Source of the DNA: a virus | Direction: 5' to 3' (one strand) | Length of the DNA stretch: 33,331 nucleotides | Virus record (IMG/VR): IMGVR_UViG_3300029787_000088 | Coordinates: 1-33,331 of that record | In this document: in pieces, positions 1-33,331 of the stretch | Layout: each line of letters begins with the position of its first letter | Position numbering within the stretch: the first letter of the stretch is position 1 | Made by a program: the position numbers and the translations under genes | The notes under the pieces: model-generated | What the model saw: only the letters and a program-made list of their open reading frames with translations | What the model was told of the DNA's origin: nothing | Databases searched by the model: none

Positions 1-593
1 TGCTCAATTGCAAATCCTTCAACCACTTGTTTATACTTTTGTTCATATAATTGCAAGAGGTCTTGTGGGCCTTTTAGGAAGCCATAAGCTTCGACTAGGC
101 ATGCATACAATAGTCCGTTGGGAAAATTTAAACTTATGTATGTAGTAGTATTTGTAGCCGATAATCCAGCATCTTTCAAGATATAATTTAACTGAATTGT
201 AAAATTAGCATTTGGCGTAGGAGCAAATACAATGTGGTTTTTGTCCCACCAGCTATAGTATTTTGGAATCCCAGTATCTCCTTTAGGGTTGAACTCAGAC
301 ATAAAGCTAGTATCTCTCCATTGTAAGAAGTCTCTATTATTAGCTTGACCTACTCCATCAGAATCTACAATCTGAGCAGATCTAATTACTAAAGTATTAT
401 CTGGAGTTTGAATAAATCTAGTTCCACTTGCTAAAGCAGCTGTTGCATATCTTCTGTTATTGTCAGAATCTACATCTCTTAAAATTCTAAACTCAGCATC
501 ATCTATAAAATCATTTACAATAGCATCAGTTAAAACTGTACTTGACACTTCTGTATAATCTCTAATCTTTTGAACTAATTCAGCGTACGTCAT
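1..593 (-). CDS. Head-tail adaptor-like protein (partial, C-terminus missing)
   Basis: The gene runs off the left edge; about 197 residues are visible, starting MTYAELVQKIRDYTE. Its start codon shares ATGA with the stop of the next gene to the right, so translation is probably coupled. The visible part is helical at the N-terminus, with a mid-region 'IPKYYSWWDKNHIVFAPTP' followed by beta-rich sequence and 'NFPNGLLYACLVEAYGFLKG'. This layout matches the SU10-type phage adaptor family, ring proteins that sit under the portal. Family assignment is by recognition only; position next to other head-completion genes supports it. Confidence 0.65.
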   Translation of the reverse strand, partial: MTYAELVQKIRDYTEVSSTVLTDAIVNDFIDDAEFRILRDVDSDNNRRYATAALASGTRFIQTPDNTLVIRSAQIVDSDGVGQANNRDFLQWRDTSFMSEFNPKGDTGIPKYYSWWDKNHIVFAPTPNANFTIQLNYILKDAGLSATNTTTYISLNFPNGLLYACLVEAYGFLKGPQDLLQLYEQKYKQVVEGFAIE

Positions 594-961
594 GATATAT
601 TAATTGTTACACTCCCTAATCTTGTTACTGCTTGTCTTCTACCATTAATTACTCCCGGATCATCAGGAACCATACTGCCATTACTAACAGTTTGGAATGC
701 AAAGTCACCAGGTAAAGTTAAACTAGCTACCATATTACCACCACCAATTTGATTTGGTGGAAAATTTTGAGGTCTTGCTTGTTCTAAACCTTGTGGATCA
801 GCTACAAATGGTTTTGGTTCTAATTGTGGTTGTTTGGGTTCATACTCTGAAGTATGTACAAAAGCCCCATTCCATTCAGTCACCATTTGTCTCCAAGGAA
901 ATGCTTGACCACTCCTATCTGAAATCGCTAATGCATATTTTCCTTTTGCAAACTTCGCCAT
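590..961 (-). CDS. Conserved phage structural-module protein, unknown function
   Basis: 123 residues. The N-terminus reads MAKFAKGKYALAISDRSGQ, followed by a Trp/Arg-containing segment, a proline-rich middle (about residues 42-70, 'EPKQPQLEPKPF') and a Gly/Val-rich tail. The start overlaps the stop of the 240-residue gene upstream by one base (TAATG), and its own stop overlaps the adaptor start (ATGA), so it lies inside one translationally coupled unit. Small proteins of this type are common between head-completion genes in marine phages. The proline-rich linker and lack of membrane segments fit a minor virion or neck protein, but no function can be assigned. Confidence 0.75.
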   Translation of the reverse strand: MAKFAKGKYALAISDRSGQAFPWRQMVTEWNGAFVHTSEYEPKQPQLEPKPFVADPQGLEQARPQNFPPNQIGGGNMVASLTLPGDFAFQTVSNGSMVPDDPGVINGRRQAVTRLGSVTINIS

Positions 962-1683
962 TAAATCTCCGGATAATAAGTTTTAGGAGAAATATAAACA
1001 CTTGCTGGTGATCCGTCTTCTTGCAGCGCTCTGTTTAATTCATCCTCATAAATTAATTTACATTCTTGTGTTCTTTGTGGAGCTTTTTTCATTGACAGAT
1101 AATAAGCTAGACCTGCACACATACATGGTACAAATCTATTAACTACATCTGCTTCGTTAGTATAGTCTCCAGCATCTTGAATTCTTTTTAAATAATAAAA
1201 ATGTACAAAATTCCCTGCTTGTGTAGTTCCAGGAGTTAAATACAAAGTCATTGTAACTTTATCTATAAATCTTTGTACCCAATATTGTGAAGGTTGACCT
1301 GTTGCAGTTTTATTTGAAAATGCAGAATATTGAGATCTATTTATTTTTGAAAGAGGAGTGTCAACATTAGCAGTCGTTCTATAACTGGCTTCCAGAATAT
1401 CTGAAGCACCATAAACGGCTGTAGGACTTGACGTTCCATCAGTTGTAGATCTAAAAATTGTATATTCGTTTTGACCTGAAACTAATGTAAAAGTATTTTC
1501 AGCAATTTCCCAAAAGTGCGTACCTCGGTTTTGCCATTCTTGAAACATTATGTTTAAAGAACGTCTTGCTGTTTTTAAGTCATTACCTGAGTAATCAAAG
1601 AAACCTAATCTTTCAAAAGCTTCAGTTATAACATCATCTATCGAGAAAGTTTTCTCGAATGTAGTTGTGCCTGAGAAAGCCAT
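961..1683 (-). CDS. Tail accessory / head-completion protein, P22 gp4-like
   Basis: 240 residues. After a short N-terminal strand comes the helical block 'IDDVITEAFERLGFFDYSG', then 'ARRSLNIMFQEWQNRGTHFW', a beta-rich centre with 'YWVQRFIDKVTMTLYLTP', and a C-terminal helical part with 'LAYYLSMKKAPQRTQECKLIYEDEL'. This order is that of the P22 gp4 family, which joins the portal ring to the tail machine in short-tailed phages. A ribosome site (AGGGAG) precedes the start. It favours a podovirus-type particle. The family call is by recognition, not by search. Confidence 0.7.
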   Translation of the reverse strand: MAFSGTTTFEKTFSIDDVITEAFERLGFFDYSGNDLKTARRSLNIMFQEWQNRGTHFWEIAENTFTLVSGQNEYTIFRSTTDGTSSPTAVYGASDILEASYRTTANVDTPLSKINRSQYSAFSNKTATGQPSQYWVQRFIDKVTMTLYLTPGTTQAGNFVHFYYLKRIQDAGDYTNEADVVNRFVPCMCAGLAYYLSMKKAPQRTQECKLIYEDELNRALQEDGSPASVYISPKTYYPEI

Positions 1684-1692
1684 TTAAACTCC

Positions 1693-2004
1693 CTAATCGT
1701 TATTTCCACCGCTATGAAAGACAGTAGCTGCTATAACATGCTCAGTAGTAAAGTTTGTATAAACATCTGTTTTAAACAAAATTGGTTGTGGAAAATTTAT
1801 AGTAATTCCACCTATTGCTGCAGGTGTTTTACATTTAAATTTTAAAGTTCCACCAGATCCTCCATCTCTTAAATGAAAGTCACCTGATGTAGTACCACTA
1901 TCTAAAAAAACTCCGTAGACTCTAGTTCTTCCAGATTGAATAGTTTTTGTTTCAGTTGTTACATTTGTGCTACTTATGTCTTGCGATGATCCAAATGTTG
2001 CCAT
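1693..2004 (-). CDS. Small beta-rich protein in head module, unknown function
   Basis: 103 residues, starting MATFGSSQDISSTNVTTETK. It is rich in Ser, Thr and Gly with alternating hydrophobics, contains 'FHLRDGGSGGTLKFKC' in the middle and ends in GGNND, all suggesting a compact beta-sandwich. AAGGAG lies 8 bases before the ATG. Its place between a decoration-like protein and gp4-like protein suggests a virion surface or neck role; this is inference only. Confidence 0.7.
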   Translation of the reverse strand: MATFGSSQDISSTNVTTETKTIQSGRTRVYGVFLDSGTTSGDFHLRDGGSGGTLKFKCKTPAAIGGITINFPQPILFKTDVYTNFTTEHVIAATVFHSGGNND

Positions 2005-2026
2005 TATATTTTCTCCTTAAAATTTT

Positions 2027-2048
2027 ATGCGGGCCCGAAGGCCCACAT
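2027..2048 (-). other. Intercistronic GC stem-loop
   Basis: GGGCC-CGAA-GGCCC (2031-2044) forms a 5-bp stem with a tetraloop, extended by ATG/CAT pairing after a C-A mismatch. On the minus strand it lies after the 2060-2590 gene stop and just before the ribosome site of the next gene. There is no U-run after it, so it is a weak terminator at best. It could protect the upstream transcript's 3' end. Confidence 0.5.
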
Positions 2049-2059
2049 CTAATTATTTA

Positions 2060-2590
2060 TTAGTTACCAAAAGGTGTAGCGATTGTGCCCGCACCGATTA
2101 GTACACCTTCAACCATATAAGTGTTAGCTGCTGTTGCAGTAAACTTAATTCTAGATCCGATTAAACCACCTGTAGTAGCAGTTCCAGCTTCTCCGTTTAA
2201 GTTTACAACGTCGTTTGCTGCTGCAGGTACGAAAGATTTTTTCGCGCCGTCATCAACACCGATCATTACTGAACCTACAAACTTATCAGTTCCATCAGTT
2301 GAAATAGTTCCAGTGAATTCATCAATGAAAAGAATTTCAAAAGTTGTACCAATTGTGCTTGGGTTGTTTGGATCTCTTCCTGGTCCCGCAGATGCTGAAT
2401 CAGTTCCACCAACGATTGACGGTAAAGTAATCGCAGTAGGTGTTCCAGTTGGGTCCATAGTAACAATTCTGCCTGCGTGGTCTTTAACTGTTAAATCAGT
2501 AGCTAAAGTCAACGCAACAGTTGATCCTGGTCCTATTGATTGGAATCCAGCACGTGATCGTACCGGTCCATCAAATGTAGTATTTGCCAT
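2060..2590 (-). CDS. Probable capsid decoration / virion structural protein
   Basis: 176 residues, Gly/Thr/Ala-rich and beta-predicted, starting MANTTFDGPVRSRAGFQSIG. The middle has 'VKDHAGRIVTMDPTGTPTAI' and 'TTFEILFIDEFTGTISTDGT'. A strong AGGAGG site precedes the start. It has its own candidate promoter and a stem-loop leader (2611-2703), as expected for an abundant virion protein, and lies one short pair of genes downstream of the major capsid gene. Similar Gly/Thr-rich proteins in marine phages are virion components. The exact role (decoration, head fibre) is inferred. Confidence 0.7.
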   Translation of the reverse strand: MANTTFDGPVRSRAGFQSIGPGSTVALTLATDLTVKDHAGRIVTMDPTGTPTAITLPSIVGGTDSASAGPGRDPNNPSTIGTTFEILFIDEFTGTISTDGTDKFVGSVMIGVDDGAKKSFVPAAANDVVNLNGEAGTATTGGLIGSRIKFTATAANTYMVEGVLIGAGTIATPFGN

Positions 2591-2610
2591 AGTATTATCC
2601 TCCTAATTAC

Positions 2611-2703
2611 GTTCATGCAGTCTTTAGGCCGTCGACTATACTCGTCTACATGAACTTATTTGTATAGTGATTAATTTATATACTAGATTTTAGTAGAGTG
2701 CAA
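2611..2703 (-). promoter_or_regulatory. Candidate promoter plus 5' leader hairpin for the 2060-2590 gene
   Basis: On the minus strand, TTGCAC (2698-2703) is followed after 17 bases by TATAAA (2675-2680). The spacer contains the dyad TACTA-GATTT-TAGTA. The leader then has a 7-bp inverted repeat, CATGAAC (2649-2655) with GTTCATG (2611-2617), ending just before the AGGAGG ribosome site. The -35 match is poor (3 of 6). The arrangement promoter, hairpin, ribosome site suggests a separate, stabilised transcript. Confidence 0.4.
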
Positions 2704-2751
2704 GAGAGCCTATAATGTGGAGTGGATTTTTTCCAACGATGTAGCTTTTTA

Positions 2752-2979
2752 TTAAGTAGCTACTGAAACTTGGGGTGCAGCTTCATCAATCTTATTAGCT
2801 AGATGCTCTCTTTTAGCTTCTGCTAATTTTATATGGCTAATTACGTCTCTGACTTTTCTGTCAATCTTAACCATATTGAGAGTATATCTACCCTCTTTAA
2901 GATGCTCCTGCTCCCATTCTAGATCCAGACCCTTCTTTTTTGTGTAAAGGTCGTTCAGATGTGTTTGCATTTGCTCCAT
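2752..2979 (-). CDS. Small helical protein, unknown function
   Basis: 75 residues from MEQMQTHLNDLYTKKK. This start is preferred because AGGAGG lies six bases before it; an upstream in-frame ATG would contain the ribosome site inside the coding sequence. The protein is charged and wholly helical, ending APQVSVAT, and may form a coiled coil. It overlaps the tail of the 90-residue gene upstream by 83 bases in another frame. Role unknown; it lies just downstream of the major capsid gene. Confidence 0.6.
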   Translation of the reverse strand: MEQMQTHLNDLYTKKKGLDLEWEQEHLKEGRYTLNMVKIDRKVRDVISHIKLAEAKREHLANKIDEAAPQVSVAT

Positions 2980-3169
2980 CCATAACCTCCTCATAGGTTA
3001 TTCTATTAACTCGGTCATCATAAGAATTTCCGAGGTATTCCCAAACTATAACTTTTTCTCCCAGTTTGTCAAGTATAGCTTGTTCTAGTGAGGCTGGGCT
3101 ATCCTCTGATATAACAGTGAATTTACTATGATAATCATAGGCCCAGATAGTAACTAGAAATTGTTTCAT
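2897..3169 (-). CDS. Small protein downstream of capsid gene, unknown function
   Basis: 90 residues. Residues 1-50 look like a small alpha/beta fold (MKQFLVTIWAYDYHSKFTV, then a helix with 'SLEQAILDKLGEKVIVWEYL'). The last 30 residues are low complexity (Asn, Ser, Gly, Arg) and lie over the start and ribosome site of the next gene. The ribosome site is weak. Function unknown. Confidence 0.6.
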   Translation of the reverse strand: MKQFLVTIWAYDYHSKFTVISEDSPASLEQAILDKLGEKVIVWEYLGNSYDDRVNRITYEEVMDGANANTSERPLHKKEGSGSRMGAGAS

Positions 3170-3190
3170 TTTTGCTTTCTATTATTGAAA

Positions 3191-3215
3191 TGAGGCGGAA
3201 CTATGTCCCGCCTCA
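3191..3215 (-). other. Stem-loop just after the major capsid gene
   Basis: TGAGGCGG (3191-3198) pairs with CCGCCTCA (3208-3215), 8 bp with a 9-base loop, starting 13 bases past the capsid stop. No clear U-run follows on the minus strand, so a terminator is only possible. It may be a 3' stabiliser or partial terminator that raises capsid protein relative to downstream genes. Confidence 0.55.
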
Positions 3216-3227
3216 AATTTTCTACGA

Positions 3228-4136
3228 TTACGCTCCAGATACTCCGAAGATACCTCTGTAGTCAGAGACACCAAATCTGTATCTCTCTCTAGCTTTGTAT
3301 CTTACGTTACCAGTATCGAAATCACCTTCCATTGCTGTTCTGATAGGCGATCTTTCAAAGTACTTCATACCGTTTGGTACGTCAGTCATTAAGAAAAATG
3401 CATCAGTGTCAGTTAAGAAATTGTTCACTCTGTAACCTTGAGGAACCATTCCCATAGAAACGATTGCGTTGATATCGTTGTCAGCTGTTGAAGTTCTACC
3501 TTGAGACTTCATCAATCTCTCTGCAGTAAATTGTAGCTCAGAAGGAACGATCATTTTCACTCCTCTTGCTGCAATTTTTAAACCTCTTTCGTCAGTCATT
3601 TTAGCGATCTGAACTAATGAATCTTCTAGTGAAGTTTCATTAAGGTCTGCTTGAGTTGATAAAGTGTTAGACACTGTTCCAGCGATCGTTGGGTGGTTTG
3701 TAACGAATAAGTTACTACCATCTCCAGAAGTAAAAGTACCTCCAGAGAAACCATTGATCAATGGATCAACTGCTTTAACTTGTTTTGTGTTCGCCATAGA
3801 TCTAGCTAATGCTTTTGTATATCTAGAAGCAAGTCTGTCATACAAGTTATCCTCGATCGCTTCTTCAGTGATCGCGAACGCAAGTGCAATAGTTTCCATA
3901 GTGTATCTAGCTGTGTAAGTCTCTTGAGCTGTGTCAAAAGTCACTGCAGATCCTTCTGGTTTAGCTGCTGCATTTGCAAAACCTGATAACATAACTTCCT
4001 CTTCAAACGCTCTGTCTGAAGTTTCTGTTACATATATTTCAGCATGCTGATTCTCATAACGTTTATATTCCAGTCCGAATAGTGCATTCAGGCCTGGTTC
4101 TAGTTCCTTAACTAGTTGTCCTCGTGATATAGCCAT
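3228..4136 (-). CDS. Major capsid protein (Mu gpT / HK97-fold type)
   Basis: 302 residues. It opens MAISRGQLVKELEPGLNALF, then has the typical 'YENQHAEIYVTETSDRAFEE' segment, a helix 'ITEEAIEDNLYDRLASRYTK' resembling the HK97 backbone helix, 'NLFVTNHPTIAGTVSNTL', 'MIVPSELQFTAERLM', and a C-terminal 'YKARERYRFGVSDYRGIFG'. Length and motif order match Mu gpT-like major head subunits. AGGAGAT precedes the start. It follows scaffold and a decoration-like gene, the usual order. The protein would form the icosahedral shell; no maturation protease was seen in the window. Confidence 0.9.
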   Translation of the reverse strand: MAISRGQLVKELEPGLNALFGLEYKRYENQHAEIYVTETSDRAFEEEVMLSGFANAAAKPEGSAVTFDTAQETYTARYTMETIALAFAITEEAIEDNLYDRLASRYTKALARSMANTKQVKAVDPLINGFSGGTFTSGDGSNLFVTNHPTIAGTVSNTLSTQADLNETSLEDSLVQIAKMTDERGLKIAARGVKMIVPSELQFTAERLMKSQGRTSTADNDINAIVSMGMVPQGYRVNNFLTDTDAFFLMTDVPNGMKYFERSPIRTAMEGDFDTGNVRYKARERYRFGVSDYRGIFGVSGA

Positions 4137-4158
4137 TATTTATCTCCTATTCTCGCTA

Positions 4159-4731
4159 TTATATTCCCGCTACCGCGGCTTTGTAGAAGTGCTCGTTAAT
4201 TGTAACTACGAAGTTAACGTTTGAAGTTGTTAAATCGTTGTTATCAATGTTAGTCGATACTCCCATTACTTTTAGCTGACCTGAAGTTGTACTTACAGTT
4301 GAGTCATCTAGCTCTACTTTTGAAACGTAGTTAGCTGAATCACCTGCTGCATACAAGATGTCGTAATTCATGAACACATCAGTTTGCGCTGAGGCAAGTG
4401 TGTTGTCCGATTGAATTTCGAATCTTTCATACGGGTCATCTGCTACGAAAGCAACAATATCTGTAGCTGTGTTAGAAGCTTTCAGATTGTTTGCAAACGT
4501 AGGCTTACTTGTGTTTGCGTCGGTAAAAAATATTCCGTTCAAAGAACCGATCAGTGTTTCACCAGCTGCCGCAACTCTTATAGTTCCTTGAGACGCTGCT
4601 CTCACAGGGTCTTGGAAATATATAGCTGCTGAACTAGCAGATACACTGTACTCGGATAAACCTTGATTGGCATCATTTTGTCCGACTTTTCCGATCGGTC
4701 TTAGACCGAACGCTGCGTCTTTATTTGCCAT
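4159..4731 (-). CDS. Capsid decoration-like structural protein
   Basis: 190 residues, starting MANKDAAFGLRPIGKVGQND. The 'DAAFGLRP(I/V)G' opening is typical of conserved virion proteins encoded immediately upstream of the capsid gene in marine phages. The rest is Ala/Thr/Ser-rich and beta-predicted, with 'VAFVADDPYERFEIQSD' near the centre. A strong AAGGAGG site precedes the start. Placement directly before the major capsid gene supports a head-surface role; this is inferred, not shown. Confidence 0.7.
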   Translation of the reverse strand: MANKDAAFGLRPIGKVGQNDANQGLSEYSVSASSAAIYFQDPVRAASQGTIRVAAAGETLIGSLNGIFFTDANTSKPTFANNLKASNTATDIVAFVADDPYERFEIQSDNTLASAQTDVFMNYDILYAAGDSANYVSKVELDDSTVSTTSGQLKVMGVSTNIDNNDLTTSNVNFVVTINEHFYKAAVAGI

Positions 4732-4773
4732 GTTATGTCCTCCTTATGAACATTTTAGTTTATCCTCTAGTGG

Positions 4774-4787
4774 TTAAGAATTCTTAA
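4774..4787. other. Perfect 14-bp palindrome after the 4788-5255 gene stop
   Basis: TTAAGAATTCTTAA is exactly self-complementary and directly abuts the stop codon on the minus strand. It may be a small RNA hairpin or a protein-binding dyad; it is too AT-rich and short for a clear terminator. Confidence 0.35.
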
Positions 4788-5255
4788 TTAGGATTTCTTT
4801 GAGCCACCAAAAGTCACACGCGATTGCCTATCGATATCGATTGGCATGCTTGGGTGCTGTTCCTTCATAAGATCGTTATCCATTGCCTCAACTTTATCAC
4901 TATGCTGTTTTGCATAATATTCTGTTCGTTGCTGCGCAATCTCTTCCGGTACCCTAGCCAGCACTAGGCCGCCTACACCGATCACTCCCTTGTATTTGCC
5001 ATCTTCCACAATTGGATAATCAGAATCAGGATATTCATCGGATCTAACTAATTCATAACCAGATCGTAATCTGCCTTGAATATTTTTAGAGTCGTTGAAT
5101 CCTAAAGATTCTGCTCTTAGCCATCTGTGTCTAAAACCTGTTGGCGCAGGGGGTGCATCTAATGATGACGGGGGAGTCCAAACTTTTTTCTTTTCAGAAA
5201 CTTTTTCTCTAGTTTGACTCGCACGGGATGCTCTTTTATTATTTTCTTCGCTCAT
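4788..5255 (-). CDS. Conserved head-module protein, unknown function
   Basis: 155 residues. Residues 1-30 are basic and disordered (MSEENNKRASRASQTREK). The central domain has 'GFRHRWLRAESLGFNDSKNI', 'LRSGYELVRSDEYPDSDYP' and 'GGLVLARVPEEIAQQRTEYY', and the C-terminus is charged. This domain is frequent in marine phages, always near scaffold and capsid genes, but its role is not known to me. AAGGAGG precedes the start by ten bases. It lies 4 bases after the scaffold stop, so they are cotranslated. Confidence 0.7.
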   Translation of the reverse strand: MSEENNKRASRASQTREKVSEKKKVWTPPSSLDAPPAPTGFRHRWLRAESLGFNDSKNIQGRLRSGYELVRSDEYPDSDYPIVEDGKYKGVIGVGGLVLARVPEEIAQQRTEYYAKQHSDKVEAMDNDLMKEQHPSMPIDIDRQSRVTFGGSKKS

Positions 5256-5259
5256 ATGC

Positions 5260-6252
5260 TTACGCCTCCTTCGTGATTTTTAATTGTTTCGCATATTCTT
5301 CAAGTGGCACACCTAATTTTTTAGCGATTGCTACCTGTGATGATGTGAGTCTCACAGTTTGGCGACCAGATTTTGTACTTCGCTTCGCTGAAGCTACTGT
5401 CTGTACTGGCTTGGTCGTTTGTTTTTCAGCCGTATCGCTATTATTACCAAATTTATGCGGGAATTCAAGTCTTATTCTCTTGTCTATTTCAGCATAATAT
5501 TCGTCACTTGATGGATCATAACCCTCATCAGTAATTTTCTGATGTAGATCAAAAGCTGTGTAAGTCATAGCTGTATCCTTACCAAACCATGTGTTTTTCT
5601 CACTCCATGCTTCAGCTTTAGGATCAGGTGTACCTGCAGCGGCTGTTTGTCTAGGTAAATTAACCTGAGGTTTTTTATCCGATTGTTGTTTTTCAAACTC
5701 AGCCTGGGCAACTTTTGTTTCCTCAAGCTTTGCTTTTTTATATCCAAATTCAGATATAGACGCTAAAGCTTCTGATTCAGCTTTAAGATCATTTGCTTCT
5801 CTTGCTGCTGCTAGTTTAGCTTGTGCTGCGGCTACTCCTGAATTAATACTCTCTTCTGTTACAGCTACAAAGTCAGGTTGTAATTTAGAAAGTTTGCTTT
5901 CAGCGTCTCTTTGTTTTTTTAAGACGGTTTGAGCATAAGTCACAGCTTCGTCTTTTTGACGTTCTGCTTCTCTCCATTTTTTAGTTAACTTTGCAATTCT
6001 TCTCTGTACACTGTCAGAGTAGTCTTTCAATTCTGTATCGTCTTTCTGATCTAACTTAGTCTCTCTTTCATTTTCGTGAGTCTTATCTTCATCGACTCTT
6101 TCGTCTACAACAGGTCTTACTGTTGGTTCTTCTTTAACAGTTTCTTTTTCGACAATCTCGTTTTCATCCTTTGCTTCTGGAATGTCTACATCCATAGCAG
6201 GACCTGTAGTATCGAGGTCAACTGTTTTTTTCACTTCGTCAGTGTCTGGCAT
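5260..6252 (-). CDS. Prohead scaffolding protein
   Basis: 330 residues, strongly charged. Residues 1-75 are acidic and disordered (Asp/Glu/Val/Lys rich). Residues 80-195 are predicted long coiled coil ('RRIAKLTKKWREAERQKDEA', 'AKLAAAREANDLKAESEALA'). A linker with Pro/Gln follows, then a basic C-terminus with 'SGRQTVRLTSSQVAIAKKLG' ending in a helix. Acidic start, coiled-coil centre and basic capsid-binding tail, together with a place just upstream of capsid genes, are the signature of internal scaffolding proteins. It guides shell assembly and leaves before DNA packaging. AAGGAG precedes the start. Confidence 0.82.
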   Translation of the reverse strand: MPDTDEVKKTVDLDTTGPAMDVDIPEAKDENEIVEKETVKEEPTVRPVVDERVDEDKTHENERETKLDQKDDTELKDYSDSVQRRIAKLTKKWREAERQKDEAVTYAQTVLKKQRDAESKLSKLQPDFVAVTEESINSGVAAAQAKLAAAREANDLKAESEALASISEFGYKKAKLEETKVAQAEFEKQQSDKKPQVNLPRQTAAAGTPDPKAEAWSEKNTWFGKDTAMTYTAFDLHQKITDEGYDPSSDEYYAEIDKRIRLEFPHKFGNNSDTAEKQTTKPVQTVASAKRSTKSGRQTVRLTSSQVAIAKKLGVPLEEYAKQLKITKEA

Positions 6253-6271
6253 AGTTTTCTCCTTCTATGTT

Positions 6272-6733
6272 TTAGTATTGATGAAGTATGTCTTCGGGTT
6301 TTTCGATGGTTGCTAAAACTTCATCGTCATTTAGCAATCTAACTTCCCCGCCATCGATTTGTATTCGGCTACCTGCATATCTTGCAAAGATAACCCAATC
6401 TCCTTTTTTACACCAAGGTCCTTCAGGAAATTTTTCCTTATCATAACAATGTGGACCTTGAGCAAGAACAAGACCACAAGTAGAAGCTACTTGTTGTCTC
6501 TCTAAAGTTTCTTGTCCTAAAAATAAACCGCCTTTTGTTTTTTCAGGCATTTTAAATGGAAGGACTAACATCCTCCATCCAGTTGGTTGTGGTAATTTTT
6601 CTGTTTCTTTTTTCTTTAAACGTTCATAGCCATCTACTTCTTTTTGATGTGCTTCTTCGTTTTGTTTCTCGTACTTATCTAACAACGCAGACTTAGTCTT
6701 TGGTGTTGAGTTTGATGACTGTTCCTTTTGCAT
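6272..6733 (-). CDS. GroES-like co-chaperonin (Cpn10)
   Basis: 153 residues. Residues 1-48 are a charged helical extension. The Cpn10 domain follows: 'PTGWRMLVLPFKMPEKTKGG' corresponds to the first strand and entry to the mobile loop, 'GGLFL' matches the hydrophobic tripeptide that docks on GroEL, 'VASTCGLVLAQGPHCYD' the central strand, and 'KKGDWVIFARYAGSRIQIDG' plus 'EVRLLNDDEVLATIEKPEDI' the closing strands. T4 gp31 is the precedent: a phage co-chaperonin that adapts host GroEL for capsid protein folding. Its place beside scaffold and capsid genes fits. The gene starts inside the end of the upstream ORF behind AAGGAG. No GroEL is seen here. Confidence 0.8.
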   Translation of the reverse strand: MQKEQSSNSTPKTKSALLDKYEKQNEEAHQKEVDGYERLKKKETEKLPQPTGWRMLVLPFKMPEKTKGGLFLGQETLERQQVASTCGLVLAQGPHCYDKEKFPEGPWCKKGDWVIFARYAGSRIQIDGGEVRLLNDDEVLATIEKPEDILHQY

Positions 6734-6923
6734 CTTGTTGCTCCTTCTTGTTTAGCAGGTTAGAGATATCCTGTGATATTTTTAAATAGGCATGTGCCTG
6801 TCCCATCATATATTTGTATTTCTCCATATTGTCAATAGTGCCGGCAATCATAGCATCGCCGATCTGTTGATAGGATTCTTTAAGATCTTTTTGTAATCTT
6901 GTTATTATTGTTAGATCATCCAT
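6693..6923 (-). CDS. Small helical protein, unknown function
   Basis: 76 residues, MDDLTIITRLQKDLKESYQQ, two or three helices with a lysine-rich end. It overlaps the co-chaperonin start by 41 bases and holds that gene's ribosome site. Helical proteins of this size with 'Y(K/Q)YMMGQ' motifs recur in marine phage head modules. No function is known. Confidence 0.6.
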   Translation of the reverse strand: MDDLTIITRLQKDLKESYQQIGDAMIAGTIDNMEKYKYMMGQAHAYLKISQDISNLLNKKEQQDAKGTVIKLNTKD

Positions 6924-7235
6924 TTAACATTTCCATCTTCTCCGTGCCTGTCTTAGTCTTGAATTAGGATTAGCCGCAGCTTTAGGAAATTGTTTCATTT
7001 GACCTGCGCTTCTTGCGCAATACGATTTTCGCCTTTTAGCGGCAGCGGACCCTTTTTTAACTTTACCGGTCACAGCTGTTTTTAGTTTTGAGCCAGGGTT
7101 TTTTCTTCGGTATGCAGCAACACCAGCTCGTGTCATTCCTGCACCTTTTTCCGTAGGACGGAAATTTTTTTTATTTCTTTTAGGCATAGTGCCTTTGTTA
7201 TATAATTCTCTTGGCATTTGTGATCTAGATATCAT
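6924..7235 (-). CDS. Small basic Cys-containing protein (DUF6321-like)
   Basis: 103 residues, very rich in Lys and Arg. The motif run 'NFRPTEKGAGMTRAGVAAYR', 'NPGSKLKTAVTGKVKKGSAA', 'KRRKSYCARSAGQMKQF' and the end 'RLRQARRRWKC' matches a family I know from cyanophages and other marine phages (DUF6321 as I recall). GAGG lies four to five bases before the first ATG, within the end of the previous gene. The high positive charge suggests DNA or RNA binding, perhaps as a packaged nucleoid-like protein. It is first-degree neighbour to a second basic protein with related motifs. Confidence 0.75.
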   Translation of the reverse strand: MISRSQMPRELYNKGTMPKRNKKNFRPTEKGAGMTRAGVAAYRRKNPGSKLKTAVTGKVKKGSAAAKRRKSYCARSAGQMKQFPKAAANPNSRLRQARRRWKC

Positions 7236-7524
7236 ACATCCTCGTCATATCAATTATTCCACCATTCATTGCTTTCTTTCTTTTTGCAAAAGTTGCAACG
7301 TTAGTTGGTTTGCCTCCCGGATTCCCCGCAGCTCTCTTTCGTTTGACAGCACTCGCCTTTTGCGACTTTGTCATCCGTGTGGCTTTCGCAAGTGGAACGC
7401 ATTTTGGATATTTTCTCTTTGAGCCCTTTGACCTCCCGCAGGGTTGAAATCGCCCATTCTTTTTCGGAGCTCCAATGTCTACCCATTTTTCTTTTACCCA
7501 TTCTCTTAAACCTTTATCCGCCAT
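7225..7524 (-). CDS. Small basic Cys-containing protein (DUF5872-like)
   Basis: 99 residues. 'KWVDIGAPKKNGRFQPCGRS' and 'KRKYPKCVPLAKATRMTKSQ' followed by 'KRKRAAGNPGGKPTNVATF' match a small basic domain common in marine phages (DUF5872 as I recall), with two conserved Cys. The last residues 'GGIIDMTRMYDI' form a hydrophobic tail like that of the next protein ('GGLIVTGVEDMTKMIYGG'), hinting at shared ancestry or a shared targeting tail. It overlaps both neighbours by 11 bases. Confidence 0.75.
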   Translation of the reverse strand: MADKGLREWVKEKWVDIGAPKKNGRFQPCGRSKGSKRKYPKCVPLAKATRMTKSQKASAVKRKRAAGNPGGKPTNVATFAKRKKAMNGGIIDMTRMYDI

Positions 7525-7717
7525 AAATCATTTTAGTCATGTCTTCAACACCAGTCACTATAAGTCCACCATCTTGAGCTTTCTTACGTTTCTTTTTACC
7601 ACCTGGTGTAACTTTACCTGAACAAACTGCAGAAGCGTACATATTAGCATACGCGCTTGGGTACACTTTAAATTTTCGCTTTGCTGCGGCTTTACCTTTA
7701 GGACATAGTTTTGCCAT
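7514..7717 (-). CDS. Small basic protein with conserved 'YPSAYAN' core
   Basis: 67 residues. 'MAKLCPKGKAAAKRKFKVYP' then 'SAYANMYASAVCSGK' is a core seen often in marine phage small proteins; a Lys-rich linker and 'GGLIVTGVEDMTKMIYGG' tail follow. Two Cys. It starts by TAATG overlap with the 57-residue gene upstream and ends inside the start of the next gene. DNA-binding is plausible from charge; unknown otherwise. Confidence 0.75.
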   Translation of the reverse strand: MAKLCPKGKAAAKRKFKVYPSAYANMYASAVCSGKVTPGGKKKRKKAQDGGLIVTGVEDMTKMIYGG

Positions 7718-7890
7718 TATACTTTACCACCTCTTTTTTTATTTGTTCTACTACTAATAGCATTTTTTAAATGCGTTATAGGCGCTGCAATTGTTTTAAT
7801 AATTTCACCTGGATATGTAAAAAAATTTCCTTTTACATTTTTAAAACCTTTTCCTCCAGTTAGTTTTTTTTGATCTTTTATTCCAACCAT
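7717..7890 (-). CDS. 57-residue basic protein
   Basis: The protein starts MVGIKDQKKLTGGKGFKNVK, has 'FFTYPGEIIKTIAAPITHL' in the middle and ends RTNKKRGGKV. Its start overlaps the stop of the 83-residue gene upstream (TAATG), and its own stop overlaps the start of the 67-residue gene in the same way. This exact fit into an otherwise unexplained 170-base gap, with the charge character of its neighbours, is strong evidence that it is real. Function unknown. Confidence 0.75.
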   Translation of the reverse strand: MVGIKDQKKLTGGKGFKNVKGNFFTYPGEIIKTIAAPITHLKNAISSRTNKKRGGKV

Positions 7891-8141
7891 TATATTAACC
7901 CCTTATAATATTTTTTGTAAGATTTATTTCCAACCTCAACACCCCCTAAGTCTCCAGAAATATAACTTCCGTTATAATTCTTTTGAGCTTGTCTTATCAT
8001 TGAGTTGCTATCTGTACCTTTAGAAAAATATTTTCTACCGATCAGAGCTTCTTTAACTGCAGACATTTTTTTAGAAGTTTTCTTTTTCTTCTTCTTGCCT
8101 TGCATTGACTCAATAAGTTTTTTAATGTTTCGTTTGTTCAT
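7890..8141 (-). CDS. Small lysine-rich protein, unknown function
   Basis: 83 residues with a run of lysines near residue 16 and 'VKEALIGRKYFSKGTDSNSM' in the middle. It is joined to both neighbours by one-base TAATG overlaps. One of a block of basic proteins between portal and co-chaperonin. Nucleic-acid binding is inferred from charge only. Confidence 0.65.
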   Translation of the reverse strand: MNKRNIKKLIESMQGKKKKKKTSKKMSAVKEALIGRKYFSKGTDSNSMIRQAQKNYNGSYISGDLGGVEVGNKSYKKYYKGLI

Positions 8142-8482
8142 TATCTATTGATCTTACCTTTTTTCTTAGCTTTAGAACCAAATTTTCCGTAAGACTCATC
8201 TCTGCTAGCTTTTAACTGTGCAGGAGTTCTTTTCTTTTTGATTCTCATTGCGATAGATTCATCTTTTCTATCTTTGTAGCCTTGTTTTTTCTTACCAACT
8301 TTTTTCACGGCTCCTCCTTTTTTAAACATTTTTCCGCCTCTCATTCCCATGTCTGGTGAATAAAAGCCAGAAGCTTCATCTTTTCTTGCAGTGCCAGAAA
8401 TAGTTTTTCCGCCACCCATTTTTCCAACACGTCCTCCGACTTTAAATCTGAATCGTGCAGGTCTTATTCCGTTTTGTCTCAT
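8141..8482 (-). CDS. Small Gly/Lys-rich protein with GGRVG motif
   Basis: 113 residues. It is Gly-, Arg- and Lys-rich with 'FRFKVGGRVGKMGGGKTISG', a Met/Gly segment and several KKG blocks, and lacks hydrophobic helices. It is linked to neighbours by one-base overlaps. The GGRVG motif recurs in marine phage virion-module proteins; a related DGGRIGF lies in the 696-residue protein of this genome. Probably disordered and nucleic-acid or membrane associated; role unknown. Confidence 0.65.
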   Translation of the reverse strand: MRQNGIRPARFRFKVGGRVGKMGGGKTISGTARKDEASGFYSPDMGMRGGKMFKKGGAVKKVGKKKQGYKDRKDESIAMRIKKKRTPAQLKASRDESYGKFGSKAKKKGKINR

Positions 8483-8868
8483 TATTTTTTACCTCCGTTC
8501 CGAAATATTTGTGTTCCTTTTATACCAAAAATGCTTCCGACGACGAGGATCCAGAGTGAACTGAACCAGGTCGGGAGCGCCGCAAAATGCTCGAAGAACA
8601 CTTTAACTTTGTCGAGCGCTTCTGCGTCATCCGAAAAAACTCCCCAAGCGAGCACAATGATGGGCGCCGAGAGAATTACTAAAACGAATTCGTCCTTGTA
8701 GTCATTTTGTCTAGCTTCTAGCAATTTGCCCTGGTAAGCTTCCTCACCTCGAGCTTGACGCTCTGCATGTAACAGTTGTGCGTCTGACATTGCGACTTTT
8801 GCCTTCTGCTTATTAGCGTAAATTTTACTTCCAGCAGACACGGCTAATTTTATTGCCGATAACCACAT
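8482..8868 (-). CDS. Holin-like membrane protein (GTA-holin 3TM type)
   Basis: 128 residues. A weak hydrophobic N-terminal helix (1-14) is followed by a charged helical part (20-60) with 'DAQLLHAERQARGEEAYQGK', then 'YKDEFVLVILSAPIIVLAWG' (membrane helix about 61-78), a short acidic loop, and 'LPTWFSSLWILVVGSIFGIK' (about 99-117). This arrangement, with 'KDE(F/Y)...SAP' and 'PTWF...SIFGIKG', matches the three-transmembrane holin family known from gene transfer agents. It would make inner-membrane holes to release the endolysin. The likely endolysin lies 16 kb away. Confidence 0.75.
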   Translation of the reverse strand: MWLSAIKLAVSAGSKIYANKQKAKVAMSDAQLLHAERQARGEEAYQGKLLEARQNDYKDEFVLVILSAPIIVLAWGVFSDDAEALDKVKVFFEHFAALPTWFSSLWILVVGSIFGIKGTQIFRNGGKK

Positions 8869-8869
8869 A

Positions 8870-9097
8870 TTAATACCAAGTAGCTTTTTTACTCTTTGAC
8901 TTCAGCATTCTTTTAGTTCCTTTAACTTGAACTACATCGCCAGTTGGTATTACATTTGGTTGCATACCATCAGCTAAAGTTTCAGTTCTAGGATCTCTCT
9001 CCAAGTTTTGACCTGGAGTTTCAATATCGATGCCACCATTTTGGAAACCATCTTTATTGATGTCTAATGCTTTGTTTGCATTTACTTTTTCAGCCAT
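8870..9097 (-). CDS. Small conserved protein ending KATWY
   Basis: 75 residues, MAEKVNANKALDINKDGFQN. It has an EF-loop-like 'DINKDGFQNGG', a polar middle and the C-terminus 'VQVKGTKRMLKSKSKKATWY'. Proteins with 'RGT' and terminal 'TWY' are frequent beside portal genes in marine phages, function unknown. AGGAGG precedes the start. The stop is one base from the holin start. Confidence 0.7.
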   Translation of the reverse strand: MAEKVNANKALDINKDGFQNGGIDIETPGQNLERDPRTETLADGMQPNVIPTGDVVQVKGTKRMLKSKSKKATWY

Positions 9098-9105
9098 TTG
9101 TCCTC

Positions 9106-9372
9106 CTATTTTTTTCTTAACTTCTTCAATGTTATAGCAAAACGTGCTCTTTGTCCAAGCTTTCCACCTTTTTTAGCCGCTGCCTTTAATTTTGACGCTG
9201 GAATTGTTTTGCCTTTTTTAATTCCTAAAGATTTTCGTAGTGATCCAGGTTTTTTTATTGCTTTTTGGATAAATTTACCGCTACCACCTTTTTTAAACAC
9301 TCCTCTACCTTTAAGAATGTCTGCTTTTGTCACTTGTCCGTCACCGGTTAGGTCTGGGAACTTTTTTCTCAT
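9106..9372 (-). CDS. Small basic protein with EF-hand/dockerin-like loop
   Basis: 88 residues. 'FPDLTGDGQVTKADILKGRG' near the N-terminus has the D-x-T-x-D-G-x-V-T-x-x-D spacing of a calcium-binding EF loop as in dockerins. The rest is lysine-rich with GGK and KKG blocks. The start shares ATGA with the portal stop, behind AAGGAG. Calcium binding followed by a nucleic-acid-like basic tail is an odd pairing; no function is known. Confidence 0.72.
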   Translation of the reverse strand: MRKKFPDLTGDGQVTKADILKGRGVFKKGGSGKFIQKAIKKPGSLRKSLGIKKGKTIPASKLKAAAKKGGKLGQRARFAITLKKLRKK

Positions 9373-11864
9373 CTATTTTCTCCTTCATATTTTTCTATTT
9401 CAACACTTGGCATCATTTTATCTACATTTGGAATAGATTTGCTCAAGATTGTCTTTTCAATTGATGTATCAGCCCTTAGTTTTGCTAATCTTGCGTTCTG
9501 ATCCAGCTTATCATCATGTTCTCGCTGGTTCATCATCGCTTTCATACGATCGAGATTAATTTTTTCTTGTCCCTCTCGTTTCTTACGCTCGTTATCCATA
9601 GCTCTAAGGTCTAATTCTCTTGCTCTTAACTTAGCAATCGGGTCATTATCAAATTGTGAAGTAACGGCTTTCTCTTCTTTTAAGAATTCACCCATCATTT
9701 CAGCAATCAACACTGCTTTTCTAGCTTCAATCTTTTGTTGCAACTGTTGTCCTTGCATTTGTGTTTGAGGATTTTGCATTAACATCTGTAATTGTGGCAA
9801 CTCCTCTCTAAATTCTAGTTCAATCTGTTCTTGTGACATTAAACTTATGTGTTCAAAAATATTTTTTTCCATTGCAGCCATTACCATTGGATTATTTCTA
9901 GCAATGTTAGTTGCCATGAAATTTAAATGTGAAGTAATGTGTGCTCTGTGATCTTGTCCAGGGAAAGCTTGAAAAGGTTTTCCACCTAATGCCATAATAT
10001 TTTCTAAACTTGGATCTAGTGGCACAGGTTGCTCTGGTTTCTTTAATAACAAATCAACATTTTTTACACCTAACGCATCGTACATATTTCTATACGCCTC
10101 GTACAAATTGTGCATTTGTGGATTGGACGTTGCCAGTTGCAACTCTGTTTGCGCGAGGGAAATACGCTGAGTTTGTGAAAAGATGTTAGGGTCGGCAACT
10201 GGCAGTATATCTACACGATCATCAAAGTCTTGTTGCTTGACTGTTCTTTGACCCCCAACTATGTCATACGGATATTCCGGTGGTAGATATAATTTGAAAA
10301 CACGCGCTAGTAATTTAAACTCTTGTTTAAGCGCAGCATAAATTCTTTTGTGTATAGCTGACATAACTCTTGATCCTCTTTCCAGAAGAGCAACAGTTGT
10401 ACCAACAGCTGCTTGTTGATTACCATCACCAACTTGCATATCTGCAATCGATGCAAATCTTTGACCAGCTGAAACTACGACACCCATTAATTGTAATAAA
10501 GTTTGTGACGGTTCTTTAAATGGCAACATCATAAATGAATCTTTTAAGTTACCACCAGGAGCATCTACATCTCTAAACTCACCAGGTTGTATAGATTGAG
10601 CATCATCTCTAATTCTGATGCCACGCATTTTAAATCCTGCGGGTAGGTTGGAGAGCGTACCCGCGTCCAATAATTGACGAAGAGCTGCAGTTGCAGTTCT
10701 AGACAGACCACCAATCATATGGATAAGACCGAAGCCATAAAATCCTAAACCCGGTAAAAATTTAAAATGGGTAAAGTATGGAATCTTAGCTTTGTTCGGA
10801 TCTCCAATTTCATAATTTCTTCTGATAGATAAAACTTTTCTTGTAGCTTCTTCAACAGTTACAATGTACGGAATTTTTATTCCAGATGGCTCACCTGTTT
10901 CTTTATCTGCGTCTTCAAAACCTTCTAGATCTAAATTAACGTGGCATTCTAAAATAGTATAGATATCATCGTCTTTTGATTTTCTTTGACCTTCTAGATC
11001 TCGTTCTTTTTTCTCAACTTCATTTTCTTGATAACCAGGTGTACCAAGTTCTATATCTAAATAGAAACCTGCAACTTGTTGTTTTCTTAATTCGTTTTTA
11101 GAAATCTTAATCCGGTGTATGACTGCCTCCGCATCATCTAATGAGGTAGCTGAGTAGGGGACAATCAAATCATCCGCCGGAACAAACTTCGAAACTGCTT
11201 TACCAGAAAGTTCATCGTAATAAACTTTCTTGAATGTTGAACCTGCTAGTGGCAAGTAAAACAACATTGAATCGAAGTCGGGCTCATAGTCATGCATTTT
11301 TTCCATGAGCTCATAATTCATATAATCTTTTACACGTTCTGACTGCTGTTGCTTTTCTGGAGTTGGAGCACCAACGATTTGTGTTCGTACAGGACCAGAA
11401 GCTGGTAATAATTCTTTGTAAGCTAAAGCTTGAAACTGTGTAACAGCTTCTGCTAAAACTGGATGAGTTGCACCTGAAGCTCCTTGAAATGGTTCGGTTC
11501 TCATATCGTATTTGAAACCTAAAAGATCTAAACCTTGGGTATAAGTTTTTTCCCAATCTTTTCTGGACATGTTGTAGTCCATATATTTTTGAGTAAGGTC
11601 ACTTCCTAATTCGTCTAGGACTTGGTCCTCTAAAAATTCTGCTAAGTTTGCGTAGTGTTCGTCACCACCTTCTGGTGATGCAGCATTAGGATCAAAGTCA
11701 ACTGTAACTGATCCATCATCTTCTTCTTGTATTTCAACAGGACCTTTTTGAGATTCTTCAACTGCAATTTCTTGATCTACAGTTTCTTGTATCTCTTCTT
11801 GTCCCGGAACGTTAAGTTGTTTTCTTGGCTCGTTTGGTAAAGCCTTGTCCATTTTGTCTGCCAT
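9369..11864 (-). CDS. Portal protein (P22-like)
   Basis: 831 residues. An acidic disordered start (1-75) is followed by 'LTQKYMDYNMSRKDWEKTYT', 'TEPFQGASGATHPVLAEAVT' and 'QALAYKELLPASGPVRTQIV', then a clip/wing region and 'IHMIGGLSRTATAALRQLLD'. A long helical C-terminal part ('REELPQLQMLMQNPQTQMQG' and a charged coiled end) fits the barrel of P22-type portals. P22 gp1 is about 725 residues, so this is slightly longer. Twelve copies should form the DNA entry ring at one vertex. It lies downstream of terminase and upstream of scaffold, as usual. GGAG precedes the start. Confidence 0.85.
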   Translation of the reverse strand: MADKMDKALPNEPRKQLNVPGQEEIQETVDQEIAVEESQKGPVEIQEEDDGSVTVDFDPNAASPEGGDEHYANLAEFLEDQVLDELGSDLTQKYMDYNMSRKDWEKTYTQGLDLLGFKYDMRTEPFQGASGATHPVLAEAVTQFQALAYKELLPASGPVRTQIVGAPTPEKQQQSERVKDYMNYELMEKMHDYEPDFDSMLFYLPLAGSTFKKVYYDELSGKAVSKFVPADDLIVPYSATSLDDAEAVIHRIKISKNELRKQQVAGFYLDIELGTPGYQENEVEKKERDLEGQRKSKDDDIYTILECHVNLDLEGFEDADKETGEPSGIKIPYIVTVEEATRKVLSIRRNYEIGDPNKAKIPYFTHFKFLPGLGFYGFGLIHMIGGLSRTATAALRQLLDAGTLSNLPAGFKMRGIRIRDDAQSIQPGEFRDVDAPGGNLKDSFMMLPFKEPSQTLLQLMGVVVSAGQRFASIADMQVGDGNQQAAVGTTVALLERGSRVMSAIHKRIYAALKQEFKLLARVFKLYLPPEYPYDIVGGQRTVKQQDFDDRVDILPVADPNIFSQTQRISLAQTELQLATSNPQMHNLYEAYRNMYDALGVKNVDLLLKKPEQPVPLDPSLENIMALGGKPFQAFPGQDHRAHITSHLNFMATNIARNNPMVMAAMEKNIFEHISLMSQEQIELEFREELPQLQMLMQNPQTQMQGQQLQQKIEARKAVLIAEMMGEFLKEEKAVTSQFDNDPIAKLRARELDLRAMDNERKKREGQEKINLDRMKAMMNQREHDDKLDQNARLAKLRADTSIEKTILSKSIPNVDKMMPSVEIEKYEGENR

Positions 11865-11881
11865 TTGTTTTCTCCAAGTTG

Positions 11882-11901
11882 ACTGTTTTAACAGTATTAT
11901 A
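11882..11901 (-). promoter_or_regulatory. Candidate -10 box with adjacent dyad before the portal gene
   Basis: On the minus strand a perfect TATAAT (11896-11901) is followed at once by ACTGTT-AA-AACAGT (11882-11895), a perfect 14-bp dyad, then the portal ribosome site. No TTGACA-like -35 stands 15-19 bases upstream. It could be an activator-dependent promoter with an operator. The rest of the gap (11902-11956) holds a possible 5-bp stem CCTGA/TCAGG (11916-11940) and nothing else I recognise. Confidence 0.35.
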
Positions 11902-11956
11902 GTTTAAATTCAAGCCCTGAGGCGTGGGTCCGGATTCAGGCGGCAGGAGCCATTTC

Positions 11957-14047
11957 TTAGGGTAGCTTGATGTTTTTGATTTGATCATTGTATTTTCCGA
12001 ATGTTGGTTTTTCTAAATTCATAAATTTATCAGCTTCTTTTAATTTTTCTGTCATCTCAAAATCATCTTCTTTTATAGGTCCAGGAAAACCTACTAATTC
12101 TCTAAAAGTTTCTGGAGCTTGTTCCTGCATTCCAGCTATTGCAGAGGTTGATTGAATTGTTTTTTGAAGAGGACTTTTATCTAAACCTTTTAACCATCCT
12201 GCAGCAGATATGAGAGCCTCAGTGTTAGGCACTCCAAATACATGGTGAAACAAACCATAATCAATAGCAGCTGCTACTGTTCCTCCACCTTTTCTTACAA
12301 ATTTATTAGGTAAAAATTTAAATATATTCTGACCTTTATTGAAAGCACTTCTTAAGAAAGTTTTAGCTTTATTAGCTTGATCACCAGTTAAAGTTATACC
12401 AAATTTTTTAAACTCTTTATCAACATCGGCAATAGCACTTTTAGCATTTGTTTTCGCATTTTTTATGTTCTCTAAGAATATGTAACTTTTTTTAATTCCC
12501 TCTTTATCTGCATCAGATATTTTATTTGGATCTATATTCCATTTATCTTTTAATTTACCCCCATCATTAAAATATTTGTTAACAAATTTTTTAGCTTCTT
12601 TTTCTGTCATATCAGGAAATATATCTAGCATGTCCATAGATTTTCCTTTTTGAAAAATTTCTCCATACGCTTTATTATTACTTAAAGTAACTGTTTTATA
12701 GCCATCAGATAAAGCCACGTATTTCATTAATTTGTTATCTTCTATCTGTAATAATTTTTTCTTTTCGCTTTCAGATAAATTTTTATTATTTTTAATTTCT
12801 CTAATTTTTTCTTCTGCTGCATCTATTTTATAATCAAGATCTGTATATCTACCACTTCCTTCTCCTTCAGATCCTGACATAGATTGATTAATTTTCCATG
12901 GTGTATAAATAATATTACTCGGTTTTATTTTAACGTCTGGGTTATCAATGTTTTGTGCGTGTCCTTTGTGAATTACTTTGTCACCAGTTTCAAAAGTTTC
13001 AACTCCTCCACGTTCTGAAATTTTACCTGATCGTTCTTTTTTATCTAAATATTTTTTCTTTTTTTGCTCGTTTAAAGTTGTTAAATCTGGTGGTGCATTT
13101 TTGATAGGATTTGTTTTTCTATAATCTTGTACAGCTTCCATGGCATCTGCTTTACTTCCAAAGTCAGTAGAAAATATTGTTTTGTCTCCAGAATTAATTT
13201 GTGCTCTGTATAAAGTTTTTTTTACTCCAGTTTTTTTATATGTTTCTGGTCTATTTCTACTACCAATTACTTCTATAAAATTTTGTTCAATAACGTTGTT
13301 TACTTTTTTAGGAGAGCCTACCTTTACTAAAAATTTATCTTTCTTTTCAGGTATAGGTGGTTTCTTTTTTGATTCTTTAGATTCTACTATAAATTTTTGT
13401 TTAGCCTCTAAAGCTTTGTTTGCTTCTATTTCTGATGAATAAAACTGAGTTCCTTCGAACTCAGCTGGTAATGTTTGATTTTTACTTTTTTTAAAAACAA
13501 TTTTGTGTGTATCAGTGTCTTTGGCTCCTCTATTGTAATCTCTATTTACGATAGGTCTTACTTTGTTATATCTATCCTCTGATCCTTCACTAAACCCTAT
13601 ACGTCCTCCATCCGATTGATTTATTCTTTCAATGATTTCTTCTTGTGAAAGTATTCTTGACTTACCTTCATTATCAAATTCAAAATCAGGTGCAGTACCT
13701 CCAGGGTTTTCACTAATCCATTTATCCCAATAATCTTTTCTTTCGATTGCAAATTTTCTTGCATCCTCTCCCGAGATTAAACCTTCTTTGATATATTCTT
13801 GAGTCTTTTTTTCTAAGTCAGGTAAAATAAATTCCGGTGCTATTGTATTACTACTAACAGACAATACCGCTGTATCAATACTGTTAAATAAATCTTTTAG
13901 TTGTTTTGGTTTTTTAGGTGGGATAGTTCCGTCAGCTAAGAAAGTTCTGTTCGCTTCTTGAGCTCTAAGTTTTAATAATTCTTTTTCATCTTGAGTTGGA
14001 GATTCGATATACGAAGTTATCGCCTTCCCATAGTCAGCGATCTTCAT
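11957..14047 (-). CDS. Large protein between terminase and portal, unknown function
   Basis: 696 residues, lysine-rich, with no family I can name. Residues 1-125 are helical; 'IERINQSDGGRIGFSEGSED' sits near residue 150. The middle (200-400) is charged with repeats of KK and 'LYRAQINSGDKTIFSTDFGS'. Residues 405-560 are helical and charged. The final part is less charged, with 'FVRKGGGTVAAAIDYGLFHH' and 'ALISAAGWLKGLDKSP', helix-forming Gly/Ala segments that could contact membrane. AGGAG precedes the start. Position and the late amphipathic stretch suggest an internal or ejected virion protein; this is inference. Confidence 0.75.
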   Translation of the reverse strand: MKIADYGKAITSYIESPTQDEKELLKLRAQEANRTFLADGTIPPKKPKQLKDLFNSIDTAVLSVSSNTIAPEFILPDLEKKTQEYIKEGLISGEDARKFAIERKDYWDKWISENPGGTAPDFEFDNEGKSRILSQEEIIERINQSDGGRIGFSEGSEDRYNKVRPIVNRDYNRGAKDTDTHKIVFKKSKNQTLPAEFEGTQFYSSEIEANKALEAKQKFIVESKESKKKPPIPEKKDKFLVKVGSPKKVNNVIEQNFIEVIGSRNRPETYKKTGVKKTLYRAQINSGDKTIFSTDFGSKADAMEAVQDYRKTNPIKNAPPDLTTLNEQKKKKYLDKKERSGKISERGGVETFETGDKVIHKGHAQNIDNPDVKIKPSNIIYTPWKINQSMSGSEGEGSGRYTDLDYKIDAAEEKIREIKNNKNLSESEKKKLLQIEDNKLMKYVALSDGYKTVTLSNNKAYGEIFQKGKSMDMLDIFPDMTEKEAKKFVNKYFNDGGKLKDKWNIDPNKISDADKEGIKKSYIFLENIKNAKTNAKSAIADVDKEFKKFGITLTGDQANKAKTFLRSAFNKGQNIFKFLPNKFVRKGGGTVAAAIDYGLFHHVFGVPNTEALISAAGWLKGLDKSPLQKTIQSTSAIAGMQEQAPETFRELVGFPGPIKEDDFEMTEKLKEADKFMNLEKPTFGKYNDQIKNIKLP

Positions 14048-14048
14048 G

Positions 14049-14597
14049 TTAAACTCCTAGGATAGCTGGTAATCCTCCGGCAGCAACGTCAGCTCTAGCT
14101 TGACCAAGTTCCATTCTTAGGAAGTCATCTATTTCCATAATAGGCATTCCAGGTCTTTGCTCGTTCATGTCGTATTTGTACTGTTCATACATGTCAATTT
14201 CGTCAGTAGAATATTTACCTGGCTCGTAAGATGCTTGCATTGATGCGTTGTCCATGTTGTTAGGACCAGACGTGCTTGACATTTCATTCATGTAAAAATC
14301 TCTGATTTCTTCGATTGATCTAGGTCTACGATTTTTTCTTTTGATAAATTCTTTGACAACTTCTTCGATTCTGATGTTCATGTCCTTGTTGCCTGATGCC
14401 AGTTGAATTTTTTCTATACCCTCTTTTTCCATCCTATCCCCTTTTAAAATTTTTTCTAAATCACCCATGGGATCCATGTCGATTTCTTTGATTTTTATAT
14501 TATTCCTTTTTATGTAGTCCGTCAAGGATTCTCCTGCCTCCACTCCTACACCAGAGTTATAAGAATCAATTACACTTTCGTATGTTTCAAATTCCAT
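14049..14597 (-). CDS. Acidic protein downstream of terminase, unknown function
   Basis: 182 residues, acidic and Met-rich. 'EEVVKEFIKRKNRRPRSIEE' in the centre is a basic helix in an otherwise acidic chain. The end 'ARADVAAGGLPAILGV' is hydrophobic. It begins with a one-base TAATG overlap with the terminase stop and ends one base before the 696-residue gene, holding that gene's ribosome site, so all three are coupled. No family recognised. Confidence 0.7.
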   Translation of the reverse strand: MEFETYESVIDSYNSGVGVEAGESLTDYIKRNNIKIKEIDMDPMGDLEKILKGDRMEKEGIEKIQLASGNKDMNIRIEEVVKEFIKRKNRRPRSIEEIRDFYMNEMSSTSGPNNMDNASMQASYEPGKYSTDEIDMYEQYKYDMNEQRPGMPIMEIDDFLRMELGQARADVAAGGLPAILGV

Positions 14598-16078
14598 TAA
14601 TAATACACCTTTTCTCGTTTTGGCAGTAGTTCATCCTTATAATCTTCAGGGTGCTCTACTAAGCCTCCTTGCCTGAATCTCATCACAGCTTGGGTCATAC
14701 TATCGACCAAGTCATCATGATCTCCAAATGGAAATGCTGCACATTCTTCAATGACGTCCTGTGCAAATTCCATTTCTTTGGGCGCCCATATTCGGCCACT
14801 CTCAAACAGAGGTGATACCGAGTTAACCCTAGTGTGCTTATCGTTGCCTTTACTAGGTGTAAAATTTATAACAGGAATTCCCATCTTACGCAACTCATAA
14901 GTTAATGGAAGCCCTGATGCCTTACTCTCGATTATAACAGTTTCTGGATTCCAGTAGCCGTATTGTTCAAGCGCGACTCTACGAAGTTCTGGAAACTCAT
15001 ACCTACCTTTGATTGCATCTACTAAAATTAAATTTGGTGGCTCGTCTTCCGATGGACGAAAGACTCCCCATGTCGTTATCGCACTGAAGTCTGCTGTTTG
15101 TTTTTTCATAAAAGCTGTATCGTAAGATTGTATGACGTGCTCTAGGACTGGCATCTCTTCGTGTTCCCAGTCTTGCCACCATTCTCTTTTAATTAAAGCT
15201 CCTTCTTCTGAAGTGGGCTTTTGCATATACTGAGCATTCCACTTTGAACCAGGGATCGAGGCTTTAACTCCTTCTAAATCTTTTAGACTCCAATATTCAG
15301 GCCAAACAGGTTTACCAGACGGCATGATAGCAGGGAACTCAATTAGTTCCCACTGATCTGCTTTGATTTCTTTTTGTGCAGAAATTAATTTACCTGTTAA
15401 ATCTTTTTCATTCCATCTTGTCATGATTAACAAAATAGATCCACCAGGTTGCAAACGTTGTCTAGGACCTGATGTATACCATTCGAATGTTCTATCTAAA
15501 GCTTGTGAGTTCATAGCATCTTGTTCAGTGTGTGGGTCATCAATGATTAATAAATCTGCACCCCGTCCTGTGATTGCCGATCCTACACCCGCTGCATAAT
15601 ATTCACCACCTTGTTGGGTTTCCCATTTACCAGCAGCTTGACTATCTTCTTTTAATCTAGTTTGAAATACTTCTTTGTATTCAGCTGAATCCATAAGTTG
15701 TTTTGCTTTACGACCAAACCTAACTGATAACTCTGTTGTGTTGGTAGACTGAATAATTTTTAGTTTAGGATTTTTTCCTACCATCCAAGCAGGGAGAAGA
15801 TAAGAACCAAATTCAGATTTAGTATGCCTTGGTGGCATATTGATAATTAATCTTTTAATTTTACCGGCAGCTAGTTTATTAAACTTGTCAGCAATTTCTT
15901 TGTGATGTTTACCTTCAATAAAATCAGGCCATACATGTTTTACAAAGCTTAAAAAGTCATCTCTAATCTTAGACTCTTTTATCTTCTGGTCATGCTTATT
16001 CATTAATAAGGCTAGCTCACGTCTTACATCTGCAGGTAGCTTATCTATGTTTTTTAACTTTTCTTTATCTATTTTCAT
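14597..16078 (-). CDS. terL: Terminase large subunit
   Basis: 493 residues. The N-terminal ATPase has a Walker A-like 'NMPPRHTKSE' at 80-89, adenine-side motif 'STNTTELSVRFGRK' and Walker B 'LLIIDDPH' at 176-183, then a coupling 'LIMTRWNEKDL'. The C-terminal RNase H-type nuclease has 'IQSYDTAF' (Asp320), 'VIIESKASG' (Glu384) and 'FGDHDDLVDS' (453-460). Length and motifs are complete. The protein cuts concatemers and pumps DNA through the portal. There is no clear ribosome site: an A-rich leader runs to the ATG. The small subunit lies 3.7 kb away on the other strand. Confidence 0.95.
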   Translation of the reverse strand: MKIDKEKLKNIDKLPADVRRELALLMNKHDQKIKESKIRDDFLSFVKHVWPDFIEGKHHKEIADKFNKLAAGKIKRLIINMPPRHTKSEFGSYLLPAWMVGKNPKLKIIQSTNTTELSVRFGRKAKQLMDSAEYKEVFQTRLKEDSQAAGKWETQQGGEYYAAGVGSAITGRGADLLIIDDPHTEQDAMNSQALDRTFEWYTSGPRQRLQPGGSILLIMTRWNEKDLTGKLISAQKEIKADQWELIEFPAIMPSGKPVWPEYWSLKDLEGVKASIPGSKWNAQYMQKPTSEEGALIKREWWQDWEHEEMPVLEHVIQSYDTAFMKKQTADFSAITTWGVFRPSEDEPPNLILVDAIKGRYEFPELRRVALEQYGYWNPETVIIESKASGLPLTYELRKMGIPVINFTPSKGNDKHTRVNSVSPLFESGRIWAPKEMEFAQDVIEECAAFPFGDHDDLVDSMTQAVMRFRQGGLVEHPEDYKDELLPKREKVYY

Positions 16079-16080
16079 TT

Positions 16081-16333
16081 CAAAAAAAATTTCTGCAAAA
16101 TTTTTAGAGGTTGATTTTGAAACCTTGCAAAGTATTTATAACACACTTATGTACAAAACCTAGCATAAAGTGTTTGATCTGGGACCCCTTTTTGTAAAAA
16201 AAGAAAAAGCTTTTTTAAAAAATTTCAAAATCGATAATGGCTCTGGTACCTCTATGCCGGGGCCGAAGGCCCTGTGGAGCGCGCCCCGCAGGGGCGCACA
16301 ACCTGTAGTTGATGCATTTATTGCATACAACTT
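16081..16333 (-). other. Gene-free stretch with serial GC hairpins upstream of terL
   Basis: Reading the minus strand after the 16334-16546 gene: a bulged hairpin GTTG-ATGCA/TGCAT-(A)-CAAC (16308-16331), a strong 7-bp stem GCGCCCC/GGGGCGC with a 3-base loop (16281-16297), and GGGC/GCCC (16263-16275). A poly-A/T tract with AAAAAGCTTTTTT (16205-16217) follows, then an A/T-rich leader to terL. The GC stems in AT-rich DNA and the poly-T tract beyond suggest a transcription boundary between the early and late units. No gene is seen. Confidence 0.5.
16294..16311. repeat. 18-bp repeat, copy 1 (core CAACCTGTAGTTG)
   Basis: GCGCACAACCTGTAGTTG is identical at 17594-17611, exactly 1300 bases away. Its core CAAC-CTGTA-GTTG is a dyad, so it could be an operator or a small hairpin. 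The core overlaps one arm of the bulged hairpin 16308-16331, so the two structures exclude each other in RNA. Confidence 0.7.
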
Positions 16334-16546
16334 TTAATCTAACAAAGTCATATAAGCTTTTGGATTAAGACGACTAAACTTGTCCAAAGCTTTTTGCATC
16401 TTGTCCCACTGCTCGAGTGCTTCATGGTAAAAGACGCTATCATGTATGTCAGCTTCTTCCTTTGTTAGAAACTCACGTTGTCCCGTGAATCTGTTTCTTC
16501 TTTCTTCTGTTTTCATATCCCATATCATATAGGATAAATCTAACAT
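16334..16546 (-). CDS. Small charged protein, unknown function
   Basis: 70 residues from MLDLSYMIWDMKTEERRNRF. This start has AGGGG six bases upstream, inside the end of the 51-residue gene. A second start (MKTEE, 16516) lies just past a candidate -10 box. An earlier in-frame ATG at 16588 would read through the neighbour and is rejected. The N-terminus 'RNRFTGQREFLTKEEA' followed by a helix is a pattern I associate with small marine phage proteins. Function unknown. Confidence 0.65.
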   Translation of the reverse strand: MLDLSYMIWDMKTEERRNRFTGQREFLTKEEADIHDSVFYHEALEQWDKMQKALDKFSRLNPKAYMTLLD

Positions 16547-16552
16547 TGTCAA
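16524..16552 (-). promoter_or_regulatory. Candidate sigma70 promoter inside the 16334-16546 gene
   Basis: Minus strand TTGACA (16547-16552), spacer of exactly 17, TATGAT (16524-16529). The spacer ends in ATCCTATA (16528-16535), an element shared with several other promoters here. The expected start site is within a base or two of the ATG at 16516, which would give a leaderless message. It overlaps coding sequence, so chance is possible. Confidence 0.5.
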
Positions 16553-16704
16553 CCCCTGCCTTCTACCTGTGGAAACATATAGAACCATTTAAGAGTGAAT
16601 GTAATTGCCAACACTACACCCAACCAAAAGTCAAAGTGAATTGCTAACACTACCCCTAAAAATATCATTGCAAAATGCAATGCAAAGTAAATTGCTCTCA
16701 ACAT
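16549..16704 (-). CDS. 51-residue membrane protein
   Basis: MLRAIYFALHFAMIFLGVVL, then a short polar turn and 'FWLGVVLAITFTLKWF': two adjacent membrane helices. The start overlaps the upstream gene's stop (TAATG), and its end carries the ribosome site of the next gene. The internal repeat 'LGVVLAI' occurs in both helices. Probably an inner-membrane protein of two spans; function unknown. Confidence 0.7.
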   Translation of the reverse strand: MLRAIYFALHFAMIFLGVVLAIHFDFWLGVVLAITFTLKWFYMFPQVEGRG

Positions 16705-16928
16705 TAATTTCTCGCTTTCTTCCAACTTATCATTGGATTAATACAAGTCGTATATCTTTCTAGAACAGTGTCCCAGAAGCACATATATTTCTTGCCGCCT
16801 TGTTCCCAGACTCTGCAACCCTCTTTGTTTAAATTGCCGACTCTGAATATTGTTTTATTATATTTTATAGCTTTCCATGAAACTATAAAATCTGTTTGGT
16901 CTTCTATCGTTTTTAGTAGTTCTTTCAT
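16704..16928 (-). CDS. Small protein with Trp/Cys-rich fold, unknown function
   Basis: 74 residues, MKELLKTIEDQTDFIVSWKA, with 'FRVGNLNKEGCRVWEQGGKK', 'MCFWDTVLERYTTCINP' and three Cys. It is the first gene behind the palindromic promoter at 16934-16966; the ATG is only about three bases past the expected transcription start, and there is no ribosome site, so the message may be leaderless. Confidence 0.65.
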   Translation of the reverse strand: MKELLKTIEDQTDFIVSWKAIKYNKTIFRVGNLNKEGCRVWEQGGKKYMCFWDTVLERYTTCINPMISWKKARN

Positions 16929-16933
16929 AATAA

Positions 16934-16966
16934 GGGTATCCTATACTAAATAGGATACCCTGTCAA
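16934..16966 (-). promoter_or_regulatory. Promoter with perfect 10-bp-arm operator
   Basis: Minus strand TTGACA (16961-16966), 17-base spacer, TAGGAT (16938-16943). The spacer and -10 are filled by a perfect inverted repeat: GGGTATCCTA (16934-16943) and TAGGATACCC (16951-16960) around a 7-base centre. A repressor bound here would cover the RNA polymerase site. The half-site TATCCTA recurs at the other promoters of this region. Confidence 0.65.
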
Positions 16967-16971
16967 CCCCT

Positions 16972-17529
16972 TTAATTTTTAAAGTTTGGGAGTGCCTGTA
17001 AATCTTGGTTCCACCTTAACCCAATCTTTTTAGATACATTGTCTAAAGCTATTGCCAGTGTATCTGGTGTTCCGCTTTCCATAACAACATCAAGAGCTTT
17101 TGTTTTAAGGTCTTTAAGTTGTTTAAGTTTAGCGCCTTCAGGTCTTCTCTCAATTTCTCGTTCTGCGAGAGTAGACGCCCAGTCCCTTAATTGATCCTCA
17201 CAATCACGAAGAGTTATCTTATCATCATTGTATCTACCATTATAACCTTTTGTAAAATTATAATTTAAGTCTTGATCTTTTGGTTTTTTCTTTTCAAAAA
17301 ATGTTAGTGCTGTGTTTCTTGCTTCCTCCAACATTTTTTCTGCTTGTCTAAACTTGGCAATAATTTTATCTGCGCCCATTTTTTTAGACAGCTTATCAAC
17401 CGCTTTGTCAGTTGCTTCAGTCTTAAATTGTTTAACCAATAATTCTTGCTCGTCAATCATTGGGTTAAATTGCCTTTTCACTTTATTTCTAAAATGATCT
17501 AGCTGATATTTAGTCATTGTTTTACTCAT
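16972..17529 (-). CDS. Conserved helical protein, unknown function
   Basis: 185 residues, MSKTMTKYQLDHFRNKVKRQ, wholly helical and charged, with a long predicted coiled coil (about 25-80) and 'LRDCEDQLRDWASTLAERE' in the centre. It has its own promoter and AAAGGA ribosome site. Its position and strong control suggest an early gene. I recognise it as recurrent in marine phage genomes but know no function. Confidence 0.7.
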   Translation of the reverse strand: MSKTMTKYQLDHFRNKVKRQFNPMIDEQELLVKQFKTEATDKAVDKLSKKMGADKIIAKFRQAEKMLEEARNTALTFFEKKKPKDQDLNYNFTKGYNGRYNDDKITLRDCEDQLRDWASTLAEREIERRPEGAKLKQLKDLKTKALDVVMESGTPDTLAIALDNVSKKIGLRWNQDLQALPNFKN

Positions 17530-17553
17530 ATTTATTTTTCCTTTCTATATCCC

Positions 17554-17582
17554 ACACTATCCTATATCTAATATCTTGTCAA
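17554..17582 (-). promoter_or_regulatory. Candidate promoter for the 16972-17529 gene
   Basis: TTGACA (17577-17582), spacer 17, TAGTGT (17554-17559) on the minus strand, with TATAGGAT (17559-17566) overlapping the -10. The leader of about 18 bases holds AAAGGA before the ATG. The -35 is perfect; the -10 is weak. Confidence 0.5.
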
Positions 17583-17593
17583 GTCCTATTCCT

Positions 17594-17611
17594 GCGCACA
17601 ACCTGTAGTTG
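17594..17611. repeat. 18-bp repeat, copy 2 (core CAACCTGTAGTTG)
   Basis: Identical to 16294-16311; here it lies 12 bases upstream of the TTGACA box of the 17554-17582 promoter (minus strand), a position suited to an activator or repressor. In this copy the dyad extends to ACAAC-CTGTA-GTTGT. An inverted 14-bp copy is at 18129-18142. Confidence 0.7.
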
Positions 17612-17622
17612 TATGGTCCAGT

Positions 17623-17637
17623 TTAGAATGGTTCTAA
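17623..17637. promoter_or_regulatory. Perfect dyad TTAGAA-TGG-TTCTAA
   Basis: A 15-bp perfect inverted repeat between the two minus-strand promoters at 17554 and 17687. It could be an operator. A 15-codon reading frame (starting at 17671 on the minus strand) ends in it, which might be a leader peptide but has little support. Confidence 0.35.
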
Positions 17638-17686
17638 TGTAGATTTTTTATTATATACACTAACCACCATCCCCAGCCACCGTCCA

Positions 17687-17715
17687 AGTGTATAGGATAA
17701 TTTAGGATACGTCAA
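17687..17715 (-). promoter_or_regulatory. Second candidate upstream promoter (TTGACG-17-TACACT)
   Basis: Minus strand TTGACG (17710-17715), spacer exactly 17 containing two TATCCTA copies, TACACT (17687-17692). It would send a longer transcript through the 18-bp repeat and the next promoter. The doubled TATCCTA suggests two regulator half-sites in direct orientation. Confidence 0.45.
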
Positions 17716-17729
17716 GAAAATAATTTAAG

Positions 17730-17738
17730 TTATCCACA
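17730..17738 (+). promoter_or_regulatory. Consensus DnaA box
   Basis: TTATCCACA matches the E. coli R1 DnaA box exactly. It lies in an AT-rich, gene-free stretch between divergent transcripts. Only one was noticed, so it may be a binding site for host DnaA in control or initiation, or chance. Confidence 0.45.
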
Positions 17739-17764
17739 AATTTATTTTGGTCCTTGCCTTATTC

Positions 17765-17795
17765 TTGCCTCATTTCTCCTATATACTCCTAATAT
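17765..17795 (+). promoter_or_regulatory. Weak candidate promoter for the plus-strand island
   Basis: TTGCCT (17765-17770) and TAATAT (17790-17795) with a 19-base spacer, followed by AAGGAG before the 17814 gene. The spacing is long, and other -10 choices (TATACT, 17782) have worse spacing. Confidence 0.3.
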
Positions 17796-17813
17796 AACAA
17801 AAAGGAGAAATAT

Positions 17814-18080
17814 ATGTCAGAGCAAAAATACTTCGTCATCCGAAAAGATAAATGGTTTGATGGAAAAGTTAAATTTACAATCTGTAAGGATAGAACATTC
17901 ACCCTGGAAGAAGCTACAAGAAATTTATTAGCTTACGACCAATTGAATGATAATAAAGATTACAGTTACCACCTTCAGAAAGTTGACCCTCAATTTATGG
18001 AGGACACTAACCCTTTAGTTTTAAGTGAGGATATGGAAGTTAAAACCAATGGGAAAGGTGAAGAAGAATTGCCATTCTAA
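17814..18080 (+). CDS. Small plus-strand protein, unknown function
   Basis: 88 residues, MSEQKYFVIRKDKWFDGKVK, alpha/beta with an acidic end (KTNGKGEEELPF, a C-terminal 'LPF' reminiscent of single-strand-binding-protein tails but too little to assign). AAGGAG lies seven bases before the ATG. Its stop codon sits in the loop of the first hairpin of the structured region that follows. First gene of the plus-strand island. Confidence 0.65.
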   Translation: MSEQKYFVIRKDKWFDGKVKFTICKDRTFTLEEATRNLLAYDQLNDNKDYSYHLQKVDPQFMEDTNPLVLSEDMEVKTNGKGEEELPF

Positions 18081-18300
18081 CGAATGGTAACGGCTCCTGG
18101 GTATGAGCCTTGATAATAACTGCCCGGGACAACTACAGGTTGAACTTGGAATTAAAGCCATGCAACCTGTACTGATCCCTGGTCTATTAGCTATCCGGGT
18201 CGCGCCCGTACCGTTGATGGACCTGGGATCAGTGGGCCCTCGATAGAGGCTAAGCCCTGGTGCACCGGTAAACAATTGCCGCTGGGCTTCAACACCCGCT
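18069..18300 (+). ncRNA. Candidate structured RNA element (chain of hairpins)
   Basis: Successive helices, all directly visible: 18069-18077 with 18082-18090 (9 bp, one G-U, stop codon TAA in the loop); 18092-18096 with 18105-18109 (5 bp); 18134-18142 with 18163-18171 (9 bp); 18171-18184 with 18220-18233 (13 bp around one T-T mismatch); inside it 18196-18199 with 18205-18208; 18238-18241 with 18246-18249; 18252-18257 with 18284-18289. The stretch is much richer in G+C than surrounding DNA and has no coding signal. It may be a 3' UTR structure of the 17814 gene or a separate RNA; helices would also form on the minus strand. No known RNA class recognised. Confidence 0.6.
18129..18142. repeat. 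Inverted third copy of the CAACCTGTAGTTG element
   Basis: ACAACTACAGGTTG is the reverse complement of the core at 17599-17612. Here it forms one arm of a 9-bp hairpin with CAACCTGTA at 18163-18171, so it has been built into the structured element. Confidence 0.6.
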
Positions 18301-18303
18301 GGT

Positions 18304-18331
18304 CGAGCTTCAAGCTTCAAGCTGCAAGCTT
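18304..18331 (+). repeat. Short CAAGCNN heptamer array
   Basis: Four adjacent 7-mers: CGAGCTT (variant), CAAGCTT, CAAGCTG, CAAGCTT. They end inside the -35 box of the GP88-family gene. Same unit as the longer array at 19072-19171. Confidence 0.7.
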
Positions 18332-18361
18332 GACAGGTGACAAGGATTTATGGTATAGGAT
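18330..18361 (+). promoter_or_regulatory. Promoter for the GP88-family gene
   Basis: TTGACA (18330-18335), 18-base spacer, TATAGG (18354-18359) within TATAGGAT, the same element as at the minus-strand promoters. AAAGGAG lies just downstream, so the leader is short. A heptamer array overlaps the -35. Confidence 0.55.
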
Positions 18362-18376
18362 TATAAAGGAGAAATT

Positions 18377-19009
18377 ATGAATACAAAAGAAGCGTTAAAA
18401 ATTATCGGAGGCCTTAGTAAGCCTTCTAAGATGCCTGGATGGGCGTATGGATTACCTGCTAAAGAATGCAAAACAGGTTCCAAGCTGGTGAAGGTTAAGG
18501 GCAGCGTTTGCGAAGGTTGTTACGCTCTCAAAGGCTGCTATGTTTTTAAAGTTGTGCAGGATGCGCAGTATAGAAGACTAAAGGCCATCAGGTCACCACT
18601 ATGGACCGGAGCAATGGCAGCGTTAATCAACAGTAAGAAATCAAAAGAATTTAGATGGCATGACTCGGGCGATGTTCAGGACGAAGAACACCTGCTCAAG
18701 ATCTTTGCAGTTGCAGGGTTGACCCCGAAGGTCAAGCATTGGATGCCAACACGAGAAGCATGGGTCAAAGCCTTCCTGCCTCTATGTCCCAAGAATTTAG
18801 TGATCAGGTTCTCCGTCCCGATGGTGGACCAATCCAGGCACAAGGCGCCCAAAGAGTGGAGAAATACTTCTACAGTCTCAAGTGATTTAAATAAAACTTT
18901 TACAAGTGAGGGCCATTTCTGCCCTGCTCCAAAACAAAACAACGAATGCGGAGATTGCCGGGCTTGCTGGGACGCTAGAATTAAAAACGTAGTCTATGGC
19001 AAGCATTAA
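18377..19009 (+). CDS. GP88-family phage protein
   Basis: 210 residues. 'GGLSKPSKMPGWAYGLPAKE', 'CKTGSKLVKVKGSVCEGCYA' then 'LKGCY', 'FRWHDSGDVQDEEHLLKIF', 'KHWMPTREAWVKAFLP', 'NLVIRFSVPMVDQ' and a C-terminal 'CPAPKQNNECGDCRACWD' make up the 'gene product 88' family known from mycobacteriophages and others. The Cys pairs (C-x-x-C-Y and C-x-x-C-x-x-C) could hold a metal. 'RWHDSGD' is the family's best-conserved block. No activity is known to me. It has its own promoter and AAGGAG site. Codons are richer in G+C than in neighbours, hinting at acquisition. Confidence 0.8.
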   Translation: MNTKEALKIIGGLSKPSKMPGWAYGLPAKECKTGSKLVKVKGSVCEGCYALKGCYVFKVVQDAQYRRLKAIRSPLWTGAMAALINSKKSKEFRWHDSGDVQDEEHLLKIFAVAGLTPKVKHWMPTREAWVKAFLPLCPKNLVIRFSVPMVDQSRHKAPKEWRNTSTVSSDLNKTFTSEGHFCPAPKQNNECGDCRACWDARIKNVVYGKH

Positions 19010-19176
19010 TGTGGTATCACCCCAAGTACTACAAAGAATTGAAAAAGATTCGGAAAGAGTTTGAGAGGCAACAAGCGGCAAGCGTCAAGCGCCAAGGTTC
19101 TCAAGATGAAGGAGGCAAGCATCAAGCTGCAAGCGGCAAGGTTCAAGCTTCAAGCCGCAAGCGTCAAGCTCCTTGA
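19009..19176 (+). CDS. 55-residue protein ending in heptamer-encoded tail
   Basis: The start overlaps the GP88-family stop by one base (TAATG). It opens MWYHPKYYKELKKIRKEFER and continues into a Gln/Ala/Ser/Lys tail ('QQAASVKR', 'HQAASGKVQASSRKRQAP') encoded by the CAAGCNN array. The first 20 residues look like a real helical protein; the tail is the in-frame reading of the repeat. Coupling and the sensible N-terminus support it. Function unknown. Confidence 0.5.
   Translation: MWYHPKYYKELKKIRKEFERQQAASVKRQGSQDEGGKHQAASGKVQASSRKRQAP
19072..19171 (+). repeat. CAAGCNN 7-bp tandem repeat array
   Basis: Four units at 19072-19099 (CAAGCGG, CAAGCGT, CAAGCGC, CAAGGTT), a 16-base interruption, then eight back-to-back units at 19116-19171. 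The first five bases are nearly fixed (two units have CAAGG); the last two vary. It overlaps the end of the 55-residue gene on the plus strand and of the nuclease gene on the minus strand. A 7-base unit read in triplets gives a 7-residue period. Confidence 0.85.
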
Positions 19177-19465
19177 TTACCTTCCCCTCATAAAGTTTTA
19201 CTTGGTTAAGGGAGAGGGCCTTAACCATAATAAATGTATTCTTCGGATGTACTAGATGAAATGAAAATTGATGTGGAGAAAAGCGAACTGAGTTTCCTCG
19301 TGTTACTTTTAATTCTATAGTGAAAAACTGGCCAAAACTATTATACCCCAGTATATCAGGAGTCCCCCATGCAGCGCTATTTTCCAAGCGTGTAAATGAT
19401 AATTTGCAATTATTTTTAGTAGCGAACGTTTTAATCTCATGCCAAAATTTTCTCTCTGGTTTCAC
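19085..19465 (-). CDS. PD-(D/E)XK nuclease, VRR-NUC-like, with repeat-encoded tail
   Basis: 126 residues, GTG start. 'KFWHEIKTFATKNN' (conserved Glu), 'ENSAAWGTPDILGYNS' (catalytic Asp), 'FFTIELKVTRG' (E-x-K) and 'FSPHQFSFHLV' (Gln after the lysine) give the full order of VRR-NUC / Holliday-resolvase-like nucleases, which cut branched DNA or DNA ends. The last 30 residues 'LDACGLKLEPCRLQLDACLL' are encoded by the CAAGCNN array read antisense, giving a Leu/Cys heptad pattern. It is convergent with the plus-strand genes. The tail is not part of the family's usual length. Confidence 0.72.
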   Translation of the reverse strand: MKPERKFWHEIKTFATKNNCKLSFTRLENSAAWGTPDILGYNSFGQFFTIELKVTRGNSVRFSPHQFSFHLVHPKNTFIMVKALSLNQVKLYEGKVIKELDACGLKLEPCRLQLDACLLHLENLGA

Positions 19466-19467
19466 TA

Positions 19468-19692
19468 CTACAACTTCTTAATTACCTTTCCCATTTTCCA
19501 CTTTTCAGGAGTTACTGTGAAGACCAATCGATGAGATTCTCTTACTCCTATTAATTTATTTTGCAAGAGTTTCATGCCATTGATGTCATAAAATTCTCCA
19601 TTTGGCAGGAGAACTTGAACACGTGCATTAGCAGCTGCTTCACCTTTTAAAAATTTCTCTAAGACTTGTCTTAATACCTTTCCAGTAAACAT
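19468..19692 (-). CDS. Small conserved protein, unknown function
   Basis: 74 residues. MFTGKVLRQVLEKFLKGEAA then 'NARVQVLLPNGEFYDINGMK' and 'SHRLVFTVTPEKWKMGKVIK', helix followed by beta strands. The stop is two bases before the nuclease start, so the two are one operon, transcribed away from the terminase small subunit. Small beta-domain proteins with this 'LPNGE(F/L)YDI' signature recur in marine phages; role unknown. Confidence 0.7.
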   Translation of the reverse strand: MFTGKVLRQVLEKFLKGEAAANARVQVLLPNGEFYDINGMKLLQNKLIGVRESHRLVFTVTPEKWKMGKVIKKL

Positions 19693-19730
19693 AGGTTGCG
19701 TTATACCTTAAGTTGTAGTAAACATCAAGT

Positions 19731-20246
19731 ATGGGTTTACCAAAAAAATTAACAGAGCAGCAGATGAGATTTGCATACGAACTTGTTACCAACGAAGGTA
19801 GGAAGACAGCAACAGAGTGTGCTATCGATGCAGGTTTTAGTAAAGACTCGGCTAGACAATACGCAAGCAAGTTACAGAATCCAACCCTATACCCGCTCGT
19901 AGTACAATACATTGGAACTTTAAGAGAGGAGTGGCAAAAGAAATATGAAGTCACTTACGATAGACACATAGCAGAGCTTAGTAAGATTAGACAAGAAGCT
20001 CTTAAAAAGGGAGCGTGGTCAGCAGCTGTCAACGCTGAAGTTGCACGCGGAAAGGCTGCAGGTCTATATATTGAGCAGAAGATAATACGTACTGGTAAAC
20101 TAGAAGACTTAACAACAGAAGAACTAGAATCGCGAATGAAAAAAATAATCGACGACTACTCTCCGCTTCTAGAGGGAGTGTCTGAAGAAGAATTGAAAGA
20201 AAAAGTAAGACAAAAACCAGAATTGCTGAAAGATAAATCAAACTAA
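19731..20246 (+). CDS. terS: Terminase small subunit
   Basis: 171 residues. 'PKKLTEQQMRFAYELVTNEG', 'KTATECAIDAGFSKDSARQY' (helix-turn-helix) and 'ASKLQNPTLYPLVVQYIGTL' give the terminase_2 signature, followed by a helical oligomerisation region and 'AARGKAAGLYI'-like 'ARGKAAGLYIEQK'. It recognises phage DNA and feeds the large subunit. It sits on the opposite strand, 3.7 kb from terL, which is unusual. The stop overlaps the convergent 94-residue gene by 9 bases. Ribosome site weak. Confidence 0.82.
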   Translation: MGLPKKLTEQQMRFAYELVTNEGRKTATECAIDAGFSKDSARQYASKLQNPTLYPLVVQYIGTLREEWQKKYEVTYDRHIAELSKIRQEALKKGAWSAAVNAEVARGKAAGLYIEQKIIRTGKLEDLTTEELESRMKKIIDDYSPLLEGVSEEELKEKVRQKPELLKDKSN

Positions 20247-20522
20247 AACCTTTTCCATCTTGACAATACAGCCACGTGGAAAAACATTTCTATCGGAAAA
20301 CAACTCATCGTTCTCTTCAAACGTAGCGAAGGTCCAAATATTTTTTTTATTTTGATCAAACAAATAGGCGTGAGTTATCATAACTGATGGCTGTAGACCT
20401 AACGAGTCGTGAGCTGTCGCGTGCCCCGAATCACCCGTCGGATCAACCCACGTAATTTTATAGAAGTAATATCGTTTCTTCTTAATAACTATTGATTTAT
20501 ATTTTGATTTCTTGGCTACCAT
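20238..20522 (-). CDS. Conserved 94-residue protein, unknown function
   Basis: 'KRYYFYKITWVDPTGDSGHA' then 'LQPSVMITHAYLFDQNKKNI', 'WTFATFEENDELFSDRNVFP' and 'GCIVKMEKVL': a compact beta-rich domain with a basic start, frequent in marine phages. Its tail overlaps the terS tail. No ribosome site is evident. Function unknown. Confidence 0.7.
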   Translation of the reverse strand: MVAKKSKYKSIVIKKKRYYFYKITWVDPTGDSGHATAHDSLGLQPSVMITHAYLFDQNKKNIWTFATFEENDELFSDRNVFPRGCIVKMEKVLV

Positions 20523-20545
20523 AGTGTTTTTCTACAGGATTTTTG

Positions 20546-20566
20546 CTTTTTGCAAAAGGCAAAAAG
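20546..20566. other. 8-bp hairpin CTTTTTGC/GCAAAAAG
   Basis: Perfect 8-bp stem with 5-base loop AAAAG, upstream of the 94-residue gene and beside the TTGAGAC repeats. On the minus strand it could be a weak terminator for the nuclease operon; more likely part of the replication-like region. Confidence 0.4.
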
Positions 20567-20585
20567 AATCCTCTCGCGTTGGGTT

Positions 20586-20675
20586 TTGAGACATCTTGAG
20601 ACACTCTTGAGACATCTTTGAGGCAGTACTTTAACTAGCAATACCAACAGTTCTAGTCCATTGAGACATTGAGAC
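20586..20675 (+). repeat. Phased TTGAGAC repeats
   Basis: Copies at 20586, 20596, 20607, 20618 (TTGAGGC), 20661 and 20669. Steps of 10, 11, 11 and 43 (about four turns) put five copies on nearly the same helix face; the last is off phase. An A/T tract (20683-20710) adjoins. The 217-base gap has no convincing gene. Resembles iterons of a replication origin or a regulator array. Confidence 0.7.
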
Positions 20676-20739
20676 GGTATGTTTATCTTTTTTATTTTTA
20701 TTTTTTTAAAAAAGATTTGAAAATATACTATGGGACGCC

Positions 20740-21471
20740 TCAAAATGATGGGCATTCAAACTCCTCAGTGTTTCCAGGTTCCTGGGGCTTGGGCCTTGGT
20801 ACATGATATTGCCAGTAATCACTCACTTTTTGTAACCATATCTCACTTCTCGCCCTAAATTCGTCAGGATTTAGCCAAAATTCAGTCACATCTCCACCCA
20901 TCACGCTAACTAGAATCATTCCAGAACAGATCTTCGTTCCATACATATCGTTATGAGCCATCGCATACGCAGCCGCTTGGTTAAAATAATCTTCGCATTG
21001 TCTTTTAGTCTTCGGGTTGTTGCTTTGTTTAAAGTCTATAATACACTCTTGACCTTTGTAGACTCCCACAACATCAGCGGTCCCAGCGTACAATCCTTCA
21101 TAAGCTAACATTATCTCATTACCCCAGACCTCATTAAGATTTTTAAGAAAGCCATGGTCAATGATAGCCTGAGCCAAGAGGCCTGCTTCCTGACCTCTAG
21201 GAGTTAGATCAGCGTGACGTTCTCCAGTCATCTCACCTTCAAGAATCCTATGCATAATCGTACCACGTACAGCAGCATCGTTCTTAATCTTCTCAGCTTC
21301 TTCTTCACCTACTCGTTCTCTCCACCTAGCCAAAGCTATCGCTTTACCTTGGTCCGGAACTGCGGATAGGATGGTTGTAACAGAGGGTAATTTTTCTCCC
21401 CATCGGTATCGTCTTGTACCATCAACTTCAACTCTAGCTTTCTCAGGTGTTGTTATATATTTAAATTTCAT
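20740..21471 (-). CDS. RecB/Cas4-type PD-(D/E)XK exonuclease
   Basis: 243 residues. 'LPSVTTILSAVPDQGKAIAL' opens the domain, 'RGTIMHRILEGE' carries the RecB-type His74, 'YAGTADVVGVYKG' Asp133, 'ECIIDFKQSNNPK' D146-x-K148 and 'YFNQAAAYAMA' the Gln165 motif. The order is complete, so the enzyme should be active, probably a single-strand exonuclease for recombination, or for recycling host DNA. AAAGG lies 6 bases before the ATG, and its start overlaps the homing endonuclease stop (TAATG). Similar enzymes sit in the replication module of T7-like and marine phages. Confidence 0.78.
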   Translation of the reverse strand: MKFKYITTPEKARVEVDGTRRYRWGEKLPSVTTILSAVPDQGKAIALARWRERVGEEEAEKIKNDAAVRGTIMHRILEGEMTGERHADLTPRGQEAGLLAQAIIDHGFLKNLNEVWGNEIMLAYEGLYAGTADVVGVYKGQECIIDFKQSNNPKTKRQCEDYFNQAAAYAMAHNDMYGTKICSGMILVSVMGGDVTEFWLNPDEFRARSEIWLQKVSDYWQYHVPRPKPQEPGNTEEFECPSF

Positions 21472-21896
21472 TAGTTAACCTTTCTATATTCATCTAAGCT
21501 AACTATGTTTTTAGCCTTTTGATTATCGTAATGAGCAATGACTTGATTAATTTTTTCTAGTTTGGTGTGGGCGTGAGGCCACAGTAATAGACACACGTAA
21601 TACGCGTCTCTAAATGTACAGCGCCATCTGTATTGTTTTAAATACGGAGTACCATCAACCCGTTTACCCTTACGCGGCTTGTCAGTTAGCGTCCCAACTC
21701 CTAACACTTCATGGACCCATAGGAGTACAGACTTATCAGTCATTGTTATTTCCATAGATAATCGCATACTATTAGACATACGATAACCCGGTTTTCCTTT
21801 GTGTTTCTTTTTCTTTTCCCATCCTCGTTTGATGTGAATACTACCTTCACCATCAAACAGCCCAGCAATGTAGGCTATTTCTGTTTCTCCAAGCAT
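21471..21896 (-). CDS. Freestanding LAGLIDADG homing endonuclease
   Basis: 141 residues with one copy of the motif 'YIAGLFDGEGSIHIK' at 9-23, so it should act as a dimer. 'LSMEITMTDKSVLLWVHEVL' and 'GVGTLTDKPRKGKR' follow, then 'WRCTFRDAYYVCLLLWPHAH', as in phage and organelle members. It starts inside the 3' end of the methyltransferase gene, behind AGGAG, and is coupled to the nuclease gene after it. It may cut DNA of related phages lacking it and spread itself. No intron is visible around it. Confidence 0.8.
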   Translation of the reverse strand: MLGETEIAYIAGLFDGEGSIHIKRGWEKKKKHKGKPGYRMSNSMRLSMEITMTDKSVLLWVHEVLGVGTLTDKPRKGKRVDGTPYLKQYRWRCTFRDAYYVCLLLWPHAHTKLEKINQVIAHYDNQKAKNIVSLDEYRKVN

Positions 21897-22525
21897 ATTT
21901 TAGTATCTCCTGTTTCGATTGTTTTAAATCCATCGAAAGTTAATGCGTGAGCTATCAGATCCATTCGATAAGTATCGATGTCATCAAATATAAAACGCGT
22001 GCCCTTACGACTCCTATTGGCAAACCAGGTTGCTTCTCTCATCACAGCTTCTGTTGTGTGAGGCCCATCGAAGAAAACTAAATCATATTGGTTTACTAAT
22101 TTCTTTTTACCATTGTGATAAATGGGTACACCATTACCAAAAGCATTCATGTATTCTGTATCTTCTAGTTGGAATAGGACTGTTTTCTGGTGGTGTGCAA
22201 AATTTTTATTAAAAGTTTCTTTCATTGAATTAGGATAGGTGGGCCGCTTAAAAGAGCCATCGGGATTTTTTATAGGTTGTTTGTTATCATCTATCCAGTA
22301 TGCAACGAATCCTTCTTTATGATCGATATGTTTGTAGTCAATATCTCCATACGGATCTATACCAATATGGACGTGTGGTTGTTTGATTGTTTCACATATA
22401 ACATGAGAACTATAACCTTCCCGCACTCCTATTTCCAGTGTAGTTATAAAATCAGTTGACATTACATTCAATTGATCAGTCCATTTAGCTAGTAGACTAT
22501 ACTCTAAACTATCACCACTTATCAC
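21875..22525 (-). CDS. SAM-dependent methyltransferase-like protein
   Basis: 216 residues, GTG start overlapping the stop of the upstream gene. 'FITTLEIGVREGYSSHVICE' is motif I of class I methyltransferases, 'HIGIDPYGD' the acidic motif II, 'QYDLVFFDGPHTTEAVMRE' motif IV, and 'KGTRFIFDDIDT' motif V. It belongs with the methyltransferase_24-like group, which often methylate sugars. The substrate cannot be told; a sugar or cell-surface target fits the nearby glycosyltransferase-like gene 9 kb away. Catalytic details inferred. Confidence 0.7.
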   Translation of the reverse strand: MISGDSLEYSLLAKWTDQLNVMSTDFITTLEIGVREGYSSHVICETIKQPHVHIGIDPYGDIDYKHIDHKEGFVAYWIDDNKQPIKNPDGSFKRPTYPNSMKETFNKNFAHHQKTVLFQLEDTEYMNAFGNGVPIYHNGKKKLVNQYDLVFFDGPHTTEAVMREATWFANRSRKGTRFIFDDIDTYRMDLIAHALTFDGFKTIETGDTKICLEKQK

Positions 22526-22737
22526 AATACACTCTTTTCTGGTTCAAAGTCTTGTAGTATTTCTAACTTCTCTTTTGCATTAGCAATTTTTTCAACTAAT
22601 TTATCACACTCTTCAACATGTTGAGGATGTTCCCCAATACCCACAGAGTTTTCTAAATAAATTTTTAAAGTTGCATCTGCATGTGCAATGTCTGCATTAT
22701 ACTTTGCTTCTAATGCGTCTAGGATTGCTCTTTTCAT
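22522..22737 (-). CDS. Small helical protein, unknown function
   Basis: 71 residues, MKRAILDALEAKYNADIAHA, two helices with 'ATLKIYLENSVGIGEHPQHV' between them, acidic at the end. It shares ATGA with the 46-residue gene upstream and GTGA with the methyltransferase downstream. Recurrent in marine phages; it may form a helical hairpin dimer. Function unknown. Confidence 0.7.
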   Translation of the reverse strand: MKRAILDALEAKYNADIAHADATLKIYLENSVGIGEHPQHVEECDKLVEKIANAKEKLEILQDFEPEKSVL

Positions 22738-22874
22738 ATTATTACTCCTATTATAAATCCAACGATAAAACCTATTGATACTAAAACAATTTCTTGTCTG
22801 TAATACAAAGACTTAGTCGCTAAATCTTGTTTCCATTTTTTATTATTAATTTGGAACTTCCCGAACAGTATCAT
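22734..22874 (-). CDS. 46-residue membrane protein
   Basis: MILFGKFQINNKKWKQDLAT then 'SLYYRQEIVLVSIGFIVGFI' into the end GVII: one membrane helix at the C-terminus. A perfect AGGAGG lies six bases before the ATG, and its stop overlaps the next start (ATGA). Likely a tail-anchored inner membrane protein. Function unknown. Confidence 0.75.
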   Translation of the reverse strand: MILFGKFQINNKKWKQDLATKSLYYRQEIVLVSIGFIVGFIIGVII

Positions 22875-23001
22875 CTTCGTCCTCCTCTATTTCGCCTTGA
22901 TTGTTGCAGAAAGTACAATCGGCCCATTGTTCTTCCCGTGCTTGATCGAATGGCACTCTAACAAATCCGTTGCCATTACATACGCTGCATATTTTTTTCA
23001 T
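22846..23001 (-). CDS. 51-residue zinc-finger protein (DnaJ-type Cys pairs)
   Basis: 'KICSVCNGNGFVRVP' and 'ADCTFCNNQGEIEED': two C-x-x-C-x-x-x-G half-sites as in DnaJ zinc fingers. AAAGGA lies six bases before the ATG. It overlaps the 104-residue gene by 26 bases and the 46-residue gene by 29 bases; the AGGAGG of the latter falls in its acidic tail. Probably binds one zinc; partner unknown. Confidence 0.75.
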   Translation of the reverse strand: MKKICSVCNGNGFVRVPFDQAREEQWADCTFCNNQGEIEEDEDDTVREVPN

Positions 23002-23290
23002 ATACTATCCTTTCTGTAAAAAACTCACGGGCTTTCATCCGAACATATTCGTGATCAAAACCTGCGTACTGACATACTAATGCAAAATCTCGATTAGGTT
23101 CTAAAAAATATTCTCTTGCGGATTGTGTAAATAAATTATTTCTAGGACTGCCGTAACTTTTATTACGCCAGTGTCTACCTACTGCATCTTCCAATGCAAC
23201 AATTAAAACATTCCTCCACAAAGATCTTATTGGATCTTTTGTTTCCCCGAAATTAAGAGCTTTTGGAAATAGACTTTGTTGATTTGCCAT
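22976..23290 (-). CDS. Conserved 104-residue protein, unknown function
   Basis: 'DPIRSLWRNVLIVALEDAVG' then 'GSPRNNLFTQSAREYFLEPN' and 'FALVCQYAGFDHEYVRMKAR', a compact helical domain common in marine phages. The 'VCQYAGFDHEYVR' block resembles a helix-turn-helix and could bind DNA, though this is inference. It overlaps the regulator gene upstream by 38 bases. Confidence 0.7.
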   Translation of the reverse strand: MANQQSLFPKALNFGETKDPIRSLWRNVLIVALEDAVGRHWRNKSYGSPRNNLFTQSAREYFLEPNRDFALVCQYAGFDHEYVRMKAREFFTERIVYEKNMQRM

Positions 23291-23441
23291 TTAATTTCTT
23301 AACTTTCTCTTCAACTAACATTCTAATTACCTGAGCTCTAGATAGAGTGATCCCTGGTGCTAGAGTCTTGGCTAGCTTATCAATGTTGCCATAGCAAGTA
23401 TGATCTACTGCGAGGCTTTTGTATTTGCTTATGTCTGTCAT
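23253..23441 (-). CDS. Ribbon-helix-helix DNA-binding protein
   Basis: 62 residues. 'YKSLAVDHTCYGNIDKLAK' (strand and first helix), 'LSRAQVIRMLVEEKVKKL' (second helix after the 'S-R-x-x-V-I' turn) fit the Arc/MetJ fold, a dimeric repressor type; the Ser/Lys tail is disordered. AAAGGA precedes the start. Its own promoter has TATAGGAT next to the -10, the element found at other promoters, so it may regulate itself and the switch region. Confidence 0.62.
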   Translation of the reverse strand: MTDISKYKSLAVDHTCYGNIDKLAKTLAPGITLSRAQVIRMLVEEKVKKLNGKSTKSISKSS

Positions 23442-23470
23442 TTGTTGTATCCTTTCTGTTTATACAATCA

Positions 23471-23507
23471 TATAGGATTATATATAATAATTACAAGTAG
23501 GTGTCAA
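23471..23507 (-). promoter_or_regulatory. Promoter for the ribbon-helix-helix gene
   Basis: TTGACA (23502-23507), 17-base spacer, TATATA (23479-23484; a TATAAT is two bases further). ATCCTATA (23471-23478) follows at once. The -35 overlaps the start codon of the divergent plus-strand gene at 23507, so a bound protein could affect both. Confidence 0.6.
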
Positions 23508-23818
23508 TGAAATTCTTTTTAACAATATACATATGTTCTAGCATAGCGGGTAATTGCTTTACTCACGAAACATACCCTAAACCACAGGATAGCTACTATG
23601 ATTGCGTCCGTAATGGGTTATCAGAGTCATACGAGATATTGTACCAAGGTAATTTTAAACAAGAAGATGTAGTAAAATTAAGAATGTATCCTAGATTCGT
23701 GTGTGAAGAGGTCATAGTACCTAAGAAGAAACCCGAGGTAGAAGAAGAGACAACTTCTTTGTCAACCGGTACCATTCTTCGCGGTATTTTTCGTCTCGTG
23801 ACTTATAATATAAATTAG
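23507..23818 (+). CDS. Small exported protein with conserved Cys
   Basis: 103 residues from MKFFLTIYICSSIAGNCFTH; an upstream in-frame GTG at 23501 is less likely. The start is a short hydrophobic segment. Then 'YPKPQDSYYDCVRNGLSESY', 'RMYPRFVCEEV' and an acidic tail. Three further Cys (in NCF, YDC and FVC). The pattern of signal-like start, 'YDC' and 'FxCxE' recurs in marine phages. Probably membrane or periplasmic, with disulfides. It is the only plus-strand gene of the accessory region. Its end overlaps two minus genes. Confidence 0.65.
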   Translation: MKFFLTIYICSSIAGNCFTHETYPKPQDSYYDCVRNGLSESYEILYQGNFKQEDVVKLRMYPRFVCEEVIVPKKKPEVEEETTSLSTGTILRGIFRLVTYNIN

Positions 23819-23879
23819 ATAATCTATCTAATTCTTTAACGCCCTTGACCAATGTTGGGTTTGAAATTTCGTTTCTCAT
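23721..23879 (-). CDS. 52-residue protein antisense to a neighbour's end
   Basis: MRNEISNPTLVKGVKELDRL then 'SNLYYKSRDEKYREEWYRLT' and a Leu/Arg tail. AAGGA lies nine bases before the ATG. The last 98 bases lie under the end of the plus-strand gene. The first 40 residues look like a real, recurrent marine phage helical protein; the rest may be antisense read-through. Function unknown. Confidence 0.55.
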   Translation of the reverse strand: MRNEISNPTLVKGVKELDRLSNLYYKSRDEKYREEWYRLTKKLSLLLPRVSS

Positions 23880-23967
23880 GTTTATTCATCCTTTTTTTGT
23901 GTCTTCCTATCTTCTTTCTTGATCGTTCTCGATAGTTATTTACTCCGAACGTTGTCTTCTTAGCCAT
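23836..23967 (-). CDS. 43-residue basic protein
   Basis: MAKKTTFGVNNYRERSRKKI, 'GRHKKRMNKHEKRNFKP' and the end NIGQGR. A near-identical architecture (R-K-x-x-G-R-H-x-K-x-x-N-K and terminal G-Q-G-R) is frequent in marine phage genomes, so I judge it real despite overlapping both neighbours and a weak ribosome site. Strongly basic; nucleic-acid binding is plausible. Confidence 0.65.
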   Translation of the reverse strand: MAKKTTFGVNNYRERSRKKIGRHKKRMNKHEKRNFKPNIGQGR

Positions 23968-24167
23968 TCTTTATCACTCTCATTTAGTTTTAAATATCTT
24001 ATACTACCATTAACATGTTGTCTAGTATCAGCACCACAATTTGTACATCTATAATAATCAGTAACGATTGCAACCATAATAGTTTCTTCCTCGCACTCTT
24101 CACAATGTCCGTGCACTGTATCAATTTTTGAAAAATTAAATTTTATTTTAGACAATGTCCTTAGCAC
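23940..24167 (-). CDS. Zinc-ribbon-like small protein
   Basis: 75 residues; GTG start at 24167, within the end of the peptidase gene, with a later TTG also possible. 'GHCEECEEETIMVAIVTDYY' then 'RCTNCGADTRQHVNG': two C-x-x-C pairs 17 residues apart, a zinc ribbon. The acidic/basic end 'DKEWLRRQRSE' is helical. It could bind DNA, RNA or RNA polymerase; function unknown. Confidence 0.65.
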   Translation of the reverse strand: MLRTLSKIKFNFSKIDTVHGHCEECEEETIMVAIVTDYYRCTNCGADTRQHVNGSIRYLKLNESDKEWLRRQRSE

Positions 24168-24624
24168 TTCCCATTATAGGTTTGTATTTTGTTTTACCCT
24201 CTGATTTGTATGCGTGTAGGAATGATGCTCTCGGTGTCCCTTCTATCCAGCTGCAGTGAATCCACCCACTATTAGGTTCGCCTGGAGTGTAGAACTCGAG
24301 GATCAATTGATCTGGTGAAAGGTTTGATTTAATCCAATCAAATAATTCAGCATTGTCTACTCCAACACATTCGAAATCTGCCGCCTCAGCTTTTGCATGC
24401 TGCGATCTAGCCGAGCTACCGATAGCTTCACATAATTCTACGCTACGGAATCCGCTAGTAATTTTAACTCTGCCGAAGTGATCACGTACTGGCTGTAGGA
24501 TGTTTTCACATAATGCTTTTAATTTTTCTATTTGCTCTGCGTTAGGATTGTTATTGATACCCTTACGTATAGCAGTATCTGATTTAGTTAACTCTGAAAG
24601 AGTAAAGTTACGTGATAGATTCAT
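24148..24624 (-). CDS. M15-type peptidase, probable endolysin
   Basis: 158 residues. 'FTLSELTKSDTAIRKGI' begins the domain, 'VKITSGFRSVELCEAIGSSA' and 'SQHAKAEAADFE' carry the metal ligands His76 and Asp83, and 'GWIHCSWI' the third ligand His123. This is the peptidase_M15 fold that cuts peptide bridges of the cell wall. AAGGAT precedes the start. No signal peptide, so it needs a holin; a holin-like gene lies at 8482-8868. Genes for membrane/coiled-coil proteins adjoin upstream. Confidence 0.8.
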   Translation of the reverse strand: MNLSRNFTLSELTKSDTAIRKGINNNPNAEQIEKLKALCENILQPVRDHFGRVKITSGFRSVELCEAIGSSARSQHAKAEAADFECVGVDNAELFDWIKSNLSPDQLILEFYTPGEPNSGWIHCSWIEGTPRASFLHAYKSEGKTKYKPIMGSAKDIV

Positions 24625-24706
24625 AATTTTTATCCTTCCTATTATATAGTTTTTTAGATTTAAGTATACGTTGTTTATACCTTCTATCTTTTAATAGTTT
24701 AGCCAT
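24608..24706 (-). CDS. 32-residue basic protein (possible)
   Basis: MAKLLKDRRYKQRILKSKKL then 'YNRKDKNYESIT'. It has the 'SKK(L/I)YNRK' core seen in tiny marine phage proteins. It lacks a clear ribosome site, and its end overlaps the peptidase start. It holds that gene's AAGGAT site. Confidence 0.4.
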   Translation of the reverse strand: MAKLLKDRRYKQRILKSKKLYNRKDKNYESIT

Positions 24707-24728
24707 TTGATTTTTTTTGTTTGATTTT

Positions 24729-24938
24729 TTATTCAATTATTTTTAAAATTCTTTTTCTATCCTGGTAGACCTCTGTCTCTGCTTTTACTTTTTTACATTT
24801 GAAGACTACTCGTTCTGGATTTACTTCTTGTTTAGCTATGCGCTTTGAGTAAAGGCACGCTTTTAAAGAATCTTTATAAACGTGTTCTATCATCGTCCCA
24901 TTTAATTCTAATATTAATGCAAATACAATCTCTATCAT
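24729..24938 (-). CDS. Small protein with hydrophobic start, unknown function
   Basis: 69 residues. 'MIEIVFALILELNGTM' is hydrophobic; 'SLKACLYSKRIAKQEV' and 'RVVFKCKKVKAETEVYQD' follow, with two Cys that could pair. The start shares ATGA with the stop of the 133-residue gene. Likely exported or membrane-attached. Function unknown. Confidence 0.65.
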   Translation of the reverse strand: MIEIVFALILELNGTMIEHVYKDSLKACLYSKRIAKQEVNPERVVFKCKKVKAETEVYQDRKRILKIIE

Positions 24939-25336
24939 TGGTGACCATTACCATTTCTAATTAATTTTTCTACATCTTCTGTAAGTTTTTTTGTTCTCTC
25001 TTGTAAAAATTCTATATTAACTGCATTGTTTCTCATACTCTTAACTTCTATTTCTAACTCATCTAATAATCCTGCGATGTGTTCCACCAACATGAAGAGC
25101 TCCGCTTCCCCGGAAGACTGACCAAGTTCTCCACGTGGGTATTTGATTCTAAACTCTGTGTTGTGTTGTAGATCTTTTTCAAATAATTCTAATTTTGTAC
25201 TGTGCTGGTTGAGCTTCTCATTGATACCAAAATAAGCCCAGGTGCCGATTGCAACGAGCGCTATCAAAGACGCAACCGTCTTCATTGGCATCTGCACTTT
25301 AGCTTCGTCAGATATTGTTAAAGGTTTTTTACTCAT
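24935..25336 (-). CDS. Single-span membrane protein with coiled coil
   Basis: 133 residues. The membrane helix 'TVASLIALVAIGTWAYFGI' (20-38) is followed by a coiled coil ('NQHSTKLELFEKDLQHNTEF'), 'RIKYPRGELGQ' and a second coiled coil. The N-in, periplasmic coiled-coil layout is like inner-membrane spanins; next to the peptidase gene it is a candidate lysis helper. 'EFRIK(Y/W)PRGE' is a motif I have seen in marine phages. Not proven. Confidence 0.7.
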   Translation of the reverse strand: MSKKPLTISDEAKVQMPMKTVASLIALVAIGTWAYFGINEKLNQHSTKLELFEKDLQHNTEFRIKYPRGELGQSSGEAELFMLVEHIAGLLDELEIEVKSMRNNAVNIEFLQERTKKLTEDVEKLIRNGNGHQ

Positions 25337-25874
25337 CTTTTGGTTCCGGCATTATAAAGTCTTTTGGAGGCATTTTCAATGTTGTATTATCCATGGTTTT
25401 AGCGTCTGGATTATCTTTTAAATATTTTGTCTTCTCTTCTTTCCATAAATTTTTACGTTCGGGTCTTTCCTCATTCATGTTTACAGGCACAATACCTCTA
25501 CATTTTGATACCAATAAATCAAAGTTTGAGTTGTGTTTAAGTGTAGGATTTCTATTTACTTTGTTACACATCTTCATTAACTCTAATTGTTGTCTAAGTC
25601 GTTCATTTTCCAGCGCTAAATCATTCCTTTCATTGCACTGTAAATTACCTAAATACTTTCTAAACGTAAGTCTTACATCTTGACTATTACTTTCATTCCA
25701 ACTTTGATCATAATTATCGTAATCATACTGTCGAGCTGACACAGATACATCTACCTCACCAGTTCTACATTCGTTAGGGTATGAATTTAAATATTCGTTT
25801 CTAGGATATGCAGGGCCCATAAAAGCTAATAGACATAGCAAAATAATTAATATCCCTGTAAAATAATAATTCAT
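25329..25874 (-). CDS. Exported or membrane-anchored protein, unknown function
   Basis: 181 residues from MNYYFTGILIILLCLLAFMG; GGAGG lies eight bases upstream. An earlier ATG at 25889 also has a site (AGGA). The N-terminal helix is a signal or anchor. Then comes 'NECRTGEVDVSVSARQYDYD', a beta part, a coiled coil ('NDLALENERLRQQLELMKMC') and a charged end. The four Cys in the exported part are even-numbered, so disulfides are possible. Candidate partner of the neighbouring membrane proteins. Confidence 0.65.
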   Translation of the reverse strand: MNYYFTGILIILLCLLAFMGPAYPRNEYLNSYPNECRTGEVDVSVSARQYDYDNYDQSWNESNSQDVRLTFRKYLGNLQCNERNDLALENERLRQQLELMKMCNKVNRNPTLKHNSNFDLLVSKCRGIVPVNMNEERPERKNLWKEEKTKYLKDNPDAKTMDNTTLKMPPKDFIMPEPKDE

Positions 25875-25897
25875 CTTGGCTACCTCCATTGTTCATC

Positions 25898-26209
25898 CTA
25901 ATAATTTATCTCTCTGTTTAAATCTTTAATATCCCATTCCATTTCATTAACTTTATTAGCTAAAACTTCATATAAATTTTCAGCCATCTCCCATGTTCCT
26001 TCAGCTCTTTCAAGTTTACCTGTTATTAAATTTACTTTGTCTGTAAGAACAGTCATGTCTCTTTGAATGTTTTCTATCTGTGCTTTATTTCCATTAATAG
26101 TATCTGTTAAGTTTACTACATATTTAACACCAGTAAAAGTTCCGACAAGGACCGAAGCCACTACCGGAACTAATACAAAATTCTTTTTTAGTAAACTTGC
26201 TAAATCCAT
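25898..26209 (-). CDS. Membrane-anchored coiled-coil protein
   Basis: 103 residues. Helix 'FVLVPVVASVLVGTFTGVKY' near residue 11, followed by coiled coil ('KAQIENIQRDMTVLTDKVNL' and 'AENLYEVLANKVNEMEWDIK'). It starts by TAATG overlap with the 57-residue gene. A second i-spanin-like layout in this region. Role uncertain. Confidence 0.68.
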   Translation of the reverse strand: MDLASLLKKNFVLVPVVASVLVGTFTGVKYVVNLTDTINGNKAQIENIQRDMTVLTDKVNLITGKLERAEGTWEMAENLYEVLANKVNEMEWDIKDLNREINY

Positions 26210-26382
26210 TATCTAGTCCAGAACATTAATCTTTTAGAAAAATCTTTTATTTTTTTCCAAATTTTTTTAATCATGTTATCCTCCACTTTTTCTTCTGTAA
26301 TACATGTAGGACATGGTAATCCTCTTGTTCTAATACCACAGATTATGCAAATGTTTGTTGGCTGTGCATATCTAATACTCAT
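26209..26382 (-). CDS. 57-residue zinc-ribbon plus basic tail
   Basis: MSIRYAQPTNICIICGIRTR, 'GLPCPTCITEEKVE' and a basic 'IKKIWKKIKDFSKRLMF'. Two C-x-x-C pairs make a zinc ribbon. Start overlaps the upstream stop (ATGA), and the stop overlaps the next start (TAATG), an exact fit. A second possible start (MIKKIW) behind GGAGG lies inside. Function unknown. Confidence 0.72.
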   Translation of the reverse strand: MSIRYAQPTNICIICGIRTRGLPCPTCITEEKVEDNMIKKIWKKIKDFSKRLMFWTR

Positions 26383-27026
26383 TTTTTCTTCTCCTCAATT
26401 TCATAGAAAAATTTATCAGTGTCCTCTGTTCTCCACTGGCGAGAGTCTTCTACGTTCCACTCGCTTGTTTGAACTTTCCAGTCCGGGATATCATCCTTCA
26501 CAGTAAATGAAGGTATGTCCCATATAATTCTGTTGTTTGGCTGGGCCGCATAGTTGCCGTCATCTAAGGCAAGTATATGTGCGCACTTATGTTCGTGCGG
26601 TATTTCTGAATGATCAGTGTCTACTATATTACTCTCTGGGTGAGCCCAGTCAACAGTAAATAAATATTTACCTGAATACCATTTTTTATCTTTACCGATA
26701 TATTTGCCTGCTTGTCCGTCTAGGATATCGTAAGAAGTAATAGCAGGATAATAACTAAAAGAATTCCAGAGCTCCAACTCATCAAGTCTACGTTGAGGAA
26801 CTTCTTTTGCTTCAAAGCCACGCTGAATGAAGGCGCTAATCGGGAGACGATAAAAGATAGCCCCATTTTCCATAATCGCATGAAATAGGATAGGACGTCC
26901 CGTAATTGACGTAACGCCGAAGATGATACAGTCTTCAACTTCTCCATGATGTCTGGTAAGGTCATATAAGTACTCCCTTCTTATTTGTGCATAAGTTACT
27001 GGTATGTTTGCATTTAAATAAGCCAT
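26379..27026 (-). CDS. Conserved protein after DNA polymerase, unknown function
   Basis: 215 residues from MAYLNANIPVTYAQIRREYL; an in-frame TTG two codons earlier is weaker. 'GEVEDCIIFGVTSITGRPIL', 'HAIMENGAIFYRLPISAFIQ', 'LELWNSFSYYPAITSYDIL' and 'YLFTVDWAHPESN' make an alpha/beta chain followed by an acidic tail. I recognise it as a companion of polymerase genes in marine phages but know no activity. The start lies 7 bases past the polymerase stop. Confidence 0.72.
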   Translation of the reverse strand: MAYLNANIPVTYAQIRREYLYDLTRHHGEVEDCIIFGVTSITGRPILFHAIMENGAIFYRLPISAFIQRGFEAKEVPQRRLDELELWNSFSYYPAITSYDILDGQAGKYIGKDKKWYSGKYLFTVDWAHPESNIVDTDHSEIPHEHKCAHILALDDGNYAAQPNNRIIWDIPSFTVKDDIPDWKVQTSEWNVEDSRQWRTEDTDKFFYEIEEKKK

Positions 27027-27032
27027 AGTCAA

Positions 27033-28967
27033 TCATTTTATTGAGCCCCAATTTGGGCCCGATTCATAGTCTACCTTATTAGGTATCTTTAAGTCAACTG
27101 CATTTTCCATAATGTCTTTTATCTTTGCAGCCTCTAAATCATTGGTCACTGATATATCAAGTTCATCATGTACTTGTATATGTGGTGTGATGCCCTCTTT
27201 CCATAAATCTAACATAGCTTTCTTTGTCATGTCGGCAGCACTACCTTGAATTAATTTATTTAATGCTTTGTATGTAAATGCTCTTCTCGCAGCATTGTTG
27301 TGCCAATAATTTTTCTTACCTGTGTCATTACCATTTTCGTCTAGGAGTGTTGGTCCCATTTGTTGTAACTCTAACATTCTCTCATGATCTTCTGCAGGTA
27401 CATATTTACCCCAGTCATCACCACGTAAGACAGGTTCATATTTTGGAAACCTACATCTTCTACCAAGTAAAGTTTTTATTTTACCTTTGCTAGATGCAGC
27501 GTTCATTAATTTATTCATCAACTGTTTTACAAATGGTACACGAGTATGATATCTTTCTGACAACGCAGAAGCTTTGTCTTTTGATACACCTAACTCTGCC
27601 TGTAGCTTTGCTTTACCCATTCCATAAAACAATCCTAGATTAATTACTTTAGCTTGACTACGTGGTATCTCTGCCATGTCTGCTACGATACGGTGAAAAT
27701 CTGTTTTAGGATTTGAGTCATAAGAATCTGCAATTTGATTTACAGAAGATAAACCAAATCTTAATGCATAGTGTGCAACAAGTCTTGGTTCCTGTTGCGA
27801 GTAATCAAAACATCCCCACTTCATACCTTCCTCAGGTATAAACAAACTTCTAATTAGTGGACCTGTATCTGGATCTCTTGCAGGTATTTGTTGTAGGTTT
27901 GGATTCTGATATGAAAATCTTCCGGTTACTGTACCACCGTCATCAGATCTTATTTGATTTATCTCCGCATGTATTCTACCACAATGCTCATGTTTTAATA
28001 TTGTATCTATAAAAGTTGTATTGACCTTGTTTATTTTTCTAGCCTGTGCTATTAATTGCACTGTAGGATGTGGATGATTAGAAAGGAAATTTTTTGTAAA
28101 TGAAGGTGACTCTGTTTTCTCGGTCTTATCGTAAGGTAAATTTAATTTATCGAAAACTTTTGCAATCGATCTTGCAGCCCATATTTGAGTGTCTACTCCT
28201 GTTTCTTTTTTCACTTGGTGTAGTAGCAATTCTTCTTTGGTGGTTAATTCTTTTTTTAATTGATTGGCTGCTTCAACGTCTACCCGCACCCCTAGGAAAC
28301 GCATATCAACCAAACAAGGAAAAAGATCTGTCTCAAGATTAAAAATATCTTGTATATCTTCTTCAACAATTAATTTTTTTACATGCTGCCAAAGTTCAAA
28401 AGTTAACTCTGCATCTTTTTCAGCGTAAGCTCCAACTTCACTTGCAGGCAACTGCCACATGTCAGCTTTTGCATCTAGTCCTCTTGACTTAGCTGCTTCA
28501 GTAAGTGACTTTTCATTTTTACCTTTGTTTAAAAAATGCCATGACAAAGTATTGAGTGTGTAAGAAAATCTATTCTCGTCTAGGAGTGAACATGCAACCA
28601 TTGTATCTACCACTAAACCATTGATATTTAAGCCTAATTTACGTATCCAACATACGTCGTACATAGCGTTATGAAAAATTTTTGTAGCTGGACAATTTAA
28701 AATATCTTTAAACCACTCTAAAGTTTTTTCTCGATTAGAGTTTGGACCTTCTGCGTGAGCTATAGGAAAATACCAACTACCGTGTTCAACAGCTACAGCT
28801 ATCCCAACAACTTCTCCACGTCCTACAACTGCACCTGACCCTAATGATTTTAAACCTGTATCTTTTGTTTCAAGGTCGATAGCTATTTCTTCATGCTCTC
28901 TTAAGTCTGGGTATTCTGTATGCATTACCCATTCTGTTTGAGCTTGCATGTAAGTTGGTAGCTTCAT
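27033..28967 (-). CDS. polA: DNA polymerase, family A, with 3'-5' exonuclease
   Basis: 644 residues. Exonuclease motifs: 'IAIDLETKD' (Asp31, Glu33), 'FHNAMYDVCWI' (Asn100, Asp104) and 'YAEKDAELTF' (Tyr181, Asp185). Polymerase motifs: A 'CFDYSQQEPRLVAHY' (Asp388, Glu393), B 'RSQAKVINLGLFYG' (Arg436, Lys440, Tyr448), C 'QVHDELDIS' (Asp601, Glu602). No 5'-3' nuclease domain. The residue matching E. coli Phe762 is Leu444. An extra stretch (about 515-555) lies between motifs B and C. AAAGGA precedes the start. The replicative polymerase. Confidence 0.95.
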   Translation of the reverse strand: MKLPTYMQAQTEWVMHTEYPDLREHEEIAIDLETKDTGLKSLGSGAVVGRGEVVGIAVAVEHGSWYFPIAHAEGPNSNREKTLEWFKDILNCPATKIFHNAMYDVCWIRKLGLNINGLVVDTMVACSLLDENRFSYTLNTLSWHFLNKGKNEKSLTEAAKSRGLDAKADMWQLPASEVGAYAEKDAELTFELWQHVKKLIVEEDIQDIFNLETDLFPCLVDMRFLGVRVDVEAANQLKKELTTKEELLLHQVKKETGVDTQIWAARSIAKVFDKLNLPYDKTEKTESPSFTKNFLSNHPHPTVQLIAQARKINKVNTTFIDTILKHEHCGRIHAEINQIRSDDGGTVTGRFSYQNPNLQQIPARDPDTGPLIRSLFIPEEGMKWGCFDYSQQEPRLVAHYALRFGLSSVNQIADSYDSNPKTDFHRIVADMAEIPRSQAKVINLGLFYGMGKAKLQAELGVSKDKASALSERYHTRVPFVKQLMNKLMNAASSKGKIKTLLGRRCRFPKYEPVLRGDDWGKYVPAEDHERMLELQQMGPTLLDENGNDTGKKNYWHNNAARRAFTYKALNKLIQGSAADMTKKAMLDLWKEGITPHIQVHDELDISVTNDLEAAKIKDIMENAVDLKIPNKVDYESGPNWGSIK

Positions 28968-29088
28968 ATTTTTTCCTTTTGTTTAATAGCTCATCAGCTT
29001 GTTTTAGACACTCATCAGCTTGTTTTATAAATCCATTTTTTCTTAACCACTCTGCATGAATTGTTAATATGTTTTTTCCATCTTCCAT
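28891..29088 (-). CDS. Small helical protein overlapping polymerase start
   Basis: 65 residues, MEDGKNILTIHAEWLRKNGF, with 'IKQADECLKQADELLNKRKK', a two-helix repeat-like pair; the last 25 residues run over the polymerase start and are polar. The start lies one base after the stop of the DUF3310-like gene, and it carries the polymerase ribosome site. 'KQADE' occurs twice. Function unknown. Confidence 0.6.
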   Translation of the reverse strand: MEDGKNILTIHAEWLRKNGFIKQADECLKQADELLNKRKKYEATNLHASSNRMGNAYRIPRLKRA

Positions 29089-29089
29089 T

Positions 29090-29329
29090 TTAGGAATAAT
29101 CTCTTTCTAAAATCATTTCTAAATAATGAATTGCTTTTTTAATATCTTGTTCTTTTCCTTTTGACTGATGTCTACAAATATATTTTATAGCATTACCCTC
29201 TGCAAATAATAATTTGTTTTCATTAATAAATTCTGCAGGTTGAATCTTCATCGAGCGATAATGTTTCCCGCCCACCTGCTCTTCTAAAGAATTATACGTT
29301 GTTCCTTTGAACATATCTTTGTTGGTCAT
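29090..29329 (-). CDS. DUF3310-family protein
   Basis: 79 residues. 'EEQVGGKHYRSMKIQPAEFI' and 'GNAIKYICRHQSKGKEQDIK' then 'KAIHYLEMIL' are the family's core, and the length is typical. The family occurs in many phages with replication genes (called nucleotide kinase-like in some); its activity is not established. Start overlaps the helicase stop (ATGA) behind AAAGGA. Confidence 0.85.
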   Translation of the reverse strand: MTNKDMFKGTTYNSLEEQVGGKHYRSMKIQPAEFINENKLLFAEGNAIKYICRHQSKGKEQDIKKAIHYLEMILERDYS

Positions 29330-30762
29330 AGTTTATATTCCTTTATTACTTTTTTAGCTTTTAATTTATATAGATTATTTCTTGCTCTTGAAATGCCCAC
29401 ATACCACACTCTATGCTCCTCGTCTTGTTTGTCAACACTTTGTTTAATTCCTTTTTGAACTTTACCGCTTTGGTGCAAAGATAAAATTACATTATCTTCT
29501 TCACCACCTTTTGCTGCGTGAATTGTAGAAACAAATATTCTAGCTTTACCACTTAATTTTTCCCCTGCTGCTAACATATTTCTAATATATAAAACTTCTT
29601 TGTGTGGCGCTGCAGTAAATACTTCATACCATTCTTTATCTTTATTCCAAAATTTTGCGTGAGGTATGTAATCTCTGATGTCATTTATTTCTGCTTCTTC
29701 TAACGACTCTTCTATTTTCCATTTGGTATAAGCTACTGCAGCGTTATAGATTCCAACTGTAAAACTTTTACCCTTATTACTTTGATAGTATAAATTCTTA
29801 CGTCTAAGTTCTTCCATAATTGAAAGTAAATTACTTTTAGTCCTAGATAAAATTAACCAGTTACCTTCTTGTAAGTTAACTTGACCTAAATTATTTATGT
29901 GTTGAGCTAATCCTTCTACTGGTCTTGGTAAATATTTTTTATGTTTCCTGATGCCTGCTATACGACTAATGGGGATTTCAGATTGTTGTTGCACAGCTTT
30001 TGATATACGTCTTGAATATTTTAATACTATCTCTCTTGCAGGTTCAGTTATAAATTTTTCTACATCCGCCCCAGCCCAAGCATAAATAGCTTGGTCATCA
30101 TCGCCAGCTAAATATAAATGTTCAGTTTTAGTTTTTAATATGTCAACTAACTTCCATTGTAGTGGAGATAGGTCTTGTGCTTCATCAATAAATATAGCTT
30201 TTAGTTTTGGTATCTTGTCTTGTTTTTCAATTAAAGTTTTAATTAAATCGTTAAAGTCCATAAGTTCATTTATTTTTTTATAATCTTTTAAATATCTAGA
30301 AATATTTTTTAATGGACCCCAGGTAATAACTTTTCTGTCATGTTCGTTTCTGTTAAATAATTCTTTTATATCTATGTCCAGGTTAATAGCTTTACCTATC
30401 ATTTGAAAATATGGATTGTTACAAGTTAAATAATGCGTCTGCTCTTCATTATATTTGTCAGAAAAATTTACACGTATGCCTAATTTTTTTCCTATCTCTT
30501 CATAATTATAGGGTTGCATAATCTGTTCCTCGTTCATATTCAGGAGATGAAAACAAAACGCATGGATAGTTTGGAAGTATGGAACTTGTTTTTCCGATAC
30601 TCCCACCCTATCACGCGCTACCCCAGAGGCTTTTTTAGTAAAAGCAAAGTATCCAATCTGGTGATATGGAGTACCAGTTCGAACATATGCTCTTACCCTT
30701 TGAAGTAATCGGTAGGTCTTACCTGTACCAGGTGGACCAAAAATTTTAGTTATCTTTGCCAT
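29326..30762 (-). CDS. UvrD/Rep-like superfamily 1 DNA helicase
   Basis: 478 residues. Walker A 'GPPGTGKT' (9-16), motif Ia 'FAFTKKASGVARDRV' (39-53), motif Ic-like 'QTIHAFCFHLL' (64-74), Walker B 'FIDEAQDLS' (191-199), motif III 'LAGDDDQAIYAWAGAD' (218-233), motif V 'VSTIHAAKGGEEDNV' and VI 'WYVGISRARNNLY' near the end. All motifs present; shorter than UvrD (about 720), as in phage forms. It is translationally coupled to the glycosyltransferase-like and DUF3310 genes. Likely helper of the polymerase at forks. Confidence 0.9.
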   Translation of the reverse strand: MAKITKIFGPPGTGKTYRLLQRVRAYVRTGTPYHQIGYFAFTKKASGVARDRVGVSEKQVPYFQTIHAFCFHLLNMNEEQIMQPYNYEEIGKKLGIRVNFSDKYNEEQTHYLTCNNPYFQMIGKAINLDIDIKELFNRNEHDRKVITWGPLKNISRYLKDYKKINELMDFNDLIKTLIEKQDKIPKLKAIFIDEAQDLSPLQWKLVDILKTKTEHLYLAGDDDQAIYAWAGADVEKFITEPAREIVLKYSRRISKAVQQQSEIPISRIAGIRKHKKYLPRPVEGLAQHINNLGQVNLQEGNWLILSRTKSNLLSIMEELRRKNLYYQSNKGKSFTVGIYNAAVAYTKWKIEESLEEAEINDIRDYIPHAKFWNKDKEWYEVFTAAPHKEVLYIRNMLAAGEKLSGKARIFVSTIHAAKGGEEDNVILSLHQSGKVQKGIKQSVDKQDEEHRVWYVGISRARNNLYKLKAKKVIKEYKL

Positions 30763-31447
30763 TAGCTTTTTTAAATGTGTCTACTAATTTTCCTTTGTAA
30801 CCCATGTTTCCATGGTGGACTGTTTCTCCATCAACTATGGCATGAAATTTAAATCCAGCTTCCCTCGCTAAATCACAAAATTTTACATCCTCACCAATCC
30901 AAATACCGTCCTTAAATTCTGTCTCCCAAAAATTGTAAAGATATTTAGCTGCAGCTTCAGGTATAGAACTATGGTTTTTAATTTGTAGATTAGGATGTTT
31001 AGCCATTAACTGTTCATAAACTTTTCTATGTATTAAAGTTAAACCTGCCGGTCCTCTTTTAATTTCACATACACCTTTGCTATCTATATTTATATTTTCA
31101 TGATCTTCAAAGTTAACTGAATACTTAACAGAGTTGTCTTGTGTTTTCTTTCTGTATGGGCAGCAGATAAAATCTTTTTCTGATATTATCATTCTACCTA
31201 TAACTTCAGGTTCAAACTCTACATCTGCATCTACAAACAATTGATAATCAAACCCTGAGTTTAAAAATAATGCTGCTAATACGTTTCTGCCATACCCAAT
31301 GTATGGACATTTAAATGTATTTATTGTTGTTTTTATTTTAGCTTTGGTAAACTTATCAAATAACTTTAACAAAGATAAACAGGTTGCAACATGCATTTGA
31401 TCGTACGCAGGTAACGATATGCATATGCTTGGTACTTTTTGCGTCAT
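30746..31447 (-). CDS. Glycosyltransferase-like protein (GT-A fold)
   Basis: 233 residues. 'SICISLPAYDQMHVATCLSL' begins the nucleotide-sugar fold; 'RNVLAALFLNSGFDYQLFVD' and 'LFVDADVEFEPEVI' carry D-x-D (Asp-Ala-Asp), 'EIKRGPAGLTLIHRKVYEQL' the acceptor part and 'WIGEDVKFCDLAREAGFKF' the E-D catalytic-like block. It belongs with family 2-like enzymes that may modify phage DNA bases, lipids or proteins. The place inside the replication operon favours a DNA or host target, but this is not shown. Start overlaps the primase stop (ATGA). Confidence 0.7.
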   Translation of the reverse strand: MTQKVPSICISLPAYDQMHVATCLSLLKLFDKFTKAKIKTTINTFKCPYIGYGRNVLAALFLNSGFDYQLFVDADVEFEPEVIGRMIISEKDFICCPYRKKTQDNSVKYSVNFEDHENINIDSKGVCEIKRGPAGLTLIHRKVYEQLMAKHPNLQIKNHSSIPEAAAKYLYNFWETEFKDGIWIGEDVKFCDLAREAGFKFHAIVDGETVHHGNMGYKGKLVDTFKKANGKDN

Positions 31448-33072
31448 ACTATCTCCTTTTTGTCTTCTATTTCTACTTTTTCGTCTGGTGTTTCTTCTCT
31501 TTCTAATCCTTCTACTGGTAGTTTTAATACTCTGAGTTGTGGAAAAGATTCTTTGTTATCGCCTTTGGGAAATCTTTTCTTACAGTCAAAGTCTCCCTTA
31601 AATTGTTGGCGAATTAAGTGAGCTGTTCTATCTCTTTTTTGAGTCCAGTCACCTCGTTTAAGTTCTTCGTAAAACTTTTGAAATATAAAATAATAATAGT
31701 CATCTTCGATTAATACTGATCCACTTTCAAATGCAGTGTTAGTAGTTGCTTCTGGTCCGTTTACATATTCTATCAAAGCTTCTTTTAAAATTTCTATAGG
31801 GTTGGTTCCTATAGGTGGTGGCATATCTTTTTTAGTAGCCCACAATCCTTCAAGAATTTTTTGAAACTCATTCTGTTTTATTATTGGTGGAAAGATACTT
31901 GTGCTATCTGCAACTAACTTACGCATTTGTTTTACTTCATCCATACGACTTATGTTCTTTGCGTGCACCTGTACTACATCGTTGTTTCCAAGTTCTACAT
32001 CAAAAAAATATTCTGGTTCAGGTCTGTAAGTTATTTTAATTAAGTTTGAAAGTTGTGGCCAGTGTGTATCTCTGTTACTTCCTATACCAAATTTTCTTTT
32101 AATACATACACCCTTTGCACAATATGCGGAGATAGGTAAGTCATAACAAGTATGACCTGCGGTATCTTTTTTCCAAAATTTTATTTTTTCTTTTACTTTC
32201 TCATCACCCCATATTTCATCGTACTGTATATAATCTCTAGCTGCTTCTAATACTTTCTTGTCCCAAGACTCTGGATATTTCTTTTTACAAAAGACCATGT
32301 AGTTAAATAAAAATCTATCTCTTTCATCTTTTAATTTGGTGCCTGATTCCTGGACCTGTTTACAGATAACCTGTAAGCATGGTGGTCCGTCTTTTAAATC
32401 GTCAGGTCCACCTTTTAATTCATCATTTACTTTTTTATTTATTAATTCTTTTAATGAGTCTTTTGTTTGTAAATTAACTTTGACGACTTCTAAAAAATCT
32501 TTGTATTCAATTGGAGAACCATCAGGTTTAAGAGCTCTACGTTCTGTTGTCTTAAAGTATGGTAGATTTATAAAACTACCTACAGTCTTCTCTCCATTTT
32601 GATTCTTACCTAGTTTAGTTTGTTTAGGATATATCTCAGTCTTAGATGATAGACCAAACAGGAATAATAAATTTTGTAATACTTCTCTTATTAATGTTGC
32701 AGGTACTTTTTCTTTCGTAAAAATATATACATGTAGTCCACCGCTTTTAGATTTGATTGGTATGACAGGTAATTTTTTATCGTCTATAACTTTTAAAAAT
32801 TTGCCTAGGTTGTAGTCAGAATAATCTTTTGGATCTACATCTATAGCTCCAAATGAGCAGGTGCCTTCATCATCACAAGGTTGTAGTCCTATTGATACTT
32901 TGCCGTCTAAATGTTTTTGATAATCTTCGTCTGATATTGCTCTGTGAGCCCAGCCATAATCGCCTGGGTCAATCTTTAATTTACCTGAGTTCTCATCTAT
33001 GTAACCATTCTCTACATTACAAAAACCAAAGTCTCGTGTTAATCCTGTAAAATACTTTTTAAATTCTTCCAT
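31444..33072 (-). CDS. Archaeo-eukaryotic-type primase (TOTE-like)
   Basis: 542 residues from MEEFKKYFTGLTRDFGFCNV; a longer TTG start (33120) would read through a hairpin and is rejected. 'TCSFGAIDVDPKDYS' has the catalytic D-x-D (about 78-80), 'IKSKSGGLHVYIF' the S-x-H motif (about 108-116), and 'TEIYPKQTKL' a further conserved basic block. A C-terminal part has 'HTCYDLPISAYCAKGVC', a Cys/His cluster likely binding zinc. This is the primase family also met in TOTE systems and phages. It would make primers for PolA. No ribosome site is evident. Confidence 0.8.
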   Translation of the reverse strand: MEEFKKYFTGLTRDFGFCNVENGYIDENSGKLKIDPGDYGWAHRAISDEDYQKHLDGKVSIGLQPCDDEGTCSFGAIDVDPKDYSDYNLGKFLKVIDDKKLPVIPIKSKSGGLHVYIFTKEKVPATLIREVLQNLLFLFGLSSKTEIYPKQTKLGKNQNGEKTVGSFINLPYFKTTERRALKPDGSPIEYKDFLEVVKVNLQTKDSLKELINKKVNDELKGGPDDLKDGPPCLQVICKQVQESGTKLKDERDRFLFNYMVFCKKKYPESWDKKVLEAARDYIQYDEIWGDEKVKEKIKFWKKDTAGHTCYDLPISAYCAKGVCIKRKFGIGSNRDTHWPQLSNLIKITYRPEPEYFFDVELGNNDVVQVHAKNISRMDEVKQMRKLVADSTSIFPPIIKQNEFQKILEGLWATKKDMPPPIGTNPIEILKEALIEYVNGPEATTNTAFESGSVLIEDDYYYFIFQKFYEELKRGDWTQKRDRTAHLIRQQFKGDFDCKKRFPKGDNKESFPQLRVLKLPVEGLEREETPDEKVEIEDKKEIV

Positions 33073-33081
33073 ATCTTTATT

Positions 33082-33113
33082 AAGGGCGTTTCCACTCTCG
33101 CTTCCACGCCCTT
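33082..33113 (-). other. 8-bp hairpin upstream of the primase start
   Basis: AAGGGCGT (33106-33113 on the minus strand) pairs with ACGCCCTT (33082-33089) around a 16-base loop, nine bases before the ATG. It lies between two genes. There is no U-run, so it may be a leader control element or RNA-processing site rather than a terminator. Confidence 0.5.
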
Positions 33114-33142
33114 CTCGCAAGTGTTACTCCACGGTAACTCTA

Positions 33143-33331
33143 TTATACGATGTCTCCAGTATTTTTAGGCGCATCATATTTTGGTTTTGCTGCACCTTTA
33201 GATACAGTTTTTTGAAGTTGTTGTGCAACTTCATACAACGATGCATCGTCTTTATTACTGACATCAAGATTTCTTACTCTTGATGGTTTGTAGACATGCC
33301 AGCTTTTACTGCCCGCAGTTCTGCCAACAGT
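33143..33331 (-). CDS. Truncated gene, C-terminal 62 residues, unknown function
   Basis: The reading frame is open to the right edge and ends here. It contains 'KSWHVYKPSRVRNLDVSNKD', 'ASLYEVAQQLQKTVSKG' and 'KPKYDAPKNTGDIV'. The visible tail is basic with a helix and a disordered end. It precedes the primase in the same direction, so it is probably a replication-module protein. I cannot name it. Confidence 0.6.
   Translation of the reverse strand, partial: TVGRTAGSKSWHVYKPSRVRNLDVSNKDDASLYEVAQQLQKTVSKGAAKPKYDAPKNTGDIV

Follow-up and report, generated by a model that had tools for sequence, protein, structure and literature searches.

The window analyzed here is a 33,331-nucleotide stretch that forms part of a 47.8-kb virus record (IMG/VR IMGVR_UViG_3300029787_000088). 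On its + strand, a chain of hairpins lies between a small open reading frame (ORF) and a GP88-family gene. The upstream ORF (17814-18080) encodes 88 amino acids without a family match, and its stop codon falls in the loop (TAAC) of hairpin 1, a predicted 9-bp helix at 18069-18090, as the original prediction had described. Homologues of this ORF precede the same chain in two related contigs, L117 and L160, in which hairpin 1 is retained with altered pairs; the hairpin is absent from more distant relatives. Downstream, the GP88-family gene (PF17338, phrog_1392; 18377-19009, + strand), the usual neighbor of the chain, starts about 70 nt after the chain end. Its likely promoter, identified by eye, lies in between (18330-18361, + strand; TTGACA and TATAGGAT separated by 18 nt), and a consensus promoter scan gave a neighboring weaker match instead. 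Repeats of the CAAGCNN heptad type (18306-18329, + strand) separate the chain from this promoter. The tandem heptads, located at 18306-18335 directly before the GP88 promoter, occur again at 19061-19176, in a short ORF after GP88. Heptad pairs occurred in the 900 nt preceding GP88 at 73 of 74 related loci and also in 53 of 53 downstream control segments, and the heptads are possibly a protein-binding array acting at the DNA level. Elsewhere in the window, a terminase small-subunit gene lies 1.4 kb from the chain, and a minus-strand ORF (21471-21896) matches LAGLIDADG homing endonucleases (PF00961, E value of 6e-6).

The span 18069-18300 had been singled out as a hairpin chain in a G+C-rich island within AT-rich DNA, and both parts of this description were borne out. 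The predicted minimum free energy of its + strand was -103.6 kcal/mol, and none of 200 dinucleotide shuffles was equally stable; the z score was -7.0, compared to -3.1 for the complementary strand. In a coarse fold scan of 444 windows covering both strands, the + strand windows at 18151 and 18069 ranked 1 and 3, and few parts of the window are as structured as this region. The same scan pointed to an unusually stable fold at 4501-4732 on the minus strand, in the coding region of the ORF at 4159-4731 (z = -7.2, and -4.8 when rerun). The G+C content was 0.545 in 18100-18299 versus about 0.33 in the DNA on the left. The original prediction saw no coding signal; the ORF list of the window holds no long + strand ORF covering 18069-18300, and a minus-strand ORF of 99 codons with a TTG start traverses the chain probably by chance. 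The inverted copy of the CAACCTGTAGTTG element said to lie in the chain is exact, 18129-18142 matching 17599-17612 as its reverse complement; another copy, of 13 nt, is found at 16299-16311. The strand concerned, ACAACTACAGGTTG, spans the junction between modules A and B described below, with its inverted copies both outside the chain; DNA from 17600 onward is retained in several relatives.

A search with the Rfam covariance models (4227 families, which include GOLLD, ROOL, and OLE; PMC12286853) gave no match above the gathering cut-off in the window or in 16 related loci (106 kb), and no plausible subthreshold match in 17500-18800. On this absence of matches in the window and its relatives, a known RNA class was rejected for the chain. 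No tRNA or tmRNA was detected in the window, and no description of a pelagiphage noncoding RNA was found in open-access papers. A type III antitoxin of the ToxI kind, in which short pseudoknots are repeated in tandem ahead of a ToxN-like toxin gene, was also rejected, since the pseudoknot described below is single rather than tandem and the downstream gene, GP88 (PF17338), belongs to no toxin family. The proposal of a possible new structured RNA, which was to be judged by compensatory base changes among related phages, gained support from this lack of an Rfam match and from the compensatory changes found in modules A, B, C, and E.

Module A (18092-18127, + strand) is predicted to form an H-type pseudoknot with two crossing helices, each carrying compensatory changes. 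Stem S1 pairs 18092-18096 with 18105-18109, and stem S2 pairs 18097-18103 with 18121-18127 across the linker UUGAUAAUAAC; the consensus reads GGCUC-C-UGRGNNA-U-GAGCC-NUNAUAAUAAC-UNNYYCA. Among the matches listed (50 distinct sequences), pairing was kept in 93.8% of the cells, and double changes affected 8 of the 13 pairs (4/6 in S1 and 4/7 in S2), one S2 pair being seen as G-C, U-A, A-U, C-G, and G-U. Covariation calculated over these related sequences with no tree correction was 0.355, a value reached by 0 of 500 shuffles (0.164 after shuffling), and the signal was lost when the partners were slid by one base. Part of S1 had been fixed in the initial scan; another scan that left S1 free recovered GGCUC/GAGCC, GCCUC/GAGGC, GGGUC/GACCC, and GGCAC/GUGCC, with pairing kept in each. 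Because S1 and S2 both covary, the pseudoknot replaces a simple 9-bp hairpin at 18095-18129. The helices of the original prediction were confirmed as a chain, except that for the second 9-bp helix, stem 2 of the pseudoknot is the better interpretation.

A TTGAC element occurred at -38 to -35 in 54 of the 101 module A copies listed, compared to 21 matches elsewhere in the upstream 100 nt, and the pseudoknot therefore appears to start with the first transcribed base or shortly after it. In other copies, including that of the window, it follows a stop codon. Module A was also found alone, without a chain, where it forms the 5′ leader of genes for small proteins: L106, L107, L109, L144, L166, L172, L193, and L196, the lone copy of L193 leading a 529-amino-acid ORF resembling a primase/helicase. 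In a few contigs it stands by itself ahead of a small gene's ribosome-binding site, and module A therefore does not need the chain. Five other contigs (L008, L105, L116, L154, and L190) carry a further module, ACUUGCACCAGAAAAAGCAAGU, after the pseudoknot, which in L190 has a compensated stem (ACUUAU/AUAAGU).

Module B (18134-18171, + strand) is a hairpin in which UACAGGUUG and CAACCUGUA flank the conserved apical motif AACUURGAAUUWAAGCYAUG. Stems of 6 to 16 bp that differ in sequence enclose 25 of the 26 listed matches to the motif AACUUNGAAUUWAAGCNAUG, and the inner UGG/CCA pairs alternate with UAG/CUA. Module C (18172-18232, + strand) is a long arm whose base is formed by strand P (CUGAUCCC, 18172-18179) and strand Q (GGGAUCAG, 18225-18232), followed by a U18180-U18224 mismatch and a variable tip at 18185-18219. 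Two families of base strands were found among relatives, CUGAUCCC/GGGAUCAG and UUGAGCCC/GGGGUCAA; the adjoining U-U mismatch is conserved, and the tip is free to vary. The P:Q tip helices, taken as the six pairs past the mismatch, were paired at 0.88 and 0.98 for the two families versus shuffle maxima of 0.70 and 0.79. Wobble pairs in the arms were G-U in 167 cases versus A-C in 19, a count that ends at the first helix break and thereby favors G-U somewhat; this excess points to an RNA of the + strand. The arm tips were also enriched in perfect palindromes, with 262 six-base palindromes versus 109 with a one-base spacer and 1.84 times the expectation, compared to 1.01 in the other DNA of the loci.

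Strand Q has a second potential partner, strand R (CCCGCUGGUC, 18295-18304, + strand), which in the window could form a 10-bp helix with Q and its extension (18227-18236) that would enclose module E. The structured unit runs on to 18304, past the end of the originally predicted extent. Across the units examined, R tracks the family of Q: CUGGUC follows GAUCAG in 87 of 205 units (14 with the other R), and UUGRCC follows GGUCAA in 91 of 125 (26 with the other R). The Q:R extensions were paired at 0.55 and 0.64 versus maxima of 0.51 and 0.57 in 300 shuffles. Judged from these pairing patterns, both P:Q and Q:R are evidently under selection. In the window, the predicted energy of the P:Q state is -62.3 kcal/mol versus -55.2 kcal/mol when P is left out, making P:Q about 7 kcal/mol more stable. 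We infer that the RNA may switch between the two pairings.

Following a small fold-predicted hairpin (CCUC-GAUA-GAGG, 18238-18249, + strand), module E (18251-18291, + strand) consists of an outer stem (18252-18257 with 18284-18289) enclosing a self-complementary octamer (GGUGCACC, 18259-18266) and UAAACAAUU (18269-18277). In relatives, the outer stem AAGCCC/GGGCUU also occurs in compensated AG/CU and GA/UC versions, and it encloses the octamer together with a fixed UAAAYAAUU. A module E scan that left ten bases free yielded, among the matches listed, 94 distinct contexts with a 3′ GGGC. Perfect palindromes made up 91 of these 94 octamers, with 16 different sequences overall; of the remainder, two pair with themselves through one G-U, and one is a chance match that belongs to no module. 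The four octamer pairs are kept without exception in the 34 distinct module E sequences, in which the two central, adjacent bases are C-G (14), G-C (9), A-U (6), or U-A (5). Natural octamers include GGUGCACC and GGUCGACC. Since adjacent bases cannot pair within one chain, their covariation points to RNA-RNA homodimers; a second copy of the octamer within 700 nt was absent in 158 of 159 listed cases. The same adjacent-base criterion for intermolecular loops was used in a 2025 cryo-EM study of OLE and GOLLD (PMC12286853), and RNA dimers have been reviewed (PMC7357161). From this pattern, homodimerization through the module E octamer is likely, while the palindrome could serve as a symmetric DNA site instead.

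Hairpins in the transcripts of T7-like phages act as decay barriers or as RNase III processing sites. The chain might likewise be merely a 3′ untranslated region (UTR) stabilizer, i.e., a barrier against 3′-to-5′ decay of the small-gene mRNA, or an RNase III site marker. Several arms are indeed long helices, and the chain begins at the stop codon of the small gene in the window, L117, and L160. However, about half of the listed module A copies have no gene between promoter and chain, and a plain barrier leaves the P/Q base sequence, the U-U mismatch, the apical motif of module B, and the octamer unexplained, so that we hold this explanation to be highly improbable.

To follow the chain among related phages, we fetched 80 viral contigs using nothing but the GP88 protein; in the phage collection, its closest relatives came mostly from Pelagibacter phages. 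Only patches of the chain, never the whole, align with the upstream regions of relatives, and a DNA-similarity search of catalogued phages found no close copies of it. The modules recur in changing order and number and are sometimes nested, as with module E inside arm C in L060. Such short, reordered, nestable units with patchy alignment would fit mobile palindromes acting at the DNA level, i.e., REP- or MITE-like cassettes spreading between phage intergenic regions with pairing as a by-product. In contrast, the G-U excess and the strand dependence of the folding energy are expected for RNA, as are the covariation of the pseudoknot and the constant placement of module A directly behind promoters; moreover, tips and octamers differ freely between copies with pairing kept. 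REP/MITE-like palindromes were rejected on the strand preference, and we consider the DNA-level explanation improbable.

At 74 loci chosen by GP88 alone, the 900 nt preceding GP88 held both P and Q in 55, compared to control segments downstream of GP88, where P occurred in 1 of 53 and Q in 0 of 53. The patterns of the other modules were found at 8 (A), 7 (B), and 5 (E) of the 74 loci; each being absent from many loci, none of the three seems singly essential. Each module was also retrieved, without recourse to GP88, when the viral collection was scanned for its pattern; the resulting counts do not represent frequencies in nature. Among the copies listed with enough sequence, GP88 lay within 1.5 kb downstream of 57 of 78 for module A and 89 of 110 for module E, and chains without GP88 within more than 6 kb were seen in L112, L140, and L142. 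The chain appears to be a partner or neighbor of GP88 rather than an obligate companion. The AlphaFold model of GP88 was poor (pLDDT of 54.5), and a fold search gave no E value better than about 0.15, the matches at about 1 including many tRNA-guanine transglycosylases; a paper on phage 7-deazaguanine enzymes makes no mention of gp88.

The phage HTVC027P (MN698241.1) carries a promoter (TTGACA...TATATT) and an arm-C chain (17,730-18,155; L081, 3265-3690) before its GP88 homologue, gp33; no P/Q pair was found near the homologue in HTVC033P, CRP-125, or Seuss. Module A was present in 1 of 397 SAR11-order genomes, that of L296, a single-cell genome of a Pelagibacteraceae bacterium that also contains a chain, probably from a phage whose DNA was present in the sorted cell. 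The 61 genome-collection matches to module A were otherwise at chance level. A host gene was thus rejected, the only SAR11-order genome with module A among those searched being a probable phage carrier.

The frequent proximity of GP88 raised the question of a cis-acting leader or attenuator, in which P:Q and Q:R would be alternative folds of the nascent transcript that set the GP88 mRNA level with no role in trans. Strand Q is common to both pairings, and gp33 and gp34 of HTVC027P form their own expression cluster at 6 to 9 h after infection (PMC12753301); strand-specific RNA-seq of this infection is public (PRJNA1253180). No + strand terminator-like site, i.e., a G+C-rich hairpin with a U run, was found in 17500-18500, and the chain RNA may therefore be joined to the GP88 mRNA. 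However, GP88 apparently has its own promoter after the chain, a TTGAC-type pattern lying within 75 nt of its ATG in 32 of 74 loci, and the chains far from any GP88 gene also speak against a leader. In addition, we found no anti-terminator/terminator pair with a U run, and a cis leader has no need of a constantly self-complementary octamer. We therefore regard the leader as unlikely. Of the three roles originally put forward, a small RNA with a function in infection fits best, given the promoters upstream of about half of the module A copies and the chains without a nearby GP88; a GP88 control element is less likely.

Comparison among relatives establishes that the modules, as predicted, fold on the + strand, that tips and loops change fast while pairing persists, and that the chain lies between other small genes and, usually, the GP88 gene. 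Tree correction is unlikely to overturn the structure, given how varied the pair types are, that scans were also run without bias, and that adjacent bases cannot pair within one chain. Reasoning from sequence comparison, we think that 18092-18304 probably encodes a noncoding phage RNA that belongs to a new family and is assembled from exchangeable hairpin modules; this RNA would act in trans, associate with itself, and be protected at its 5′ end by the pseudoknot. The pseudoknot would mark the 5′ end of a stable RNA, whether this end lies at the transcription start or directly behind a stop codon, and might block 5′-to-3′ decay by an RNase J-like enzyme of the host. Within the host genus, 10 of 13 genomes have an RNase J-like gene, and the same family search was also positive in most control genomes, making the RNase J link weak. 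Two RNA molecules would then join through the module E octamer, and perhaps also through the arm-tip palindromes; P:Q and Q:R would be two alternative states, and joining at module E may favor Q:R. The paired RNA would act in trans in early to middle infection. Between modules that are otherwise nearly identical, the octamer switches as a unit, with at least 16 self-complementary versions. One could speculate, although we doubt it, that it is a coded self-recognition loop, such that RNAs of like phages pair together and not with those of other phages, and that a concentration-dependent flip from P:Q to Q:R senses the phage's own copy number or co-infection by a like phage.

SAR11 bacteria are the most abundant in the ocean, and phages infecting them carry this predicted, unrecognized RNA. 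It precedes GP88 in most of the related contigs examined and is absent from Rfam, meaning that protein-centered annotation has missed a part of those infections. Few natural RNAs apparently self-associate, and this RNA would join them as a compact, modular case; its variable octamer would amount to a natural set of orthogonal RNA-RNA contacts.

The closest known systems include GOLLD and ROOL, RNAs of phages and prophages that form homo-oligomeric cages (PMC12286853). Like them, the RNA described here is phage encoded, noncoding, and richly structured, and it shows adjacent-base loop covariation as a sign of pairing between like loops, here at the level of sequence only. In contrast, its chains measure about 210 to 600 nt, compared to 659 nt for ROOL env-120 and more than 800 nt for many GOLLD RNAs. 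GOLLD and ROOL often occur near tRNA islands, whereas the present chains are mosaics of modules beside GP88, not tRNAs, and have no Rfam match. Exoribonuclease-resistant RNAs and 5′-terminal pseudoknots also place a compact pseudoknot at the start of a transcript. Module A shares this position but differs in sequence, and it also stands alone before small genes. The pRNA of phi29 is a small phage RNA that joins its own copies by loop-loop pairing, through two different complementary loops on a fixed fold. The same kind of joining is proposed here, with one self-complementary loop and a variable fold. Finally, the retroviral dimerization initiation site is a short palindrome in a hairpin loop that changes between viruses and stays self-complementary. 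Module E differs from it in that its 8 nt sit in a 26-nt loop with a conserved UAAAYAAUU flank, in a DNA phage with neither reverse transcription nor a genome dimer; nonetheless, its loop palindrome likewise varies and yet remains self-complementary.

Follow-up and report, generated by a model that had tools for sequence, protein, structure and literature searches.

Tandem arrays of the heptad CAAGCNN probably act as operators in HTVC027P-like pelagiphages, where they would control a small early-middle class of promoters together with an auxiliary block at convergent gene ends. The window analysed here, a stretch of 33,331 nucleotides, is part of a 47,836-base virus record that is related to Pelagibacter phage HTVC027P, and the terL of this record is 81.5% identical to that of HTVC027P. 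A sequence-only reading had described twelve CAAGCNN units at 19072-19171. These units are real, but they fall into two registers, blocks A and B, and a third block of the same heptad (block C) was absent from that reading. Exact two-unit matches to CAAGCNNCAAGC occur nine times in the window, all on the plus strand and all inside 18311-19169, whereas dinucleotide shuffles give a mean of 0.10 and a maximum of 1. A scan of the window's own record found arrays only in this same interval. The units had also been placed under the ends of two genes. This holds for the 55-residue ORF, which covers both A and B, and in part for the nuclease ORF, which covers B and about half of A.

Table 1. Positions of the heptad blocks, the adjoining promoter and the associated genes in the window.
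Feature	Position	Strand	Remarks
Block C	18304-18331	+	CGAGCTT CAAGCTT CAAGCTG CAAGCTT; intergenic; flush with the -35 box
-35 box TTGACA	18330-18335	+	directly abuts the last CAAGC of block C
Predicted -10 box TATAGG	18354-18359	+	spacer 18
GP88-family gene, homolog of HTVC027P_gp33	18377-19009	+	PF17338, E 2.6e-27; synteny; behind the arrayed promoter
55-aa ORF	19009-19176	+	end lies over blocks A and B
Block A	19072-19099	+	4 heptads, the last degenerate (CAAGGTT); partly past the nuclease stop codon
Spacer between A and B	19100-19115		16 bases, out of register
Nuclease-like gene	19085-19465	-	3' end carries block B; PHROG matches
Block B	19116-19171	+	8 heptads, one degenerate; within the 3' end of the nuclease gene
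62-aa candidate binder	23253-23441	-	ribbon-helix-helix-like by eye; conserved N-terminal stretch

The gene order around the arrays recurs among relatives as GP88, small ORF, array, nuclease (on the opposite strand), p74, terS and exo; it is incomplete in some loci, where genes are missing or cut by contig ends. In the window, AAGGAG and then the ATG of the GP88-family gene (18377) come 3' of TATAGG, and terS starts 0.6 kb from block B. As the small plus-strand ORF, searched for as an HPxYY-type regular expression, was found in just 47 of 76 loci, it seems dispensable. The nuclease-like protein matched the PHROG families 'DNA helicase' (E 8.2e-8) and 'Holliday junction resolvase' (E 0.0017), with no Pfam match at E 0.01. 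Pfam scans of 60 window proteins revealed no helix-turn-helix or other regulator family above the cut-off.

Next, we focused on how widely these arrays occur. A nuclease search of viral contigs provided the best 80 of 110 related stretches (L006-L085), and these 80 stretches, HTVC027P (L086) and the window form our set of 82 loci, 81 of them homologs of the window's locus. In this set, all 217 arrays of at least three exact units lie on the gp88 strand. When one mismatch per unit is allowed, L022 and L024 each show one four-unit array on the other strand, and G313 shows one three-unit match there. In nine of ten phage records (G002-G009 and HTVC027P), the three-unit arrays are confined to at most 1.4 kb on one strand. 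The tenth, G001 (L028), is a 57,858-base contig with both ends within an array, which may be an assembly break or a physical end. The control pattern had no match in these ten records. Scanning for three units followed by TTGACA, a query that holds no gene sequence, yielded at least 119 new loci (L087-L205), and all 119 listed loci match at least one of nine hub-region genes, five of them through terL alone.

Of 297 Pelagibacter-family genomes, only two, including the chosen centre G010, had a three-unit array. In both, the array lies on a phage-like stretch with phage terL, terS or nuclease genes, and on these grounds we rejected a host regulator with arrays of its own in the host genome. The query of three units and TTGACA retrieved three stretches from a host collection of 84,980 species, of which L206 and L207 are phage-like. 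The third, L208, is from Cytophagales and has no hub genes; one of its CAAGCNN triples precedes TTGACA. The Cytophagales MAG G012 holds 11 CAAGCNN triples on both strands (contigs 126, 143, 191 and 192), and the reversed control also gave two matches in it; it possibly represents an independent heptad system. No three-unit arrays were found in 023Pt_psg01, DSL-LC04, G320 or HTVC023P even with one mismatch, and DSL-LC04 has a single two-unit match elsewhere in its genome. Several of these phages carry other repeats. G320 (L346) has a 57 bp direct repeat in three copies near the nuclease or terS genes, and HTVC023P (L254) has a 33 bp direct repeat in three copies after terS, as well as longer repeats after the nuclease homolog that were seen by eye only. 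In 023Pt_psg01 (L239), a 4-bp RAGC run was noted by eye; at this place, Tandem Repeats Finder reports no repeat at score 40.

The intergenic arrays, block C and, in some relatives, a block D further upstream, sit immediately 5' of strong-looking sigma70-type promoters. Across the 82 loci, TTGAC follows within 10 bp downstream of 63 of the 73 arrays (at least three exact units each) outside the convergent zone, the region between gp88 and the nuclease start, and of only 1 of the 144 arrays inside it; the promoters that these 63 arrays abut are predicted from sequence. With distinct sequences only, these figures become 56 of 65 and 1 of 114. Of the ten exceptions, three have TTGACA a little more distant, past an out-of-register CAAGC, and seven do not. 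The adjacency is also seen when TTGAC is sought upstream of gp88 without requiring arrays. Among 64 loci that contain the gp88 start and 200 bases upstream of it, 54 have TTGAC within 150 nt and ten have none. The former include 46 distinct upstream sequences, in which the gap between CAAGC and TTGAC is 0 in 39, 2-3 in five and 31 in one, with CAAGC absent in the last. In the four units nearest to TTGAC, the core holds 0.70-1.44 bits and the NN positions 0.03-0.40 bits, and the base that abuts TTGAC reaches 2.0 bits in these 46 sequences.

The arrayed sites also differ from other TTGAC[AT] sites in what follows them. A -10 match of at least four of six positions was found for 74 of 77 arrayed and 99 of 202 non-arrayed sites, and for 66 of the 68 distinct promoters with an array, a spacer of 17 or 18 between the -35 and -10 boxes scored best (ties given to 17). 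The window promoter at block C escaped a simple promoter scan that requires the -10 box to end in T; its TATAGG ends in G. Arrayed promoters are common to GP88 and several unrelated short ORFs, many with a LKRIADALEEILRLVK-like motif, as classed with crude regular expressions. The larger block, at the convergent gene ends, has no promoter adjoining it. Promoter control alone does not account for this block.

Published expression data bear on this promoter class. In HTVC027P, two intergenic arrays directly precede gp34 and gp33. These two genes make up 'extra cluster 2' in the RNA-seq study of Zhang et al. 2025 (PMC12753301), which is high at 6-9 hpi and stands, in that study's account of the clusters, outside the early, middle and late classes; its section 12 offers no promoter explanation for the cluster. 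The gene gp32 begins 2 nt past gp33 and is not named in the cluster in the corresponding passages (PMC12753301), and no array lies in the 500 bases upstream of gp30, a member of a different extra cluster. As gp33 and gp34 are adjacent and one promoter could explain both, their shared class is support for the link rather than proof of it.

Parts of the array lie in coding sequence, which raises the question of what is conserved. The sequence-only reading had noted that the 7-bp repeat yields a tail with a 7-residue period, and the nuclease tail indeed follows the pattern L-D/E-A-C-x-L-x. In the last 30 codons of 62 distinct nuclease ends, CTT and TTG make up 89% of Leu codons against 34% in the body (the rest of the nuclease with terS and exo, these two not deduplicated), TTA 2% against 33%, and GCT 83% of Ala codons against 34%. 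The GCTTG units occupy all three codon phases (260, 226 and 174 units over all loci). At least three units lie in the last 31 codons of 64 of 65 distinct usable nuclease ends (median 8), and the 250 nt past the stop codon hold 0-11 units, with at least three in 49 of these 65 ends. Tails recur in many nuclease homologs and are absent from those of 023Pt_psg01 (51%), DSL-LC04 (32%) and record G320 (34%). That unit numbers might vary between relatives was borne out by L035 and L036: in block C, one of the two has a single, clean 7-bp unit more than the other, and their flanks are otherwise almost identical. Taken together, codon choice, the use of three phases, the clean 7-bp insertion and the tail-less homologs point to conservation of the DNA rather than of the peptide; the unusual protein tails are probably a by-product of the DNA units.

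A peptide tail selected as a coiled coil or peptide contact, with the DNA repeat incidental, is therefore very improbable as an explanation of the arrays. Similar tails do recur in homologs (more weakly in L069, L072, L075 and L081), but their codons follow GCTTG, the arrays are present in intergenic DNA too, and three nuclease homologs manage without a tail; we rejected a selected protein tail on the codons and these homologs. Least probable of all is a neutral microsatellite that grows by slippage. The difference between L035 and L036 is what slippage would give, but the NN positions vary between units whereas the core is preserved among phages with nucleases only 51-60% identical to the window's, and the adjacency to the -35 box is kept as well. 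Of the two earlier proposals for the tails, that of a DNA binding array tolerated in them is well supported by sequence comparison, through the intergenic arrays at -35 boxes, the GCTTG-forced codons in three phases and the tail-less homologs. The other, that growth of the repeat extended two proteins, describes at most a side effect: a unit was gained or lost outside genes in one 7-bp step (L035 versus L036), but there is no sign of selection on the peptides.

The location of the arrays would suit an origin or packaging site, either iterons or a pac/cosB-type site for the small terminase, with the promoter adjacency secondary. Each genome has a single locus, close to terS and where the replication and structural modules meet; in related phages, direct repeats of other kinds are found near the nuclease or terS genes, and both contig ends of G001 lie in an array, which an assembly break could also produce. 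However, tight adjacency to TTGACA at promoters of unrelated genes is not expected for pac sites or iterons. The same heptad moreover occurs with small terminases only 46-58% identical to the window's (e.g., L064, L065, L067, L079 and L085), and changes in the GC skew of the window are only local and follow the coding strand. We consider such a site unlikely. An element that acts in the transcript, such as an antitermination or decay signal, is less likely still. The single orientation of the exact-unit arrays, the direction of blocks A and B, which run with gp88 transcription, and the covarying hairpins nearby are consistent with it, but blocks C and D, being 5' of the -35 box, fall outside the predicted transcripts of their own promoters, and their spacing to this box is nearly fixed.

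The region also contains structured elements. One hairpin family, at 18172-18232 in the window and upstream of block C in relatives, has an outer stem CTGATCCCTGGTC/GACCTGGGATCAG, whose near-constancy is partly imposed by the search pattern, and a highly variable interior. It comprises 48 elements in 40 of the 82 loci; in 40 distinct interiors, 4.95 of the first six inner positions are paired, and when partners are shuffled the figure is 3.15, with a maximum of 3.70. A second hairpin, at 18136-18169 in the window and in L006-L024 and others (20 of 82 loci), has a conserved loop GAACTTRGAATTWAAGCYATG and covarying stems such as CAGGTT/AACCTG, GCGGGG/CCCCGC and GAGGGG/CCCCTC. Between gp88 and block A, L058, L060, L067, L085 and L086 have GAYCAGGYCATTAGC ... 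CGACGG ... GCGTGCRCCTGGTCC; by eye, the stems of this motif appear to covary, and it was not seen in the window's own stretch. At the Rfam gathering threshold, the window had no match, and scans of 11 and 20 relatives each gave one, to Flavobacterium-1 RNA (RF02976), in L086 (1047-1167) and L149 (1185-1303), at 90 and 93 bits respectively. In L086, this RNA sits directly upstream of an arrayed promoter.

If the arrays are operators, several copies of a small protein would bind side by side, one per 7 bp, and their binding would be cooperative. This could place unrelated genes, GP88 (gp33) and small ORFs like gp34, in a separate early-middle class. Repression or shut-off seems more likely than activation, as the -35 box has the full consensus TTGACA and the expression pulse is transient. 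The block between the ends of the GP88 unit and the nuclease operon would be an auxiliary site for the same protein, perhaps for looping, titration or as a transcription roadblock; each of these roles fits the position of blocks A and B at convergent gene ends. The protein tails would then be whatever the DNA units encode.

A possible but doubtful candidate for the binder, judged from its sequence, is a 62-residue phage protein that resembles ribbon-helix-helix (RHH) proteins. Over 23 aligned members, the stretch D3-V12 is invariant at nine of ten positions, and the structure model has helices at 14-27 and 35-55 (mean pLDDT 72, pTM 0.46). Six of the 23 members match a PHROG 'transcriptional regulator', weakly (best E 0.016). 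Pfam, PDB sequence and Foldseek searches gave no significant RHH match, hhalign of the family to CopG and Arc was not significant, and Foldseek and VIA-align, run on a single-chain model of a presumed dimer, listed no RHH fold. The protein is present in nine of ten array-bearing records, and the exception, G008, has its hub at a contig end. It had no match in HTVC023P or DSL-LC04, and the match in 023Pt is 32% identical (E 0.003). Thirteen of 20 further records match it, and three of the seven misses (G332, G333 and G334) have the hub near a contig end, judged by their coordinates. Arrays occur in 13 of 19 records that bear the protein. Five of the six others lack a nuclease match, and their locus is therefore probably off the contig. 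Record G320 is a counterexample: its protein is 67% identical, with nearly the same N-terminal stretch, and it has a nuclease homolog, but no CAAGC array was found with one mismatch allowed per unit. The distribution of the protein follows that of the arrays, as that of many genes in the clade may, and could reflect plain shared descent. The fuller reading, in which an RHH-like phage protein coats CAAGCNN at promoters and at convergent operon ends (there as roadblock or loop anchor), with the array in the nuclease frame and relatives that re-invented the site with units of 4, 33 and 57 bp, is rather unlikely.

Pelagiphage hosts, the SAR11 bacteria, are the commonest marine bacteria, and gene regulation in the lytic HTVC027P group has so far been undescribed. 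The promoter class that the arrays would define corresponds to an expression cluster for which the published RNA-seq study gives no explanation, and the arrays provide a concrete DNA bait for finding the regulator. They would also show cis-regulatory DNA dictating a protein C-terminus in three codon phases. Our search of the literature on pelagiphages, HTVC027P and heptanucleotide repeats, with subscription papers and supplements outside its scope, found no description of CAAGCNN arrays. The main text of PMC12753301 uses 'promoter', 'motif' and 'repeat' 0 times, and the searchable part of PMC9599517 uses 'promoter' 0 times and 'repeat' for Curli only. Heptad arrays at promoters are already known as a kind. 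As far as this search reaches, novelty lies in the sequence, in the phage group, in the constant abutment to the -35 box and in the presence of a block within a nuclease gene.

Upstream of the ctx promoter of the CTX phage, TTTTGAT heptad repeats are bound by ToxR. Like them, the CAAGCNN arrays are tandem heptads of variable number just 5' of a phage-borne promoter. The ctx repeats differ in that they are AT-rich, are bound by a host membrane regulator and serve a single promoter, whereas three-unit CAAGCNN arrays occur in just two of the 297 host-family genomes, both times on phage-like stretches. With replication iterons and terminase pac/cosB sites, the CAAGCNN arrays share the form of direct repeats at one locus near terS, some of them inside a gene; they differ in being fixed to the -35 boxes of several promoters. 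The omega/parS system of plasmid pSM19035, as outlined in the relevant passages of PMC9499535, has 7-10 unspaced, non-palindromic WATCACW heptads per site, which overlap promoters, and one small omega dimer binds each heptad, with high affinity for two or more. Similarly, the CAAGCNN arrays are unspaced tandem 7-bp repeats that overlap or abut predicted promoters. Their core is different, however, the exact arrays all point one way while the parS heptads, by that outline, have mixed orientations, no ParA family was found among the 60 window proteins scanned (14.5 kb of the record lie outside the window), and the RHH binder is here only a candidate. By analogy, omega/parS offers the closest architecture to that of the phage arrays, without a claim that they are members of this system.

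Follow-up and report, generated by a model that had tools for sequence, protein, structure and literature searches.

A helically phased repeat array with lineage-specific repeats around a conserved core in SAR11 phages: a candidate replication origin

A cluster of short direct repeats stands in the 217 bp that separate a Cas4/PD-(D/E)XK exonuclease gene from a 94-aa ORF in a virus contig of 47.8 kb that is syntenic with Pelagibacter phage HTVC027P. What is this array for, and which protein reads it? The window analysed here is a stretch of 33,331 nucleotides of that virus record. A first-pass annotation of the window had listed six TTGAGAC/TTGAGGC copies and read them as a candidate replication origin; all six were recovered exactly, each on the plus strand (Table 1). 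As a first correction to the annotation, the site is TGTCTCAA when read on the minus strand. Chance repeats were rejected, since six copies occur within 90 bp whereas no 95-bp span held more than three in 300 first-order Markov simulations of the window. When any 7-mer was allowed, the five exact copies of the array compared with at most three in 60 simulations. Nine copies of TTGAGAC are present in the 47.8-kb record as a whole, and five of these belong to the array; a second array was looked for in the record and not found. A coding function was also rejected: the 79-aa minus-strand ORF over the array (20516-20755) had no family match, and the spacings between sites in relatives differ by non-multiples of three. 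Rfam and tRNA searches gave no matches, and the inverted copies of some lineages speak against recognition of the repeats at the RNA level.

Table 1. Coordinates of the array, its surroundings and the proteins discussed (positions in the window)
Feature	Position	Strand	Remarks
Proximal repeat R6	20586..20592	+	TTGAGAC; minus-strand reading TGTCTCAA
Proximal repeat R5	20596..20602	+	TTGAGAC
Proximal repeat R4	20607..20613	+	TTGAGAC
Proximal repeat R3	20618..20624	+	TTGAGGC
Distal repeat R2	20661..20667	+	TTGAGAC
Distal repeat R1	20669..20675	+	TTGAGAC
Conserved spacer core	20633..20659	-	Minus strand GGACTAGAACTGTTGGTATTGCTAGTT; from alignment; single copy in record
A/T tract, candidate DNA-unwinding element	20683..20710	.	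27/28 A/T
Conserved element CCCAACGCGAGAG	20571..20583	-	After proximal sites
Long terminator-like hairpin GGATTTTTGCTTTTTGCAAAAGGCAAAAAGAATCC	20537..20571		
Terminase small subunit TerS	19731..20246	+	Terminase_2 / Bacillus phage SF6 TerS-like DNA-binding domain
94-aa ORF of unknown function	20238..20522	-	Adjoins array on R6 side
PD-(D/E)XK / Cas4-like exonuclease	20740..21471	-	Adjoins array on R1 side
HTH104, 104-aa protein, predicted C-terminal helix-turn-helix	22976..23290	-	Candidate repeat reader (inferred)

The 36-bp spacer between the two clusters of repeats (20625-20660) holds a conserved core, which was absent from the first-pass annotation. Within the core, an IHF-like sequence TACCAACAGTTCT at 20642-20654 agrees with the consensus at 7 of 9 positions as counted by eye. 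The A/T tract had been described correctly. The flanking hairpin is present, too, but it is not the 8-bp structure that had been reported; its arms are 13 nt long (20540-20552 and 20553-20565), 92% complementary and joined without a loop. A stem-loop with compensatory changes around the core was not convincing (best z of 3.2 among 168 stems tried). The array had been taken for the place where transcription units meet, but it sits between two co-directional minus-strand genes, and the convergence with the plus-strand island lies at 20238-20246 (TerS against the 94-aa ORF), ca. 0.3 kb from the array.

Two further features of the window were recorded. Upstream of TerS, at 19072-19170 and partly within a 126-aa ORF (19085-19465), lies another family of repeats, whose unit is 7 bp long (GCTTGAN/GGCTTGC) and which has a higher period of 21 bp. 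This family was seen in nearly all relatives (L041, L106, L357, L358, L361, L363 and many more), and GCTCGCT takes its place upstream of TerS in the 023Pt relatives. PolA (27033-28967, minus strand) gave a good match, below the cut-off, to the aminoadenine-type polymerase family DpoZ (NF038380).

Relatives were collected through the exonuclease for close ones and then by three scans with TerS queries, the scans yielding 139 non-redundant loci with a classed array. In the close relatives, the array was kept at the same place, and HTVC027P carries different sites (TGTTACA, TGTGACA, TGCTACA and TGTTTCA) at the equivalent place with equal spacing. In ca. 140 related loci, two distal sites are followed by the conserved spacer core and then by proximal sites, usually three or four, at steps of 10-11 bp; in the alignment, the order A/T-rich tract, R1 R2, spacer with core AAGTGTTGRTATTA, R3-R6, CCC-N-CGCG and T-rich hairpin is constant, and similar terminator-like hairpins were found in the relatives. 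The sequence of the repeat itself is lineage-specific, being TGTCTCA in the window and TGTTACA, TGTGACT, TGAGACA, TGGCACA, TGGAACA, GGTTACA, TACTACC and others elsewhere. At least 11 classes of site sequence were distinguished, and every copy of one array changes together, inverted copies included. Slippage hardly accounts for spaced and inverted copies that change in concert, and the pattern points to a sequence-specific protein. The earlier concern that the repeats might be unconserved in near relatives falls away, because layout and position are kept while the repeat sequence turns over.

An A/T-rich tract beside R1 recurs in most lineages, the A/T content of the best 30 bp beside the first site having a median of 0.87 as against 0.77 in controls; classes E and F are without a strong A/T tract beside the first called site. 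Some loci have the array 2-3 kb away from TerS, or at a distance of more than 1 kb from the exonuclease gene, and it is therefore tied to neither by simple adjacency. An array was looked for in Phage DSL-LC04, and none was found. The region between TerS and the exonuclease gene is a recombination boundary in the relatives, as seen in L178 and L180, whose TerS proteins are 96% identical and whose exonucleases are 45% identical. At 200-800 bp beyond TerS, the density of true contig ends is several times higher. Four TerS-bearing virus contigs (L356-L359) were placed in bins of unrelated organisms (a Planctomycetaceae, a Flavobacterium and a Borrarchaeum) and are probably binning contaminants.

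The helical phasing and the iteron-like plan proposed by the first-pass annotation were borne out, both by the 10-11 bp steps between proximal sites and by the gaps between the distal and proximal clusters. These gaps gather near 42-46, 50-55, 62-65 and 73-76 bp, close to 4, 5, 6 and 7 turns, and show a periodicity of R = 0.60 at a period of 10.5 bp (P = 0.0008) with one vote for each distinct gap, some of the 50-51 values being R1-to-R3 distances. Since the gaps lie near whole helical turns, both clusters seem to be held on one face of the helix. Of 106 unique spacers, 28 contained the full IHF consensus TATCAAN4TTA (9/9), where shuffling gave a mean of 1.0; these 28 are mostly of one class and so not independent. 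The remaining spacers, including that of the window, carry a near-match, which is imperfect in the window. Proteins of the HU/IHF family are encoded in single-cell genomes of SAR11 in which related virus contigs occur.

When the core alone was used as a query and its surroundings were inspected for repeats, it turned up in more distant phages as well, with still different repeats around it. Four loci (L384, L420, L436 and L454) carry it with ACACCA repeats and have a distant TerS nearby, and in two others (L388 and L401) a relative of HTH104 is encoded 0.7 kb away. In L392, the core and repeats stand beside a primase/helicase gene and that of a 140-aa protein with a DnaA C-terminal-like domain (Bac_DnaA_C, E = 2e-5, below the cut-off of Pfam), and in L432 they stand among the SSB, YqaJ exonuclease and Erf genes. 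The array plan thus lies inside replication/recombination modules in two unrelated phages. Some 20 core matches without repeats equal the chance expectation, and annotated phages and plasmids gave only short, weak matches to the core. In Fusobacterium phage phiKSUM (L478, 2500-2680), a non-coding stretch with GGGTATA repeats contains two core-like sequences, AAAAGTATTGCTATTATTGAATAA and AAAAGTATTGATATTATTA, separated by ca. 135 bp.

To judge which protein reads the repeats, we asked whether near-identical proteins coexist with different repeats. TerS was rejected as the sequence reader, as the 96% identical proteins of L178 and L180 go with different repeats and residues 1-68 are near-identical across phages with TACTACC, TGGAACA and TGTTACA repeats. 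TerL (identity of 0.96), the helicase (0.98), PrimPol (1.00) and the RecT-like protein (0.99) were rejected as sole readers on the same ground, and so was a ribbon-helix-helix (RHH)-like protein of 62 aa (0.96). These comparisons make each of TerS, TerL, helicase and primase unlikely as the sole reader. The 62-aa protein (23253-23441, minus strand) resembles a ribbon-helix-helix regulator; there is almost no variation in its strand (SKYKS[LV]A), whereas the neighbours vary. For the exonuclease, no class difference was found above an identity of 0.83; for HTH104, none was found in 57 pairs at an identity of 0.8 or more, the highest discordant pair being at 0.73. The exonuclease and HTH104 are the only candidate readers that survived this pair test. 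However, HTH104 evolves fast, so that its high-identity pairs are few and come from close relatives, and the test leaves it standing without proving it to be the reader.

Mantel correlations with motif distance agreed with the pair test but were modest, being r = 0.37 for the exonuclease, 0.30 for HTH104 and 0.28 for both the helicase and the RecT-like protein; TerL (-0.03) and GP88 (0.04) were uncorrelated. Parsimony counts of motif changes on gene trees (7 for the exonuclease; 8 for TerS, HTH104, helicase and PrimPol) were not discriminating, and the noise of a sliding-window correlation for a specificity helix was too high. The structural model of HTH104 has helices at residues 52-63, 67-76 and 80-103 (pLDDT of 75), and its fold matches in the PDB were weak and homeodomain-like (Foldseek E > 2, VIA Z of 4.2 or less). 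A relationship of HTH104 to DnaA domain IV was rejected (profile comparison probability below 1%), and homology of the candidate readers to a known initiator was looked for and not found. Taken together, the conserved layout, the phasing, the concerted turnover of the repeats and the presence of the core in unrelated phages indicate a phased array that a lineage-specific protein reads.

We consider the site to be the probable docking place of a virus-specific DNA-binding protein and most likely the start of DNA copying. An iteron-type replication origin is the reading that fits the array best, with a probability of roughly 0.5, since a phased split array, a core resembling the target of a bending protein and an A/T tract together reproduce the plan published for iteron origins, namely phased iterons, an A+T-rich region and IHF (PMC5043065). 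We infer the following course, from the identity of the binding protein to initiation itself. A phage DNA-binding protein, for which HTH104 is the best candidate, would bind the TGTCTCAA sites on one helix face, and IHF/HU, as the bending protein of the host, or a similar factor would bind the core and bring the clusters together. The nucleoprotein complex would then strain the adjacent A/T tract until the strands open, and the primase, helicase and PolA of the phage would load there. Short helix-phased direct repeats with an adjacent A/T-rich region are shared with the origins of phage lambda (ori) and of plasmids pSC101, R6K (gamma) and P1 (oriR), and so is the replicon-specific sequence of the repeats; those origins use IHF or another bending protein, for which the core is a candidate target here. 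Unlike those origins, whose sites measure ca. 17-22 bp, the pelagiphage array has sites of 7-8 bp, is split into clusters of two and of three or four sites around one conserved core, lacks a recognisable Rep/O initiator, and is a candidate origin only. Part of what the first-pass annotation had adduced for an origin stands (phasing, A/T tract and iteron plan); its transcriptional meeting point does not, and no GC3-skew switch was seen at the array in HTVC027P, 023Pt_psg01 or the record of the window, which is no help to a bidirectional origin. Other observations, too, speak against an origin: phages that differ in their repeats can share helicase, PrimPol and RecT-like proteins at 94-100% identity, and the array is usually 0.3-1 kb from TerS, a typical place for a packaging (pac) site. 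The near-equal parsimony counts, the weak A/T tract of classes E and F and the imperfect IHF match of the window count against it as well.

In a pac site, a ring of SF6/SPP1-type TerS would wrap the repeats of both phased clusters, with the IHF-bent core between them, and TerL would make the first headful cut nearby. This alternative, the main rival if a doubtful one, keeps real weight because TerS is near, is of SF6 type, and repeats turn over in SF6/SPP1 without a change of TerS. The distance to TerS is 0.34 kb in the window and at most ca. 2-3 kb in the other TerS-bearing loci examined; the protein gave a match to the DNA-binding domain of SF6 TerS (4zc3, E = 2e-4), and TerL has a psiM2 C-terminal domain (TIGR01630). 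The direct repeats of SPP1/SF6 pac also differ while TerS is exchangeable, and SF6-type TerS may not need repeats matched to its specificity (PMC4737164). As in the pacL-pacC-pacR arrangement of SPP1/SF6, two groups of direct repeats that differ between relatives flank a middle element near an SF6-type TerS gene. Unlike that pac, however, the pelagiphage site is outside the TerS gene, has many repeat classes that change in concert, and recurs in replication modules of unrelated phages where this TerS family was not detected nearby. The repeats are plainly read, yet near-identical TerS residues 1-68 go with different ones, which makes the TerS helix-turn-helix (HTH) an unlikely reader, and TerL does not follow the motif either. 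Contig ends are commoner close to the site, but they scatter around it and do not fall on one base; recombination explains this enrichment equally. Repeats also stand on both sides of an IHF-like element in lambda cosB (R3-I1-R2-R1) and P1 pac (repeat cluster, IHF, repeat cluster). Unlike in those systems, no cohesive-end site or single cut point was seen, contig ends did not pile up at one base as at a lambda-type cos, the repeats are not Dam sites, and the TerS HTH does not follow them.

An operator at which a phage regulator such as HTH104 binds the repeats and controls transcription leaving the early operon would suit the terminator-like hairpin beyond the proximal sites, with its counterparts in relatives, and the survival of a DNA-binding-like protein in the pair test. 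We hold it unlikely, as only the 94-aa ORF lies just downstream and the plus-strand TerS transcript heads towards the site, so that no important promoter suggests itself as the target. Nor would an operator need as many as six phased sites with a conserved core among them, or their occurrence in unrelated phages. Reading by a host protein, with a specificity that varies by host strain and a phage motif that follows the host, would account for the finding that phages with different motifs can have near-identical versions of most conserved genes. This is very improbable, given that at least 11 motif classes would demand a fast-changing host DNA-binding protein and that the exonuclease and HTH104 do follow the motif; we know of no such fast-changing protein in SAR11.

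If the array is an origin, a broader proposal may be put forward tentatively: a portable phage origin cassette, in which exchangeable lineage-specific iterons around a conserved core are read by an undescribed family of small initiators, might be common to SAR11 phages and unrelated phages, and rapid change of the repeats would create replication-specificity groups. Such groups, if real, would be comparable to plasmid incompatibility groups. Our literature search found no origin, packaging-site, virion-end or binding data for this abundant pelagiphage group. The array belongs to a virus of the commonest bacteria of the ocean, and its layout is kept while each lineage swaps all repeats together. 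At least 11 repeat classes, swapped by nature around a constant core, offer ready material for identifying the protein that reads them and for studying concerted change in protein-DNA specificity. The array could also reveal whether there are replication (or packaging) compatibility groups among phages.
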